Positions 1-60,685 of a stretch of DNA of 60,685 bases are shown here, in pieces. This DNA comes from an uncultured Actinomycetes bacterium. Lineage in GTDB: Bacteria; Actinomycetota; Acidimicrobiia; Acidimicrobiales; RAAP-2. Numbering within the stretch: position 1 is the stretch's first letter; the number at the start of each line of letters is the position of its first letter. The notes beneath the pieces were generated by a model. It was not told the origin of the DNA, made no database searches, and was given only the letters and a program-made list of their open reading frames with translations. The translations under genes were made by a program, and so were the position numbers. Location: NCBI GenBank assembly GCA_903860745.1, contig CAIORQ010000032.1:1-60685 (forward strand), given 5' to 3'.

Positions 1-121
1 CGGTTGGATACTCAATGAAGGGCGGGGACTTTTCCTGGCCACCAGTGGGGACTTTTCGTGGCCACCAGCGGAGACCTCAGTTGGCCACCAGTGGATACTT
101 TCTCATGGCCACGGACAGACA
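1..121. mobile_element. Terminal repeat end of an IS21-like element (partial)
   Basis: Four tandem units of about 23 nt lie at 24-46, 47-69, 70-92 and 93 to about 112. Each has a GGGGACTTTTC-like half followed by TGGCCACCAGT, with increasing divergence to the right. A weaker partial unit may precede them at 2-23. Read on the complementary strand, the array begins TGTCTGTCCGTGGCCA at 121. Multiple subterminal repeats and a 5'-TGT end are typical of IS21-family ends, and from memory GTGGCCACCAGTGGGGACTTTTC-type repeats flank actinobacterial istAB elements. No transposase gene is inside the window; it would lie to the left. The family assignment rests on the repeat pattern only. Confidence 0.6.
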
Positions 122-394
122 ATCGCCACAGGGATGAAGAGATCAACGTCAACTGAGCACCCGAGGACCTTGAATTTCCAGGGCCTGATAGTCAACTTGT
201 GAGCAAATTGGATCTCACACAGAAAAATTCGCTAATTCGACAAAATTCCTCTGAAGTTTGATCAGGCAATAAATCACCCGAGGCAATCTCCGCTGACCCC
301 GGGGGGGACGATTCGAAATTGGCAGTCGATCGCCAAAGGAGTAAATGAGGAATGAGACACTTCAGTCAATCCTCAAGATCTCATGATCCGTTTT

Positions 395-436
395 GGGCGT
401 TCCACGGGCGTTAGTGGGCGTTAGTTGGGCGTTAAT
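395..436. repeat. Short tandem repeat, GGGCGTTAGT-like, four copies
   Basis: GGGCGTT recurs at 395, 406, 416 and 427, giving periods of 11, 10 and 11 nt; the unit is GGGCGTTAGT(T) with drift in the first and last copies. A related TTGGCGG follows at 436-442. It sits in the gene-free stretch downstream of the tRNA pair (both tRNAs are on the minus strand). Regularly spaced copies about one helical turn apart could be protein-binding sites, but the function is unknown. Confidence 0.6.
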
Positions 437-496
437 TGGCGGACTTTCGCGGATTCTCGCGGTCACTGCCGGTCAGTCGAAAACGTTGAAATCATT

Positions 497-508
497 GGGC
501 TTTCGCCC
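497..508 (-). terminator. Candidate terminator hairpin after tRNA-Glu
   Basis: On the minus strand GGGC-GAAA-GCCC forms a short stem with a GNRA loop, 11 nt beyond the 3' end of tRNA-Glu, followed by moderately T-rich sequence (AATGATTTCAACGTTTTCG). The stem is only 4 bp, so it is a weak candidate for ending the ydcF-tRNA transcript. Confidence 0.35.
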
Positions 509-519
509 GATTTCCTTTG

Positions 520-592
520 CAGTCCCAACGGGATTCGAACCCGTGCCTCCACCTTGAGAGGGTGATGTCCTAGGCCACTAGACGATGGGACC
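520..592 (-). tRNA. tRNA-Glu (CTC anticodon)
   Basis: The minus strand folds as a 73-nt cloverleaf: acceptor GGTCCCA paired to TGGGACT (first pair G-T), anticodon stem TCACC/GGTGG with loop CTCTCAA (anticodon CTC), and T-arm ACGGG-TTCGAAT-CCCGT. The discriminator is G and CCA is not encoded, as is usual in actinobacteria. It decodes GAG. It lies 37 nt downstream of tRNA-Gln on the same strand, so the two are probably co-transcribed. Confidence 0.95.
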
Positions 593-629
593 ATGAATCG
601 AGATTGTGCGTGTGCACTCACTCTCTTCG

Positions 630-701
630 CTCGGGGGCAAGGACTCGAACCCTGAATAACTGGACCAGAACCAGTTGTGTTGCCAATTACACCACCCCCG
701 A
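630..701 (-). tRNA. tRNA-Gln (CTG anticodon)
   Basis: The minus strand gives a 72-nt cloverleaf with acceptor TCGGGGG paired to CCCCCGA, an anticodon arm CTGG-TTCTGGT-CCAG (anticodon CTG) and a T-arm containing GGTTCGAGTCC. The discriminator is G and CCA is not encoded. It decodes CAG. It lies between the ydcF-like gene (31 nt upstream in transcription) and tRNA-Glu, so all three may share a transcript. The proximity to gltX, whose product charges tRNA-Glu, is notable. Confidence 0.95.
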
Positions 702-732
702 AGGGCTTGGCAATCTTAACCGAGACGAGCGA

Positions 733-1392
733 TCATCCGCCAGACGGGATCGAAATGTGGTTCGACGTCGTCCACGAACTCAATCGTCCGTATCCGATGA
801 TGCGTCCGACGCCCACCTCCAGGGTCTCCTTGAGGTAGTAGCGCCACAGCGAGTGCTTGATGGTTGGCGAGTTCTCCACCGGTGACGGCATCGGGATCAA
901 TCCCTGGGCACTGGCTATCGCCATGGCCCGGTACTCGTGGAATGGATCGGTGACGGTGATGACCCGCTGGGCGTTGTGGGACTTCAACGCGGACGCCACC
1001 GTTACCACGTTCTGCCACGTATCGTCCCCTCCCCCGACGATGATCCGGTCCTTGGGCACGCCACGGGCCTCGAGATAGGTGGCCGAGACTCCGGCTTCGG
1101 TGAAAACGTCGCCGGGTCGATTTCCGCCCGTCACCGCGATCCAGTGCACCCCACGATCAGCGCGATAGACAACCAGAGCCTCGTCCAAGCGGGCCCGGAG
1201 CTCCTGGGACGCGACGCCGTTGTCCTCGGTGGTGCCAAAGACCAGTATCGCGGGGGCGTCCGCCGTCGAGTGCGCGTGCCCGGTCCACCAAATCTGCACG
1301 AAGGTGACGACGAAGTACACGACAATGATGGTGAGGATCGCCGAAATGATCTTGAGGACGAGGCGCAAGGGCCTGAAGATCAGCCCGAACAT
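733..1392 (-). CDS. YdcF/DUF218-family membrane-anchored protein
   Basis: A 219-residue protein with an N-terminal membrane segment (about residues 9-33, LVLKIISAILTIIVVYFVV) followed by a soluble DUF218-like domain. That domain shows the family pattern of a variable-substrate Rossmann-like fold: an opening ILVFG, a middle TGG, then VGGGDDTWQN and VITVTDPFHEYRA. DUF218 proteins (YdcF, SanA) act at the envelope and have been linked to vancomycin sensitivity and nucleotide or lipid-phosphate binding, but the exact reaction here is unknown. ATG at 1392 is chosen because it places the membrane segment at the N-terminus; the frame is open further upstream inside gltX. It overlaps the end of gltX by 13 nt, so the two are translationally coupled. 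Confidence 0.75.
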   Translation of the reverse strand: MFGLIFRPLRLVLKIISAILTIIVVYFVVTFVQIWWTGHAHSTADAPAILVFGTTEDNGVASQELRARLDEALVVYRADRGVHWIAVTGGNRPGDVFTEAGVSATYLEARGVPKDRIIVGGGDDTWQNVVTVASALKSHNAQRVITVTDPFHEYRAMAIASAQGLIPMPSPVENSPTIKHSLWRYYLKETLEVGVGRIIGYGRLSSWTTSNHISIPSGG

Positions 1393-2834
1393 CTGGCCAA
1401 GGCAGCGTGGAGCCGGTCCAGCACCTTGTCGCGCCCCAGGTACTCGAGGGACTCGAAGAGGGGCGGCCCCACCAGACTGCCCGTCACGGCGCAACGGATG
1501 GGAGCCTGGGCCTTACGAAGGTTCAGCCCCATGGCCTCACCTAGCTCGATGGTCGCCTCGTGCAGCGCGGAGGCCTCCCACGGCGTCTCGGCGAATCGTT
1601 CTACCGCGACGCCGAGCAGCGCCTGGGCCAGCGGATCGTTGCGCAAGGTCTTGTCGAAGGCCGCCTCGTCCCTCGGCGCCTCCTCGAGGAAGAAGAAGGC
1701 CACCATGGCGGGAACCTCGCCCAGCGTGGCAACGCGCTCCTGAACGAGGGGCGCCACGCGAGCGAAGAGCGCCGCGTCGAAGTCCGCTTCGCTCCAAGGG
1801 ACCTCACGGTCGGTCGGTCGCCACGAGGTCGACCAGGGGGCGACCCACGGCGCACAGGCGTCGATGAACTCCTCGGTCGACATCGCCCTCAGATACTCGC
1901 CGTTCATGTGGCTCAATTTCTTCACGTCGAAGAACGCCGGCGAGTGCGAGACGTCCTCGAGTCGGAACTGCTCGATGATCGTCGTCAACGGGACGATCTC
2001 CTGGTCTCCGCGCGGGCTCCAGCCCAGGAGTGCGAGGTAGTTCACGAATGCCGGGGCCACGTATCCCTGGTCCCGATAGGACTCCGTGGCGACAGGATCC
2101 TTTCGCTTGGAGAGTTTCTTGCGCTGCTCGTTGACCAGCAGGGGTAGGTGGGCGTAACGCGGGAGGGGGACGTCATCGCCGCTGACGGCGTTCAGGGCGG
2201 ACCAGAGCATCATCTGCTTGGGCGCGTTGGGCAGGTGCTCCTCTCCGCGAATCACGTGGGTGATGCGGTCATTGCGGTCGTCAGTCACGTTGGCCAGTGC
2301 GTACAGCACCGCTCCCGAGGACTTGGCTACGACGAAGTCGTCGATGGTGCGATTGGCGAACTCGACGTCACCACGGATCAGGTCGCGGACCACCGTGACG
2401 CCCTCACGGGGGGTCGCGAAGCGCAGAGCGGTGTTCGTCCCCTTGACCAAGTGACGCTCACGGCAGTACCCGTCGTAGCCCGGCGTCTTGTTGTCCCCCT
2501 TGCGGGCGACCACGTCCTCGCCGGTGCAGTCGCAGTAGTAGAGGTACCCCCCGGCGAGCAACGCGTCGGCGGCGGCGCTGTGCTGGGCGACGTTGTCGCT
2601 CTGACGGAAGGGGCCCTCGTCCAGATCGAGGCCGAGCCAGGCCATCGCGGTGATGATGCCGTCCACCCATTCCTCGCGGTTGCGATCGGCGTCCGTGTCC
2701 TCGATGCGCAGGATGAAGCACCCCCCGGGCGACTGGCGCGCGAGGAGCCAGTTGAAGAGGGCCGAGCGCGCCGAGCCGACGTGGAAGAAGCCAGTGGGCG
2801 ACGGTGCGAAGCGGACTCGCGGTCCGGCGAGCAC
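1380..2834 (-). CDS. gltX: Glutamate--tRNA ligase
   Basis: A 484-residue class I aminoacyl-tRNA synthetase that attaches glutamate to tRNA in the cytoplasm. The N-terminal signature PSPTGFFHVGSARSALFNW (residues 11-29) contains the HIGH-type motif as HVGS. The second signature KKLSKRK is at 239-245, and Cys101, Cys103 and Cys124 form the zinc site pattern of bacterial GluRS. Length is typical. The GTG start at 2834 directly abuts the stop of the ferredoxin gene (no spacer), so translation is coupled. Many actinobacteria use a non-discriminating GluRS that also charges tRNA-Gln for GatCAB amidation; whether this one does cannot be read from the sequence. Its tRNA-Glu and tRNA-Gln partners lie just downstream. 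Confidence 0.95.
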   Translation of the reverse strand: MLAGPRVRFAPSPTGFFHVGSARSALFNWLLARQSPGGCFILRIEDTDADRNREEWVDGIITAMAWLGLDLDEGPFRQSDNVAQHSAAADALLAGGYLYYCDCTGEDVVARKGDNKTPGYDGYCRERHLVKGTNTALRFATPREGVTVVRDLIRGDVEFANRTIDDFVVAKSSGAVLYALANVTDDRNDRITHVIRGEEHLPNAPKQMMLWSALNAVSGDDVPLPRYAHLPLLVNEQRKKLSKRKDPVATESYRDQGYVAPAFVNYLALLGWSPRGDQEIVPLTTIIEQFRLEDVSHSPAFFDVKKLSHMNGEYLRAMSTEEFIDACAPWVAPWSTSWRPTDREVPWSEADFDAALFARVAPLVQERVATLGEVPAMVAFFFLEEAPRDEAAFDKTLRNDPLAQALLGVAVERFAETPWEASALHEATIELGEAMGLNLRKAQAPIRCAVTGSLVGPPLFESLEYLGRDKVLDRLHAALARCSG

Positions 2835-3026
2835 CTAGTCCTCGATCGAGATGGCGCCGTTGGGACAGCTGGACGCGGCCTCGCGCACCCGCTCGGCGAA
2901 CTCCTCGCCCGGCTCCTCCTGCAAGACGTAGAGGAAGCCGTCGTCACGGACCTCGAACACCTCGGGCACGATGCTCATGCACACCGCGTTGCTCGAGCAC
3001 AGGTCAAAATCGACGTTGACTTTCAT
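2835..3026 (-). CDS. Single-cluster ferredoxin (probable [3Fe-4S])
   Basis: A 63-residue acidic ferredoxin. Cys10 and Cys16 (CSSNAVC) plus the distal Cys54-Pro match the three-cysteine pattern of actinobacterial ferredoxins that carry one [3Fe-4S] cluster and donate electrons to cytochrome P450s or related oxygenases. The central position that would be the fourth Cys of a [4Fe-4S] site is Asn/Ala. It is the first gene of a tightly packed group with gltX, to which it is joined without spacing. The coupling to a tRNA synthetase is more likely genomic economy than shared function. Its redox partner is not in the window. Confidence 0.85.
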   Translation of the reverse strand: MKVNVDFDLCSSNAVCMSIVPEVFEVRDDGFLYVLQEEPGEEFAERVREAASSCPNGAISIED

Positions 3027-3116
3027 GGACCCACCTTAGTTCTCGACCCTGCCCGCGTCCCAGCCTCCGACGGGAGCCGGACGATGTCTATGCTGGCGAA
3101 CGACCAAAGGACTCGA

Positions 3117-4049
3117 ATGGAACAGCGCTCTCTCGGCTCGCTGCACGTCTCGGAAGTGGGCGTCGGCTGCAACAACTTCGGCTCCCGCCTGGACCAGGCC
3201 GGCACCACCGAGGTGGTGCGCGCCGCGCTCGACGCCGGGGTGAACTTCTTCGACACGGCCGACGTCTACGGCAACTGGCTCTCCGAGCAGCTGTTGGGCG
3301 TCGCGCTGGGCGAGCGTCGCGGGGAGGCGGTGATCGCCACGAAATTCGGCATGCTCGCGGACAACAGCGGATTCTGCACCACGCCCGAGTACGTGCGCTC
3401 GGCGTGTGACGCCTCCCTGTCGCGCCTCGGCACCGACGTGATCGACCTCTACCAACTCCATTTCCCCGACGGGGTCACGCCGCTGGCCGAGACCATCGGA
3501 GCCATGCAGGAGCTGGTGGCCAAGGGCAAGGTCCGCGAGATCGGCTGCTCCAACCTCACCGAGGCCCAGTTGCGCGAGGCCGTGGCCGCGACCGGTGACG
3601 GCCCCCGCCTGGTCTCGATCCAGAGCCAGTACTCGCTCCTCGCGCGCTACCCGGAGGATGACGGGGTGCTGGCGACGTGTCGCGAGCTGGGCGTGGGTTT
3701 CCTGCCCTACTACCCGTTGGCCAACGGGCTCTTGACCGGCAAGGTCCGTCCGGGCCAGCCGATCCCCGAGGGGACGCGCCTCTCGCTCATGCCCGAGGAC
3801 CGCAAGGCCCACTGGCTCAGCGAGGTGCTGCGATCGCGCGTCGACTCGCTCATCGCCTACGGGGATGAACAGGGGGTCTCGGTCCTGACCTTCGCCTTCT
3901 CGTGGCTGCTCAGCTACCCCGAGGTGACCTCGGTCATCGCGGGCGCCTCCAGCGCGGCCCAGATACGAGCCAACGCCCTCGCCGTGACGGAGTTGAACCC
4001 GGGTCAACTCACCCGACTCGACGAATTGACCCGGGTCCTCCCCGACTGA
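3117..4049 (+). CDS. Aldo/keto reductase
   Basis: A 310-residue TIM-barrel NADPH-dependent oxidoreductase. The catalytic tetrad is visible: Asp46 and Tyr51 (FFDTADVYG), Lys76 (ATKFG) and His115 (LYQLHFPD). The C-terminal cofactor region includes VIAGASSAAQIRAN. The physiological substrate is unknown; similar proteins reduce sugars, aldehydes or ketones. ATG 3117 is chosen over upstream ATGs at 3084 and 3090 because AAAGGA lies at good spacing before it and a -10 box TATGCT sits at 3089-3094, giving a short leader. It is divergent from the ferredoxin gene and convergent with pntB, with only 10 nt between stops. Confidence 0.9.
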   Translation: MEQRSLGSLHVSEVGVGCNNFGSRLDQAGTTEVVRAALDAGVNFFDTADVYGNWLSEQLLGVALGERRGEAVIATKFGMLADNSGFCTTPEYVRSACDASLSRLGTDVIDLYQLHFPDGVTPLAETIGAMQELVAKGKVREIGCSNLTEAQLREAVAATGDGPRLVSIQSQYSLLARYPEDDGVLATCRELGVGFLPYYPLANGLLTGKVRPGQPIPEGTRLSLMPEDRKAHWLSEVLRSRVDSLIAYGDEQGVSVLTFAFSWLLSYPEVTSVIAGASSAAQIRANALAVTELNPGQLTRLDELTRVLPD

Positions 4050-4059
4050 ACCTGGCTGC

Positions 4060-5451
4060 CTAGGAGGCCTTGACGGCCGCCACGATCTTGGTCAGCGTGT
4101 CCTTGGCGTCCCCGAAGACCAGCGTCGTCTTGGGGTTGTAGAGCAATTCGTTCTCGATGCCCGCGAAGCCCGGGCGCATCGACCGCTTGAAGAACAAGAC
4201 GTTCTCGGCCATGTCCGCGTTGATGATCGGCATGCCGTAGATCGGCGAGGTCTTGTCGTCCTTGGCGGCCGGGTTGACCGTGTCGTTGGCGCCCACCACC
4301 AGCGCCACGTCGGCGGTCTGGATCTCCGAGTTGGCCTCGTCGAGCTCGAGGAGCTGCTCGTAGGGCACGTTCGCCTCGGCGAGGAGCACGTTCATGTGTC
4401 CCGGCATGCGTCCGGCCACCGGGTGGATCGCGTAGAAGACCTCGATGCCCTTGGCCTCGAGCTCCTCGGCCAGTTCGCGCAGCACGTGCTGGGCCTGGGC
4501 GACGGCGAGCCCGTAGCCCGGGATGATGGCGACGCGGCTGGCGAAGCTGAGCAGCACCGCGGCGTCCTCGGGCGAGCCCGAACGCACCGGGCGCTGGTCC
4601 GCGCCGCCGGCGGCGGCGGTGATGACCGAGCCGAAGGCCGAGAAGAGCACGTTCGACAGGCTGCGACCCATGGCCTTGCTCATGAGGCGCGTCAGCAAGA
4701 TACCCGAGGCGCCGACCAAGGTACCCGCGACGATCAACAGGTTCGAACCCAGGGTGAAGCCCGACGCCGCCACCGCGAGACCGGTGAAGGAGTTGAGCAG
4801 CGATATCAGCACCGGCACGTCCGCGCCACCGATCGGCAGCACGAAGGCGATGCCCAGGATGAAGGCCAGGATCAACAGGATCCACAGCAGCAGGGTCTGG
4901 CCGGTGACCAGGATGATGATGATGATCACCAGGCCCGCCAGTCCGAAGATGGCGTTGAGGATCTGCTGTCCCGGATAGGTCACCGGACGGCCGGTCATCA
5001 ACTCCTGGAGCTTGGCGAAGGCGATGGCCGAACCCGAGAACGACACCGTACCGATCAGCACGCCGAGCAGCACCTCGAGCGTCACGTAGGTGGCCGGTCG
5101 GGTGGAGTGGATGTGGACGAACTCGGTGATCGAGACCAGGGCCGCGGCCCCACCACCCACGCCGTTGAAGATCGCCACCAACTGGGGCATGGCCGTCATG
5201 CGCACGTAGCGCGCCGTCGGGACCGCGACGACGATGCCGATGGCCATGGCGATCAGGATCAGTGGCACGTGGTTGAGGTTGTGTCCGTCCACCTGCTTGA
5301 AGAAGGTCGCCACGACGGCGATGAGCATGCCCACCGCCGCGATGATGTTGCCCATCCGCGCGCGCTTGGGGCTGCCCAGACCCTTCAGGGCCAGGATGAA
5401 GGTGGTCGCCGAGACCAGGTACAGCAGGTCGATCAGGGTGCCGCGACTCAC
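4060..5451 (-). CDS. pntB: NAD(P) transhydrogenase beta subunit
   Basis: A 463-residue membrane subunit of the proton-translocating transhydrogenase, which uses the proton gradient to reduce NADP+ with NADH. The N-terminal half has about nine hydrophobic segments (domain II). The C-terminal soluble domain III has the NADP-binding IIPGYGLAVAQAQH and VGANDTVNPAA. Length matches the family. GTG start at 5451; its GTGA overlaps the stop of pntAb by 4 nt. With pntAa and pntAb it forms the three-subunit arrangement common in actinobacteria. It would supply NADPH for the biosynthetic load seen elsewhere in the window. Confidence 0.95.
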   Translation of the reverse strand: MSRGTLIDLLYLVSATTFILALKGLGSPKRARMGNIIAAVGMLIAVVATFFKQVDGHNLNHVPLILIAMAIGIVVAVPTARYVRMTAMPQLVAIFNGVGGGAAALVSITEFVHIHSTRPATYVTLEVLLGVLIGTVSFSGSAIAFAKLQELMTGRPVTYPGQQILNAIFGLAGLVIIIIILVTGQTLLLWILLILAFILGIAFVLPIGGADVPVLISLLNSFTGLAVAASGFTLGSNLLIVAGTLVGASGILLTRLMSKAMGRSLSNVLFSAFGSVITAAAGGADQRPVRSGSPEDAAVLLSFASRVAIIPGYGLAVAQAQHVLRELAEELEAKGIEVFYAIHPVAGRMPGHMNVLLAEANVPYEQLLELDEANSEIQTADVALVVGANDTVNPAAKDDKTSPIYGMPIINADMAENVLFFKRSMRPGFAGIENELLYNPKTTLVFGDAKDTLTKIVAAVKAS

Positions 5452-5768
5452 GATGCCACCTCGTCCTTCTTGGCGGCCGCCGTCTTGGGCTTGGCCTTGA
5501 ACATCTCGAGCATGCGGTCGGTCACCACGAAGCCGCCCACCACGTTGAGCGTGGCGAGGATGCAGGCCAGGAATCCGAGGATCGTCTCGGGCGTCGTGTT
5601 GGCCGAGCCCAGGACCAGCATCGAGCCCACCAAGATGACACCGTGGATCGCGTTGGACCCACTCATCAGCGGCGTGTGCAAGATGCTGGGCACCTTGGCG
5701 ATGATCTCGATGCCGACGAAGATCGTCAGCATCAAGACGGTCGCGTACTGCAGTAGGGCGTTACCCAT
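5448..5768 (-). CDS. pntAb: NAD(P) transhydrogenase alpha subunit, membrane part
   Basis: A 106-residue protein with three to four hydrophobic helices, corresponding to the C-terminal membrane domain of E. coli PntA that is encoded separately here. Recognisable segments include HTPLMSGSNAIHG and a following helix. The C-terminus is a Lys/Ala-rich tail. ATG 5768 overlaps the pntAa stop by one base (TAATG), and the stop overlaps pntB by 4 nt. Confidence 0.93.
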   Translation of the reverse strand: MGNALLQYATVLMLTIFVGIEIIAKVPSILHTPLMSGSNAIHGVILVGSMLVLGSANTTPETILGFLACILATLNVVGGFVVTDRMLEMFKAKPKTAAAKKDEVAS

Positions 5769-6913
5769 TACTCGCTCTCCTTCGGAACACTGATCGCCAC
5801 CCGCTCGACCCCGAGGGCCTCCGCGGTCGGTCCGTGGTTGACCTGACCGTTGCGGGCCACGGTCACACCGACGACGACCTCGTCGGACCAGTCGGGGTTG
5901 AGTTCACCCTTCGCGCCGAAGAGGGCGAGGAGCTTCAACACGTTGTTGGCGTACATGAAACTCGCGTGCGCGCCCATCTGGGCGGGCGGATTCGACAGAC
6001 CGACGATCCGCACGCCGCCGTGCTCTACGACCTCGCCCGCCACCGTCAACTCACAGTTGCCGCCGCCGTCGGCGGCCATGTCGATGACCAGGGAACCTTC
6101 GCTCATCGCGTCGACCATCGCGGTGGTCACGAGGATCGGGGCCTTGCGTCCGGGTACCGCCGCGGTGGTGATCACGACGTCCGCGTTGGCCACCTCGCTG
6201 AGCAGGGCGGCCTGTTGCTGCTGACGCTCCTCCTCGGTGAGCTCGCGGGCGTAGCCACCGGCGGCGTCGGCGGTGACGCCCAGCTTGACGAAGACCGCTC
6301 CGGCCGATTCGGCCTCTTCCTTGGCGGCGGAGCGCACGTCGTAGGCACGCACCTTCGCGCCGAGGCGCTTCGCCGTGGCGATGGCCTGCAGCCCGGCCAC
6401 GCCGACGCCCATGACCAGGACCTTCGCCGGACGGATGGTGCCGGCCGCGGTGGTCAAGAGGGGGAAGAAGCGGTCGAAGTGCGTGGCACCGGACAAGACG
6501 GCCCGGTATCCCGAGACCGTGGCCTGGGAGGAGAGCGCGTCCATGTACTGCGCGCGCGAGATGCGCGGCAACAGGTCGAAGGAGAGCGTCGTGACCCGCC
6601 TCTCGTTCATCGCCCTCACGACGTCGAGCGCCAGCAGCGGCGAGAGGAACGACAGGTGGGTCGATCCCTCGGGCAGGCGCGCCACCTCCTCGAGGGTGGG
6701 CGGATTCACCCGCAGGGTCAGGTCACCGGACACGGAGTCCACGATGGTGGCCCCCACACTGGTGTAGGCATCGTCGCTGAAGTGCGCCAGGGCACCCGCT
6801 CCGCGCTCGACCTCGACGGACCAGCCGTCGCCGACGAGGGCCTTGACCGCGTCGGGGGTCAGCGCGACGCGAGTCTCACCCGCACGCGACTCTCTACAGA
6901 GAGAAATTTTCAT
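5768..6913 (-). CDS. pntAa: NAD(P) transhydrogenase alpha subunit, NAD-binding part
   Basis: A 381-residue soluble domain I of transhydrogenase, related to alanine dehydrogenase. The N-terminus carries the family signature MKISLCRESRAGETRVALTP, and the Rossmann motif VLVMGVGVAGLQAIATAKRL binds NAD(H). RNPPAQMGAHAS-like sequence near the C-terminus also fits. It is the promoter-proximal gene of pntAa-pntAb-pntB. ATG 6913 lacks a clear Shine-Dalgarno; a -10-like TAGAAC lies 6 nt upstream, so a leaderless message is possible. Confidence 0.93.
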   Translation of the reverse strand: MKISLCRESRAGETRVALTPDAVKALVGDGWSVEVERGAGALAHFSDDAYTSVGATIVDSVSGDLTLRVNPPTLEEVARLPEGSTHLSFLSPLLALDVVRAMNERRVTTLSFDLLPRISRAQYMDALSSQATVSGYRAVLSGATHFDRFFPLLTTAAGTIRPAKVLVMGVGVAGLQAIATAKRLGAKVRAYDVRSAAKEEAESAGAVFVKLGVTADAAGGYARELTEEERQQQQAALLSEVANADVVITTAAVPGRKAPILVTTAMVDAMSEGSLVIDMAADGGGNCELTVAGEVVEHGGVRIVGLSNPPAQMGAHASFMYANNVLKLLALFGAKGELNPDWSDEVVVGVTVARNGQVNHGPTAEALGVERVAISVPKESE

Positions 6914-7029
6914 GTCTCAGTTCTATCAGTCGCACCAGGAGCGACCCGGGGGCCTTCTTCCGGGTCTTTTGACAGTAATTCCCTCCAGCGGCCGCCACGA
7001 GGGGCTCACCAGCCGACTAAGAACAGTTC

Positions 7030-7503
7030 ATGGCTCTGAGCATTCGCACCATCTCCTCTCGTGTCGGACCTTGGACGGTGGAGGGCGGTGACGACGCGCT
7101 GACGCGGGTCTACATGCCCACGGAGAGCGCCCCCGAACCCACGCGGCGCGCGGGCGCGGCGGTGACCGACGCCGCGCGCCAACTCGACGAGTACTTCCGC
7201 GGGCGTCGCCGGGACTTCGACGTCGCCCTCGCCGAGACGCCGGCCACGGACTTCCAGCGAGAGGTGTGGCGGGTCTTGCGCTCCCTGCCCTTTGGCACGG
7301 TCGCCACCTACGCCCAGGTGGCGAGTCTCGCCGGCCACCCGCGAGCCGCCCGAGCGGTCGGCAACGCCAACCACGCCAACCCCTGGCCCGTGTTCGTCCC
7401 CTGCCATCGCGTCGTGGCGAGCAACGGCCTGGGTGGCTACGGCGGCGGTGAGGACCTCAAGCGTTTCCTGCTCGACCTCGAAGGCGTGCGGGCGTACACC
7501 TAG
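7030..7503 (+). CDS. ogt: Methylated-DNA--protein-cysteine methyltransferase
   Basis: A 157-residue suicide repair protein that removes alkyl groups from O6-alkylguanine. The active-site motif PCHRVV has its acceptor Cys at residue 125, preceded by the conserved GNANHANPWP and the helix-turn-helix region FGTVATYAQVASLAG that inserts the recognition helix in DNA. Only the Ogt domain is present; there is no Ada regulatory half. The stop overlaps the stop of the convergent membrane protein gene in the 4-bp palindrome CTAG (7500-7503). Confidence 0.93.
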   Translation: MALSIRTISSRVGPWTVEGGDDALTRVYMPTESAPEPTRRAGAAVTDAARQLDEYFRGRRRDFDVALAETPATDFQREVWRVLRSLPFGTVATYAQVASLAGHPRAARAVGNANHANPWPVFVPCHRVVASNGLGGYGGGEDLKRFLLDLEGVRAYT

Positions 7504-7958
7504 TCGAAGGGCTCGCGGTCCTCCAGCGGCGGGTAGCGCTCGAGGCCCACCGGGGACGACGAGACCAGGGCCGTGTGGCGCAGGGCCCTCAGCGCCACCC
7601 AGGCCAGGACGATGGCCGAGGGGAGTTCGACGACGCCCGCCAGCACGATTCCTTGGAACACGTCACCGCGGCGCGCGGTGGTCACGTCGAACCACGCGTC
7701 GATCACCAGCAAGGTCGAGCTCACTGACGCGAAGTAGACGATCAACGTGCTGCGGCGCCACGCGGCCCAGGCGGCCCCCGAGAGCATGATCACCTGCGCG
7801 GCGTCCAGACCCACCCAGGCGATGTCCCAGTGGTCGGCCACGTAGTGTCTCGGCAGCTCCTCACCGACGTAGATCGTCCAGAGCATCTCTCCCAGGGCAC
7901 CGAGGGTCAGGAGTCGCAGGAGCGACCACCGCACGGCCTTGACGGTTCTCTCCTTCAT
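7500..7958 (-). CDS. Four-helix membrane protein of unknown function
   Basis: A 152-residue protein with four predicted hydrophobic segments, roughly residues 11-30, 50-68, 72-90 and 104-124, and a short soluble acidic tail ending in PLEDREPFD. The conserved-looking DAWFDVTTA motif between helices 3 and 4 recalls small actinobacterial membrane proteins without assigned function. ATG 7958 has GAGG just upstream. It is transcribed alone, converging on ogt. Confidence 0.7.
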   Translation of the reverse strand: MKERTVKAVRWSLLRLLTLGALGEMLWTIYVGEELPRHYVADHWDIAWVGLDAAQVIMLSGAAWAAWRRSTLIVYFASVSSTLLVIDAWFDVTTARRGDVFQGIVLAGVVELPSAIVLAWVALRALRHTALVSSSPVGLERYPPLEDREPFD

Positions 7959-8009
7959 CGTGCCTCACTGGGCCCGGGCCGAGCGCTCGGTCCCGCACCT
8001 GACCTCAGA

Positions 8010-9386
8010 CTAGTAACGCCTCACCCGGATGCACATCATCGACCCCGACTCCACGTTGACGAAGCGGGCGGTGCCGCCGTGACGTTGGGCGATCTCGGCC
8101 ACGATGGGTAGGCCCAGGCCCGCACCGCCGGAGGCGCGCGAGCGCGCGGTGTCGCTGCGCACGAAGCGCTGGAAGAGACGGTCGGACGTCGCCACGTTCA
8201 CCCCGGCGCCGTCGTCGTGCACGCAGATCTCCGCCATCGACCCCACGTAGCGCGTGGAGAACGAGACCTCCTCGTTGGCGAAGCGCAGGGCGTTGTCCAC
8301 GACGTTGCGCACCATTCGTCGCAGCATCGCCGGATCGCCCCACACCCGGGTGGGGCGCACCTCCGCCGTCGAGATCGTCAACGTGGTCATCTGACGCACC
8401 CGTCGCGCCTCCTCGTCCAAGATGTCGTCGAGGTCCACCTCCTCGCGGCGGATCTCCTCGCGGCGCTCGTCGCTTCGCGCCAGGAAGAAGAGGTCGTCCA
8501 CCAGTGAACCGATCCGACGGCCATCGCGGCGGATGGAGTCGGTGAACTCCACCCAATCCGTCTCATCCAGATGATTCGAAGCGCGCTCCACCGTCGCCAA
8601 GAGCGTGGTCAGGGGACTGCGCAACTCGTGGGAGGCGTTGGACACGAACTCCTGCTGGACCCGGGTACTGGACTCGAGTCGATTGAGCATCGCGTTCACG
8701 GTCCGGGCCAACTGCGCCACCTCGTCGTGCCCGCCGGTCTCGGGGACCCGCTCGCTCAGGTCGTTGGCGGCGATCGTGGCCACCCGTCGGCGAATCGCCT
8801 CCACCGGCGAGAGCGCCAGTCCGACCGCGAACCACACGACGGCCGCGACGATCAAGAGGAGGACGGGAATGGCCACCGCCATCCACGTCAGGAGCAGTCG
8901 CCTCGAGTTGACGATGGACTGCCCGTAGATGAAGCCCACGACGAGACCGGAACCGCGGGGTGTGCTGATGCTGTCGGCCTGCCCGAGGCTCAACTCACCC
9001 TTCAGGCGACTCTTGGCCACCCAGGGCTTGAGGAACACCAGGTAGTCGTTGGGGGCCGAGGACGCGACCTCCTCACGGGAGACCTCCGGCTCCCCGTAGA
9101 GGGGACGACTGGCCGCCCACACCTGACCGTTGGCGAGGCTCACGACCTGGACCACGACGTTGTCGGTCGTGGGCAGCACGAGAGGCGGGGAACCTGGCGT
9201 CAGTGCTCGGGCGTGGTGCAGCTCGACGTCGGTCATGGCGGCGGTGACGTTGCTGTCGGCCTGGGTCACCTCGGTGTGCTGGGCCAGTACGAAGATCGCG
9301 GTGGCGCCAGCCGCCAGCACGGCGGCGATGACGACGACGAACAACGAGGTGAGGCGCGCCCGGATCGAGAGCCGCTGGCGTCTCAT
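8010..9386 (-). CDS. Sensor histidine kinase
   Basis: A 458-residue membrane kinase. Transmembrane helices lie at about 13-35 and 165-190, bracketing an extracytoplasmic sensor of about 125 residues. A HAMP linker follows (about 190-240), then the HisKA motif FVSNASHELRSPLTT with phospho-acceptor His253, the N-box RNVVDNALRFA, the G1 box DDGAGV and G2 GGAGLGLPIV. It phosphorylates the response regulator encoded immediately upstream; its ATG overlaps the regulator stop (ATGA). The sensor domain is not recognised. As third gene behind a DoxX-Rieske protein it may monitor envelope redox state; that is inference. Confidence 0.9.
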   Translation of the reverse strand: MRRQRLSIRARLTSLFVVVIAAVLAAGATAIFVLAQHTEVTQADSNVTAAMTDVELHHARALTPGSPPLVLPTTDNVVVQVVSLANGQVWAASRPLYGEPEVSREEVASSAPNDYLVFLKPWVAKSRLKGELSLGQADSISTPRGSGLVVGFIYGQSIVNSRRLLLTWMAVAIPVLLLIVAAVVWFAVGLALSPVEAIRRRVATIAANDLSERVPETGGHDEVAQLARTVNAMLNRLESSTRVQQEFVSNASHELRSPLTTLLATVERASNHLDETDWVEFTDSIRRDGRRIGSLVDDLFFLARSDERREEIRREEVDLDDILDEEARRVRQMTTLTISTAEVRPTRVWGDPAMLRRMVRNVVDNALRFANEEVSFSTRYVGSMAEICVHDDGAGVNVATSDRLFQRFVRSDTARSRASGGAGLGLPIVAEIAQRHGGTARFVNVESGSMMCIRVRRY

Positions 9387-10072
9387 ACCCCGCTCGAGAA
9401 CACGTACCCAACGCCGCGCACCGTCTTGATGTGAGAGGGTGCGCCGCGAGAGTCGAGCTTGCGGCGCAGGTAGCCGACGTACACCTCGACGACGTTGGGG
9501 TCGCCGTCGAAGTCGGTCCCCCAGACGGCGTCCAGTATCTCGTTCTTGGTCACCGTGCGGTCGACGTTCTCCATGAGGTACTCGAGGACGCGGAACTCGC
9601 GCGACGTCAGCCGCGCCTCGAGGACGCCGGCGGTCACCTGGCGGCTGATCGTGTCGAGGACCACGTCCCCGACCACCACCTTGCGGCTCTGTCCACGCTC
9701 GAATCGGCGCAGCAACGCGTTGATCCGCGCGAGCAGGATGGACCACTCGAAGGGCTTGCGCAGGAAGTCGTCGGCTCCGACCTCGAGACCTTCGATCTCG
9801 TCGAGGTCGCCGTTCTTCGCGGTGAGCATCAACAGGGGCGTCTGGATCCCCGCGGCCCTGATCTCCTGGCAGACGCTGAACCCGTTGCGTCGCGGCAGCA
9901 TCAGGTCCAAGATGATGACGTCGAAGGCGATCTCCAGCGCCGCGGCCAGTCCCGCCTGGCCGTCGTGACGCTGTTCGACCACGAAGCCCTCGTCGCCCAG
10001 TAGGTCGGCCACCGCCTGGGCCAGGTCGACGTCGTCCTCGACGACCAGCACCCGACGGACGACCTCGTTCAT
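9383..10072 (-). CDS. OmpR-type response regulator
   Basis: A 229-residue two-domain regulator. The receiver has the acidic patch Glu12/Asp13/Asp14, phospho-acceptor Asp56 (DVIILDLMLPRRNG), Thr84 and Lys106 (LRKPFEW). The C-terminal winged helix shows LTSREFRVLEYL, and VVEVYVGYLRRKLD with IKTVRGVGYVF. ATG 10072 overlaps the stop of the DoxX-Rieske gene (ATGA), and its own stop overlaps the kinase start, so the three genes form one coupled operon. Confidence 0.92.
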   Translation of the reverse strand: MNEVVRRVLVVEDDVDLAQAVADLLGDEGFVVEQRHDGQAGLAAALEIAFDVIILDLMLPRRNGFSVCQEIRAAGIQTPLLMLTAKNGDLDEIEGLEVGADDFLRKPFEWSILLARINALLRRFERGQSRKVVVGDVVLDTISRQVTAGVLEARLTSREFRVLEYLMENVDRTVTKNEILDAVWGTDFDGDPNVVEVYVGYLRRKLDSRGAPSHIKTVRGVGYVFSSGV

Positions 10073-11241
10073 CGCAGGTACAGGTCCCCGTCGGCCGCTT
10101 CGACGACGTCGAGGGGCGTGAGCCCGTGCGGCGCGGGGCCCTGGATGACCTGACCGGTGAGGACCGCGAACTGCGAGCCGTGACAGGGGCAGGCGATGAG
10201 TCCCGCCGAGGGCGAGTAGGCGACGGTGCAGCCCATGTGGGGGCAGACGGCGTCGTAGGCCACGAACTCCTTCTCTGCGAGGTGCACCACCAGTCCCGGG
10301 TCCCCCGAGGACGCGACGGTGAAGGTGGCCGCCGACCCCACCGGCACGCTGCGGCCCGGCCCGATCAGGACGCCACTGGCCCCACCCGATCCCGGTACGG
10401 TCGTCGTGGGCACGACCGTGGTCGTCGAGGTGGCGTGGGCCTTGGCGGTCGCCGAGGCCTCGAGGTGTCCCAACGACGCCGTCGAGGCGCCGGTCGCCAC
10501 CGCGGCACCCGCCGCCAGGGCCACCGCGGTCGAACCCAGGACCACCGCACGCCGGTCGATGACCTTGGCCGTGGCGTCGTCGACCGCGGGTGGAGCGAGC
10601 AGCACCGGACAGACCTCGTCGCCGCAGGGCCCGGCGCCGCGGGCCCGACAACTCCCCTCGTCGTAGTGCCCGCACATCGCCTGGACGCTGGCGAAGGGCA
10701 GCACCACCAGCGGCGTGAGCTCCACGCCCGAGCGCTGGGCCGCCAGGCGAGCGATGAGTGCGTCGAGGCTCCAGCGCGTCCCTCCTCCGGCGATCACCAG
10801 GGGCAGCCAGGCGAAGAGGAAGGCGATGTCCGCGCCGGTGAAGTAGGGCGAAGCGTGAAAGCTCACCGTCAGGAACAGGCTCAGGCTGAGCAGAGCGCCC
10901 CCGCCAGCCGCGACCCGCGTCTTGAGACCGGCGAGGGTGCCGAGCCCGACGGCCAGCTCCCCGTAGGCGATGAGCCACCCGATGGCCACGGCGTGGGGAA
11001 CGAGAGGGTGCAGCAGGGAGTGGATCGGACTCACTCGCGCCGCCCCCGCCAACTGCGCCTGGATCGACGTCGGGGAACTCGCGAGGAAGAAGTTCGGGTT
11101 CGCCATCTTGTTGAGACCGGCGTAGACGAAGGTCACCCCGAGGAAGAGCCGAAGCGGCAACAGCGACCACTCCGACAGGGCCCAGGCCCTCACCGGGACT
11201 GCGTCGACACTGCGGTGCCGTTGGGGTGACAATGGCGCCAT
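10069..11241 (-). CDS. DoxX-like membrane domain fused to a Rieske [2Fe-2S] domain
   Basis: A 390-residue fusion. Residues 25-165 form a DoxX/DoxD-like four-helix membrane domain (RLFLGVTFVYAGLNKM, IGWLIAYGELAVGLGTL). A hydrophilic linker holds four cysteines, Cys190, Cys198, Cys206 and Cys211. Arg230-Arg231 then precede a hydrophobic stretch (RRAVVLGSTAVALAAG), resembling an internal twin-arginine signal. A Thr/Ser/Pro-rich spacer leads to a Rieske domain with CPHMGC (Cys333, His335) and CPCHGS (Cys351, His354) as cluster ligands; Cys338 and Cys353 probably form the disulfide. The layout suggests a quinone- or thiol-linked electron carrier with the cluster outside the membrane. It is first in an operon with a two-component system. 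The start is leaderless (TAGACT 6 nt before ATG). Confidence 0.85.
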   Translation of the reverse strand: MAPLSPQRHRSVDAVPVRAWALSEWSLLPLRLFLGVTFVYAGLNKMANPNFFLASSPTSIQAQLAGAARVSPIHSLLHPLVPHAVAIGWLIAYGELAVGLGTLAGLKTRVAAGGGALLSLSLFLTVSFHASPYFTGADIAFLFAWLPLVIAGGGTRWSLDALIARLAAQRSGVELTPLVVLPFASVQAMCGHYDEGSCRARGAGPCGDEVCPVLLAPPAVDDATAKVIDRRAVVLGSTAVALAAGAAVATGASTASLGHLEASATAKAHATSTTTVVPTTTVPGSGGASGVLIGPGRSVPVGSAATFTVASSGDPGLVVHLAEKEFVAYDAVCPHMGCTVAYSPSAGLIACPCHGSQFAVLTGQVIQGPAPHGLTPLDVVEAADGDLYLR

Positions 11242-11247
11242 AGGGTC

Positions 11248-11253
11248 AGTCTA
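11248..11253 (-). promoter_or_regulatory. -10 box for the DoxX-Rieske/two-component operon (leaderless)
   Basis: TAGACT on the minus strand fits the actinobacterial TANNNT -10 consensus and ends 6 nt before the ATG at 11241. Transcription would begin at or next to the A of the start codon, and no Shine-Dalgarno is present. The divergent dedA promoter must share this 60-bp gap. Confidence 0.55.
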
Positions 11254-11301
11254 AACCCCGCCTTTCTCCACCACGGGCCCAGTCTGGGTAAGGATGTGCG
11301 G

Positions 11302-11952
11302 GTGATCAGTGCCTCCGTCATCTCCTTCGTCCTCCACGAGATCCATTCGCTCCCCGCCGTCCTCGTCTACGGACTGGTCGCACTCCTGGTGTTCGGTGAA
11401 GCTGCCCTGTTCATCGGTTTCGTCCTGCCCGGCGAGACCACGGTCATCGTCGCGGGCGTCGTCGCGAGCCAGGGGAACATCAACATCGGTGCGCTGTGCG
11501 CGCTGGTCGTGGTGGCGGCCATCCTCGGCGACACCGTGGGCTACGCGGTCGGACACCATTTCGGTGAACGACTCTTGGAGCTCAAGGTCCTCCAGCGCCA
11601 CCGAGAGGAGCTCGACGGGGCGCTCGAGGGGATGCGCAAGCGCGGGCCGATCTACGTCTTCGTGGGACGCTTCACGGCCTTCTTGCGCGCCGTCATGCCG
11701 GGGCTGGCGGGCATCTCCAAGATGCACTACCGGCGCTTCCTGCTCGCCAACGCCCTCGGCGGCCTGGTCTGGGGTGTCGTCTTCTCTCTCCTGGGCTACT
11801 ACAGCGGCACCCAATTGACGAAGATCGAGAAGTACTCGGGGTGGGTGTCGATCGGACTGGTGGTCGTCATCATTGCCGTGATCGTCGTCTTCGACCTCCG
11901 GCGCCGACGCCGGCGCCGACACGACCGACCACGACCGGGTTCACCGACCTAG
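11302..11952 (+). CDS. DedA-family membrane protein
   Basis: A protein of about 216 residues with the DedA/SNARE-associated fold: FIGFVLPGETTVIVAG near the N-terminus, GDTVGYAVGHHFG, and the signature GRFTAFLRAVMPGLAG that carries the conserved Arg residues. About five hydrophobic segments are seen, and the C-terminal tail is Arg-rich (RRRRRRRHDRP). DedA proteins translocate or flip undecaprenyl phosphate or phospholipids and support envelope integrity. GTG 11302 is preferred over GTG 11296 because AAGGA (11290-11294) is 7 nt upstream of the former. The stop shares CTAG (11949-11952) with the opposing gene. Confidence 0.88.
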   Translation: MISASVISFVLHEIHSLPAVLVYGLVALLVFGEAALFIGFVLPGETTVIVAGVVASQGNINIGALCALVVVAAILGDTVGYAVGHHFGERLLELKVLQRHREELDGALEGMRKRGPIYVFVGRFTAFLRAVMPGLAGISKMHYRRFLLANALGGLVWGVVFSLLGYYSGTQLTKIEKYSGWVSIGLVVVIIAVIVVFDLRRRRRRRHDRPRPGSPT

Positions 11953-12734
11953 GCGCGACGAAGCTCAGAGGGCAGCTCGTCGTCCACGAGCATCCACTCC
12001 CCGTCTCGTCGTGCCACGAGACCTCGTTGGCTCGCCAGTGGTCCGACGCCGCGCACCAAGCTGCGCACGTGGACCTCGTCGGTCGAAAGACGCGCCGCGT
12101 CGGACAGGTCGTCGAGCTCGACGACCGCCGACGTCACCCAGGTCGTGGCCCCGTTGCGAGCTCCCTGGGAGATCGCCTCCAGGTGGTGGGCGGCGCTGCG
12201 CTCATCCTCGATCGCCGACGACCGCCAAGGGGGACCCGCTCGATCGTCGAGGAATCCCCCGGTGAGCCGCCGACGCTCGGCGAAGAGGCTCCACGAGTCT
12301 GCGCTGATCGACGAGCTGAGCCAGTGCGCGTACTCGACCGCCACCGGGACGACCCAGGGCATCAACCAGGCCTCCTGGCCCAGCCACGCGGGCCACGCCG
12401 CGTCGATCGCCGCGACGCCGACGAAGAGACCGCGACCCCTGGCGTGGTCGACCACCTGGCGATAACGCTCGAGCGCCGACTCGTCGCGGTGACCGCGGCG
12501 CGGCTCGAGGCGGGCCCAGGACAGTTCCAGGCACAGTCCCGCGACCCCGACCCGCGCCGCGAGGTCGAGCACCGTCTCGTAGTCCTCCCAGAGACCCTCG
12601 GCGTCACCGGGTCCCGCCTGGCGATCGAGGGCGATGACGGGCGAGAAGCACGTGGCCGGCCGGTGACGGCCGTCGAGACCGCCTTCGCAGGCGTAGGCGC
12701 TCAACGACACCAGGACACGCGGGGATGACGCCAC
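11949..12734 (-). CDS. Short glycoside-hydrolase-family-1-like protein, probably non-catalytic
   Basis: A 261-residue protein resembling only the first third of GH1 beta-glucosidases: EDYETVLDLAARVGVAGLCL, then LSWARLEPRRG, then LERYRQVVDHARGRGLFV and WPAWLGQEAW parallel the early beta strands of that barrel. Family 1 enzymes are about 450 residues and carry NEP and ENG motifs with the two catalytic Glu; neither is seen, and the downstream half is unrelated to my eye. It may be a reduced barrel with a new role or a degenerate copy. GTG 12734 is used; a weak -10-like GAAACT sits 6 nt upstream. The stop overlaps dedA within CTAG. Confidence 0.6.
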   Translation of the reverse strand: MASSPRVLVSLSAYACEGGLDGRHRPATCFSPVIALDRQAGPGDAEGLWEDYETVLDLAARVGVAGLCLELSWARLEPRRGHRDESALERYRQVVDHARGRGLFVGVAAIDAAWPAWLGQEAWLMPWVVPVAVEYAHWLSSSISADSWSLFAERRRLTGGFLDDRAGPPWRSSAIEDERSAAHHLEAISQGARNGATTWVTSAVVELDDLSDAARLSTDEVHVRSLVRGVGPLASQRGLVARRDGEWMLVDDELPSELRRA

Positions 12735-12817
12735 GGCGACAGTTTCGCACGTCGGGACAACTCCGGTAGCGTTTGGCCGAGGTCGCGACGTCGGCGATCC
12801 GCGAGAAGGGAGACACC

Positions 12818-13582
12818 ATGTCGGACGAAGTGCTGCGCAGTCGTGACGGGCACGTGGAGGTGCTCACCATCAACCGGCCCGAGGCCCGCAACGCCATCAA
12901 CCTGGCCACCGCCCAGGCCCTCAGCCAGGCCCTCGACGAGTGTGCCGCGGACGACGAGGTCTGGGTCGTGGTGCTGACCGCCAGCGGCGACAAGGCCTTC
13001 AGCGCGGGCATGGACCTCAAGGCCTTCGCCCAGGGTGAGTTCCCGGCGACCGACCAGGGCTTCGCGGGCATCACCCAGCGCTTCTTCCCCAAGCCCCTCT
13101 TGTGCGCGGCCAACGGGTCGGCCTTCGCCGGCGGCTTCGAGATCGTGTTGAGCTGCGACCTGGTGGTGGCGGCCGAGCACGCGGTGTTCGGCATCCCCGA
13201 GGTCTCGAGGGGGCTCGTGGCCGGGGCCGGTGGACTGATCCGCTTGCCGCGGCGCCTGGCGCGCGCGGTGGCCCTGGAGATGGCCCTCACCGGGGACGCC
13301 CTGAGTGCGGCTCGCGCCTACGAACTGGGTCTCGTCAATCGAGTCGTCCCCGTCGACGAGGTCCTGCCCACCGCAGTGGCCCTCGCCCAGCGCATCTGCG
13401 CCAACGCCCCGCTGGCGGTGCGCGTCTCCAAGAAATTGATGCTCGACGCCATGCAGGTGGACGAGGTGTCGGGCTGGGCGCTCAACGACGAGGCCTTCTT
13501 CACGATTGCCGCGAGCGCCGACGCGCTCGAGGGCGCCGTCGCCTTCGCCGAGAAGCGTCCTCCCGTGTGGCAGGGTAGGTAG
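12818..13582 (+). CDS. Enoyl-CoA hydratase/isomerase family protein
   Basis: A 254-residue crotonase that probably hydrates 2-enoyl-CoA in fatty-acid or amino-acid degradation. Oxyanion-hole segments are DKAFSAGMDLK and ANGSAFAGGFE. Both glutamates of true hydratases are present: Glu108 (AGGFEIVLSCDL) and Glu128 (FGIPEVSRGL). The C-terminus (ALEGAVAFAEKRPPVW) is the usual ending. ATG 12818 follows GAAGGGAG at good spacing; a TAGCGT -10 candidate lies at about 12766-12771. The copD-like gene starts 2 nt after the stop. Confidence 0.9.
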   Translation: MSDEVLRSRDGHVEVLTINRPEARNAINLATAQALSQALDECAADDEVWVVVLTASGDKAFSAGMDLKAFAQGEFPATDQGFAGITQRFFPKPLLCAANGSAFAGGFEIVLSCDLVVAAEHAVFGIPEVSRGLVAGAGGLIRLPRRLARAVALEMALTGDALSAARAYELGLVNRVVPVDEVLPTAVALAQRICANAPLAVRVSKKLMLDAMQVDEVSGWALNDEAFFTIAASADALEGAVAFAEKRPPVWQGR

Positions 13583-13584
13583 TC

Positions 13585-14010
13585 ATGCTCGCCACCGCCT
13601 CCTTGCAACTCGCCGATGCGTCGACGATCGTTCGCCTGAGTCTGCACGTGCTCGCCGCCTGTGTCTGGCTGGGCGGTCAGATCGTGGTCGCCGGTCTCCT
13701 GCCGACGGTTCGTTCACTGGGTGAGGACGCTCCGCGCAAGGTCGCCCGGGCCTTCGGACGTCTCAGTTGGCCGGCCTATTGGCTCTTGGTGCTGACCGGA
13801 TTCTGGAACTACGCCGCCGAGCACGGCCAGAGCGCCTCGTCGGCCTGGAACACCGTCTTCGCACTCAAGATGATCTGCGTGGTGCTCGCGGGCGTCGGCA
13901 CGTACTTGCACACCAAGGCGACGACGGCTCGCACGCGGGGCATCTACGCGGGACTGGGCACCGTTGCGACGATGTTAGCCCTGATCATGGGGATTGCCCT
14001 GGCTGGCTAG
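13585..14010 (+). CDS. CopD-like four-helix membrane protein
   Basis: A 141-residue integral membrane protein with four hydrophobic segments. The opening LSLHVLAACVWLGGQ resembles the His-containing first helix of the CopD family and related heme- or copper-binding membrane proteins, and LLVLTGFWNY and FALKMICVVLAGVGTYLH carry further conserved-looking positions. Function is unproven; a copper or heme role is inferred from resemblance only. It begins 2 nt after the enoyl-CoA hydratase stop and ends in a CTAG shared with azlD. Confidence 0.65.
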   Translation: MLATASLQLADASTIVRLSLHVLAACVWLGGQIVVAGLLPTVRSLGEDAPRKVARAFGRLSWPAYWLLVLTGFWNYAAEHGQSASSAWNTVFALKMICVVLAGVGTYLHTKATTARTRGIYAGLGTVATMLALIMGIALAG

Positions 14011-14330
14011 CGCCAACGATAGACCAGCGCCGAGGTCAGGGCGGCGCTCAGGACCACCACCGGGAAGGGCGCCTTGGCCACCAGGGCCGCCAGGGCGGCT
14101 GCCACGCCGGCCAGTCGATGGTCGATGACCAGATGGGTCTTGACCGCCACCCCTTGGGCCACGACGAGGGCGCTCAAGAGAACCACTGGGACCAGGGAAT
14201 TGATTCGCTGGAAACGCTCAGGGGCGAACCACCGTGGCGGAACCAGGTAACCGACCAACTTGATGGCGTAGCACAGGACGCTCGTTCCGATGAGCACCGA
14301 CCAGGTGACCACGGGACTCACGCTCGCCAT
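14007..14330 (-). CDS. azlD: AzlD-family branched-chain amino acid export subunit
   Basis: A 107-residue protein with three to four hydrophobic helices, the small partner of AzlC in branched-chain amino-acid efflux (as BrnE partners BrnF in corynebacteria). LCYAIKLVGYLVPPRW and the hydrophobic C-terminal half fit AzlD. ATG 14330 overlaps azlC by 13 nt; a GTG at 14321 that overlaps the azlC stop as GTGA is an alternative. The stop overlaps the copD-like stop in CTAG. Confidence 0.85.
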   Translation of the reverse strand: MASVSPVVTWSVLIGTSVLCYAIKLVGYLVPPRWFAPERFQRINSLVPVVLLSALVVAQGVAVKTHLVIDHRLAGVAAALAALVAKAPFPVVVLSAALTSALVYRWR

Positions 14331-14980
14331 CCCGCGACGATCGCCACCACCACGGTGGCGATGATGGGGGTGCCCGAGGGCAGGATCGGGGTCGCCAGGA
14401 GGGAGAACACCGCGGCCACGAGCGCGACGACGCGAAGACGCGCGTCGGTGAGCCGCCCCCAGAGCAGACCCAAGAAGGCGGCGGGGACTGCCGCATCCAG
14501 CCCCCACGCCGCGGGATTGCCCAGGGACCTGGCCCCCAGCGCGCCCAACAGGGTGAAGACGTTCCAGAAAAGGAAGACCCCCAGCCCGGTCAGCCAGAAG
14601 CCGTGGCGCACGGCGTCGGGTCCGTGCGAGCTCTGGGCCAGGGCCACGTTGGTGGACTCGTCGATGGTCACGTGGGCCGCGACCAGTCGCCGCCAGCCCG
14701 AGACCTCGAGCACGGGGGCCATCTGCAGTGAATACAGGGCGTTGCGGGTGCTCAGGAGCGAGGCCGCCACGATGGCGCTCACCCCCGCCCCGCCCGAGGC
14801 CACGACGCCCACGGCGGCGAACTGGCTCGCTCCGGTGAAGGTGACGAGGGAGAAGAGACAGGTCTGCAGGACGCTGAATCCGGCGGCGACGCCCGCCGCC
14901 CCGAAGGCGACTCCGTAGGCACCCACGGTGAGGGCGACACTGAGCGCGTCACGGACGGTGCGGCGCGAGACGCGGGGCAT
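14318..14980 (-). CDS. azlC: AzlC-family branched-chain amino acid exporter
   Basis: A 220-residue membrane protein. The family hallmark runs through FTGASQFAAVGVVASGG and STRNALYSLQMAP, followed by HVTIDESTNVAL with the conserved Asp-Glu. About six to seven hydrophobic helices are present, and the length is typical. With AzlD it should form a branched-chain amino-acid exporter in the plasma membrane. It is the first gene of the pair, divergent from tatA. Confidence 0.9.
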   Translation of the reverse strand: MPRVSRRTVRDALSVALTVGAYGVAFGAAGVAAGFSVLQTCLFSLVTFTGASQFAAVGVVASGGAGVSAIVAASLLSTRNALYSLQMAPVLEVSGWRRLVAAHVTIDESTNVALAQSSHGPDAVRHGFWLTGLGVFLFWNVFTLLGALGARSLGNPAAWGLDAAVPAAFLGLLWGRLTDARLRVVALVAAVFSLLATPILPSGTPIIATVVVAIVAGWRA

Positions 14981-15027
14981 TCGAGCAATCTAGCCAAGGA
15001 ATCAGCCGGGTCCCGCGGGTCGGGGAC

Positions 15028-15033
15028 TACTGT
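15028..15033 (+). promoter_or_regulatory. tatA: Candidate -10 box for tatA
   Basis: TACTGT fits TANNNT. Transcription would start near 15040, giving a leader of about 23 nt that contains AAAGGAG (15050-15056) seven bases before the GTG start of tatA. This contrasts with the leaderless promoters of neighbouring ctaC. Confidence 0.4.
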
Positions 15034-15062
15034 GGGAGTACAACACGATAAAGGAGTCCACC

Positions 15063-15290
15063 GTGTTCCTCGGCGCCTTCGACGGTCCTGACGGCGTGAT
15101 CGTCGTCCTCATCTTGCTGGTCCTGGTCTTCGGTGGCTCGGCCATTCCCAAACTCGCCCGCAACCTCGGTTCGGCCAAGACGGAGTTCGAGAAGGGCCTG
15201 AAGTCGTCCAAGGAGACCGACGCCAAGGCGTCGGCGACGACGGAGGGCTCGGCTGAGTCCGACGCCAAGGACGGCGACACCCCTCACTGA
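15063..15290 (+). CDS. tatA: Sec-independent protein translocase TatA
   Basis: A 75-residue protein with one N-terminal transmembrane helix (about residues 9-22, DGVIVVLILLVLVFGG), the hinge FGGSAIPKLARNLGSA and an amphipathic helix, then an acidic Ser/Ala tail. This is the pore-forming TatA/E type that exports folded proteins with twin-Arg signals; the Rieske domain at 10069-11241 is a plausible client. GTG 15063 is fixed by a strong AAAGGAG seven bases upstream. No TatB or TatC is in the window. Confidence 0.9.
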   Translation: MFLGAFDGPDGVIVVLILLVLVFGGSAIPKLARNLGSAKTEFEKGLKSSKETDAKASATTEGSAESDAKDGDTPH

Positions 15291-15361
15291 GCGGTCGGAG
15301 ACGGCCCCGGGAGGTGTGGGGGAGGCCTCCTCGTGACGCCCTCGCCACGCGGAAAATTCGC

Positions 15362-15367
15362 TATGGT
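15362..15367 (+). promoter_or_regulatory. ctaC: -10 box of ctaC (leaderless transcript)
   Basis: TATGGT ends 6 nt before GTG 15374, so the mRNA would begin at the start codon. No Shine-Dalgarno precedes the GTG. The longer open frame beginning at 15314 would place the promoter inside the gene and add an Arg-rich extension before the signal peptide, which argues against it. Confidence 0.55.
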
Positions 15368-15373
15368 TTAGGG

Positions 15374-16234
15374 GTGCCTACACCCGCCCTGCCCCCTCAG
15401 GGTGCACCGGACCGGTCGCGTCGCTGGCGTCGCGTACGCCGAGCCGCTGCACTTCCCCTGGCTGCACTCGTCCTCTCCGGCTGCACGGTGCCGAGTTTCG
15501 GGGCCCACGCCGGGGTCACCGACTCGTCGAAGTCCGTCTTCCACCTCTGGCAGGGTTTCTCGATAGCGGCCGTCATCATCGGCGGACTGACGGTCCTGCT
15601 CATGCTCTGGGCGGTCCTGCGCTACCGCCGTCGGGGCGATGCCATCCCCCCCCAGCACCAGTACCACCTCCCCCTGGAGATCGTCTACACGGTGGTCCCG
15701 ATCCTCGTCGTCTTCGGACTCTTCGCGGCGACCCTGGTCGTCGAGAACAAGGAGACCTCCAACCCCAAGACGAACGTCACCATCGACGTCAACGCCTTCC
15801 AGTGGGGCTGGCAGTTCACCTATCCGGGCTCCAACGCCCTGGTCTACGGACAGACGACCCAGAGCCCCGAGATGGTCATGCCGGTCAACACCAACGTCCA
15901 CATCAACCTGACCTCGACCGACGTGATCCACGGCTTCTACGTGCGCGCCTTCAACTTCTCCCGCTACGCACTGCCCGGCGTCGACAACCAGTTCACCATT
16001 CGCGCCCAGAGCACCGGCACCTACTTCGGCCAGTGCACCCAACTCTGCGGCCTCTACCACTCCTTGATGTTCTTCCGCGTCAAGGTCGTCACCCCGGCGC
16101 AGTACGCCCAGTGGCTCGACACCTTCAACAACCCCGCCGACGCCGCCAAGGCGGCCGCCGCGGTGAAGACCACCAACGAGGAGCTCGCCACCGGCGTCGC
16201 CTCCAATCCCAGCAACACCAAGTTCGGGAGATAA
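15374..16234 (+). CDS. ctaC: Cytochrome c oxidase subunit II
   Basis: A 286-residue lipoprotein-type oxidase subunit. An Arg-rich N-terminus and hydrophobic stretch end in the lipobox LVLSGC with Cys37 as likely lipid site. Two transmembrane helices follow (about 62-85 and 105-130), then a cupredoxin domain with the CuA site: TSTDVIHGFYV supplies the first His and CTQLCGLYHSLMF supplies two Cys, His and Met. It accepts electrons from cytochrome c on the outer face and passes them to subunit I. It heads a block with ctaD (3-nt gap) and ctaF. Confidence 0.95.
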   Translation: MPTPALPPQGAPDRSRRWRRVRRAAALPLAALVLSGCTVPSFGAHAGVTDSSKSVFHLWQGFSIAAVIIGGLTVLLMLWAVLRYRRRGDAIPPQHQYHLPLEIVYTVVPILVVFGLFAATLVVENKETSNPKTNVTIDVNAFQWGWQFTYPGSNALVYGQTTQSPEMVMPVNTNVHINLTSTDVIHGFYVRAFNFSRYALPGVDNQFTIRAQSTGTYFGQCTQLCGLYHSLMFFRVKVVTPAQYAQWLDTFNNPADAAKAAAAVKTTNEELATGVASNPSNTKFGR

Positions 16235-16237
16235 CCA

Positions 16238-17935
16238 ATGACTGACGTCCTCGAGCCGGTTCAGCACCAGGGCCACGGTGACCACGAGGAGCACCACGGC
16301 CCCACCGGCATCCTCAACTGGTTGACCTCCACCGACCACAAGGTCATCGGCCTGTCCTACACCGTGACCTCGGTCATCATGCTGGTGATCGGCGGCCTCT
16401 TCGCGGAGATCATCCGAGCCCAGCTGGCCAGTCCCAACGGCAACCTCGTCTCGCTGGCGCAGTACAACGAACTCTTCACCATGCACGGCTCGGTGATGAT
16501 CTACCTCTTCGCCGGCCCCTTCGCCTTCGGCGCCCTGGCCAACATCATCGTGCCGATCCAGATCGGTGCGCCCGACATGGCCTTCCCGCGACTGAACGCG
16601 CTGTCGTACTGGTTGTACCTCAGTGGCGCCATCACGATGCTGCTGGGCTTCTTCACGGCGGGTGGCGCGGCCAACTTCGGATGGGTCGGCTACGCCCCGC
16701 TGTCGAACTCTCTGAACACCCCCGGAGCGGGGGCGGACCTGTGGATCGGCGGACTGCTGCTGACGGGCTTCTCGGCCATCTTCACGGGGGTCAACCTGGT
16801 CGCGACCATCTTCTACCTTCGTGCGCCGGGCATGACCATGTTCCGCATGCCGATCTTCACCTGGAACATGCTGGTCACCGCCATCTTGATCCTGCTCGCC
16901 TTCCCCGTCTTGACCGCCGGCCTGATCATGCTCTACTGCGACCGCCACTTCGGCACGCACATCTTCTCGGTGGCCGGTGGCGGCGTTCCCGTCCTGTGGC
17001 AGCACATCTTCTGGTTCTGGGGCCACCCCGAGGTCTACATCCTGGCCCTGCCCTTCTTCGGCATGGTGACCGAGATCATCGCGGTCTTCTCGCGCAAGCC
17101 GGTCTTCGGCTACAAGGGGATGATCTTCGCCACGCTGACCATCGCCGCCCTGTCGCTGGGCGTCTGGGCGCACCACATGTTCACCACCGGCGTCGTGCTG
17201 TTGCCCTTCTTCTCGATCATGAGTCTGCTCATCGCGGTGCCAACCGGTATCAAGATGTTCAACTGGATCGGGACGATGTGGCGAGGGCAGGTATGGTTCT
17301 CCACCGCCATGCTCATGGCCCTGGGCTTCTTGTTCACCTTCCTCATCGGCGGTCTCACCGGCATCTACCTGGCGAGCCCGCCGCTGGACTTCTTCACGCA
17401 CGACACCTACTTCGTGGTGGCGCACTTCCACTCCGTGGTCATGGCGCTCGTGCTCGCCGGTATGGCGGGGCTCTACTACTGGGGACCGAAGATCACCGGC
17501 TACATGCTCAACGAGCCTCTCGGCAAGGCCCAGTTCTGGCTGCTCTTCCTCGGCAGCCAGCTCTTCACCTTCCCCCTCTACATCCTGGGTCTCGACGGCA
17601 TGGCGCGTCGCATGGCGCTCTACCCCCACGACCCCCAGTGGAAGATGCTCAACGACCTCTCCTCGGTGGGCGCCTTCGTCATCGGTCTCTCGACGGTCAT
17701 CTTCGTGATCAACGTCGTGGTGAGTTGGAAGAAGTACCCGGCCGGCGACAACCCGTGGGACGCCCACACCCTGGAGTGGTTCACCACCTCGCCTCCCCCG
17801 CACCACAACTTCTACCGCCTGCCCCAGATCCGCTCCGAGCGTCCGACCTGGGACTACAACCACCCCGAGCACCGCACGCTGCACCACGGTGAGCACGCGG
17901 CAGCCGAACACGCCCCCGAGGAGGCCCCGGTATGA
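16238..17935 (+). CDS. ctaD: Cytochrome c oxidase subunit I
   Basis: A 565-residue aa3-type heme-copper oxidase subunit with twelve transmembrane helices. Heme a ligand region MHGSVMIYLF, the CuB/proton-channel motif WFWGHPEVYILALP with the family-A1 glutamate, the His pair in VWAHHMF, and the heme ligand motif THDTYFVVAHFHSVV are all present. The first 22 residues are His-rich (HQGHGDHEEHHG), as is the C-terminal tail (PPPHHNFYR, LHHGEHAAAEH). It reduces O2 to water and pumps protons. ctaF starts inside its stop codon (ATGA). Confidence 0.96.
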   Translation: MTDVLEPVQHQGHGDHEEHHGPTGILNWLTSTDHKVIGLSYTVTSVIMLVIGGLFAEIIRAQLASPNGNLVSLAQYNELFTMHGSVMIYLFAGPFAFGALANIIVPIQIGAPDMAFPRLNALSYWLYLSGAITMLLGFFTAGGAANFGWVGYAPLSNSLNTPGAGADLWIGGLLLTGFSAIFTGVNLVATIFYLRAPGMTMFRMPIFTWNMLVTAILILLAFPVLTAGLIMLYCDRHFGTHIFSVAGGGVPVLWQHIFWFWGHPEVYILALPFFGMVTEIIAVFSRKPVFGYKGMIFATLTIAALSLGVWAHHMFTTGVVLLPFFSIMSLLIAVPTGIKMFNWIGTMWRGQVWFSTAMLMALGFLFTFLIGGLTGIYLASPPLDFFTHDTYFVVAHFHSVVMALVLAGMAGLYYWGPKITGYMLNEPLGKAQFWLLFLGSQLFTFPLYILGLDGMARRMALYPHDPQWKMLNDLSSVGAFVIGLSTVIFVINVVVSWKKYPAGDNPWDAHTLEWFTTSPPPHHNFYRLPQIRSERPTWDYNHPEHRTLHHGEHAAAEHAPEEAPV

Positions 17936-18324
17936 AGGTAGAAGCCAAGATCCTCCTGGGCCTGGGGACCTTCTTCGGCCTGATGTGCCTGGTGTACTGG
18001 AACTGGAGCCTCGAGAACGCCGGCGGCATCATGATGTTCGCGGGTATGCTCCTGGGCTTCCTGCCCGGCGGCTACTACTACTGGTGGAGCCGTCGGATGG
18101 CCCCGCGCCCCGAGGACAACCCCCACGCGACCCAGCCCGACGGCGCGGGCGTGGTCGGGGCCTTCCCCGGCTCGTCGATCTTCCCCTTCGTGCTGGGCAT
18201 GGGCGCGTTCTTCGTCGTCCTGGCGCTCGTGTTCGGCATCTGGTTCCTGGTGCCGGGTCTCGGACTGGTCGTGTGGGCCCTGCTGGGAGGCACCGCCGAG
18301 GGCCGTCGCGGCGGCCAGCACTAA
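17932..18324 (+). CDS. ctaF: Cytochrome c oxidase subunit 4 (actinobacterial type)
   Basis: A 130-residue membrane protein with four hydrophobic helices arranged as two pairs: about 7-25 and 33-50, then about 83-100 and 104-122. MKVEAKILLGLGTFFG and GGYYYWWSRRM match the actinobacterial CtaF subunit, found with ctaC/ctaD/ctaE in the bc1-aa3 supercomplex. ATG overlaps the ctaD stop by 4 nt. Subunit III (ctaE) and the bc1 genes are not in the window. Confidence 0.9.
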   Translation: MKVEAKILLGLGTFFGLMCLVYWNWSLENAGGIMMFAGMLLGFLPGGYYYWWSRRMAPRPEDNPHATQPDGAGVVGAFPGSSIFPFVLGMGAFFVVLALVFGIWFLVPGLGLVVWALLGGTAEGRRGGQH

Positions 18325-18441
18325 AAGAATTAGATACCTTTGTCCCGGTTGTCCCGGCGTCGGGCCTCGGGCGTGTACCTAAAATGAGCCAGGTGCTGTC
18401 TCGTCTTTGAGCGCAGCGTCGCGTCACAGTAAGGAGACCCA

Positions 18442-19257
18442 GTGTCAACCACGGCAACTTCCACCAAGGTCGTTCTAGGCGGGACACGGGGTGGACCCGA
18501 CGTCGAGACGCTGCGCACCGACCGCTGGTGGATCCAACCGATGGTCACCGCGTCGATCCTCACCGCCTTCATCATCTACGCGACCTGGGCGGCCTTCCAG
18601 AACCGCTACTACTACGTGGGCGCGAACGTGCACCGCGACCTCATCAGCCCCTTCGACTCGCCCTGCGTCGCGAGTGACTGCGTGTCGGGTTCCAAGGCGG
18701 GCTTCTTCCTCAACGGCTGGACCCTGGCGCCCGCGCTGTTGATCCTGCCCTTCCCCCTCGCCTTCCGCTTCACCTGCTACTACTACCGGCGCAGCTACTA
18801 CCGCGCCTTCTGGTGGTCGCCGCCGGCCTGCGCGGTGGCCGACGCCCACGGCTCCTACTCGGGTGAGACCCGCTTCCCCCTGCTCGTGCAGAACCTGCAC
18901 CGCTACGCCTTCTACGCCGGCCTCGTCTTCAACGTCCTGTTGACCTACGACGCCATCCGCGCGCTGCGTCAGCCTGGCCTGGGCTGGGGCGTCACCGTCG
19001 GCACGATCGTCCTGTTCATCAACGCGGCCCTGCTGTGGCTCTACTCGCTGTCGTGCCACGCCTGCCGGCACCTCTGCGGCGGCGGCGTCAAGAGCTTCAA
19101 GGCCCACCCGATCCGCTACCGCTTTTGGAAGTTCCTGACCCCCCTCAACGCGAAGCACATGAACTTCGCCTGGGCGTCGCTGATCTTCGTCGCCCTCACC
19201 GACGTCTACGTGCGTCTGGTCGCTTCGGGCGCCCTCACCGACTACAAGTTGTTCTAA
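18442..19257 (+). CDS. sdhC: Sdh1-type succinate dehydrogenase membrane anchor
   Basis: A 271-residue membrane subunit with about five hydrophobic segments, much longer than classic SdhC/SdhD and similar in size to the anchor of mycobacterial Sdh1 (Rv0249c, about 273 residues). The striking element is SCHACRHLCGGG: Cys205, His206, Cys208, His210 and Cys212 at the end of a helix. Mycobacterial Sdh1 has been reported to hold a Rieske-type [2Fe-2S] cluster in its membrane subunit, and this motif is the obvious ligand set here. Cys75/Cys80 in an outer loop (DSPCVASDC) could form a disulfide. GTG start with AAGGAG upstream. It is the first gene of the sdh operon, anchoring SdhA/SdhB and passing electrons to menaquinone. 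Confidence 0.85.
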   Translation: MSTTATSTKVVLGGTRGGPDVETLRTDRWWIQPMVTASILTAFIIYATWAAFQNRYYYVGANVHRDLISPFDSPCVASDCVSGSKAGFFLNGWTLAPALLILPFPLAFRFTCYYYRRSYYRAFWWSPPACAVADAHGSYSGETRFPLLVQNLHRYAFYAGLVFNVLLTYDAIRALRQPGLGWGVTVGTIVLFINAALLWLYSLSCHACRHLCGGGVKSFKAHPIRYRFWKFLTPLNAKHMNFAWASLIFVALTDVYVRLVASGALTDYKLF

Positions 19258-19268
19258 GAAGGATTGAC

Positions 19269-21077
19269 GTGACCTACGAACACCACGAGTACGACGTTCT
19301 CATCATCGGCGCCGGTGGAGCCGGTCTGCGCGCGGCCATCGAGGCCAAGCAACGCGGCCTGCGGGTCGGCATCGTCACGAAGTCGCTGCTGGGCAAGGCC
19401 CACACCGTCATGGCTGAGGGCGGCATGGCCGCGGCCATGGGCAACGTCTACCCCGAGGACAACTGGATGGTCCACTTCCGCGACACCATGCGCGGCGGCA
19501 AGTACCTCAACAACTACCGGATGGCCGAACTGCACGCCAAGGAGTCGCCGACGCGCGTCTACGAGCTCGAACAGTGGGGCGCCCTCTTCGACCGCACCAA
19601 GGACGGCAAGATCCTCCAGCGCGACTTCGGCGGACACCGCTACGCGCGCCTGGCCCACGTCGGCGACCGCACCGGCCTCGAGCTGATCCGCACCCTGCAG
19701 CAGAAGGTCGTCTCGATGGGCACCGACGTGTTCATGGAGCACAAGGTCCTCAAGCTCGTGCACGACGCCAACGGCAAGGTCGCCGGCTGCGTGGCCTACA
19801 GTCGCCCGACCGGCGAGTTCGTCACCTTCGCGGCCAAGGCCATCATCCTGGCCACCGGCGGCGCGGGCAAGTCGTGGAAGTTCACCTCCAACTCCTGGGA
19901 GGGGACCGGTGACGGTCACGCCATGGCCCTGTGGGCGGGGGCCAAGCTCATCGACATGGAGTGCATCCAGTTCCACCCGACCGGCATGGTCTGGCCCCTG
20001 TCGGTGCGCGGTCTGCTGGTCACCGAGGGCGTGCGCGGCGACGGCGGCGTGCTGCGCAACTCCGAGGGTCGCCGCTTCATGTTCGACTACGTGACGCCGA
20101 TGTTCCGCGCCGAGACGGCCGAGACCGAGGAGGAGGCCGACAAGTGGTACGACGACCACTCCGCGGGTCGTCGTCCCCCCGAGCTGCTCCCCCGTGACGA
20201 GGTGGCCCGCGCCATCAACGCCGAGGTCAAGGCCGGGCGCGGATCGCCCCACGGCGGCGTCTACCTCGACATCGCGACGCGGCGCACCCCGGAGTTCATC
20301 CGCCGGCGCCTGCCCTCGATGTACCACCAGTTCATGGAGCTCGCCGGGGTGGACATCACCACCGAGCCCATGGAGATCGGCCCGACCTGCCACTACATCA
20401 TGGGCGGCGTCCAGGTGGTCGCCGACGACGCCGCCACCGCGGTGGCGGGCCTCTTCGCCGCCGGCGAGGTGGCGGGCGGCATGCACGGCGCCAACCGCCT
20501 GGGGGGCAACTCCCTGAGCGACTTGATCGTCTTCGGCAAGCGCGCCGGTGAGGGCGCCGCTGACTACATCGCCGCCGGCGAGGTGGCCGGCGACATGGAC
20601 ATGTCCGAGGTCGAGGCGGCCGTGGCCGAGGCGCTGGCTCCCTTCGAGCGCGAAGAGGGCGAGAACCCCTACGACATCCAGCGCGACCTCCAGGAGATGA
20701 TGCAGGCGAACGTCGGCATCATCCGCACCCAGAGCGAGCTCGACTACGCGCTGGAGCAGCTGGAGTCCTTCTCGGAGCGTGTGCGCCACATCAAGGTGAA
20801 GGGTGGCCGGGCCTACAACCCCGGCTGGAACCTGGCCACCGACCTGCCCGCCATGCTCACCGTCTGTCGGGCGGTGGCCATCGGTGCGGGCCTGCGCAAG
20901 GAGTCGCGCGGCGGACACACCCGCGAGGACTTCCCGGCCGCGGACGCCGAGTACGGGAAGTTCAACTTCGCCCACTCCACCAACGGTGGCAACTGGGACA
21001 GCGAGATCGTGACCGAACGGTCGCCGCTCTTGGAAATGCCCGAGGAACTCAAGGCCCTGCTCGAGGAGGCAAAGTAA
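19269..21077 (+). CDS. sdhA: Succinate dehydrogenase flavoprotein subunit
   Basis: A 602-residue FAD subunit. The dinucleotide motif DVLIIGAGGAGLRAA lies at residues 9-23, and His45 in GKAHTVMAEGG is the position of covalent FAD attachment. ATGGAG, ECIQFHPTGM and CHYIMGG bear the substrate-site pattern, and GANRLGGNSLSDL is conserved. GTG 19269 follows AAGGA; the frame is open upstream but only as a shadow of sdhC. It oxidises succinate to fumarate on the cytoplasmic side. TAATG overlap with sdhB. Confidence 0.95.
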   Translation: MTYEHHEYDVLIIGAGGAGLRAAIEAKQRGLRVGIVTKSLLGKAHTVMAEGGMAAAMGNVYPEDNWMVHFRDTMRGGKYLNNYRMAELHAKESPTRVYELEQWGALFDRTKDGKILQRDFGGHRYARLAHVGDRTGLELIRTLQQKVVSMGTDVFMEHKVLKLVHDANGKVAGCVAYSRPTGEFVTFAAKAIILATGGAGKSWKFTSNSWEGTGDGHAMALWAGAKLIDMECIQFHPTGMVWPLSVRGLLVTEGVRGDGGVLRNSEGRRFMFDYVTPMFRAETAETEEEADKWYDDHSAGRRPPELLPRDEVARAINAEVKAGRGSPHGGVYLDIATRRTPEFIRRRLPSMYHQFMELAGVDITTEPMEIGPTCHYIMGGVQVVADDAATAVAGLFAAGEVAGGMHGANRLGGNSLSDLIVFGKRAGEGAADYIAAGEVAGDMDMSEVEAAVAEALAPFEREEGENPYDIQRDLQEMMQANVGIIRTQSELDYALEQLESFSERVRHIKVKGGRAYNPGWNLATDLPAMLTVCRAVAIGAGLRKESRGGHTREDFPAADAEYGKFNFAHSTNGGNWDSEIVTERSPLLEMPEELKALLEEAK

Positions 21078-21856
21078 TGGCTGAAGTGACGATGCGCGTC
21101 TGGCGCGGCGACGCGAGCGGCGGCGACTTCGAGTCCTACACGGTGGCTCAGAACGAGGGTGAGGTCGTCCTCGACATCATCCACCGCATCCAGGCGACCG
21201 AGGCACCCGACCTGGCGTGCCGCTGGAACTGCAAGGCCGGCAAGTGCGGCAGCTGCGCGGCCGAGATCAACGGCAAGCCCCGCCTGATGTGCATGACGCG
21301 CATGGACCAGTTGCCCGAGGGCCCCGTCACGGTGACGCCGATGAAGACCTTCCCCATCATCCGCGACCTGGTGACCGACGTCTCGTTCAACTTCGTCCAG
21401 GCGGAGAAGGTGCCGGCCCTCCTGCCGCCGCCGATGCCCGAGGGCGGCTACGTGATGTTCCAGGAGGACGTCCAGCGCGGTCAGGAGTTCCGCAAGTGCA
21501 TCGAGTGCTTCATGTGTCAGGACGTCTGCCACGTGATCCGCGACCACGAGGAGAACAAGACCAACTACGCCGGTCCGCGCTTCTTCATCCGCTACGCCGA
21601 GCTCGAGATGCACCCCCTAGACACCAATGACCGCCGCGACCTGGTGCGCGAGGCCATGGGGCTGGGCTACTGCAACATCACCAAGTGCTGCACCGAGGTC
21701 TGCCCCGAGCACATCAAGATCACCGACAACGCCATCATCCCCTTGAAGGAACGCGTCGTCGACGCCCACTACGACCCGATCGCCTGGCTCGGCCGTAAGA
21801 TCCGCCGGCGCACCAAGCGGTCGGCCGACGACGCCGCCGTCCAGCCCGCTCCCTAG
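21077..21856 (+). CDS. sdhB: Succinate dehydrogenase iron-sulfur subunit
   Basis: A 259-residue subunit with three cluster sites: the plant-type [2Fe-2S] cysteines in CRWNCKAGKCGSC and a later Cys, and the C-terminal CIECFMCQDVC and YCNITKCCTEVCP sets for [4Fe-4S] and [3Fe-4S]. It carries electrons from SdhA to the anchor. The C-terminus is extended by a basic tail (RKIRRRTKR). ATG overlaps the sdhA stop by one base. Confidence 0.95.
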   Translation: MAEVTMRVWRGDASGGDFESYTVAQNEGEVVLDIIHRIQATEAPDLACRWNCKAGKCGSCAAEINGKPRLMCMTRMDQLPEGPVTVTPMKTFPIIRDLVTDVSFNFVQAEKVPALLPPPMPEGGYVMFQEDVQRGQEFRKCIECFMCQDVCHVIRDHEENKTNYAGPRFFIRYAELEMHPLDTNDRRDLVREAMGLGYCNITKCCTEVCPEHIKITDNAIIPLKERVVDAHYDPIAWLGRKIRRRTKRSADDAAVQPAP

Positions 21857-21859
21857 GCC

Positions 21860-22213
21860 GTGAGCGACTTCCTCTCGGACCAGTGGTTCGAGGAGCTCAA
21901 CGCGCGCCTGGTCACCGCTCCCCCCCTGCCGACGGGCGCTCGGGCCTGCCAGGTGGTGGTGGAGTTCGAGGGGGCGCCCGCCACGGCTCCCCACGCCTTG
22001 ACCCTCACGGTGGGCGAGGGAGCGCGCGTCACGCCGGGTGACTCGCTGGGCGCCGACGTGATCTTGCGCCTCTCCTTCGACGACGCCCGGGCCCTGACGG
22101 CCGGCGAGCTCGACAGCGCCGCGGCGCTGCGCGAGGGACGGCTCAAGGTCCGAGGCGACGTCAACGTCGTCGTCCCCCTGGCCGGCTGGCTGCACACGGC
22201 GCTCTTCGCCTGA
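21860..22213 (+). CDS. Small SCP2 sterol-carrier-like protein
   Basis: A 117-residue protein resembling the SCP2 lipid-binding fold: VVVEFEG, LTLTVGEGARV, VILRLSFDDARAL and a C-terminal GRLKVRGDVNVVVPLAGWL, which is the SCP2-type closing helix. Such domains bind lipids or acyl-CoA, or serve as accessory modules. GTG 21860 begins 3 nt after the sdhB stop, so it belongs to the sdh operon. A role in quinone or lipid handling at Sdh is only a guess. Confidence 0.6.
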   Translation: MSDFLSDQWFEELNARLVTAPPLPTGARACQVVVEFEGAPATAPHALTLTVGEGARVTPGDSLGADVILRLSFDDARALTAGELDSAAALREGRLKVRGDVNVVVPLAGWLHTALFA

Positions 22214-22345
22214 CGCGGCCGGCGCCACCACCGGGTCGCGCGCCCCCGATGATGGTCGTTGCGGCCGGCGCGAATTCCACCAGACGTGCACCGTGACGTC
22301 ACCCGAAAGTCACCCGAACACCCCACTCGCTTCTCGCGGGTTCCC

Positions 22346-22351
22346 TATCCT
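22346..22351 (+). promoter_or_regulatory. -10 box of MFS gene (leaderless)
   Basis: TATCCT ends 7 nt before GTG 22359, with no Shine-Dalgarno between. It lies at the end of the 145-bp gap after the sdh operon, which also holds two direct copies of GCGGCCGGCGC at 22215-22225 and 22261-22271. Confidence 0.5.
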
Positions 22352-22358
22352 TGGTCCC

Positions 22359-23708
22359 GTGAGCGAGAGCCCCCTGTCGCAGAGTCTCGGTCGGGACGGG
22401 CGTTCATGGACGCACTACCGTCAGGCCTACCTCTGGTGCGCCATGAGCATCCACCTGGGTGAGTACATGGCCATGATGATCACGTCGTACCTGGTGTTCC
22501 ACCGCACCCACTCGGTGACCCTCACCGGACTCATCCTGGTCCTGTACAACGCGCCCGCCCTGTTGTTGACCACTCCGGCGACGGCGCTCAGCCACCACTA
22601 CGGCGCGGCCCGGGTGGACGCGTGGGTGAACACCAGCGAGGCCCTGATCACCCTGGTCCCCGCCGTCTTGGGCTTCACGCACCACTTGACCCTGGGCGGG
22701 CTCTACTGCTGGGTCCTGGCCTTCGGGGTCTGCGAAGGGCTCAACACCCCCAATTCTCTCCTGATCCGCCGGCTCATCTCGCCGCCCCAGGGACTGCCCG
22801 AGCTCAACAGCGCCTACACGCGCAACGTGGCCGTGGCCGCCACCGTGGGCATCCTCGCCGGAGGAGGCGTCTTCTCCCTCGTCGGACCGGGCTGGGTGTT
22901 CGTGATCTGCGCGGCCACCGCGGTGCCCGAGGTCCTTCTCTTCTTCCGTCTCGCCCGACTGAGCGGACACGACGACCGCCACAGCGGGGAATCGGATTCC
23001 TTGCGCGACGCCATCGGGCTCTTGCGCACCGAGCCGGGACTGTCGATGGCCTGCCGCTTCGCCGTCCTGTGCTTCTTCGTCGCGGGCTACGCGGTCACCC
23101 TGCCGGCGATCGCCAACGCCGTGGGCAGTGGCGCCGTGAACCTCTCCTTCCTGGAGGCCGGGTCGCTCCTCGGAGGGATCTTCGTCGCCGTCTTCGTCAA
23201 GCGGGCGCACGGCCGGGTGAGCTGGGGCCGGGTCCAGAGGATCTGCTACTTCGCGGCGGGGGCCGGCCTCGCGGCGATGGCGTCGGTGGAGTACGTCAGC
23301 GGTCCCCACTCGGCGAGCTCGAGCGTCCTGGTGATCCTCACCACGATCCCGGTGAGCTTCACCGTCCTGCTGAACGTGTCCATCGTCACCTCGGTCATCC
23401 AGGTCGGCACACCGCCCGAGAAGCGCGTCTCGATGTTCACCCTCGTGGCGCTCATCCCCCTCGTCGTGGGCCCGCTGAGCCAGGAGCTGGTCGGCTCCAT
23501 CGCCGACCGCTTCTCCGTGTCCAGCGCGCTCGGTGTCGTCGCGGCCATCACGGTCCTGGTCAACAGTTTCACCTCCCACCGTCCCATGAGCCGTCACTTC
23601 GAGGCGCTCAACGAGATGACCACGCCCTTCCAGGTCAACGAGATGATGTCCCAGCGAGGTGGTCACCGGGGCCACCTGCACCTGCACCACCACCGCGACG
23701 ACACCTAG
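22359..23708 (+). CDS. MFS transporter
   Basis: A protein of about 449 residues with ten to twelve hydrophobic helices in the major facilitator pattern, closest in style to the MFS_3/EntS-like drug or siderophore exporters. RVDAWVNTSEALITL, the loop LNSAYTRNVAVAATVG and the long cytosolic loop RLARLSGHDDRHSGES between the halves are visible. The substrate is unknown. The C-terminal tail is His-rich (HRGHLHLHHHRDD), which may bind metal. GTG 22359 is chosen because a -10 box sits 7 nt upstream; the frame extends to 22293. Confidence 0.8.
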   Translation: MSESPLSQSLGRDGRSWTHYRQAYLWCAMSIHLGEYMAMMITSYLVFHRTHSVTLTGLILVLYNAPALLLTTPATALSHHYGAARVDAWVNTSEALITLVPAVLGFTHHLTLGGLYCWVLAFGVCEGLNTPNSLLIRRLISPPQGLPELNSAYTRNVAVAATVGILAGGGVFSLVGPGWVFVICAATAVPEVLLFFRLARLSGHDDRHSGESDSLRDAIGLLRTEPGLSMACRFAVLCFFVAGYAVTLPAIANAVGSGAVNLSFLEAGSLLGGIFVAVFVKRAHGRVSWGRVQRICYFAAGAGLAAMASVEYVSGPHSASSSVLVILTTIPVSFTVLLNVSIVTSVIQVGTPPEKRVSMFTLVALIPLVVGPLSQELVGSIADRFSVSSALGVVAAITVLVNSFTSHRPMSRHFEALNEMTTPFQVNEMMSQRGGHRGHLHLHHHRDDT

Positions 23709-23724
23709 CCCCGCCGCGGTGACC

Positions 23725-23742
23725 CGCGACGACCCCGTCGCG
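23725..23742. terminator. Hairpin between convergent genes
   Basis: CGCGACG-ACCC-CGTCGCG is a perfect 7-bp stem with a 4-nt loop in the 37-bp gap between the MFS stop and the stop of the opposing coiled-coil gene. There is no T tract, so it would act as a bidirectional, GC-rich terminator. Confidence 0.5.
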
Positions 23743-23745
23743 TCG

Positions 23746-24102
23746 CTAGGGGGTGGACGGGTCCGCGGGAGGTGACGACGAACCGACGCCCTTGAGCGCG
23801 GCCATGTGCTCGGCGTGATTGGCCTTCGCCAGTTCGAGCTGCGCCTCGTGGTGCTTCTGCGCCTGGGCGAGGGCCTCTTGGTGATGGGCCTCGGCCTGTT
23901 CCATCTTCTCGCGGTGCTGGGCCTCGAGCTTGTCGTGGAGCCCCTTGACGTGGTTGTTCACCCAGTCCCTGATCCGCGGAACGAAGAGGTACGACGCGAT
24001 GCTCGCGAGGACGACCCAGATGGCGGTCGCAACGATGTCGCCGGGAATGCCGCCGGACCCGCCGGCCGGCCACACCCAACGGTCCCAGAAGGTGTTGCTC
24101 AC
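23746..24102 (-). CDS. Membrane-anchored coiled-coil protein
   Basis: A 118-residue protein: a short N-terminus rich in Trp and Gly (TFWDRWVWPAGGSGG), one transmembrane helix (about 24-43, VATAIWVVLASIASYLF), then a long charged helix of about 60 residues packed with His, Glu, Ala and Gln (QHREKMEQAEAHHQEALAQ), which should form a coiled coil, and a short Ser/Pro tail. Function unknown. GTG 24102 overlaps the stop of the upstream gene (GTGA), so the two are made together. Confidence 0.65.
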   Translation of the reverse strand: MSNTFWDRWVWPAGGSGGIPGDIVATAIWVVLASIASYLFVPRIRDWVNNHVKGLHDKLEAQHREKMEQAEAHHQEALAQAQKHHEAQLELAKANHAEHMAALKGVGSSSPPADPSTP

Positions 24103-24416
24103 GCGGACTCCCCCTTCAGGTGCTCGTGCATCTCGGGATGACGGATGCGGTGCTGCTCCTTGAGCGCGTCGTGCACGTCCTTGTTGGTGTGCTTGTGGCA
24201 GGTCTCGTAGTGCGTGCCGGCCACCCGGCCCAGCCCGCCCTTGAGCGCCGGCCGCCAGCACGACTGGCACTTGTGGCGCTTGTAGACGCCCGCGATCACC
24301 ACGACGATGCCGAACTCCTCGAGGTCCGCGCCGAAGCCCGACCACCAGGCGTACCACTTACCCGATTCGTTGGCCGTGCCCGTGACCTGCAAGAGCCAGT
24401 GCCAGACAGCGAACAT
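24099..24416 (-). CDS. Small membrane protein with C-terminal Cys/His motif, actinophage-like
   Basis: A 105-residue protein. The N-terminus contains TANESGKWYAWWSGFGAD and a hydrophobic segment EEFGIVVVIAGVY, followed by a basic cysteine/histidine region CQSCWRPALKG...THYETCHKHTN that could bind zinc. The arrangement recalls small membrane proteins common in actinobacteriophages and prophages (from memory). ATG 24416 has GAGGAGG three bases upstream, and a -10 box TACACT lies at 24454-24459. It is coupled to the coiled-coil gene downstream. No other phage genes are seen nearby. Confidence 0.55.
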   Translation of the reverse strand: MFAVWHWLLQVTGTANESGKWYAWWSGFGADLEEFGIVVVIAGVYKRHKCQSCWRPALKGGLGRVAGTHYETCHKHTNKDVHDALKEQHRIRHPEMHEHLKGESA

Positions 24417-24527
24417 ACGCCTCCTCGGTCGTCGAGGTGCCGACCCCACGTTCAGTGTAGGAGACGACGTCGCTCGATCCGTGAACGCCGCCGCGCTGAG
24501 AGGGCGTCTCGGCCGACCCCGGACGGG

Positions 24528-26072
24528 TCAAGAAGCCGTGACGGTGGTGTAGCTCGTCGGTGAGCGGTAGTAGACGCCGTAACCCGTGTAGCTCGCCCAC
24601 ACCGCGTCACGACCCGGCTGCGGGTTCGCCACGGTGATCAAGCACTCCCCGAAGGGACTGGGGATGCACGAGTAGCTCTGCGCACCGAAGTGGACCGAGA
24701 CCGGGCTCTGGGGGTAGATGCCTTCGGAGTTCGCGATGACGCCGGTGACCTGGATCACCGCTGGTTCCGACGCCGGGACCGTGGGACTGACGGTGACGGC
24801 CTGCAGGCTCCAGGTCTTGACGGGGATGACCGTCTCGGGGTCGGTCGGGGCGGACCAGCCGAAGCGGTTGTGCACCTGGGTGGTCACCTCGTAGACGGCG
24901 CGGTTGGCCAGACCCTTGATGATGCAGTTGGGCTGGTAGAAGACCGGCGCGTGGCAGGTCCACGACTTGGTCCCGTTCGTGATGGTCACCAGGTAGCCGT
25001 CCACCGGGGCCCCACCGTCGCTCGCCGGCGGGTGCTGGTAGGTCCAGACCTGGCCGCTCTCGACGTTCCCGGACACGTCCTTGGGCGGCGTGGCGACCGT
25101 CGGGCCGCAGTATCCCGGGACGTGGCGCGAGGCGATGTCGCCCGCGGTGTCGACGGCGACGAAGGTGTTCGCCCCGAAGGCCACCGCCGTCCAGTCGGCC
25201 GTGGTGTCGGTGGGCACCGACGAGGCCGACCAGGACTCCCCGAGGTGCGAGGTCAGGAGGTCGTTGACCTCTCCGGAGGCCTGCCCGGTGGCCACGAAAG
25301 TGTCGCAGCCGAAGGCCGAGCCGTTCATCTGTTGAGCGGCCGAGGTCTGGTGGGTGGTCCAGGCGTAGCCGAGCATCGAGGTGGCCACGAGACCGGAGGG
25401 GTTGAAGGCGCTGAAGAGGCCGTCACCGTAGCTCACCGCGTACCACGCGGCCCCCGGGGTGGTGATCGTGTAGAAGCTCCAGTTGAAGCCGTTGAGCGAG
25501 ATGAGCGCGTCACCGTCGGCGCTGTCCACGGCCACGAAGCGGCCGTCACCGTAGGTCACCGAGTTGAGGAGGAACTGCGAGCGCGTCCAGGTGGTGACCC
25601 AGCGCACCCCGTCGGTGGAGGTGATGAACTGACCGAAGGCGCTGACCGCCACGAAGCGGTCCTCACCGTAGGTGATGCCGGTCCACTCGCCCTCGGGACC
25701 CGGCGAGGCCGACCAGTGCACGCCGTCCACCGAGGTCATCTCGCGCAGGCCGCCTCCCGTCGCCGACAGGGCGACGAACCGGCCCGATCCGTAGGCCACG
25801 GACTGCCACGCGCCGGCGGGTGCGGCGTGCTCGCTCCAGGTCGATCCGTTGGTGGAGGTGGCGACGACGTCGCCGTGTCCGACGACGACGAAACGGTTGG
25901 CGCCGTAGGTGGCGCCGTACCAGCTGGCCGCGTCGGACGCGGGGGGAGCGACCTTCCACGAACTCGCGGTGAGGGCGCCCTGGGCGCCCTGGGCCGGCAG
26001 GAGAAGCAGCGCGGTCACGGTCGCCAGCGACGCACCGCACGCGCCCACGCGTGTCAACCAGGTCTTGCGCAC
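24528..26072 (-). CDS. Secreted protein with seven propeller-like repeats and a fibronectin III-like domain
   Basis: A 514-residue exported protein. A signal peptide (VRKTWLTRVGACG then LLLLPAQGAQG) opens it. Seven repeats of about 35-45 residues follow, each with a W-x-x-V-x-Y/F-G core, then RFVAV and a TSxDGxxW turn, for example WTGITYGEDRFVAVSA. Seven such units suggest a seven-bladed beta-propeller. An Fn3-like segment follows (YQHPPASDGGAPVDGYLVTI, FGWSAPTDPETVIPV), then an Ig-like C-terminal part with paired Cys. No catalytic site is evident; binding of glycans or envelope components is plausible. GTG 26072 has AAAGGGG upstream and a TAGATT -10 box at 26121-26126; an in-frame GTG at 26102 is an alternative. 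Confidence 0.7.
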   Translation of the reverse strand: MRKTWLTRVGACGASLATVTALLLLPAQGAQGALTASSWKVAPPASDAASWYGATYGANRFVVVGHGDVVATSTNGSTWSEHAAPAGAWQSVAYGSGRFVALSATGGGLREMTSVDGVHWSASPGPEGEWTGITYGEDRFVAVSAFGQFITSTDGVRWVTTWTRSQFLLNSVTYGDGRFVAVDSADGDALISLNGFNWSFYTITTPGAAWYAVSYGDGLFSAFNPSGLVATSMLGYAWTTHQTSAAQQMNGSAFGCDTFVATGQASGEVNDLLTSHLGESWSASSVPTDTTADWTAVAFGANTFVAVDTAGDIASRHVPGYCGPTVATPPKDVSGNVESGQVWTYQHPPASDGGAPVDGYLVTITNGTKSWTCHAPVFYQPNCIIKGLANRAVYEVTTQVHNRFGWSAPTDPETVIPVKTWSLQAVTVSPTVPASEPAVIQVTGVIANSEGIYPQSPVSVHFGAQSYSCIPSPFGECLITVANPQPGRDAVWASYTGYGVYYRSPTSYTTVTAS

Positions 26073-26267
26073 CCTGCCCCTTTCCTCACTCCCCACCTTC
26101 ACAGGATGGTCGCACGCCGGAATCTACAAATTATCAACGATGGCCCAATTCGCCCCAAAGGGTCTGACCAGGCCAATAGGCTGAAGCCGGAAGACCACGG
26201 ACGCCCGGTTCGCCGAGGCCGTTCTCACCTTGTCGAAGATCGGGCGTCGAGCCGGAGGAGAGTCTTG

Positions 26268-27131
26268 ATGCCATCGTCCCGTCGCCTGGCCGCCGTTCTC
26301 GTGGTCGGTGCCGCCCTGATCAGCGTCTCCATTCCCACCCTGGCCGCAGCGAGCACGTCGACGACCACCTCGACGGCTCCCGCTGGCCCTGATCAGGTCA
26401 TCGTCTCGAGCTTCTCCGAGAAGGGAGACTTCATCGACCGCGGCGTCTCGTCGGTGTACACCGCGCACTGGGCGACCGTGTCGGCCCGCGACACCGGGAT
26501 CGACCTCGTGTACCGCAACCCGGCCGCCCGGTCGGGCGCGTCGTACCACTTCGCGCCAGTGGCCGGTCAGGACCTCGCGGTCGGCACCTACGACAACGTG
26601 CAGCGCGCCGAGACCCGCAGCGCGGGCTTCGCGGGCATCGACGTCACGGGTCCGGGCGAGCCGGCGGGCTGCAGTCGGGTGACCGGCTTCTTCCGCATCT
26701 GGGACCTCGCCGCCGACGCCGACGGGACCATCACGCGACTGGACCTGACCTGGGTCGAGCACTGCGGCGCCGGTCGCCCCTCGAACTACGGTGAGGTCCT
26801 GATCAACGACGCCCCCCGGGTGGGCGATCTCTACGCCTCCGCGCGACGCATCACCTTCCCCGACCAGACGCCCACTCTGCCCTACGTCGTCTACAACCCC
26901 ACCGCGCAGGCCCAGCCCATCTCGCTGTGGCAGAGCACCACCACCGTCAGCCACTACAGCGTCACCCCGTTGGCCCCCGCCTGCGCGACGAGCGTCCCGG
27001 CGCAGGGGTCCTGCACCTACCAGTTGCGGCTAGCGCCACCGAGACCCGGCAACTACTCGACGACCGTGCTCCTCGTGTCCGGCACGTCGATCCTTCGTCT
27101 GGGTGTCACTGGCCGGGCCGGAGGCGTCTAG
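26268..27131 (+). CDS. Secreted protein of unknown function
   Basis: A 287-residue protein with a clear signal peptide (MPSSRRLAAVLVVGAALISV, cleavage probably after AAA near residue 27) and a Ser/Thr-rich start to the mature part. The body contains EKGDFIDRGVSS, VTGFFRIWDLAADADG and LDLTWVEHCGAG; the C-terminal 90 residues look like an Ig-like beta-sandwich with PYVVYNPTAQAQPISLW and GSCTYQLRLAPPRPGNY. No family is recognised. ATG 26268 follows GGAGGAG; a TAGGCT -10 candidate at 26177-26182 would give a leader near 80 nt. It is divergent from the propeller gene; shared control of the two secreted proteins is possible. Confidence 0.7.
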   Translation: MPSSRRLAAVLVVGAALISVSIPTLAAASTSTTTSTAPAGPDQVIVSSFSEKGDFIDRGVSSVYTAHWATVSARDTGIDLVYRNPAARSGASYHFAPVAGQDLAVGTYDNVQRAETRSAGFAGIDVTGPGEPAGCSRVTGFFRIWDLAADADGTITRLDLTWVEHCGAGRPSNYGEVLINDAPRVGDLYASARRITFPDQTPTLPYVVYNPTAQAQPISLWQSTTTVSHYSVTPLAPACATSVPAQGSCTYQLRLAPPRPGNYSTTVLLVSGTSILRLGVTGRAGGV

Positions 27132-27186
27132 CGACGCTGCGACAAACCGTCGACCCTCGCTCGTCGTGGGCCGGCGCGACCGCGTC

Positions 27187-27669
27187 TCAGAGCTTGTAGC
27201 CGATGGCGCGCAACAGCGCCCGGCGTTCGTCGCGGTCCTGAGGCGTCTCGATCCCGGCCGGCGGCATGCCGTCGACCACTCCGATGATGCCCCGTCCGAG
27301 GTCGGTCTGGGCCACCAGGACCTCGAGCGGGTTCGCCGTGGCGCAGTAGACCGTGCAGACCTCGGGGACCTGCTGGAGTGCGTTGAGCACGTTGATCGGG
27401 AAGGCGTTGCGCAGGTACACGATGAACGCGTGTCCCGCACCGATCGACTCCACGTTGCGCGCCGCGAGTTCCACCAGGTCCTCGGCGTTGCCCGAGGTGC
27501 GGATCAGACACGGACCCGAGGCCTCGCAGAAGGCCACCCCGAACTCCAAGTAGGGACTGACCCCCACCATGACCTCGTGGATGTCCTCCACGGTCTTGAC
27601 GAAGTGAGACTGCCCCACGATCACGTTGAGTCCCGCAGGTACTTCGATGGGCACCGAACTGAGTTCCAT
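27187..27669 (-). CDS. Adenosine-specific kinase family protein
   Basis: A 160-residue protein of the small PF04008-type family. The signatures are VIVGQSHFVKTVEDIHEVMV near the N-terminus, FGVAFCEASGPCLIRTSGN in the middle and AFIVYLRNAFPINVLNA followed by VYCATANPLEVLVAQT toward the C-terminus. Members are annotated as adenosine-specific kinases from structural work on thermophile proteins; the in vivo role is poorly defined. ATG 27669 follows GGGAGG, and TATGGT at 27704-27709 is a good -10 box giving a leader of about 30 nt. Length is typical. Confidence 0.85.
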   Translation of the reverse strand: MELSSVPIEVPAGLNVIVGQSHFVKTVEDIHEVMVGVSPYLEFGVAFCEASGPCLIRTSGNAEDLVELAARNVESIGAGHAFIVYLRNAFPINVLNALQQVPEVCTVYCATANPLEVLVAQTDLGRGIIGVVDGMPPAGIETPQDRDERRALLRAIGYKL

Positions 27670-27894
27670 GGGAACCTCCCGTCGTGGTGATACCGCTACT
27701 TCGACCATATCCCCACCCAGCCGACGCGCCCAGGGGCGTTGGTCCAGGGCTTGGAAGAGCCGACGCGCCTTCGCGACCGCCGCGGTCACGCTGTTCCCGC
27801 CGCGGTGACCCTGTGCCGCTCGACCTCGCGGACGAGCCCCCATCGTCTCGAGCCGAATGGACCACGACCGGCCCGGTTGCGCCAGAATGGCAGC

Positions 27895-28782
27895 GTGGAC
27901 ACCTCGGACACCTACGGGCGCGAAGGGACGACGACCCGTGACGTCGAGGCCATCCGCGCCTACGGCGCGAAGCACCCCGACGAGTACGTCGACGTCCGCG
28001 GCGAGCGCCAGGACGGCTTCACCCTCGTGGCCCTCTTCACGGGTGAGCGCTGCGAGGACCACGAAGCTGCGTTGCGTCAGCTCGTGTCGCGGCCCGACCG
28101 CTTCGAGGTGCGCCACCTGCCCTTCTCGCGCGCCCACCTGGACGCGGTGCGCGCCACCATCGCGGACGAGTTGCGCGAACGTTCAGCCGCGGCGCCACCG
28201 GGCGAACACGTCTGGAACAGCATCGGTAACGCGGGCGGGGTGGTCCAGGTGAGCCTGTCCGCCTCCCAGGAGGTGCTCGCGGCCGATCTGCGCGAACGCT
28301 TCGGCGACGCCGTCGACGTCCAGCTGGGCCGCCCCGTCGGTCTGTCCGGCTTCGCGCCCCCAACGTCGGCGAAGGCCCCGCCGGAGGAACCGCTGCCCTG
28401 GCCCGACGACTTGGTGGCGAGCCTCGAGGAGCCGCTCGCGGTCGTGAGCGGTCGTCACGTGGTCACGACCCTGCACGTGCTCAACCGGGGTGCTCGGACC
28501 TACGTTGCGCTCACCAACGGTCACCTTCCGGCTCGCGTGGTCGACCCGGAGACCCTGGAGACCGTCGGGGGCTACGTGGGCTTCCAGGCGATGCCCCTTG
28601 ACCGATTCATTCTCGAGCCCGGAACGTCGACGCCGATACCCCTCCTCGTGGGAGCGTCGAGCGCCACGGGTCCCGGCGTCGCAACAGGGATCTGGGCCGT
28701 CGTCGCGACGTTGCGCTGCGAGGACGCAGCGACCTACGTCACGCCCCCCTTCGAGGTCAGCGTGCTTCCCCGCGAGGACTGA
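27895..28782 (+). CDS. Uncharacterised soluble protein
   Basis: A 295-residue soluble protein with no signal peptide or membrane helix. The first half is charged and includes YGAKHPDEYVDVRGERQDGF and an LPFSRAHLDAVRATIADEL helix. The second half reads as a beta-rich domain (VVTTLHVLNRGARTYVALT, GTSTPIPLLVGASSATG). I do not recognise a family. GTG 27895 is chosen because CAGAAT, a weak -10 box, lies 6 nt upstream; there is no Shine-Dalgarno. It diverges from the adenosine-kinase gene across 225 bp and converges on mdh, with one base between the two stops. Confidence 0.65.
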   Translation: MDTSDTYGREGTTTRDVEAIRAYGAKHPDEYVDVRGERQDGFTLVALFTGERCEDHEAALRQLVSRPDRFEVRHLPFSRAHLDAVRATIADELRERSAAAPPGEHVWNSIGNAGGVVQVSLSASQEVLAADLRERFGDAVDVQLGRPVGLSGFAPPTSAKAPPEEPLPWPDDLVASLEEPLAVVSGRHVVTTLHVLNRGARTYVALTNGHLPARVVDPETLETVGGYVGFQAMPLDRFILEPGTSTPIPLLVGASSATGPGVATGIWAVVATLRCEDAATYVTPPFEVSVLPRED

Positions 28783-28792
28783 TCTAGATCAG
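28779..28792. repeat. 14-bp perfect palindrome across opposing stop codons
   Basis: CTGATCTAGATCAG is a perfect palindrome containing the plus-strand stop TGA (28780-28782) and the minus-strand stop TAG (28784-28786) of mdh. It may be a coincidence of stop-codon packing or a small bidirectional termination element. Confidence 0.6.
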
Positions 28793-29773
28793 ACCAAGGG
28801 CGCGAACGTCCTCGCGCTCAGCGAGGAGCTCGTCGGTGGTGACCTTGATGCGCTCGGCGGCGAACTCGTCGATGCCGAAGCCTTCCTTCACCGACCAGTC
28901 GCCCTGGCCGTCGGCGACGATCGGGAAGCCGAAGGTGAGACCCTCGGGGACCCCGTACTCGCCGTGCGAGGTCACGCCCACCGAGACGCAGTCGCCCGCG
29001 GCGGTCGCCGTGGTGAGGCTGACCACCGTGTCGATGGCCGCGTTGGCCGCCGAGGCGGCCGAGCTCGCGCCGCGCGCGTCGATGATGGCCGCGCCACGCT
29101 TCTGCACGGTCGTAATGAAGTCGCCCCTGAGCCACTCGTGGTCGGCGATGGCCTCAGGAGCCGCGACCCCGCCCAGGGTGGCGTTGAAGAAGTCCGGGAA
29201 CTGGGTGGCGGAGTGGTTGCCCCAGATGGCCAGGTTCTTCACCTCGGCGACGGGCACGCCGGCCTTCTTGGCCAGCTGGGTCTCGGCACGGTTCTGGTCC
29301 AGGCGGGTCATGGCGAACCAGCGGTCCGCCGGCACCTCGGGCGCGTTGGAGCGCGCGATGAGGCAGTTGGTGTTGCAGGGGTTGCCCACCACCAGCACTC
29401 GCACGTCGCTCGCGGCGTTGGCGGCGATGGCGCGACCCTGGGGCTTGAAGATGCCGCCGTTGACGTTCAGCAGGTCACCGCGCTCCATGCCGGCCTTGCG
29501 CGGGATGGAACCCACGAGCAGCGCCCAGGAGGTGTTGGTGAAGGCCACGTCGAGGTCACTGGTGGCCTCGATGTCGGCCAGCAGCGGGAAGGCACAGTCG
29601 TCGAGCTCCATGACGACGCCCTGGAGCGCCTTCATGGCCGGCTCGATCTCGAGCAGTCGCAGCACGACGGGCGTGTCGGGTCCGAGCAGCTGGCCCGAGG
29701 CGATGCGGAACAGCAGCGAGTAGCCGATCTGACCGGCGGCTCCGGTGACGGTGACGTGGACGGGCTTGGTCAT
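28784..29773 (-). CDS. mdh: Malate dehydrogenase
   Basis: A 329-residue NAD-dependent TCA enzyme of the group used by actinobacteria. [19 protein letters not shown] is the NAD site; [13 protein letters not shown] carries substrate-binding Arg; VVGNPCNTN and the catalytic [12 protein letters not shown] with the His are all present. ATG 29773 follows AAAGGAG. The frame extends upstream only as read-through. It lies 25 nt downstream of icd on the same strand, so malate and isocitrate oxidation are co-expressed. Confidence 0.95.
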
Positions 29774-29798
29774 GATTCTCCTTTTGGAAGTCGGTGAA

Positions 29799-30995
<1,197 letters not shown>

Positions 30996-31002
30996 GACGC
31001 CC

Positions 31003-31008
31003 ATCCTA
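31003..31008 (-). promoter_or_regulatory. icd: -10 box of icd-mdh (leaderless)
   Basis: TAGGAT on the minus strand ends 7 nt before ATG 30995 and covers the alternative upstream ATG. It lies within the 45-bp gap after metF, indicating that icd-mdh has its own promoter although it is co-oriented with the purine/folate block. Confidence 0.5.
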
Positions 31009-31040
31009 GGGCCAAAGATTTTTCGGTTCCGACGGTCCCG

Positions 31041-31913
31041 CTAGGGCCATCGGACCCCACCCGGGCCGTAGAGCGCCTCGTGGATCTCCCGGGTCGCCGT
31101 GGAGCGGTTGAGCGTGAAGAAGTGCAGGCCCGGGGCCCCGGCGTCAAGGAGCTGTTCGCAGAGTTCGCGCGCCGCGAGCACCCCCTCGGCGCGCACCCGC
31201 GCCGCCCCGCCGGCGGCGTCGGCCGCCTCGAGTCGCGCGACCAACGGCGCCGGCACGGCGGCGCCCATCCGGGCCATGCCCGCGACCCCCTTCAGCGTGG
31301 TGACGGGCATGATGCCCGGCAGGACGGGCTTGGTCACACCCAGGTCGGCGAGGTCGGCCACCAGGCGAGTCCAGTCCTCCAGATCGAAGAAGAACTGCGT
31401 GACGGCGAAGTCCGCGAGGCGCAGCTTGGCGGCCAGGTGGCGCCGGTCGCTCGCCAGGTCGGGCGAGCGGGGATGACCCAGGGGGTGCGCCGCCACCCCG
31501 ATGGAGAAGTCGCCGACCTCGCGCGCCAGTTCCACCAGGTCGATGGCGTGGGAGAACTCCGAACTCACCAGCGACGGGTCGTCGGGTATGTCACCCCCGA
31601 GGGCCATCACGTTGACGATTCCCGCCTCGAGGTAATTGGTCAGGATCTCGCGCATCTCGTGACGCCCGTGGCCGACGCAGATGAGGTGCGCCATGCTCAC
31701 CAGGTGGCCGTCGCGCTCGATCTCGGTCACCAGGTCGAAGGTGCGCTGACGGGATTCGCGACCTCCGCGGTAGGTCACCGAGACGAAGGAGGGCGCCAGC
31801 GTCTCGAGCTCGTGCAGGGTCGCCGCGAGGGTCAGGGACTCCTCGTCGGACTTGGGTGGGAAGAACTCGAAGGACCGCGTCGGTCCGGCGGCCAGCAGCT
31901 GGTCGATACGCAC
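31041..31913 (-). CDS. metF: Methylenetetrahydrofolate reductase
   Basis: A 290-residue flavoprotein reducing 5,10-methylene-THF to 5-methyl-THF for methionine synthesis. FEFFPPKSDEE near the N-terminus has the catalytic Glu region, followed by FVSVTYRGG, HLICVGH, the folate/FAD segment VMALGGDIP, and TQFFFDLEDW. GTG 31913 starts 4 nt after the cupin stop. It is close to folD, which makes the same folate intermediate. Confidence 0.92.
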   Translation of the reverse strand: MRIDQLLAAGPTRSFEFFPPKSDEESLTLAATLHELETLAPSFVSVTYRGGRESRQRTFDLVTEIERDGHLVSMAHLICVGHGRHEMREILTNYLEAGIVNVMALGGDIPDDPSLVSSEFSHAIDLVELAREVGDFSIGVAAHPLGHPRSPDLASDRRHLAAKLRLADFAVTQFFFDLEDWTRLVADLADLGVTKPVLPGIMPVTTLKGVAGMARMGAAVPAPLVARLEAADAAGGAARVRAEGVLAARELCEQLLDAGAPGLHFFTLNRSTATREIHEALYGPGGVRWP

Positions 31914-31917
31914 AGGA

Positions 31918-32286
31918 CTATGAGCGCCCGAAGTCGTCCTCGAGCCGGACGATGTCGTCCTCGCCGAAGTAGGTGCCGGTCTGGACTTCGATGAAGACCA
32001 CCGGCTCCGCCGAGTGGTTCTCACAGCGGTGCGCGGCCCCGATGGCGATGTCCACCGACTCGCCGGGTCGTCGCTCGAAGGTCTCGCCGTCGAGGACCAC
32101 CGTGGCCACGCCCGAGACGACGTACCAGTGCTCGGCGCGCTTGGCGTGGACCTGGTAGCTCAGGCGCTGACCCGGGTTCACCACGATGCGCTTGACCTTG
32201 TGGTCGTCGGCGACGTCATCGATCACCGTGAAGTTTCCCCAGGGGCGCTCGTCGTACTCGCGGCCCCATTGATCAGTGGTGTTCAT
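31918..32286 (-). CDS. Cupin, mannose-6-phosphate isomerase type II-like
   Basis: A 122-residue single-domain cupin. RPWGNFTVIDD, KVKRIVVNPGQRLSYQVHAK, RAEHWYVVSGVATVVLDG and AHRCENHS follow the pattern of the C-terminal isomerase domain of ManC-type GDP-mannose pyrophosphorylase/phosphomannose isomerase. Metal ligands are the His of QVHAKRAEHW and the later His of AAHRCEN. The pyrophosphorylase half is absent, so it would isomerise mannose 6-phosphate alone or act as a sensor. ATG overlaps the folD stop (ATGA). Confidence 0.8.
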   Translation of the reverse strand: MNTTDQWGREYDERPWGNFTVIDDVADDHKVKRIVVNPGQRLSYQVHAKRAEHWYVVSGVATVVLDGETFERRPGESVDIAIGAAHRCENHSAEPVVFIEVQTGTYFGEDDIVRLEDDFGRS

Positions 32287-33134
32287 GAGACCTTCTCCGC
32301 AGCCAGGACGGCGTTTCGTAACAACATGGCACGCGTCATCGGTCCGACCCCGCCGATGCGCGGAGTGATCCACCCGGCGACGTCGGCGACGTCGTCGGCG
32401 ACGTCGCTCATCAATCTAGTCCCCGACCAACTCGTTCCGGCCCCGACGACCGCGGCCCCCGGCTTGACCATGTCGGCCCTGACCAGTCCGGCCACCCCCG
32501 CGGCGGCCACGAGCACGTCGGCCGTGCGGGTCAGCGCGGCCATGTCGTCGACCCCCGTGTGGACCACGGTCACCGCCGCGTTGCAGCCCGGGCGCTTCAT
32601 GGCGAGCAACAGCGCGAGGGGTCGCCCGATGGTCAGGCCCCGTCCGATGATGACGACGTGTCGGCCCTCGACGGGCACGGAGTGCGCCGCGAGGAGCTCG
32701 ACGATGCCGGCGGGGGTGCAGGGCAACGGCCCGGGGGTGCCCATGACGAGGCGACCCAGGTTGGTCGGGTGCAGACCGTCGACGTCCTTGTCGGGCGCGA
32801 TGCGCAACAGGACCTGCTCCTCGTTGATCCCCGCGGGCAGGGGCAGCTGCACCAGGATCGAGTGCACGTTGGGGTCGGCGTTGAGCCGGTCGACCACCGC
32901 CTCCACGTCAGCCTGGGAGGCGTCGGCGGGCAGCTCCTCGTGGTAGGAGCGGATCCCGATGGCCTCGCAGTCGGCGTGCTTCATCGCCACGTACTTGGCA
33001 CTGGGCCCGTCGTCGCCCACGAGCACCGTGCCCAGACCGACCGGCCGTCCCAGGGCCGCCAGTCGCGCGACGCGGTCGGCCAGTTCCATCTTGATGCGCC
33101 CCGCCAGGCGCTCTCCGTCGAGTAGTTCAGCCAT
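32283..33134 (-). CDS. folD: Bifunctional methylenetetrahydrofolate dehydrogenase/cyclohydrolase
   Basis: A 283-residue enzyme interconverting 5,10-methylene-THF and 10-formyl-THF, the one-carbon donor for PurN and PurH encoded upstream. SAKYVAMKHADCEAIGI contains the catalytic Tyr-x3-Lys; LVQLPLPAGINEE, DKDVDGLHPTNLG and GGVGPMTRAML are family marks. The NADP loop reads IIGRGLTIGRP, with Gly where most FolD have Ser (GRSxxVG). ATG 33134 follows AGGAGA. Confidence 0.94.
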   Translation of the reverse strand: MAELLDGERLAGRIKMELADRVARLAALGRPVGLGTVLVGDDGPSAKYVAMKHADCEAIGIRSYHEELPADASQADVEAVVDRLNADPNVHSILVQLPLPAGINEEQVLLRIAPDKDVDGLHPTNLGRLVMGTPGPLPCTPAGIVELLAAHSVPVEGRHVVIIGRGLTIGRPLALLLAMKRPGCNAAVTVVHTGVDDMAALTRTADVLVAAAGVAGLVRADMVKPGAAVVGAGTSWSGTRLMSDVADDVADVAGWITPRIGGVGPMTRAMLLRNAVLAAEKVS

Positions 33135-33144
33135 TACGTCTCTC

Positions 33145-34686
33145 CTAGTGTCGAAAGTGGCGCTCGCCGGTGAGCATCATGACGATGCCCGCCGCGTTGG
33201 CCGCGTCGATGACTTCCTGGTCGCGCACCGAGCCACCGGGTTGGACCACGGTGGTGACCCCCACGCTGGTGAGCGATTCGAGGCCGTCGGCGAAGGGGAA
33301 GAAGGCGTCCGAGGCCGCCGCGGAGCCGACGGACTGCTCGCCCGCCTTGGTCGCCGCGATTCCCGCGGCCACCACGCGCGACTGCTGTCCCGCCCCCACG
33401 CCCACCGCCACGCCGTCGCGGGCCAGCACGATGGCGTTCGAGGTCGTGCGCGCGCACACGCGCCAGGCGAGCACGAGGTCGCGCAACTGCTCGGGGGTCG
33501 GCTGGCGTTCGGTGACGCAGCGCCAGTGGTCCACCGGGACCAGCAGTTCGTCGGCGTTCTGCACGAGGGCGGTGTGTCCGAAGGTCCGGATGCTGCGGCC
33601 CAGCGCCTCGGGCGCGGGCGCGCTGAGCAGCCGGGTCGCCTTGCGGCGCTTCACCAGGGTGTCGATGGCACCCTCGGAGTAGGACGAGGCGATGATCACG
33701 TCGGCTTGTGGTCCCGCGGCGATCAGGGTCGCGAGCTCGTCGTCGACGTGGCCACCCACCGCGACGATGCCGCCGAAGGCGCTCTGGGGGTCGGCCTCGA
33801 GGGACTTGGCGAAGGCCTCGGCCAGGGTCGACGCCACGGCGGCGCCCGAGGCGTTGGCGTGCTTGATGATGGCCACCGCCGACAGTCCCGGCGCGTCGTC
33901 GGCCAGCTCGTGCACCAGTCGCCAGGCGGCGTCGGCGTCGAAGAGGTTGAGGTAGGAGAGTGCGGAACCGGCGTGCTTGATCACGTGGTCCCACCACGGC
34001 GAGGTCCCCGCCACGCGGTAGCGCGCGCCGATCTGGTGGGGGTTCTCGCCGTAGCGCACGACCTCGGCACGTTCGAGGGTCAGGTGAAGGGTCGCCGGCA
34101 CGACCTCGTCACGCGGCTCGGGGGCGGGTCCGATGGCGCCGCCGCGGTCCATCCAGGCCACGATCTCCGCGTCGTAGGACGCGGTGTGGGCGAAGGCGGC
34201 GCGAGCCAGTTCGTGTCGCGTCGCGTCCGAGAGCCCGCCCGATTCGCGCAGCTCCTCGAGCACGAGGGCGTACTGCGCGGGGCTCGTCACGACGCCCACG
34301 TGATGGTGGTTCTTGGCCGCGGCCCGCACCATCGTCGGACCGCCCACGTCGATGAGTTCGATGGAGGGGTCCGAGGCGAAGGGATAGAGGTTGCACACCA
34401 CGAGGTCGATGGCGTCGATGTCGTGGGCGCGCAGCGCCTCGAGGTGTCCGGGCTCGGAACGATTGGCCAGGATGCCGCCGTGGATCCGCGGATGCAGGGT
34501 CTTGACCCGACCGTCGAGCATCTCGGGGAAGCCCGTCACCTCCGCGACGTCCAGGTGGGCGATGCCCGCCTCGGACAGCGCGCGAGCGGTCCCTCCCGAC
34601 GCCACCAGTTCGAAGCCCAGTGACTCGAGCCCCCGGGCGAAGTCGATCAACCCGCTCTTGTCCCACACGCTCAGCAGTGCGCGCAT
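33145..34686 (-). CDS. purH: Bifunctional AICAR transformylase/IMP cyclohydrolase
   Basis: A 513-residue enzyme catalysing the last two steps of IMP synthesis. The N-terminal MGS-like cyclohydrolase domain (1 to about 190) has SGGTARALSEAG and VKTLHPRIHGGILANR. The transformylase domain has the Lys-His pair in AIIKHANASGAAV, the segment SAFGGIVAVGG and the closing FFPFADGLE...VVQPGGSVRD. ATG 34686 lies directly after the purN stop. The purN-purH-folD order keeps 10-formyl-THF makers and users together. Confidence 0.95.
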   Translation of the reverse strand: MRALLSVWDKSGLIDFARGLESLGFELVASGGTARALSEAGIAHLDVAEVTGFPEMLDGRVKTLHPRIHGGILANRSEPGHLEALRAHDIDAIDLVVCNLYPFASDPSIELIDVGGPTMVRAAAKNHHHVGVVTSPAQYALVLEELRESGGLSDATRHELARAAFAHTASYDAEIVAWMDRGGAIGPAPEPRDEVVPATLHLTLERAEVVRYGENPHQIGARYRVAGTSPWWDHVIKHAGSALSYLNLFDADAAWRLVHELADDAPGLSAVAIIKHANASGAAVASTLAEAFAKSLEADPQSAFGGIVAVGGHVDDELATLIAAGPQADVIIASSYSEGAIDTLVKRRKATRLLSAPAPEALGRSIRTFGHTALVQNADELLVPVDHWRCVTERQPTPEQLRDLVLAWRVCARTTSNAIVLARDGVAVGVGAGQQSRVVAAGIAATKAGEQSVGSAAASDAFFPFADGLESLTSVGVTTVVQPGGSVRDQEVIDAANAAGIVMMLTGERHFRH

Positions 34687-35304
34687 CTACGCCTCCTCCA
34701 TCTCCCGGACCACCGACGTGACGTCGCGTCCCTCGTCGAGGGCGGACATCACCCTCGTGATCACCGCCGGGTAGAGTTCGCGCTCCACCGCCTTGATTCG
34801 TTCGTGCAGGCTCGACTCGTCGTCGCCGGCCAGGACCGCGACCCGACGCTGCGCCAGGATCGGACCGTCGTCGAGGGCCTCGGTGGCCACGTGCACGGTG
34901 CAGCCGGTCTCGGCCACGCCCGCGGCCAGGGCCTGGGACACCGCGTGCCAGCCCTTGAAGGCCGGCAGGAGACTGGGGTGGGTGTTGAGAACACGTCGGG
35001 GGAAGACCTCGTGGAAGGCCCCCGTGACCACGGTCCCGAACCCGGCCATGGCGACCAGGTCGATGTCGCGGTCGCGCAACGCGCCAGCCAGGTCGACGCT
35101 GTAGCGGCCTCGTTCGAAGTCCTGGCGAAAGCCTCCGTAGGCGCCGCGGTCGACCAGCAGCGACTCCACGCCGGCCTCTCGGGCGACGTCGAGTCCCCGA
35201 CAGGGCCGATCCGCCCCGACCAGGGACACCTCCACGCCCGAGGCCAGCAGGGCTTCGAGGATGGTTCCCGAACCCGAGACCAGGACGCAGAGTCGGACGA
35301 CCAA
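34687..35304 (-). CDS. purN: Phosphoribosylglycinamide formyltransferase
   Basis: A 205-residue GAR transformylase using 10-formyl-THF. VLVSGSGTILEALL is the phosphate-binding N-terminus, NTHPSLLPAFKGWHA carries the catalytic Asn and His, and ETGCTVHVATEALDDGPIL carries the catalytic Asp. The start appears to be TTG at 35304, 3 nt after the sucD stop; no ATG or GTG is available at a sensible place before VVRLCVLVSGSG, so this is a rare-start, coupled gene. Confidence 0.93.
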   Translation of the reverse strand: MVVRLCVLVSGSGTILEALLASGVEVSLVGADRPCRGLDVAREAGVESLLVDRGAYGGFRQDFERGRYSVDLAGALRDRDIDLVAMAGFGTVVTGAFHEVFPRRVLNTHPSLLPAFKGWHAVSQALAAGVAETGCTVHVATEALDDGPILAQRRVAVLAGDDESSLHERIKAVERELYPAVITRVMSALDEGRDVTSVVREMEEA

Positions 35305-35307
35305 GGC

Positions 35308-36192
35308 CTAGAGCGCCCGGACGATCTCGACCATCTTCTCCCCGGCCTCGGTCGGGTTCAGGCAAACGTGCACCCCCGCGGCGGCGAGGGCGTCCATCTT
35401 GGCCTGGGCGGTGCCCTTGGAACCCGAGATGATGGCGCCGGCGTGGCCCATCTTGCGGCCCGGGGGCGCCGTGACGCCGGCGACGTAGGCGACCACGGGC
35501 TTGGTCATGTTGTGCTTGATCCACTCGGCCGCGCGCTCCTCCTCGGAGCCGCCGATCTCACCGATCATCATCACGGCCTTGGTCTCCGGATCGGCCTGGA
35601 AGGCGGCGAGGCAGTCGATGAAGTTCGTCCCCGGCACGGGGTCACCGCCGATGCCCACGCAGGTGGTCTGGCCGATGCCCTTCTGGGAGAGCTCGTGGAG
35701 GGCCTGGTAGGTCAGGGTGCCCGAACGTGACACGATGCCCACGGGGCCACCGGGCAGGGCGATGTCGCCCGAGGTGATGCCGATGTTGCACTTGCCGGGG
35801 CTGATGATGCCGGGGCAATTGGGTCCGAGGAGGCGCACGTCGGGGAAGTCCTCGACGAGTCGGTTGTAGGTCACGGCCTCGTCGTGGGCGGGAATTCCCT
35901 CGGTGATGCACACGATGAAGGTGATGCCGCCCTCGGCCGCCTCGAGGATCGCCGCCGAGGCGAAACGGGGCGGCACGACCACGAAGGACGCCGTGGCGCC
36001 GGTCGCCTCGACCGCTTCTCTCACCGTGTTGAAGACGGGGATGCCGTCGACGTCGGTGCCGCCCTTGCCCGGGGTCACGCCACCGACGATCTTGGTGCCG
36101 TAGTCGCGGTTGCGCAGACCGTGGAACTTCCCTTGTCCGCCGGTCAGTCCCTGGACGATGACCTTGGTGTTTTCGTCGACGAAGATGCTCAT
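35308..36192 (-). CDS. sucD: Succinate--CoA ligase alpha subunit
   Basis: A 294-residue subunit with the CoA-binding Rossmann domain ([38 protein letters not shown]) and the ligase domain containing [16 protein letters not shown] and the phospho-His loop [16 protein letters not shown]. It works with SucC to make ATP or GTP from succinyl-CoA. It starts 8 nt after the sucC stop and precedes purN by 3 nt. Confidence 0.96.
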
Positions 36193-36200
36193 GGCGCTCC

Positions 36201-37343
36201 TTAGGCGTTCGCGAGGGACACGGCGCGGCGAGCGGCGTCCAACATGGTCGGTTCGGTCATCAGTCGGTCGTTGAGGTGCGGCGCCAGGATGGCCCGTCCC
36301 TCCACCGCGTTGGTGCCGTCGAGGCGCAGCACGATGGGTGAGTTGATGGTGACGCGTGAGAGGGCCTCGAGCACACCCTTGGCGACCTCGTCGACGCGGG
36401 TGATGCCGCCGAAGATGTTGACGAAGATCGACGTCACCTTGGGGTCGGAGTTGATGACCTCGAGGGCGGCGGCCATGACGTCGGCGTTGGCGCCGCCGCC
36501 GATGTCGAGGAAGTTCGCGGCCGAGCCGCCCACCTGGTTCACGACGTCGAGCGTCGACATCGCCAGACCGGCGCCGTTGGCGATGATGCCCACGGTCCCG
36601 TCGAGACCGATGTAGTTCAGCCCCTTCTCCTTGGCCCGCTTCTCGCGCGGGTCCTCGGTCTCGGTGGCGCGGTACTCCTCCCACTCCGGGTGACGGTACG
36701 ACGCGTTCTCGTCCAGGGTCACCTTGGCGTCCAGGGCGTGGACCCGGCCCTCGGGGGTGAGGATGAGGGGGTTGATCTCGGCGAGGTCGCAGTCGCCCGC
36801 GGTGTAGCACTCGTAGAGCTTCACCAGGAGCTCGGCGGCCTGCTCGCGCGCGACCTCGTCGAGCTCGGCCTCGTGCACCCAGCGGCGCGCCGTCTCGAGG
36901 TCGAGACCACGCACGGGGTCGATGGACAAGAAGGCGATCGCGTCGGGGTTCTCCTCGGCGACGACCTCGATCTCCACGCCGCCCTGGGCGCTGAGCATGC
37001 CGAGGTGGGTCTTGTTGGGCCGGTCGAGGGTGAACGAGGCGTAGTACTCCTTGGCGATGTCGCTGGACCTCTCGATCCACAGCCGTCGAACGACGTGGCC
37101 CTTGATGTCGAGCCCGAGGATGTTGCCCGCGTGCAGACGCACCTCGTCGACGTCGGAGGCGAGCTTCACGCCGCCCGCCTTGCCGCGGCCGCCGACCTTG
37201 ACCTGCGCTTTGACCACGACCGGGTAGCCGATGCGTTCGGCGACCGCCACGGCCTCCTCGACGCTGTCGGCCACGTCACCGGGCGACACGGCGATTCCGT
37301 AGCGTGCGAAGTACTGCTTGCCCTGATACTCGAAGAGGTCCAT
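36201..37343 (-). CDS. sucC: Succinate--CoA ligase beta subunit
   Basis: A 380-residue ATP-grasp subunit. [17 protein letters not shown] is the classic N-terminus; [20 protein letters not shown] binds nucleotide, and [23 protein letters not shown] and [13 protein letters not shown] are conserved. It is the first gene of the sucC-sucD-purN-purH-folD run, an order also seen in mycobacteria for the first four. The gap to the upstream B12-binding gene is 39 nt on the same strand. Confidence 0.96.
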
Positions 37344-37382
37344 GCGATTCTGCTTTCTGGCGGTTGAGGGGGCGGGAGGGGA

Positions 37383-37796
37383 CTATGCGGAGTATTCGGC
37401 CTGGGCGTCGAGGGTCTCCTCGAGCCAGGTGCCGATCTCGTGCAGCGAGGCGCCGGGCGTGAAGACCCGGGCCACGCCGAGCGCTTCGAGCTCGGTGACG
37501 TCGGCGTCGGGAATGATCCCACCGACCACGAGCACCACGTCGCTGCGACCCTGCTCGGCGAGCAACTCGGCGACCCGCGGCACGAGGACCATGTGCGCGC
37601 CCGACAGCAACGAGAGTCCGAGGGCGTCGGCGTCCTCTTGGACCACGGCCTCGACGATCTGTTCGGGGGTCTGGTGCAGACCGGTGTAGACGACTTCGAA
37701 GCCGGCGTCGCGCAGGGTGCGCGCGATGACCTTGGCGCCGCGGTCGTGTCCATCGAGACCGGGCTTGGCGACCACTACACGGTAGGTGCGCTTCAC
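37383..37796 (-). CDS. Stand-alone cobalamin-binding domain, methylmalonyl-CoA mutase small subunit type
   Basis: A 137-residue protein equal to the C-terminal B12-binding domain of methylmalonyl-CoA-type mutases. The base-off signature Asp15-x-His17-x-x-Gly20 lies in [17 protein letters not shown], followed by SLLSGAH and [11 protein letters not shown]. It should pair with a separate large (catalytic) mutase subunit not present in the window. GTG 37796 is chosen because a -10 box TAAGAT (37804-37809) ends 7 nt before it and overlaps the ATG at 37805. Its product succinyl-CoA is the substrate of SucCD encoded directly downstream. Confidence 0.88.
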
Positions 37797-37803
37797 GACC
37801 CAC

Positions 37804-37859
37804 ATCTTACGTGAGTCCCGCACCCCCCTCCGACGGTGCCGCAGGGCCGGGGGTAGCCT
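37804..37859. promoter_or_regulatory. Divergent leaderless promoters: B12-domain gene (-) and DPPR synthase (+)
   Basis: Two TANNNT boxes face apart: TAAGAT at 37809-37804 on the minus strand, 7 nt before GTG 37796, and TAGCCT at 37854-37859 on the plus strand, 6 nt before GTG 37866. Neither gene has a Shine-Dalgarno. The 44 bp between the boxes must hold both -35 regions. Confidence 0.55.
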
Positions 37860-37865
37860 TTAGTC

Positions 37866-38768
37866 GTGAGGACGACCGCCAGCCCCCGAGGAACCCTGCG
37901 GGCGCTCGTTTCAGCCATGCGGGTGCCCCAATGGGTCAAGAACGGCCTGCTCGTGGTGGCCCCGGCGGCGTCGGGCACCCTCTTCCATGGTCGCGTGCTG
38001 GCCAACACGGCCGTCGCCTTCGTGGCCTTCTGCCTCGTCGCGTCGAGCCTGTACATCCTCAACGACCTGCGCGACGTCGAGTCGGACCGAGCGCACCCCG
38101 TCAAGAGGTTCCGGGCGATCGCCGCGGGCGACCTGAGCCGGGGCCGGGCGATGGCCAGCGCGGCGGTGCTGGCGGTCGCCGGCTTCGCCGTGGCGAGCCT
38201 GATCCACCACCCGGCCGGCTTCTACCTGATCCTGTCGCTGTACGCCGCCGAGACCCTGTGCTACATCCTCTGGCTCAAGAACGCCGTCATCGTCGAACTC
38301 GGCCTCGTGGCCAGCGGCTTCTTCCTCAGGTCCTACGGTGGCGCGGTGGCCTCGCACATCCCGGTCTCGACCTGGTTCTTGATCGTCGTCACCTTCGGCG
38401 CCCTCTTCCTGGTCGTGGGCAAGCGCTCCGCCGAACTGCGCCACGTCGGCGCGGCGAACCGCCCCGTGCTCGCGCAGTACACCACCGACTTCTTGCACTC
38501 GGCGCTGACGTTGAGCGCCACGGTGGTGGTGACCGCCTACTGCCTGTGGGCCATCGACACGTCCTCGACGGGTCTCTCGTCGATCAAGCACGACGTGATC
38601 CCCGTGCGCCTGTCCATGGTGCCGGTGGTGCTGGCGATCCTCTTCATCATCCGCGGGGCCGAATCAGCCGAAGGCGAGAGCCCCGAGGACCTGCTGCTCA
38701 AGAACCGCACCGTCCAGGTGCTCGCCCTGGTCTGGATCGTGCTGATCGTCTGGGGGACGTACCTATGA
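37866..38768 (+). CDS. ubiA: Decaprenyl-phosphate phosphoribosyltransferase (DPPR synthase)
   Basis: A 300-residue UbiA-superfamily membrane enzyme with about nine helices. The Mg-diphosphate motif Asn66-Asp67-x-x-Asp70-x3-Asp74 (LYILNDLRDVESDRAHPVKR) is as in mycobacterial Rv3806c, and the N-terminal RVPQWVKNGLLVVAP is typical of that subfamily rather than of quinone-making UbiA. It transfers phosphoribose from PRPP to decaprenyl phosphate, the first committed step to decaprenylphosphoryl-arabinose. The following dprE1 starts in its stop codon (ATGA), confirming the pathway. Confidence 0.9.
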   Translation: MRTTASPRGTLRALVSAMRVPQWVKNGLLVVAPAASGTLFHGRVLANTAVAFVAFCLVASSLYILNDLRDVESDRAHPVKRFRAIAAGDLSRGRAMASAAVLAVAGFAVASLIHHPAGFYLILSLYAAETLCYILWLKNAVIVELGLVASGFFLRSYGGAVASHIPVSTWFLIVVTFGALFLVVGKRSAELRHVGAANRPVLAQYTTDFLHSALTLSATVVVTAYCLWAIDTSSTGLSSIKHDVIPVRLSMVPVVLAILFIIRGAESAEGESPEDLLLKNRTVQVLALVWIVLIVWGTYL

Positions 38769-40099
38769 ACCGCCAACGTCTGTCCGGCTGGGGCCGCACG
38801 GCCCCCGCGATGTCCGAGGTGCTCAGTCCCGCCTCCGAGGAAGCCGTGGTCGACGACCTCGCCCAGGCTGACGCGGTGATCGCTCGAGGGCTGGGTCGCA
38901 GCTACGGCGACGCGGCCCAACTCAGCGGAGGCGTCGTGCTCGACAACCGCTCACTGGGCGGCATCGGCGCGATCGCGTCCGACGGCGTCGTGACCGTGGG
39001 CGCGGGCGTCTCCTTCGACGAGCTCCTCAACGTCGCCATCCCCCTGGGCTGGTTCGTCCCCGTGACCCCCGGCACCCGTCAGGTGACCCTCGGCGGGGCC
39101 GTCGCCGCCGACGTCCACGGCAAGAACCACCACCGCGACGGCTCGATCGGCGACCACGTCCTCGAGATGCGCCTGGTGACGCCCAGCGGGGTGCACACCG
39201 TGACCCCCACGTCGGAGCCCGACCTCTTCTGGGCCACCATCGGCGGCATGGGGCTGACCGGCGTCGTCACCACGGTCACCCTGCGGCTGATCAAGATCGA
39301 CACCGACAAGGTCCTCGTCGACACCACCCGCTTCGCCTGCCTCGACGACGTCATGGCGGCCATGGTCGCCGGCGACGACGACTACCGCTACTCGGTCGCC
39401 TGGGTGGACTGCATGACCCGTGGCGCCTCGATGGGCCGGGCGATCCTGACCCGCGGCGAGCACGCGACGCGACGCGACCTCGAGGCCACCTCGCTGGACG
39501 CACCGGCGCCGGCCAAGCTGCGCGTGCCCTTCAACGCCCCCTCGGGGCTGCTCAACCCCCTGTCGATCCGCGTCTTCAACGAGGCGTGGTTCCGCAGCGC
39601 GCCCGCGCACCGAGAGGGCGAGGAGCAGTCCCTCGGCTCCTTCTTCCACCCCCTCGACGGGGTGGGCGACTGGAACCGCCTCTACGGGCGCCGGGGCTTC
39701 GTGCAGTACCAGTTCGCCGTGTCCGACGCCGAGGCCGAGTGCGTCGTGCGGGCGATCGAACGGCTCTCCTCCTCGGGCGTGCCCAGCTTCCTCGCGGTCC
39801 TCAAGCGCTTCGGTCCCGCCAACCACGGCCTCCTCTCCTTCCCCTTCTCGGGCTGGACCCTGGCGCTCGACCTGCCCGTGGGCCCCGCGGCCCTGCCCGA
39901 GGTCCTCGACGACCTCGACGAGATGGTCATCGAGGCGGGGGGTCGGGTCTACCTGGCCAAGGACTCGCGACTGAGCCCCGGGTCCGTGCGGGTGATGTAC
40001 CCGCGCTTGCCGGAGTTCCTCGCGGTCAAGGACCGCGTCGATCCGCGACACCAGTTGACGAGCGACCTGGCGCGTCGACTGCACCTAGTAGGAAGGTAG
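38765..40099 (+). CDS. dprE1: Decaprenylphosphoryl-beta-D-ribose 2-oxidase
   Basis: A 444-residue VAO-type FAD enzyme that oxidises DPR to the 2-keto intermediate on the way to DPA. IARGLGRSYGDAA and GTRQVTLGGAVAADVHGKNHH bind FAD, and HGKNHH holds the conserved active-site His. The C-terminal LAKDSR has active-site Lys399. At the position of M. tuberculosis Cys387, the target of benzothiazinones, this protein has Ala367 (GWTLALDLP in place of GWNxCVDFP). It is coupled to the DPPR synthase gene and sits 2 nt before dprE2. Confidence 0.92.
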   Translation: MNRQRLSGWGRTAPAMSEVLSPASEEAVVDDLAQADAVIARGLGRSYGDAAQLSGGVVLDNRSLGGIGAIASDGVVTVGAGVSFDELLNVAIPLGWFVPVTPGTRQVTLGGAVAADVHGKNHHRDGSIGDHVLEMRLVTPSGVHTVTPTSEPDLFWATIGGMGLTGVVTTVTLRLIKIDTDKVLVDTTRFACLDDVMAAMVAGDDDYRYSVAWVDCMTRGASMGRAILTRGEHATRRDLEATSLDAPAPAKLRVPFNAPSGLLNPLSIRVFNEAWFRSAPAHREGEEQSLGSFFHPLDGVGDWNRLYGRRGFVQYQFAVSDAEAECVVRAIERLSSSGVPSFLAVLKRFGPANHGLLSFPFSGWTLALDLPVGPAALPEVLDDLDEMVIEAGGRVYLAKDSRLSPGSVRVMYPRLPEFLAVKDRVDPRHQLTSDLARRLHLVGR

Positions 40100-40101
40100 C
40101 C

Positions 40102-40869
40102 ATGGAGAACGCCTTCGGCCAGCCCCAGAACGTCGTCGTCCTCGGCGGCAGCTCGGACATCGCACGAGCCATCACCAAGAAGCTCTGCGCCGCGCGCGCC
40201 CACACGGTCGTCGTGGCGGGCCGCGACCAGGCGCGTCTGGACGAGGCCGCGCGCGACGCGCTCGACTACGGTGCCTCGCGCACCGAGACCGTCGTGTTCG
40301 ACGCCGAGGACCCCTCGGGCGCCTCGGCGGCCGTCGGGGAGGCCTTCGCCAAGGCCGGCGGTCACGTGGACCTGGTGCTCGTGGCCGTCGGGCGCCTGGG
40401 CCAGCAGGTGCTCGACCAGAGCGACCCGGCCGCGGCCCTGCGCATGATGAACGTGAACTTCACCTGGCCGGTCGTCGCCCTGACCGAGGCCCGCAACCGC
40501 CTCGTCGCCCAGGGCGGAGGACGCATCTTGGTGATCTCGAGCGTGGGCGCGGTGCGCGTGCGCGCCAGCGCCTACCTCTACGGCAGCGCCAAGGCCGGCC
40601 TGGACCGCCTCTGCCTGGCCATGGCCGACTCGCTCGAGGGGACGGGAGTGCGCGTGCAGGTGCTGCGGCCCGGCGCGGTGCGCACCCGCATGACCGAGGG
40701 CCTGCCCGACGTCCCCTTCACCACCGGCGTCAACGAGGTCGCCGACACCGCGCTCAAGGGCTTGTCCAGCGCCGAGGCCGTCATCTGGAGCCCGCCACTG
40801 CTCAAGTACGTCTACATGGTGCTGCGCCACCTGCCCGGACCGGTCTGGCGCAAGGTGATGGACCGCTAG
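40102..40869 (+). CDS. dprE2: Decaprenylphosphoryl-2-keto-ribose reductase
   Basis: A 255-residue short-chain dehydrogenase. NVVVLGGSSDIARAI is the NAD(P)-binding motif with the GGSSDIA pattern of DprE2, VNFTWPVV and ISSVGAV precede the catalytic YGSAKAGLDRL (Tyr-x3-Lys). It reduces the DprE1 product to DPA, the lipid donor for arabinan. ATG follows AGGAAGG. The stop overlaps the opposing glycosidase-like gene in CTAG (40866-40869). Confidence 0.92.
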   Translation: MENAFGQPQNVVVLGGSSDIARAITKKLCAARAHTVVVAGRDQARLDEAARDALDYGASRTETVVFDAEDPSGASAAVGEAFAKAGGHVDLVLVAVGRLGQQVLDQSDPAAALRMMNVNFTWPVVALTEARNRLVAQGGGRILVISSVGAVRVRASAYLYGSAKAGLDRLCLAMADSLEGTGVRVQVLRPGAVRTRMTEGLPDVPFTTGVNEVADTALKGLSSAEAVIWSPPLLKYVYMVLRHLPGPVWRKVMDR

Positions 40870-42185
40870 CCGGCGGCCGCGGTCGTGGCGCTCTGGTACT
40901 TGGGCCGCAGGCTCATCACGAAGAAGTCGCGGGTCCACCAACTGGCGAAGAACCGACTGGGGCTGCCGTCCATCACCGAGGGGTAGGGCAGGAGGTCGGT
41001 CCCGTTGCTCCCGTTGAGCACCTGGCCGATGGGTCCCGAGTAGGTCGAGTACTGCACCCAGTCGGTGTTCATGTCGAGCTCGAGGCCGCGCACCGCCCCC
41101 GCGCGAACCAGGGTGTCGGCGACGTCGGAGATCGACATGCCCGGTCCGCCCACGTAGACCAGCGCGCCGTCACGGGTGATCCCGAGTCCCGAGCGGAACA
41201 CGTTGAAGCTGCCCCCCAGGGCCCGGCCCCACTTGGCGTTGTTCTGCAGGTCCAGACCGGCCACGGAGCGACCCCGGTTGACGATGAGGTCCAGGTTCTG
41301 TCGCACCGACGCCACCGGCGACCCGGTGGCGTCGGGCGCCATGGAGACGTCGGTGCCCCACTGGCCGATGTTCATGCTCCCGTCGGCGTAGATCACGACC
41401 GACGCCGCCCCCACGCGCAAGGGGATGACCGTCTTGTGGTCGGTGTAGTAGCCACCGTTGGCGTCCTGCATGCGAAATCCCGCGTTGAAGGCCGCGACCA
41501 AGGTCTTGGAGGCCTCCGGAGAGATCGGCGCCGTCAAGGGGTAGGGGCCGCCGCCGGGGATCTGCGAGCCCGAGTAGAGCGCGCCCGAGAGGATCTTGGT
41601 GTCCATCCACGCCACGCCGACGACGTAACTGGTGTGGACGGCGTCGGGACGGATGAAGGTCTCGTAGACCGCGGGCAATCCGTTGGCCGTCAAACGGCCC
41701 GCGGGCTTCCAGGTTCCCTCCACCCAGCCGTTCTCCACCAGCGGCGTCGCCGCCGGGGTCTTGAGGGCCACGGGCACCGCGAGGGGTTGGGTGCCGCGGG
41801 AGATCTTGACCGTCGGCACGGTGGGCACGGTGTTCTTGTTGGGGTTGCCGCCGACCTTGGCCGGATGGAGCTTGTTGTACTCGGTCTCGGCCCAGGTGAC
41901 GACGCCGCCGAGGCCGTGTTGGCGACCCCACTCGGCCAGACGGGCCTGGAAGGTGACGCCGTAGGAGGGGTTGTTCAACGCGAAACCCAGCGTGACGCCG
42001 TAGTAGCCCACGACCGACAGCGTGAACACCACCGCGATGACGATGGCGCGCCGTCGCCAATACACGTGGGCGGGGTAGCGGCGAGAACGCGGGTGCAGGG
42101 TCACCCGGGGCTCGGTGGCGACGCTCGGACGGGTCCGGGGCCGTGTGCGGGGGCGCACGGGCGCGTCGTCCAAACTCATGGACAT
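40866..42185 (-). CDS. Phosphodiester glycosidase-family membrane protein
   Basis: A 439-residue protein. A proline/arginine-rich cytosolic start (RPRTRPRTRPSV) is followed by one membrane helix (about 46-70, RRRAIVIAVVFTLSVVGYYG) and an extracytoplasmic region. The C-terminal half from about 235 fits the NAGPA/PF09992 fold: VAAFNAGFRMQDANGGYY, PLRVGAASVVIYADG, and GGPGMSISDVADTLVRAGAV with LELDMNTDW. This family includes enzymes that remove N-acetylglucosamine 1-phosphodiester groups. Facing the DPA genes, it may trim phosphate-linked glycans in the wall; that is inference. Confidence 0.8.
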   Translation of the reverse strand: MSMSLDDAPVRPRTRPRTRPSVATEPRVTLHPRSRRYPAHVYWRRRAIVIAVVFTLSVVGYYGVTLGFALNNPSYGVTFQARLAEWGRQHGLGGVVTWAETEYNKLHPAKVGGNPNKNTVPTVPTVKISRGTQPLAVPVALKTPAATPLVENGWVEGTWKPAGRLTANGLPAVYETFIRPDAVHTSYVVGVAWMDTKILSGALYSGSQIPGGGPYPLTAPISPEASKTLVAAFNAGFRMQDANGGYYTDHKTVIPLRVGAASVVIYADGSMNIGQWGTDVSMAPDATGSPVASVRQNLDLIVNRGRSVAGLDLQNNAKWGRALGGSFNVFRSGLGITRDGALVYVGGPGMSISDVADTLVRAGAVRGLELDMNTDWVQYSTYSGPIGQVLNGSNGTDLLPYPSVMDGSPSRFFASWWTRDFFVMSLRPKYQSATTAAAG

Positions 42186-42253
42186 CTAGTTTTGCACAGG
42201 TGTCCCTCACGCACCTCCGGGGTCCTCAACGAGCGCTAATAACTCTCTAAGAA

Positions 42254-44536
42254 CTACGCGCGCCGCAACGGCGTCATGGCCAGGACCAGTTGCTTCGTGC
42301 CGTACTCGTCGAAGGTCACCGTGGCGCGGGCGTGCGCGCCGCTGCCGTCGACCTTGTTGACCACGCCGGCGCCGAAGCGGTCGTGCACCACGCGGTCGCC
42401 CACCGCGAGCCCGAGGTTCTCGGCCCCGGTGGACCGCACGGGGGGCGCCGTGCCGGCGCCGAAGGCCTTGCCCGCGGTGAAGTCGGTGCCCCGCCCCACG
42501 AAGCCCTCCTCGTCGCGCGAGAAGCTCGCGCGACGCGTGGGCAGCGACGTCGAGAGGTCGTGCACGAGTTCCGCGGGGATCTCCTGGAGGAAGCGACTGG
42601 GCAGGGCGTCGGCGTGTTGGCCCCACATGGTCCGGCTCCAGGCGTGGGTCAAGATGAGGTGGCGCATCGCGCGCGTGAGCCCCACGTAGCACAGGCGTCG
42701 CTCCTCCTCGAGCTCGGCCTCGTCGGAGAGGGCCCGACGGTGCGGGAAGATCGTCTCCTCGAGGCCGGTGATGACCACCAGGGGGAACTCGAGGCCCTTG
42801 GCCACGTGCAGGGTCATCATCGAGATGGCGCCGGCTCCGCCGTCGAGCTGGTCGGAATCGGCCACCAGCGCCATTCGCTCGACGAAGTCCATCAAGGTGT
42901 CGTACTGCGCGGCGGCCGAGGCCAGTTCGCCGAGGTTCTCCAGGCGCGAGTAGGCCTCGTCGGAGTTCTCCGCGCGCAGCGCGTCGCCCATGCCGGTCTC
43001 GCGCACGATGGCGTCGATCATCTCGCGAGGACTGAGGTCGTTGGCCATGGCGCGCAGCTCGTCGAGCATGAAGGAGAACTTCTCCGCCCCCGCCAGCGCC
43101 TTGGCCGTCAAGCCGGCGGCCGCGGCGTAGTGGGCGGCCTCCGCGAAGGACAGTGAGTTCTCCGCGGCGTAGACGCCCAGCTTGGCCTGCGCCGCCTCGC
43201 CGATGCCGCGCTTGGGCTCGTTGATCACCCGGCGCGCCGAGGCCTCGTCGCGGGGGTTGACGATGAGCCGCGCGTAGGCCAGCGCCGTCTTGATCTCCTT
43301 GCGGTCGTAGAAGCGCATCCCCGAGATCACGCGGTAGGGGATCCCCGCACGCAGCATCTCCTCCTCCAGCACGCGGCTCTGCGCGTTGGTGCGGTAGAAG
43401 ACCGCCATCTGGTTCCACTCCACGCCGGCCTCGTTGCGCGCGCGACGCAACTCGGTGGCGATCCAGCGCCCCTCGTCGTACTCGTCGCCCGCGCGGTACA
43501 GGCGGATGCGTTCGCCCGACCCGTGGTCGGTGAAGAGGTTCTTGGCGTGGCGCGAGGCGTTCTTGGCGATCACCGCGTTGGCGGCGTCGAGGATCGTCTG
43601 GGTCGAGCGGAAGTTCTGCTCCAGCAAGATGACGTCGGCGTCGGGGAAGCGCGCCTCGAACTGCAGGATGTTGCGCACGTCGGCCGCGCGGAACCGGTAG
43701 ATCGACTGGTCCGAGTCGCCCACCACGCACAGGTTGCGGTGCTGGGCCGCCAGCATCATCACCAGTTCGTTCTGCACCCCGTTGGTGTCCTGGAACTCGT
43801 CGACCAGCAGGTACTTGAAGCGTCGCTGGTAGGAGTCGAGGACGGCCGGGTCCTGGCGCAGCATGGCCACCGCGTTGAGCAGGAGGTCGTCGAAGTCCAT
43901 GGCGTTGGCCAACTTGAGGCGCGCCTCGTAGAGCGCGTAGATCTCGGCGACGCGCCGGTGGTTGGGGTCGTCGCTCGAGCCGGCGTCGGCGAAGCGCGCC
44001 GCCGAGAGCATCTCGTTCTTGGCCGCCGAGATCTTCGCCGACACGCTGCGCGGACTGATGCGCTTGGTGTCGAGGTTGAGCTCCTTCATGATCCGCTCGA
44101 CGGCGGACTCGGCGTCGCCGGCGTCGTAGATGGTGAAGCCGCGCTCGTAGCCCAGCACGTCGGCGTGCGCGCGCAGCATGCGCAGGCAGGCCGAGTGGAA
44201 GGTCGAGACCCACATGCTCTTGGCGTCCTCGCCGACCAGCTCCACCACGCGCCGACGCATCTCGTCGGCCGCCTTGTTGGTGAAGGTGATGGCCATGATC
44301 TCGAAGGCGCGCGCGTCGCCGGTCGCCAGGATGTGCGCGATGCGCCGCGTCAGCACCCTCGTCTTGCCCGAGCCGGCGCCGGCCACCACGAGCAGTGGCC
44401 CACCGCGCTGCACGACCGCGCGACGCTGGGGCTCGGTCAGTCCCTCGAGCAACTCATCGGGGTCCCGACGTTCGGGCGCCTCGGGTTCGTTGCCCCACAG
44501 GGCGTCGTCGGAGAAGGAGCGCTGTCTCACTCCCAT
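42254..44536 (-). CDS. pcrA: UvrD/PcrA-type ATP-dependent DNA helicase
   Basis: A 760-residue superfamily 1A 3'-5' helicase for DNA repair and conflict resolution. The Q motif region [10 protein letters not shown], Walker [18 protein letters not shown], motif Ia [14 protein letters not shown], motif [12 protein letters not shown], motif [16 protein letters not shown], motif [14 protein letters not shown] and motif [15 protein letters not shown] are all in order. The C-terminal end ([18 protein letters not shown]) is the PcrA-type tudor-like module that contacts RNA polymerase. ATG 44536 overlaps guaA by 10 nt. Confidence 0.95.
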
Positions 44537-46062
44537 TCGATGGTCCCCGGCGGCTTCGACGTCACGTCGAGGGCCACGCGGTTCACACCCGGCACTTCAC
44601 GGATCAATCGGTTGGCGATCGATTCGATCACGTCGTAGGGCAGGCGGGCCCAGTCGGCGGTCATCGCGTCGTCGGAGGTGACGGCGCGGATGACGATCGG
44701 GTACGCGTAGGTTCGTCCATCCCCCATGACCCCCACCGTACGCACCGCCGGTAACACGGCGAAGCTCTGCCAGAGCTCCCGGTACAGGCCGGCCTTCTTG
44801 ATCTCGTCGACCACCACGTGGTCGGCGTTGCGCAGGATCTCGGCGCGCTCGCGGGTCACCTCGCCGATGATGCGCACGCCCAGGCCCGGGCCCGGGAAGG
44901 GCTGGCGCCAGACGATCTCGGCGGGCAGGCCGAGTTCCTCGCCGACGTGGCGCACCTCGTCCTTGAAGAGGCTGCGCAGGGGCTCGATGAGTTCGAAGGA
45001 CAGGTCCTCGGGCAGCCCTCCCACGTTGTGGTGGCTCTTGATGTTGGCGGCGTGTCCCGAACCCGACTCGATGACGTCGGGGTACAGCGTCCCCTGCACG
45101 AGGAAGCGCGGGGACTCCTCGCCCTCGGCGAGTTCGCGCGCGACGGCCTCGAACTCTCGGATGAACAACTCGCCGATGATCTTGCGCTTGGTCTCGGGCT
45201 CGGTGACCCCGGCCAGGGCGTCGAAGAAGCGGTCCTGGGCCTTGACGTGGATCAGGCGCACGCCGAACTGGCGCGTGAAGGTGGCCTCGATCTGCTCGCC
45301 CTCGTTCTTGCGCATCAGCCCGGTGTCGACGAAGACGCAGGTCAGCTGGGTGCCGATCGCCTTGGTGACGAGCGCCGCCGCCACCGCCGAGTCCACGCCG
45401 CCCGACAGGGCGCACAGGACGCGTTCGGCGCCCACGCGGGCGCGGATGGCGGCGACCTGGTCGTCGATGATCGAGGTGTTCGTCCACGTCGGCGCGATCT
45501 CGGCGACGTGGTGCAGGAAGTTCTCGAGCAGCTCTTGACCACGCTCGGAGTGGGCGACCTCGGGGTGGAACTGGGTGGCGTAGAGGCGCCGATCGGCGTT
45601 CTCCATCACCGCGACCGGCGCGAGGGGCGTCGAGGCGGTGACCGTGAATCCCTCGGGGGCCGTCGCGATGGCGTCGCCGTGGCTCATCCAGCACGACTGG
45701 CGCTCGGGCCACTCCTCCATCAGCGCACTGGGACCCTGGCGGGTCAGCTCGGTGCGGCCGTACTGCCCACCGCCGGTGTGGGCCACCTCGCCGCCGAGCT
45801 GCAGCGCCATGAGCTGGGCGCCGTAACAGATGCCCAGCATGGGGATGCCCAACTCGTAGATGGCCGGGTCCAGTGAGGGGGCCGGGACCTCGTAGACGGA
45901 CTTGGGTCCACCCGAGAGGATGATGGCCGAGGGGTTCTTCGCGCGGACCTCCTCGGCGGTGATGGTGCTCTGGACGATCTCGGAGTAGACGCGCGCCTCA
46001 CGCACCCGACGGGCGATGAGCTGGGCGTACTGCGCCCCGAAGTCGACGACCAGGACCGTCAA
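44527..46062 (-). CDS. guaA: GMP synthase (glutamine-hydrolysing)
   Basis: A 511-residue enzyme making GMP from XMP. The glutamine amidotransferase domain has the nucleophile in [14 protein letters not shown] and His-Glu in [13 protein letters not shown]. The ATP-pyrophosphatase domain has the P-loop [14 protein letters not shown], then [11 protein letters not shown] and the dimerisation end [17 protein letters not shown]. The start is TTG at 46062, overlapping the guaB3 stop as TTGA; no ATG or GTG precedes [18 protein letters not shown] in frame after that stop. It is coupled on both sides. Confidence 0.95.
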
Positions 46063-47222
46063 TGGCCCATGCCCACGCCCTGGGCGCGCTGGAGCTGCTT
46101 GCCCTCGGTCTGCAGGGAGGGCGCGAGCATGATCTCGGCCTTCTGGAACTCCTTCAGGGTCTCGTAGCCGCAGGTCGCCATCGAGGTGCGCAGGGCGCCG
46201 AAGAGGTTGAGGCGGCCGTCGTTCTCGTGGGCCGGTCCCACCAGCACCTCCTTCAAGGTGCCACGGACCTTCGTGCGCACTCGCGTGCCGCGCGGCAGGG
46301 TCGGGTGGAAGGTCGCCATGCCCCAGTGGAAGCCGTGGGCCGGCGCCTCGACGGCGCTGGTGAGGGGCGAACCGATCATCACCGCGTCGGCGCCGCAGGC
46401 GATGGCCTTGGCGATGTCGCCGCCCTTGGACATGCCGCCGTCGGCGATCACGTGGACGTAGACACCCGTCTCGTCGAGGTGGCGCATACGCGCACCCGCG
46501 ACGTCGGCGATGGCGGTCGCCTGGGGCACGCCGATGCCGAGCACGGCGCGCGACGTGCAGGCGTTGCCCGGTCCCACGCCCACCAGCACACCGGCCGCGC
46601 CGGTGCGCATCAGGTGCAGGGCGGCCTGGTAGCTGGCGCAGCCACCGACGATGACCGGCAACTCGAACTCGCGGATGAACTTCTTCAGGTTCAGCGGCTC
46701 GACGGTCTTGGACACGTGCTCGGCCGAGACCACGGTGCCCTGGATGACCAGGATGTCGAGGCCCGCGTCCAGGATGGTCTTGGCCATCCATTCGGTCTTC
46801 TGGGGCGTCACCGAGGCGGAGGTGACGATGCCGGCGGCCTTCATCTGGCGGATGCGCTCGGCGACGAGCTCGAGCTTGACCGGCTCGAGGTACATCTGCT
46901 GCATGCGCGCGGTGGCCTTGTCGTCGTCCAGGGTCTGGATCTCCTCGAACAGCGGCGTCGGGTCCTCGTAGCGGGTCCACAGGCCCTCGAGGTTCAAGAC
47001 GCCCAGCCCCCCGAGGCGTCCCATCTCGATGGCGGTCGTGGGCGAGATCGCCCCGTCCATGGCCGAGCCGAGCACCGGCAGCTCGAACTTGTAGGCGTCG
47101 ATCTGCCAGGAGATGTCCACGTCCTCGGGGTCACGCGTGCGCCGCGAGGGCACGATGGCGATGTCGTCGAAGCCGTAGGCCTGACGAGCCGTTTTATAGA
47201 TACCGATTTCTACTTCCGCCAT
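46059..47222 (-). CDS. guaB3: GuaB3 family IMP dehydrogenase-related protein
   Basis: A 387-residue TIM-barrel protein of the IMPDH/GMPR superfamily without CBS domains. [20 protein letters not shown] and [17 protein letters not shown] are characteristic of actinobacterial GuaB3; the catalytic loop [15 protein letters not shown] has the active-site Cys, and [25 protein letters not shown] binds phosphate. ATG 47222 follows GGAGG, and a -10 box TAGATT lies at 47273-47278. Its stop overlaps guaA. Whether it makes XMP itself or serves another step cannot be decided here; canonical guaB is not in the window. Confidence 0.93.
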
Positions 47223-47438
47223 GGCGACCTCCGGGGGTGAAACCGCGCTCCGAGCTGAACGTGATTGCCTCCAATCTACTGGACTGCACTGGTGGCGAAG
47301 CCGCCGCGCGAGGGGGCTCGCGGTGGCGCCCGGCCGAGACCGCCGCGGGAGTGGGGCGGTCCGTGGGCGCCTAGGGTGGAGTGCCGATACTCCCGCAGAA
47401 CCGACCGACCCCCCCCCAAGCCCCCGAGGAGCAGTGCC

Positions 47439-49556
47439 GTGAAGTCCTTCGCCCGTTTCAGCGTCCGCCACCGTTGGCTGGTGCTCACCATCTGGATCGT
47501 CCTCATCGTCGGCGTCAACGCGGCGGCCCAGGTGGCCGGCAGCGCCTACTCCGACTCCTTCAGCCTCCCGGGGACCAACTCGGTCCACGCCCTGCAGCTC
47601 CTCGAGGAGGGCTTCCCCCACACCTCGGGCGACGCGGACCAGATCGTGTTCCACGCCACGACGGGGACGCTGGCCAGCCAGGAGTCCACCATCGCGCCGG
47701 TCCTGTCGCAGTTGGCGACGCTGCCCGACGTGGGGAGCGTGTCGACGATCACCACGTCGCCCTTCGTCAAGTCCATCGGCTTCGTGACGGTGACCTTCAC
47801 CAAGCAGGCGAATCTCCTCACGAACAAGCAGATCCAGGCCGTCGTGAGCGCCGCGTCGAAGCTCCGTACGCGGTCGCTCCAGGTCGACTTCGGCGGCAAC
47901 GCCTTCGGTCAGCTGAACTCGCCCAAGGGTTCGCCTGACGAGGTCTTCGGTCTCCTCGCCACCGCCGTGGTGCTCTTCTTGGCCTTCGGCTCCCTCTGGG
48001 CCATGGTCCTGCCCCTGGGTGTGGCGCTCTTCGCCATCGGCATCGCCTCGGGGGCCACGACCCTGCTGAGCCACGGACTCTCCATCGCCCAGTTCGCGCC
48101 GATCCTGGGGTCCCTCATCGGTCTGGGCGTCGGCATCGACTACGCCCTCTTCATCGTCACCCGCTCCCGCCAGAACCTGCGACAGGGGATGAGCGTCGAG
48201 GACGCCATCGTCACCGCGGTGAACACCTCGGGTCGCGCCGTCCTCTTCGCCGGAGCCACCGTCTGCGTCGCCCTGCTCGGCATGCTCGTGCTGGGTTTCT
48301 CCTTCTTGAACGGCCTGGGCATCGCGGCGTCGGTCACCGTGCTCATCACCATGCTCGCCTCCTTGACGCTGCTGCCGTCGCTGCTGGCCTTCCAGAAGCA
48401 TCGCGTGCTGAGCCGCCGCGAACGGCGGCGCCTGGCCGCCGAGGGACCCGAGCCCACCCTGGTCGAAGGGGGCTGGCAGCGCTGGGCCCTCTTCGTGGGA
48501 CGACACCCCCGTTCCCTCTCGCTGGGTGCGCTCGCGCTCATCGTGCTCATCGCACTGCCCGTGTCCTCGCTGAACCTGGGTATCTCGGACCAGGGCTCGG
48601 ACCCGGCGGGTTCGACGACGCGTCTCGCCTACGACCAACTCGCCCAAGGTTTCGGCCCGGGCGTCAACGGACCGCTCCTCGTCGTGGGCGAGGTCAAGAA
48701 CCCGACCGACCGCGCGACGATGGAGTCCCTCGACACCTCCCTGCGCACCACGCCGGGCATCGAGTCCGTCCTGCCGGTGAAGTTCAACCCGGCCGGCACC
48801 GTGGGCCAGATCGTCGTCTTCCCCCAGGCGAGCCCCCAGTCGCAGGTCACCTCCCAACTGATCAACCGGCTGCGCGACGTGTACATCCCCCGGGCCACGG
48901 CGATCTCGCACACGGCGATCTACGTCGGCGGCTCACGCGCCTTGGCCGACGACTTCGCCAGCGTCCTGGATTCCAAGATCCCGCTCTTCTTGGCGGTCAT
49001 CGTGCTGCTGGGGTGCCTCTTGTTGATGGTGGCCTTCCGCTCCGTGGTCATCCCGCTGGTGGCGGCACTGATGAATCTGCTGGCGGTGGCGGCCTCCTTC
49101 GGGCTCGTCGTGGCGGTCTTCCAATGGGGCTGGGGTAGCTCACTCATCGGTGCGGGCACTGGGCCCATCGAGGCCTACCTGCCCATCATCATGATCGCCA
49201 TCCTCTTCGGTCTCTCGATGGACTACCAGGTCTTCCTGGTGTCGCGGATGCACGAGGAGTGGGTCAACACCAACGACAACGAGACGGCCATCATCCACGG
49301 CCAGGCCAACACCGGCCGGGTCATCACCGCGGCCGCGCTGATCATGATCTGCGTGTTTCTCTCCTTCGCCTTCGGCGGTGAGCGCATCATCGCAGAGTTC
49401 GGCATCGGGCTCGGGGGCGCGGTCCTGCTCGACGCCTTCATCCTGCGCACGGTGCTCGTCCCGTCGCTGATGCACTACCTCGGTCGCGCGAACTGGTGGA
49501 TGCCCCGCTGGCTCGACCGCGTCGTGCCCCACGTGGCCGTCGAGGCGGGCGAGTAG
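47439..49556 (+). CDS. MMPL/RND-family transporter
   Basis: A 705-residue membrane transporter with two repeats of six helices. Each repeat has a large extracytoplasmic domain after the first helix. Proton-relay motifs are GVGIDYALFIVTRSR in the first half and LFGLSMDYQVFLVSRMHEEW in the second, matching the Asp-Tyr pairs of MmpL3-type proteins. The size suits the smaller actinobacterial MMPL group that exports lipids or antibiotics. GTG 47439 follows GAGGAG at about 7 nt; a TAGGGT -10 box lies at 47372-47377. It is divergent from guaB3 across 216 bp containing a run of C bases. Confidence 0.88.
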   Translation: MKSFARFSVRHRWLVLTIWIVLIVGVNAAAQVAGSAYSDSFSLPGTNSVHALQLLEEGFPHTSGDADQIVFHATTGTLASQESTIAPVLSQLATLPDVGSVSTITTSPFVKSIGFVTVTFTKQANLLTNKQIQAVVSAASKLRTRSLQVDFGGNAFGQLNSPKGSPDEVFGLLATAVVLFLAFGSLWAMVLPLGVALFAIGIASGATTLLSHGLSIAQFAPILGSLIGLGVGIDYALFIVTRSRQNLRQGMSVEDAIVTAVNTSGRAVLFAGATVCVALLGMLVLGFSFLNGLGIAASVTVLITMLASLTLLPSLLAFQKHRVLSRRERRRLAAEGPEPTLVEGGWQRWALFVGRHPRSLSLGALALIVLIALPVSSLNLGISDQGSDPAGSTTRLAYDQLAQGFGPGVNGPLLVVGEVKNPTDRATMESLDTSLRTTPGIESVLPVKFNPAGTVGQIVVFPQASPQSQVTSQLINRLRDVYIPRATAISHTAIYVGGSRALADDFASVLDSKIPLFLAVIVLLGCLLLMVAFRSVVIPLVAALMNLLAVAASFGLVVAVFQWGWGSSLIGAGTGPIEAYLPIIMIAILFGLSMDYQVFLVSRMHEEWVNTNDNETAIIHGQANTGRVITAAALIMICVFLSFAFGGERIIAEFGIGLGGAVLLDAFILRTVLVPSLMHYLGRANWWMPRWLDRVVPHVAVEAGE

Positions 49557-49569
49557 CCGCGACCCCGCG

Positions 49570-49959
49570 TTACGGTGCCGCCAAGGCGGCCCCGCAGCGA
49601 GCGCAGCGGGCGGTGCCCTCGTGGTTGAGCTCGCGACACGACGGGCACTCGAGATAGGTCTCGCGGGTGCCGTCGATGATCAGTTTGGGTCCGCTCACGC
49701 CCCTCGGCGTGCGCGCGTCGGGGTCGGGACCACCGGCTCGCGCGCGCAGGTCGAACAGGGCGCGCAGGGTCGACGGTCGTCCCCGCCCGCGCTCTTGGGC
49801 CTCGACGAACCTCGCGAGTTCCGGGTCCACCGCGCCCGACGAGGTGGGGAGGCCCTCGCCACAGCGCGCGCACTGCGCCGACCCCGGGCGGTTCTGCTCC
49901 GCACAGCTCGGGCACTCGACGTAGCGCACCTCGGGCGTCGGGGTCCAGCGATCGCTCAT
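49570..49959 (-). CDS. Double zinc-ribbon protein
   Basis: A 129-residue protein with two zinc ribbons, one at each end: CPSCAEQNRPGSAQCARCG (about 16-34) and CPSCRELNHEGTARCARCG (about 104-122). The linker is charged and contains LRALFDLRARAGG. Both ribbons follow ECPSC, indicating an internal duplication. The function is unknown; such proteins often bind nucleic acid or partner proteins. It follows the methyltransferase gene by 20 nt. Confidence 0.75.
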   Translation of the reverse strand: MSDRWTPTPEVRYVECPSCAEQNRPGSAQCARCGEGLPTSSGAVDPELARFVEAQERGRGRPSTLRALFDLRARAGGPDPDARTPRGVSGPKLIIDGTRETYLECPSCRELNHEGTARCARCGAALAAP

Positions 49960-49979
49960 CCGTCGAGACTAGCGAGCCC

Positions 49980-50819
49980 TCACGCGCGCGCGGCCACGGC
50001 CATCACGGTCACGTAGCGACGCTGCAGGCGACCCGCGAAGTCGTCGTCGGCCACCTGGGCGAGTTGAGCGAAGAGCTGCTCGCGACGTGTTCGGTCCATG
50101 ACGAGGTAGCGCGAGTAGGTCGCCAGCAGCCCCAGCGCCTCGGCGGTCGAGTAGGTGTTGGACCACCGGTAGAGACGGACCTCGGGGGCGGCGAACAGGT
50201 CGCCGGCGACGACCTCGCTCCCCTGGGCCGACAGGGCCTCCCACAGGGCGCCGATGTCCGCGGACGCGCCGTCGATGACGCTCCTCAACTCCTCCGTGTC
50301 GTAGGCGTCGTCCCGGTCGTTCACGCCGCTGGCGAGGCGCCGGTCGCGCGTCAGCTCCATGAAGTCGTGGAAACTGCCCTCGGCGAGGGCCTCGTTGGTC
50401 AACAGCGCCAGGTGACCGCCCTCGTCGAGGACCTCGGCGGCCTTGCGCCAGCGGATCTCGGGGTCCACCCAGTGATAGGCGGTCGCCGAGACCACCAGGT
50501 CGAAGCGGCGCCCGCGGGGGTCCCACTCGTCGAAGGTCGCCACGTCGACGTCGAAACGACGTGAATCGAACTTCTCGAGCGCCACCCGGGCCAGTTCGGC
50601 CCCCGGCTCCACGGCGAGCACCGACCATCCCCGCGCCATCAGGGCCTCGGTGGCCACGCCCGGACCGCAACCGACCTCGAGGATGCGCGAGTGCGCGTCG
50701 AGGCCGGCCATCTCCCCGAGGTCCTCGAAGGCCTGGCTCGGGTAGCGCGGACGGAAGCGGTCGTAGTCGGCGGCCACCTCGTCGAAGGTCCGGCCCAGGG
50801 AGAGGTCGCGGGGAGCCAT
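49980..50819 (-). CDS. SAM-dependent class I methyltransferase
   Basis: A 279-residue methyltransferase. The N-terminal FDEVAADYDRFRPRYP is the usual opening of UbiE/BioC-like small-molecule methyltransferases; motif I is ILEVGCGPGVATEAL, then VLAVEPGAE (acidic residue after strand 2) and VVSATAYHWVD. The substrate is unknown. ATG 50819 is chosen over the upstream in-frame start because a -10-like GACAAT (50826-50831) lies 6 nt before it, so the transcript may be leaderless. Confidence 0.82.
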   Translation of the reverse strand: MAPRDLSLGRTFDEVAADYDRFRPRYPSQAFEDLGEMAGLDAHSRILEVGCGPGVATEALMARGWSVLAVEPGAELARVALEKFDSRRFDVDVATFDEWDPRGRRFDLVVSATAYHWVDPEIRWRKAAEVLDEGGHLALLTNEALAEGSFHDFMELTRDRRLASGVNDRDDAYDTEELRSVIDGASADIGALWEALSAQGSEVVAGDLFAAPEVRLYRWSNTYSTAEALGLLATYSRYLVMDRTRREQLFAQLAQVADDDFAGRLQRRYVTVMAVAARA

Positions 50820-50867
50820 CCCTCGATTGTCCCAGCCCGACGGCGTCACCGCCAGGACCACAACGAA

Positions 50868-50893
50868 GGAACCGGGCCTCGCGGCCCGGTTCC
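50868..50893 (-). terminator. Strong hairpin downstream of groEL
   Basis: A perfect 11-bp inverted repeat, GGAACCGGGCC with GGCCCGGTTCC, around a 4-nt loop. On the minus strand it is followed by TTCGTTGTGG, a modest T-rich run. It lies 25 nt after the groEL stop and is a convincing intrinsic terminator for groES-groEL. Confidence 0.8.
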
Positions 50894-50917
50894 AACGAAC
50901 ATCGCGTGCGCGACGAG

Positions 50918-52555
<1,638 letters not shown>

Positions 52556-52849
52556 CTACTTCGAAATCGTCGCGAGGACGTCACGGCTCGAGAGGATCAA
52601 CAGGTCCTCACCGTCGACGCTGATCTCGGTTCCGCCGTACTTCGAGTAGACGACCGTGTCGCCCACGCTCACGCCCGTGGCGATCAGTTCCCCGGTCGAC
52701 TCGGCACGACGGCCGGGTCCGACGGCGAGAACCTCACCCTGCTGGGGCTTCTCCTTGGCGGTGTCGGGGATCACGAGGCCCGACGCCGTCGTCGCCTCGG
52801 CGCTGTTGGGGCGCACGACGATACGGTCTTCTAGTGGGTGCAGTTTCAT
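52556..52849 (-). CDS. groES: Co-chaperonin GroES
   Basis: A 97-residue cap protein. [39 protein letters not shown] and [21 protein letters not shown] are the canonical segments; the mobile loop lies around residues 20-33. ATG 52849 follows GGAGG eight bases upstream. The frame is open further upstream only because it runs antisense-free into the promoter region. Confidence 0.97.
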
Positions 52850-52868
52850 GGGACAGCCTCCTGTTTGG

Positions 52869-52895
52869 TTAGCACTCAAACGTTGTGACTGCCAA
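52869..52895. promoter_or_regulatory. CIRCE element 1 (HrcA operator, start-proximal)
   Basis: TTAGCACTC-N9-GACTGCCAA on the plus strand. The left arm matches the CIRCE consensus exactly and the right arm has one change from GAGTGCCAA-type arms. The 9-nt spacer is canonical. It lies 20 nt upstream of the groES start, covering the expected transcription start. Confidence 0.85.
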
Positions 52896-52923
52896 TTTAG
52901 CAGACAGACGGGTCGAGTGCCAA
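52894..52923 (-). promoter_or_regulatory. groES promoter (-35 TTGGCA, -10 TAAATT)
   Basis: On the minus strand TTGGCA (52923-52918) and TAAATT (52899-52894) are separated by 18 nt. Both boxes lie within the tandem CIRCE region, so a bound repressor would block polymerase directly. Confidence 0.6.
52897..52923. promoter_or_regulatory. CIRCE element 2 (HrcA operator, distal)
   Basis: TTAGCAGAC-N9-GAGTGCCAA on the plus strand, with the canonical 9-nt spacer and one base (52896) from element 1. Here the right arm is the good one and the left arm has two changes. The two elements overlap the -35/-10 region of groES. Confidence 0.75.
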
Positions 52924-52937
52924 CGCCGGGGCGCGGC

Positions 52938-53549
52938 TCAGGGCGAGAGGCGCTCGCGGTGCCAGTTGTCCCCCGCGCGACGGTAGACGACCCGGTCATG
53001 GAGGCGGTCGACCCGGTGCTGCCAGAACTCGTAGTAGTCGGGGACCAGCAAGAACCCGCCCCAGTGGGCCGGGCGGGGCACGTCGAGCCCCTCGTAGAGG
53101 CTCTCCACCTGCGCCAGACGCTCCTCGAAGGCGGCGCGGCTCTCGAGGACCTCGCTCTGGGCGCTGGCGTGGGCGCCGAGCTGGTGTCCACGGGGTCTCG
53201 CAGCGAAGTAGGCGTCCGAGGCCGCGGCCGACATGTGGCGCACGGCGCCCTCGACGCGGACCTGGCGACCCAGGGGCTCGCAGTACCACAGGAGGGCGGC
53301 GTAGGGGTTCTCCTCGAGCTCGGCGCCCTTGCGCGACCGGTAGTTCGAGAACCATCCGAAGCCGTCCTCGCCCACGTGGCGCAACAGGATCATGCGCGCG
53401 CTGGGACGCGCCTGGGCGCTCGCGGTGACCAGCGCGATGGCCTCGGGCTCGCGCACCTCGGCCTTCGCCGCGTCGAACCAGCGGCGGAACTGGACGAGGG
53501 GGTCCTGGTCGGTGTCGGCGACGTCGAGGGGGATCCAGCGCTCGCTCAC
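52938..53549 (-). CDS. pdxH: Pyridoxine/pyridoxamine 5'-phosphate oxidase
   Basis: A 203-residue FMN enzyme making [60 protein letters not shown] and the C-terminal [23 protein letters not shown] with RERLSP are all standard. GTG 53549 overlaps the tsaD stop (GTGA) and has GGAGG upstream. It is the last gene of the long chain from glmM; PLP is the cofactor of Alr encoded upstream in the same chain. Confidence 0.94.
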
Positions 53550-54556
53550 GACACCTCCGTCAATGACCAGTTCGGGCGCGCCGACAGGCCGAGGTCGCTC
53601 GGTCCCGACACCGCGAAGCGGTGCAGCCCGGCCGCGGCGATCATCGCGGCGTTGTCGGTGCACATCGCCAGGCTGGGCAGGTACGCGCCCACGCCGGCGT
53701 CGGCGGCGATCTCCCCGACCCCGCGCCGCAGCGCGGAATTGGCCGCCACCCCCCCGGCCAGGGCCAGGCCACGGACCTCGGGGTGCGTCTCGAGGGCGCG
53801 CCGCAGCTTGCGCAGCAACTGCTCGGCCACAGCGGCCTGGAAGGAGGCCGCCACGTCGGCCAGGGCGACCTCGGGATGCTTCTGGGTCGCGCGCACCACC
53901 GCGGTCTTGAGTCCCGAGAAGGAGAGGTCGAAGTCGTCGCCGGTCATCGAGACCGGCAGGTTCAGCGCGTCGGCGGCGCCGGAGACGGCCAATCGGTCGA
54001 TCTCGGGCCCACCCGGGTAGGACAGCCCCAGCCAGCGCGCCACCTTGTCGTAGGCCTCGCCCGCCGCGTCGTCGATGGTCTCGCCCAACACCACGTGCTC
54101 GCCGGGCGCAAGCTGCAGGACGATCAGCGAGTGCCCTCCCGACACCAGCAGGGTCAGGAGCGGCCACTCGAGTTCGGGTCGCTCGAGCAGTGGCGCGAAG
54201 AGGTGGCCCTCGAGGTGGTTGACGCCGACGAAGGGCAGCTCCCAGGCCAGCGAGTAGGCCTTGGCGGCCGACAGGCCGATGAGCAGCGAGCCGATGAGTC
54301 CGGGGCCGCTGGTCACGGCCACGACGTCGATGGCCGGGGCGTGCGGGTCGAGCCCCGCCCCCTCGAGGGCGGCACGCACCACCGGCGCGATGGTCGTGAG
54401 GTGCGCACGACCGGCGAGTTCGGGCACCACGCCGCCGAAGGCGCGGTGCTGGTCGATGGATGACTCGATGACCGAGGAGTGCACGTGCCACGAGGAGTCC
54501 ACCACCGCCGCGGCGGTGTCGTCGCAACTCGTCTCGATCGCCAGGGCCAGGGACAT
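53546..54556 (-). CDS. tsaD: tRNA N6-adenosine threonylcarbamoyltransferase
   Basis: A 336-residue ASKHA-fold enzyme that transfers threonylcarbamoyl to A37 of ANN-decoding tRNAs. ALAIETSCDDTAAAVV opens it, the metal-binding His pair is in NHLEGHLFAPL, and SGGHSLIVL, SGLKTAVVR, LAGGVAANSALR and MCTDNAAMIA follow in order. It partners TsaB and TsaE encoded just upstream. It lies 9 nt after rimI. Confidence 0.96.
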   Translation of the reverse strand: MSLALAIETSCDDTAAAVVDSSWHVHSSVIESSIDQHRAFGGVVPELAGRAHLTTIAPVVRAALEGAGLDPHAPAIDVVAVTSGPGLIGSLLIGLSAAKAYSLAWELPFVGVNHLEGHLFAPLLERPELEWPLLTLLVSGGHSLIVLQLAPGEHVVLGETIDDAAGEAYDKVARWLGLSYPGGPEIDRLAVSGAADALNLPVSMTGDDFDLSFSGLKTAVVRATQKHPEVALADVAASFQAAVAEQLLRKLRRALETHPEVRGLALAGGVAANSALRRGVGEIAADAGVGAYLPSLAMCTDNAAMIAAAGLHRFAVSGPSDLGLSARPNWSLTEVS

Positions 54557-54565
54557 GCTGCCAGC

Positions 54566-55057
54566 CTAGAGAGGGTGCGGCGCCTGGTCGACCGAGTCCT
54601 GGCGGCGCGCGACGATGTCCGCCCAGAGGATCAGGGCGTCCTCGTGGGTGCGCTCGTAGTAGTTCTTGCGCACGCCCACCGGCGCGAAGCCGTAGCGGTA
54701 GTACAGCGCCAGGGCGCGCTCGTTGGACACCGCCACCTCCAAGGTGGCGCGGGCCACCCCGCGACGCATCGCCTCGTCCCAGGCCTCGTCCAGCAGGGCC
54801 GTGGCGATGCCCCGCCCCTCGTGGCCGGGTCGGGTGCCGATGGTGTTGATGTGCAGCTCGTCCTTCAGGACGAACATCAGCCCCAGGTAGCCGACGACGA
54901 CCCCGCCCTCCTCGGCCACGGTGTAGCGGCGGTTGTCGAGGTTGGTGATCTCCTCGAGCAGCATCGACTTGGTCCAGGGTTCGGGGAACTGCGCCGTCTC
55001 GATGGCCAGGAGATCGCGCACGTCGCGCTTCTCGGCGAGACGGATGCGCCAGGTCAC
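54566..55057 (-). CDS. rimI: Ribosomal-protein-alanine N-acetyltransferase
   Basis: A 163-residue GNAT acetyltransferase. The acetyl-CoA loop is TRPGHEGRGIATALL (R-x-x-G-x-G/A), preceded by LHINTIGT and followed by EVAVSNERALALYYRYGF and KNYYERTHEDALIL, the RimI hallmark. It acetylates the N-terminus of S18 or related proteins. GTG 55057 overlaps the tsaB stop (GTGA). Confidence 0.92.
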   Translation of the reverse strand: MTWRIRLAEKRDVRDLLAIETAQFPEPWTKSMLLEEITNLDNRRYTVAEEGGVVVGYLGLMFVLKDELHINTIGTRPGHEGRGIATALLDEAWDEAMRRGVARATLEVAVSNERALALYYRYGFAPVGVRKNYYERTHEDALILWADIVARRQDSVDQAPHPL

Positions 55058-55731
55058 GATCGTTGGCGCGTGGTGAAGTTGGCCACGGCGTCGGCCTCGC
55101 GCAGGTAGAGCGCCTCGACCCGGGCGATGGGCTCGCGGCGCGCGCCCAGTTCGAGGGCCGCCGCGACGGAGGGCACCATCTGCTCCTCGATGACGGCGTT
55201 GGGCACCACGGAGAGGTCGCCCCGGTATCTCGCCGCGCCGTCCCCGGTGAACGTCACCGCGGCGCCGTTGGTGGCCCACTCGATGGCCACGGCCCGCGGC
55301 GTCGCCACCTCGGCCTCGCCCAGCGCCGTCACCTCGTCGTCGAGTCGGAAGCGCTGGGTGAAGACCTCGCTGCGACGCGCGTCCACCACGCTCACCAGGG
55401 TGCCGCGCACGCCACCGGCGTGGGCGCCCCGGGCCAGCAGCTCCAGCGAGGTGACCCCCACCAGGGCGCAGCCGGTGGCCTCGCTCAAGCCCAACGCCGT
55501 GGCCAGTCCGACGCGCAGCCCCGTGAACAGCCCCGGACCGCGGTCAACCACCACGCGGTCGAGGTCACGCACCCGCAGCCCCGCCTCCTTCAACAGGCGC
55601 GCGAGGGACGCGGTGAGCACCTCGGTGTGGTGACGGTCGTCGTCGACCACCCAGCCCACCTCGAAACCGTCGTCGGTGCGCAGCCCCAGCGCGCAGGCCG
55701 GGGTCGCGGTCTCCAGGGCCAGGATGTTCAT
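55054..55731 (-). CDS. tsaB: tRNA threonylcarbamoyladenosine biosynthesis protein TsaB
   Basis: A 225-residue ASKHA protein, a catalytically degenerate relative of TsaD that serves as its dimer partner. MNILALETATPACALGL and VVVDRGPGLFTGLRVGLATALGL are typical; the metal-binding His pair of TsaD is absent. ATG 55731 overlaps the tsaE stop (ATGA). The C-terminus includes VEALYLREADA, also conserved. Confidence 0.93.
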   Translation of the reverse strand: MNILALETATPACALGLRTDDGFEVGWVVDDDRHHTEVLTASLARLLKEAGLRVRDLDRVVVDRGPGLFTGLRVGLATALGLSEATGCALVGVTSLELLARGAHAGGVRGTLVSVVDARRSEVFTQRFRLDDEVTALGEAEVATPRAVAIEWATNGAAVTFTGDGAARYRGDLSVVPNAVIEEQMVPSVAAALELGARREPIARVEALYLREADAVANFTTRQRS

Positions 55732-56207
55732 GTCCGACTCCAACGGGTGAGGGCGGCCTGGCGAGCCGCGTCGATCGAGCCGCCCACGCGGAGGGTCCGC
55801 GCGTCACCGTCCTCGTCGGGGACGACGTCGAGCGTGAGCACCTCGCGCCCGAACACCGACGAGGCGAGGTCGCCCCACTCGACCAACGCGACCGCGGACT
55901 CCTCGACCAGCTCGCCCAGGTCCAGGTCCAGCACCTCACCCAGGCTCTCCACGCGGTAGACGTCGGCGTGGTGCAGGGTCTCGATGCCGAGGTCGTTGTG
56001 GGCCTCGTGCTGGCGCACCATGGTGAAGGTGGGACTGGTCACCCGCTCGACGACGCCCAGCGCGCGGGCCACCCCCTTGACGAAGGTCGTCTTGCCGGCT
56101 CCCAGGGGACCGGCGAGCAGGACCACGTCACCCGGGCGCAGCAGTGCGGCGAAGTCCTCGCCGGCGGCCTGCGTCGCGGCCTCGTCCACGCAGCGTCGTG
56201 AGAACAT
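55728..56207 (-). CDS. tsaE: tRNA threonylcarbamoyladenosine biosynthesis ATPase TsaE
   Basis: A 159-residue P-loop ATPase of the TsaBDE complex. Walker A is LAGPLGAGKTTFVKGVA, followed by VTSPTFTMVRQH, HHADVYRVES and VALVEWGD. ATG 56207 overlaps the upstream uracil-DNA glycosylase stop by one base (TGATG). Confidence 0.94.
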   Translation of the reverse strand: MFSRRCVDEAATQAAGEDFAALLRPGDVVLLAGPLGAGKTTFVKGVARALGVVERVTSPTFTMVRQHEAHNDLGIETLHHADVYRVESLGEVLDLDLGELVEESAVALVEWGDLASSVFGREVLTLDVVPDEDGDARTLRVGGSIDAARQAALTRWSRT

Positions 56208-56746
56208 CACGCCACCAGCCCCCGCAGCACCGCCAGGTCCGCGCGCATCACCGTGACCACGTGCGGTCCCCCGCGCAGGGCGGCGGCCGGATGGTAGGTG
56301 GCGACACCGGGGACCCCGCCGTAGTGGCCGAGACGGCCGTGCGTGCGTGAGACACCCTCGGCGAAACCGAAGACCGCGCGCGCGGCCACGTTGCCCACCG
56401 CCAAGATCGCGCCGGGGTTCAACTGGGTCAGTTGTGCGTCGAGCCAGGGGCGACAGGTCGCCACCTCGCTGGCGCGCGGCGTGCGGTTCTGGGGCGGACG
56501 GCACTTGACCACGTTGGTGACGAAGTACTGGGATCGGGTCAGGCCCAGCTCCTCGGCGATCAGGCGCACCAGCAGCTGCCCGCTGCGTCCGACGAAGGGC
56601 TCACCACCCTCGTCCTCGCTGCGACCGGGCGCCTCGCCCACCACCACCAGGCCCGGCACCGAGGGCCCCGAGCCCACCACCACCCGATGGCGCGTGGCAG
56701 CCAGCCCACACGCCATGCAGTAGGGCAGTTCGGCGAGGTCGACCAT
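56207..56746 (-). CDS. Family 4 uracil-DNA glycosylase (iron-sulfur type)
   Basis: A 179-residue DNA repair enzyme that excises uracil. The [4Fe-4S] cysteines are Cys10 and Cys13 (YCMACG), the Cys in VVKCRPPQNRTP, and the one in VATCRPWL. Motif 1 is VVVGEAPGRSEDEGGEPFVG, as in family 4, and the closing motif is THPAAALRG-like YHPAAALR. The start is ATG 56746 (TGATG overlap with alr) or GTG 56749. Its position between alr and tsaE is unusual. Confidence 0.9.
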   Translation of the reverse strand: MVDLAELPYCMACGLAATRHRVVVGSGPSVPGLVVVGEAPGRSEDEGGEPFVGRSGQLLVRLIAEELGLTRSQYFVTNVVKCRPPQNRTPRASEVATCRPWLDAQLTQLNPGAILAVGNVAARAVFGFAEGVSRTHGRLGHYGGVPGVATYHPAAALRGGPHVVTVMRADLAVLRGLVA

Positions 56747-57897
56747 CACTCGACGAGGATCCGCGGTACGCGCGCCCCGATGCCGCAGAGGATCTCCCAG
56801 GTGACCGTCGAGGCCCAGCGCGCCCAGTCGTCGGCGGTGACCGACTCGGCGCCGCTCGAGCCGAGCAGGACGACGTCGTCGCCCACCCGAACCTCGTCGT
56901 CGCCGCAGTTGACCACCAGCTGGTCCATGGTCACCATGCCGGCCAGCGGGTAGCGCATCTGATTGATCAGGACCTCGGCACCGGCGTCGAAGAGGCGCCG
57001 CGGATAGCCGTCGGCGTAGCCGAAGGGGACCGTGGCGATGTTGGACGCGACCTCGATCTCGCGACGGCGACCGTAGCTGGGTCGGTCCCCCTCGTGAGCG
57101 CGTCGCGTCGCCACCACCTGGGCGCGCAGCGAGAGCGCCGGACGCAGGTGCATCCCGCGGGCGGCCAGTTCCTCGCCCAGCCAGGGCGAGGGGGCGTAGC
57201 CGTAGAGCACCAGGCCAGGCCGGGCCAGCGTGGCGTAGGACTCGGGGTGCCCGAGCACGCCCGCGCTGTTGGCCAAGTGCACGCTCGGTGGGTCGATGCC
57301 GTTCTGACGAAGATCACGACGCACGCGGTTGAAGGTCTCGATCTGGCGGTTGGTGAAGGCCCGGTCCTCGGGCGAGTCACCATCGGCGACCGAGAAGTGC
57401 GTGAAGAGGCCCTCGAGCTCGATGGCCCCGCAGTCCCTCAATATCCGCGCCGCCCGCAGCGCCTCGGCCGGCGCGACGCCCTGACGCAGCATGCCGGTGT
57501 CGACCTTGAGGTGCACGCGGTGCGTCCCGCCCAGGGTCGCGGCCACGTCGGCGGCCGCGCGCGCGCCCTCGAGTGAACCGACCGTCAAGGTGAGGTCCGC
57601 GGCGAGCGCCGCGGCGATCGTGTCGGCGGGGATCTCCGACAGCAGGAGAATGGGCGCCGTGATACCCGCCTCGCGCAGCTCGATGCCCTCGTCGATGATG
57701 GCCACGGCCAGGGAGTCGGCCCCTCCCTCGATCATCGCGGTGGCGGCCAGGATGGCCCCGTGTCCGTAGCCGTTGGCCTTCACCACGGCGCAGACCTGGG
57801 TCGGACCGAGCAGTTCGCGGACCACGGCGATGTTGTGCGCCAGGGCGGAACGCGAGATCTCCGCCCACGCGGGACGGTGCACTCCCTCAACCGGCAT
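56746..57897 (-). CDS. alr: Alanine racemase
   Basis: A 383-residue fold-type III PLP enzyme making D-alanine for peptidoglycan. The PLP lysine is Lys40 in CAVVKANGYGHGA; HLKVDTGMLRQGV, GLFTHFSVAD, HLANSAGVL and RPGLVLYGYAP follow, and the catalytic Tyr lies in SYGRRREIE with VPFGYADGYPRRL after it. ATG 57897 overlaps acpS by 11 nt. Confidence 0.95.
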   Translation of the reverse strand: MPVEGVHRPAWAEISRSALAHNIAVVRELLGPTQVCAVVKANGYGHGAILAATAMIEGGADSLAVAIIDEGIELREAGITAPILLLSEIPADTIAAALAADLTLTVGSLEGARAAADVAATLGGTHRVHLKVDTGMLRQGVAPAEALRAARILRDCGAIELEGLFTHFSVADGDSPEDRAFTNRQIETFNRVRRDLRQNGIDPPSVHLANSAGVLGHPESYATLARPGLVLYGYAPSPWLGEELAARGMHLRPALSLRAQVVATRRAHEGDRPSYGRRREIEVASNIATVPFGYADGYPRRLFDAGAEVLINQMRYPLAGMVTMDQLVVNCGDDEVRVGDDVVLLGSSGAESVTADDWARWASTVTWEILCGIGARVPRILVE

Positions 57898-58273
57898 CGT
57901 CCACCTCCGCCGAGGCGATGACGAAGGCGGTGGCGGTGCTCGCGGTGTGCGACAGCGACAGGTGCCACTGGTCGACGCCGCGCGACAGGGCGAGCCGCTG
58001 CGCCTCGTCGCTGAGGACCAGGTGCGGGGCGCCGCTGGCGGCGCGGCGCACCTCGATGCTGCGAAACGACGCGTCACCCAACCCCGATCCCAGGGCCTTC
58101 AAGACGGCCTCCTTGGCCGCGAAGCGCGCGGCCAAGCGTTCGGGCCGGCACGCGGCGTCGTCGCGTTCACGCTCGGTGAAGAGGCGCTCGACCAGCCGCG
58201 GGTGACGCTCGAGAGCCCGGGCGAAGCGCGCGACGTCGACCACGTCCACTCCCACCCCGACGGTCGACATCAT
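57887..58273 (-). CDS. acpS: Holo-[acyl-carrier-protein] synthase
   Basis: A 128-residue AcpS-type phosphopantetheinyl transferase. GVGVDVVDVARFARAL holds the Mg-binding Asp; RFAAKEAVLKALGSGLG has the conserved Glu and Lys; WHLSLSHTASTATAFVIA is the closing motif. It activates acyl carrier protein. Two adjacent ATGs (58273 and 58270) both overlap the glmS stop. Confidence 0.93.
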   Translation of the reverse strand: MMSTVGVGVDVVDVARFARALERHPRLVERLFTERERDDAACRPERLAARFAAKEAVLKALGSGLGDASFRSIEVRRAASGAPHLVLSDEAQRLALSRGVDQWHLSLSHTASTATAFVIASAEVDDAG

Positions 58274-60111
58274 TCCACCGTGACCGTCTTGGCGAGATTG
58301 CGCGGACGGTCCACGTTGCGTCCCAGCCCGCGCGCCAGGCTGTAGGCCAACAACTGCAGCGGCACGATGTCGATCATCGGCGTGAAGAGCGCCGGCGTGC
58401 GCGGCACGCGCAGCACGAAGTCGGCCACCGCGTCGATCTGCTCGTCGTCGTCGGCGGCCACCGCGATGACCGTCGCGCCGCGGGCCTTGACCTCGGCCAC
58501 GTTCGAGAGGATCTTCTCGTGCATGGCGGCGTCGGTGGTCACCGCCACCACCACGACACCGGGCTCGATCAGCGCGAGGGGCCCGTGCTTGAGCTCGCCC
58601 GCCGCGTAGCCCTCGGCGTGCAGGTAGGTCAGCTCCTTGAGCTTGAGGGCCCCCTCGAGCGCCGTGGGGAATCCCACGTGACGGCCCAGGAAGAAGAAGT
58701 CGTGGGCGTCGAGCAACTGCGCGGCCACCGCGTTGACGTCGCCCTGGCGGGCCAGGACCGTCGCGATTCCGGCGCTCACCGCGTGCAGCCCCTCGAGCAG
58801 GGTCTCGATCTCCTCCGCGCTGAGGGTCCCGCGCAGTTGGGCCAGGCGCAGGGCCAGCAGCTCCAGGGCCGCCACCTGGGCCACGAAGGCCTTGGTCGAG
58901 GCCACCGACACCTCGAGCCCCGCGCGGGTGTAGATCACCGCGTCGGCCTCACGGGCCAGGGAGGAGTCGACGATGTTGGAGATGGCCACCACCCGCGCGC
59001 CGCGCCGCTGGGCCTCGCGCGTCGCCTGGATGGTGTCGATGGTCTCGCCGCTCTGGGAGACCCCGATGACCAGCGTGCCGATCTCCACGATCGGGTCGCG
59101 GTAGCGGTATTCGCTGGCGATGTCGACCTCGACGCTGAGCCGGGTCCACTTCTCGATGGCGTACTTGGCGACTTGGGCGGCGTGGTGCGAGGTGCCGCAG
59201 GCCACCAGCACCACGCGCTTGACCTCACGCAGCTCCTGGTCCGAGACGCGCAGCTCGTCGAAGACGATGGTGCCGTCGCGGCGCCGACGATCGAGCAGGG
59301 TCGAGCGCACCGCGTCGGGCTGCTCGGAGATCTCCTTGCTCATGAAATCGTCGAAGCCGCCCTTCTCGGCGGTCTCGAGGTCCCAGTCGATCTGGAGCTG
59401 ACGAAGGCGCACGGGAGCGCCCTCGAGGTCCACCGCACGAAATCCCTCGGGGCCCAGGCGCACGACCTCGTCGTCGTTCACGGCGTAGAAGGCCGTGGCC
59501 CGGTCCAAGATCGCGGGCACGTCGCTGGCGAGGTAGCTCACGCCGGGGGCCGTGCCCACCACGAGCGGGGAGATGCGTCGCGCCGCGACGATCACGTCGG
59601 GCTCGGTGGCGTCCATCACCGCGATCGCGAAGGCGCCGCGCACGCGCAACAGCGCGTGGCGCACCGCGTCGAGCAGCTCCAAGCCCTTGCCGCGAAGTTC
59701 CTCGATGAGGTGGGCCACCACCTCGGAGTCGGTCACCGAGGTGAAGAGATGGCCGCGCGCGAGAAGCTCCTCACGCAGCTCGACGTGGTTCTCGATGATC
59801 CCGTTGTGGATGATGGCCACGTGGCCCGAGCAGTCGAGGTGCGGGTGGGCGTTGACCGCCTCGGGGGCCCCGTGGGTCGCCCAGCGCGTGTGGCCGATGC
59901 CCGAACGGTATCCCTGGGGGGCGTGCTCGCACTCCTCGCGCAGCGCGTTCACCGACTCGGTGCCGACCGCGGTGCGGGCCCGCCAGGTGTGGCCGGCGCG
60001 CACCAGCGCGATACCAGCGGAGTCGTAACCGCGGTACTCGAGACGCTGTAGGCCCTGCAGCAGCGTGGGGAGGGTCTCGGAGGATCCAACGACCCCAATG
60101 ATGCCGCACAT
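58270..60111 (-). CDS. glmS: Glutamine--fructose-6-phosphate aminotransferase
   Basis: A 613-residue enzyme making glucosamine 6-phosphate. Cys2 is the amidotransferase nucleophile (MCGIIGVVG), with RLEYRGYDSAGIAL and IGHTRWATHG following. Two SIS domains carry ACGTSHHAAQVAKY and SQSGETIDTIQATREA; the C-terminus RPRNLAKTVTVE is the invariant ending. ATG 60111 lies 31 nt after the glmM stop. Confidence 0.96.
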   Translation of the reverse strand: MCGIIGVVGSSETLPTLLQGLQRLEYRGYDSAGIALVRAGHTWRARTAVGTESVNALREECEHAPQGYRSGIGHTRWATHGAPEAVNAHPHLDCSGHVAIIHNGIIENHVELREELLARGHLFTSVTDSEVVAHLIEELRGKGLELLDAVRHALLRVRGAFAIAVMDATEPDVIVAARRISPLVVGTAPGVSYLASDVPAILDRATAFYAVNDDEVVRLGPEGFRAVDLEGAPVRLRQLQIDWDLETAEKGGFDDFMSKEISEQPDAVRSTLLDRRRRDGTIVFDELRVSDQELREVKRVVLVACGTSHHAAQVAKYAIEKWTRLSVEVDIASEYRYRDPIVEIGTLVIGVSQSGETIDTIQATREAQRRGARVVAISNIVDSSLAREADAVIYTRAGLEVSVASTKAFVAQVAALELLALRLAQLRGTLSAEEIETLLEGLHAVSAGIATVLARQGDVNAVAAQLLDAHDFFFLGRHVGFPTALEGALKLKELTYLHAEGYAAGELKHGPLALIEPGVVVVAVTTDAAMHEKILSNVAEVKARGATVIAVAADDDEQIDAVADFVLRVPRTPALFTPMIDIVPLQLLAYSLARGLGRNVDRPRNLAKTVTVE

Positions 60112-60142
60112 GGTCTCAGTCTACCCGGGGCGGTTTTTTCGC

Positions 60143-60685
60143 TCAGCGAGCGAAGTGCGCGCGCAGCCGTCGGGCGAAGCTCGTCACGAAGGACTCGTCG
60201 AGGGCCTCGACCATCACACGGACCAGCGGCTCGGTGCCCGAGGGGCGGATGAGCAGGCGCACCTCGCCGTCGCCCACGTTCATGAGCTCGCACTCCTCCT
60301 CGAACATCTCGCGCACGGCGAAGTCGTCGTAGTCGCCGGCGGCGATGTTGATGAGGTCCTGGGGCACGCGCTGCCACGCGACGTCGCACTGGGCCGCCAG
60401 GGGTCCGCCGCGCGCGACCATGTCGGCCACCAGCAGACCCGTCAGGAGACCGTCGCCGGTGGGGCTCAGGTGGCGGAAGATGAGGTGACCCGACTGCTCG
60501 GCGCCGAAGTTCCAGTTGCGCTCCTCGAGGGCGGCCAGGATGTTGCGGTCCCCCACGTCGGTCTCGATGATCTCCACGCCCTGCTCGCCCAGGGCGCGGT
60601 GCACCCCGAGGTTGCTCATGACGGTCACGACGAGGCCGCCGTCCTCCCCTCGCGCGTGACGGTCCAGGGAGAAGAGCACGGCGAG
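60143..60685 (-). CDS. glmM: Phosphoglucosamine mutase (C-terminal part, cut by window edge)
   Basis: The last 180 residues of GlmM run off the right edge. Visible parts include ETDVGDRNILAALEERNWNFGAEQSGHLIF, split here as DVGDRNILAAL and GAEQSGHLIF, the sugar-binding region, and the phosphate-binding loop LIRPSGTEPLVRVMVEA. It converts glucosamine 6-phosphate from GlmS to the 1-phosphate. The catalytic Ser is outside the window. Confidence 0.93.
   Translation of the reverse strand, partial: LAVLFSLDRHARGEDGGLVVTVMSNLGVHRALGEQGVEIIETDVGDRNILAALEERNWNFGAEQSGHLIFRHLSPTGDGLLTGLLVADMVARGGPLAAQCDVAWQRVPQDLINIAAGDYDDFAVREMFEEECELMNVGDGEVRLLIRPSGTEPLVRVMVEALDESFVTSFARRLRAHFAR

Follow-up and report, generated by a model that had tools for sequence, protein, structure and literature searches.

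The groES promoter of the uncultured Actinomycetes bacterium represented by contig CAIORQ010000032.1 (Acidimicrobiales, RAAP-2) carries two CIRCE elements in tandem, the upstream one lying on the predicted -35 and -10 boxes themselves. Both elements, each consisting of a 9-nt arm, a 9-nt spacer and a second 9-nt arm, are located upstream of groES on the minus strand, within positions 52869-52923 of the window (the whole stretch of DNA that was analysed, 60,685 nt in length). Quite probably both serve as HrcA operators, the upstream one covering the core promoter and the downstream one the -10 box and the start site, and both would exclude RNA polymerase.

According to this explanation, the 55 bp would unite the core promoter of groES with a double HrcA operator. 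Of the two CIRCEs, the downstream one would occupy the place that is usual in the order, where its first bases complete the -10 box and the start site is covered. The upstream CIRCE would have been gained within the genus when the -35 and -10 boxes already present became operator arms: TTGGCA would serve as the -35 box and as two thirds of arm a, TGC-TAAATT as the extended -10 box and as most of arm b. The geometry of CIRCE suits such a conversion, because 18 bp separate its TTRGCA from its final TAA. As long as the temperature is normal, RNA polymerase would be blocked by HrcA on either site; heat would inactivate HrcA, and both sites would then clear. Repression by exclusion and release by heat are predicted for this promoter from established knowledge of HrcA.

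Features of the operator region

On the groES strand the region consists of arm a (TTGGCACTC), 9 nt, arm b (GTCTGCTAA), a single A, arm c (TTGGCAGTC), 9 nt and arm d (GAGTGCTAA); arm d is separated from the groES ATG by 19 nt, which include AGGAGG (Table 1). The initial annotation had described two tandem CIRCEs with exact 9-nt spacers, one base apart, and this description was confirmed. The downstream site (52869-52895) has 2 mismatches to TTAGCACTC-N9-GAGTGCTAA over 18 positions and the upstream site (52897-52923) has 3; the spacer is exactly 9 nt in both, and the single base 52896 lies between them. None of 100 dinucleotide-preserving shuffles of the window contained a CIRCE match. When R/Y is allowed at arm position 3 (groES strand), 2 mismatches are counted in the upstream and 1 in the downstream site, all of them within arms b and c, the inner ones. 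TTGGCACTC and GAGTGCTAA, which form the outer arms, match exactly; the good arms are the outermost ones, as had been noted.

Both sites were also scored with a weight matrix derived from 36 CIRCEs of groEL2 and hrcA in the genus. The downstream site scored 32.1 and the upstream site 24.1, values that are the window's own and also the medians of the genus. Elsewhere in the window the best score was -3.5, and the peak over 20 shuffled windows was 7.1. Among the four CIRCEs of the genome, the upstream groES site is the weakest by this matrix (24.1 versus 28.4, 32.1 and 37.3). Genome-wide, a match with 3 mismatches is by itself within chance (a reversed-pattern control gave 1 match); the case rests on position and conservation.

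Table 1. Features of the groES operator region and adjacent genes (identity: mean pairwise identity over 57 loci of the genus)
Feature	Coordinates	Strand	Identity	Remarks
groEL, 543 aa	50918..52549	-		directly after groES; TIGR02348
groES, 97 aa	52556..52849	-		NF001530, E 4.8e-41
Shine-Dalgarno AGGAGG of groES	52857..52862	-		from the sequence; conserved column block
Arm d, GAGTGCTAA	52869..52877	-	0.945	right arm of the downstream CIRCE
Spacer 2, 9 nt	52878..52886	-	0.563	predicted transcription start at its first base, 52886
Arm c, TTGGCAGTC	52887..52895	-	0.956	left arm of the downstream CIRCE
Predicted -10 box, TAAATT	52894..52899	-		from arm b over the linker base 52896 to the first two bases of arm c
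Arm b, GTCTGCTAA	52897..52905	-	0.825	right arm of the upstream CIRCE and predicted extended -10 (TGC, then TAA)
Spacer 1, 9 nt	52906..52914	-	0.349	free to vary; upstream background 0.306
Arm a, TTGGCACTC	52915..52923	-	0.835	left arm of the upstream CIRCE
Predicted -35 box, TTGGCA	52923-52918	-		first six bases of arm a
pdxH, upstream gene	52938..53618	-		TIGR00558; putative start codon; ends 14 nt before arm a

Conservation within the genus

GroES was searched in 61 genomes of the genus and matched in 57 (no match in G014, G018, G056 and G059). G045 (contig edge), G037 and G052 (no whole start) and G001 (weak match only) were left out of the loci. The core of the set is the window plus 53 loci from 52 further genomes, G004 being present twice. 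L008, L009 and L011 were added as assumed members of the genus at 90-91% GroES identity; L006, L007 and L010 were excluded as duplicates. The resulting 57 loci contain 54 different 55-bp cores. Upstream regions were aligned on the downstream CIRCE, with L132 set by hand to its second site.

Conservation of the second site in relatives had been proposed as a check. The upstream CIRCE is kept at an offset of exactly 28 bp in 52 of the 57 groES loci (49 of 54 without the three assumed members), and it is absent at up to 4 mismatches from the other five (L121, L129, L130, L131 and L137). Such a site turned up at any offset of 20-70 bp in 0.05% of the trials with shuffled upstream sequence. Arm a reads TTRGCACTC exactly in 43 of the 57 loci and with at most one mismatch in 52, and arm d reads GAGTGCYAA in 50. 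The inner arms had been called degraded, a description that did not hold. Arm b contains CTGCTAA in 51 loci and has C at position 3 in 55, while the consensus GAGTGCYAA is found in 0/57; arm c reads TTRGCAGTC in 52 loci, with G at position 7 in 54, and has the canonical TTRGCACTC in 1/57. As read from the alignment, these departures are fixed variants, not decay. Arm b apparently doubles as the extended -10 box, which offers a reason for the departure of one arm from the consensus; the -10 box itself is TAAATT in 46/57. The counts are of loci, not of independent events, the fixed bases being shared by descent and the free spacer being the only control.

When 396 genomes of the phylum were scanned with a strict tandem pattern, 3 matched, and each of these belongs to the genus, which contributed 6 genomes to the sample; three genomes from two other genera of the same family gave no match. 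The pattern is narrow: the pair of G039, in which arm c is altered, escapes it.

The fixed variants also bear on a reading that would refine the double operator and is not exclusive of it, namely that two HrcA dimers bind cooperatively and that the inner-arm variants create a strong and a weak site, with stepwise derepression of groES. We regard it as a tentative refinement. The two sites abut, their offset is fixed at 28 bp, their matrix scores are unequal and the same substitution is present in both inner arms. A pair is, however, not required for this variant, since it also occurs at single groEL2 CIRCEs, as right arm GACTGCTAA in 16 of 18 genomes of the genus. Furthermore, 28 bp are about 2.7 helical turns (10.5 bp per turn), which does not place the sites on one face, and the promoter register described below already accounts for the offset.

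Promoter register

A promoter scan of 52840-53000 gave one promoter, TTGGCA-18-TAAATT with TG before the -10 box, at 52923-52894 of the minus strand. The earlier placement of the -35 and -10 boxes inside the CIRCEs agrees with this prediction. Arm a holds the -35 box and arm b the extended -10 box (TTGGCA at -28 and TGC-TAAATT at -7..+1, relative to the CIRCE).

For comparison, 132 loci of the order were collected: 52 named ones, assigned by similarity and titles, and 80 unnamed ones, which come from the higher-scoring part of the match list. Removal of 4 loci without CIRCE and of 7 duplicates left 121; the count of second sites used 120. In these 121 non-redundant order loci outside the genus, the -35 box, commonly TTGCCA, and the -10 box, commonly TATCGT, precede the CIRCE, and the last T of the -10 box is the first T of the CIRCE. 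TTG is located at -28 in 73 loci, at -29 in 30 and at -27 in 7 (n=121; control positions have a mean of 2 and a maximum of 6), TANNNT is found at -5..0 in 108/121, and both occur together in 105/121. A purine directly follows arm c in 57/57 genus loci and 112/121 order loci. The base preceding the start purine is C in 121/121 order loci and in 53 of the 54 non-redundant genus loci. We infer a groES start at 52886. Three loci without arm a have the -10 box at the older position -5..0, as TACAAT, TACTAT and TATGAT.

CTC follows the place of the -35 box in 50 of the 57 genus loci (49 of the 52 with an upstream site; the 50 include L121, in which CTC is present without arm a), versus 1 of the 121 order loci. 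Most of the nine bases after CTC vary freely in the genus. More than a promoter seems to be selected in arm a. The main argument is that CTC, although outside the -35 box, is kept in the genus, so that the upstream element seems to have been selected as an operator.

An unlikely alternative is that HrcA binds the downstream CIRCE only, and that the upstream "CIRCE" consists of promoter boxes which resemble CIRCE arms by chance. Arms a and b do coincide with the -35 box and the extended -10 box, arm b never matches the consensus, the upstream site has the lower matrix score, and one genome (G010, locus L129) keeps TTGG and the extended -10 GGCTGCTAAATT but no longer has the CTC part. On the other hand, arm bases outside the promoter boxes are kept, namely CTC and the C at position 3 of arm b; the nine bases between the arms are free, with an identity close to that of the upstream background; and the score of the upstream site is far over the maximum of the shuffled windows.

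A far smaller probability is given to one long palindrome across the outer arms a and d, with 37 bp between them, which the initial annotation had also considered. In its favour are the consensus sequences of the outer arms and a rough symmetry of the 55 bp about base 52896. Inner arm b is, however, conserved to the same degree as outer arm a, and inner arm c to the same degree as outer arm d (Table 1), and both 9-nt spacings are kept. In addition, single CIRCEs with 9-nt spacers precede groEL2 and hrcA, and in 97 of the 120 groES loci of the order no second site lies 20-70 bp upstream. The long palindrome was rejected on the conservation of all four arms. Just as improbable is an effect of the repeats on mRNA stability through a 5' stem-loop of the transcript, which excerpts of PMC3207917 cite as reported for the CIRCE of B. 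subtilis and R. capsulatus: the arms are complementary as RNA, but the predicted start lies downstream of arm c, so that neither CIRCE would be transcribed whole, and the hairpin was rejected because shuffled sequences fold as well as the 37-nt leader (z -0.33).

HrcA and other CIRCEs of the genome

Beyond pdxH, the next gene upstream of groES is tsaD. The genome (2.13 Mb in 110 contigs, 96.6% complete) has a single HrcA match (L001 1162-2208; TIGR00331, E 6.5e-74, above the cut-off; PF01628), and dnaJ comes after hrcA. Absence of hrcA from the genome had been named as evidence against the operators; the genome encodes HrcA. At up to 3 mismatches four CIRCEs are found in the genome, two before groES and one each before groEL2 and hrcA. 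All four precede chaperone or hrcA genes, and the one before the second groEL (groEL2; TIGR02348) is perfect.

HrcA was matched in 60 of the 61 sampled genomes of the genus; G040 (92% complete) has the CIRCE pair and no HrcA match. Of the 132 order groES loci, four (L032, L037, L219 and L155) have no upstream CIRCE. The genomes of the first three gave no HrcA match. L155 belongs to G074, which has an HrcA match and no CIRCE within 350 bp of groES. In one genus of about 2 Mb (f26 g27), the five genomes searched (G086, G135, G171, G203 and G252) gave no HrcA match; L219 (G135), the single groES upstream region looked at in that genus, has no CIRCE.

The groEL2 and hrcA promoters were compared in 18 genomes each, from among the matches listed. 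At the groEL2 CIRCE of the genus, TTAGCA is present in 17/18 and TAANAT follows 18 nt later in 18/18. To judge from these motifs, its layout is promoter-shaped, like that of the upstream groES site. The spacer of the hrcA CIRCE contains TANAAT, a predicted -10 box, in 16/18 genus loci (L243-L260; here L001 1123-1149). The groES promoter is, in terms of predicted boxes, a groEL2-like site combined with a second site over the -10 box and the start.

The hrcA loci of the genus have a very short gap between CIRCE and start codon. Most groEL2 leaders (L225-L242) share a stretch like TTGCACCAAAAAGGTGC 3' of the CIRCE, and a small hairpin before the start codon is possible. Three weak GroES-like paralogues (L139-L141) have no CIRCE at up to 4 mismatches in the scanned stretch. 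A search for HspR-type HAIR (consensus of PMC7464140, up to 3 mismatches) gave 22 matches per strand versus 93 with the reversed-pattern control and was uninformative.

Comparison with known systems

The papers named in this section are cited from excerpts. The consensus TTAGCACTC-N9-GAGTGCTAA is that of HrcA/CIRCE control of the B. subtilis type (PMC1676014). The present system shares with it the common arm sequence, the 9-nt spacer, hrcA in the genome, groESL as the target and a site at the promoter, and differs in having two sites, not one, with the upstream site on the -35 and -10 boxes themselves. Two CIRCEs are also listed for groES of Bifidobacterium breve (PMC9004370, Table 2, "GroES, x2"); both are actinobacterial groES promoters with two CIRCEs, B. 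breve being likened by description only. The dnaK promoter of L. lactis is overlapped by two CIRCE elements (PMC1676014), again two over one heat-shock promoter, but in the dnaK operon of a Firmicute, and the likeness is by description only. For the hrcA operon of Lactobacillus plantarum WCFS1 two CIRCE elements upstream are given (PMC3842655). By description, two predicted CIRCEs precede one HrcA target in both cases; L. plantarum differs in being a Firmicute, in the hrcA operon as target and in an additional CtsR site. For the dnaK operon of L. plantarum, a single CIRCE is given in PMC1676014. At Pgro and Phrc of C. jejuni, HrcA covers the core promoter and the start, and steric interference was proposed (PMC7464140). 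The site there is a single CIRCE-like repeat with a compact footprint of about 30-40 bp. As this footprint exceeds the 28-bp distance between the centres of the two sites described here, two dimers may not fit simultaneously.

PMC3192767 was rejected as a precedent for paired CIRCEs, its "two CIRCE" being one each at dnaK and groESL. No paired CIRCE is found in the excerpts of PMC545781, PMC3231925 and PMC9247516, and the HrcA text of PMC10490939 concerns presence in acidophiles. A promoter-embedded CIRCE register was not found described in the excerpts of the literature searched, most subscription papers lying outside the search. Paired CIRCEs are already in print; the promoter-embedded register looks new. 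The second CIRCE written into the -35 and -10 boxes of the promoter is kept in most sampled species of the genus and suggests that a second operator may be gained without new DNA, promoter boxes doubling as operator arms.

History and other registers in the order

In a GroEL tree of 21 rows (midpoint root; 10 of 18 inner branches open), G013, G016 and G051, which have no upstream site, cluster together (84/79) and are joined by G039 (94/90). This group stands beside the tandem-bearing G055, G006 and G169 (83/76), inside the genus (97/96). G055 fills 18% of the columns, G010, in which arm a is partly lost, is unplaced, and G033 was left out. G082, the outgroup from the same family, carries only one CIRCE. 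The tree favours, with moderate support, one gain in the genus followed by loss.

Second sites are found in several other registers among the 120 order loci. The most frequent one is at 48 or 49 bp (17/120), where the right arm, GGTTGCYAR, contains the -35 box TTGCYA. Position-3 palindromic matching in this class (13/17; Fisher p 0.051) is suggestive only. Four loci have a second site at 42 bp; in L167, L170 and L212 its right arm starts inside TTGCGAGTGC, and in L043 the junction reads TTGCAAGTGC. A second site at 35 bp and one at 29 bp were found in 1/120 each. Three registers, that of the genus and two in the order, place the extra CIRCE-like repeat on the -35 box.

A broader reading, on which we are evenly divided, is that CIRCE is itself promoter-shaped (TTRGCA and TAA 18 bp apart) and that an additional HrcA operator has been built repeatedly, and in different registers, into the core promoter of groES in this order. 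At 28 bp, arm a would occupy the -35 box and arm b the -10 box; at 48/49 bp, the right arm would lie on the -35 box as GG-TTGCYA-R; and in 3 of the 4 loci at 42 bp, the right arm would start inside the -35 box as TTGC-GAGTGC. Sigma factor and HrcA would then recognize the same bases, and the operator would be a composite one whose sites are unequal. The offsets of 28, 42 and 48/49 bp and the loci that have lost the site form a natural series for probing the role of the second HrcA site. Helical phasing of the offsets 24, 28, 35, 42 and 48/49, compared by hand, gave no single phase and was dropped.

Overlapping CIRCE-like repeats 23-24 bp apart, with shared arm bases, are present at groES in L194, L205 and L220 (also in L026 and L217). 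Two CIRCE-like sites 34-35 bp apart precede the GroES match in L065, L085 and L068, which are two Nocardioides records and one Nitriliruptoraceae MAG. Records titled Bifidobacterium breve, Saccharibacteria and Acidobacteria (L038, L056, L006 and L050) contain Acidimicrobiia-like groES loci, and their titles look wrong.
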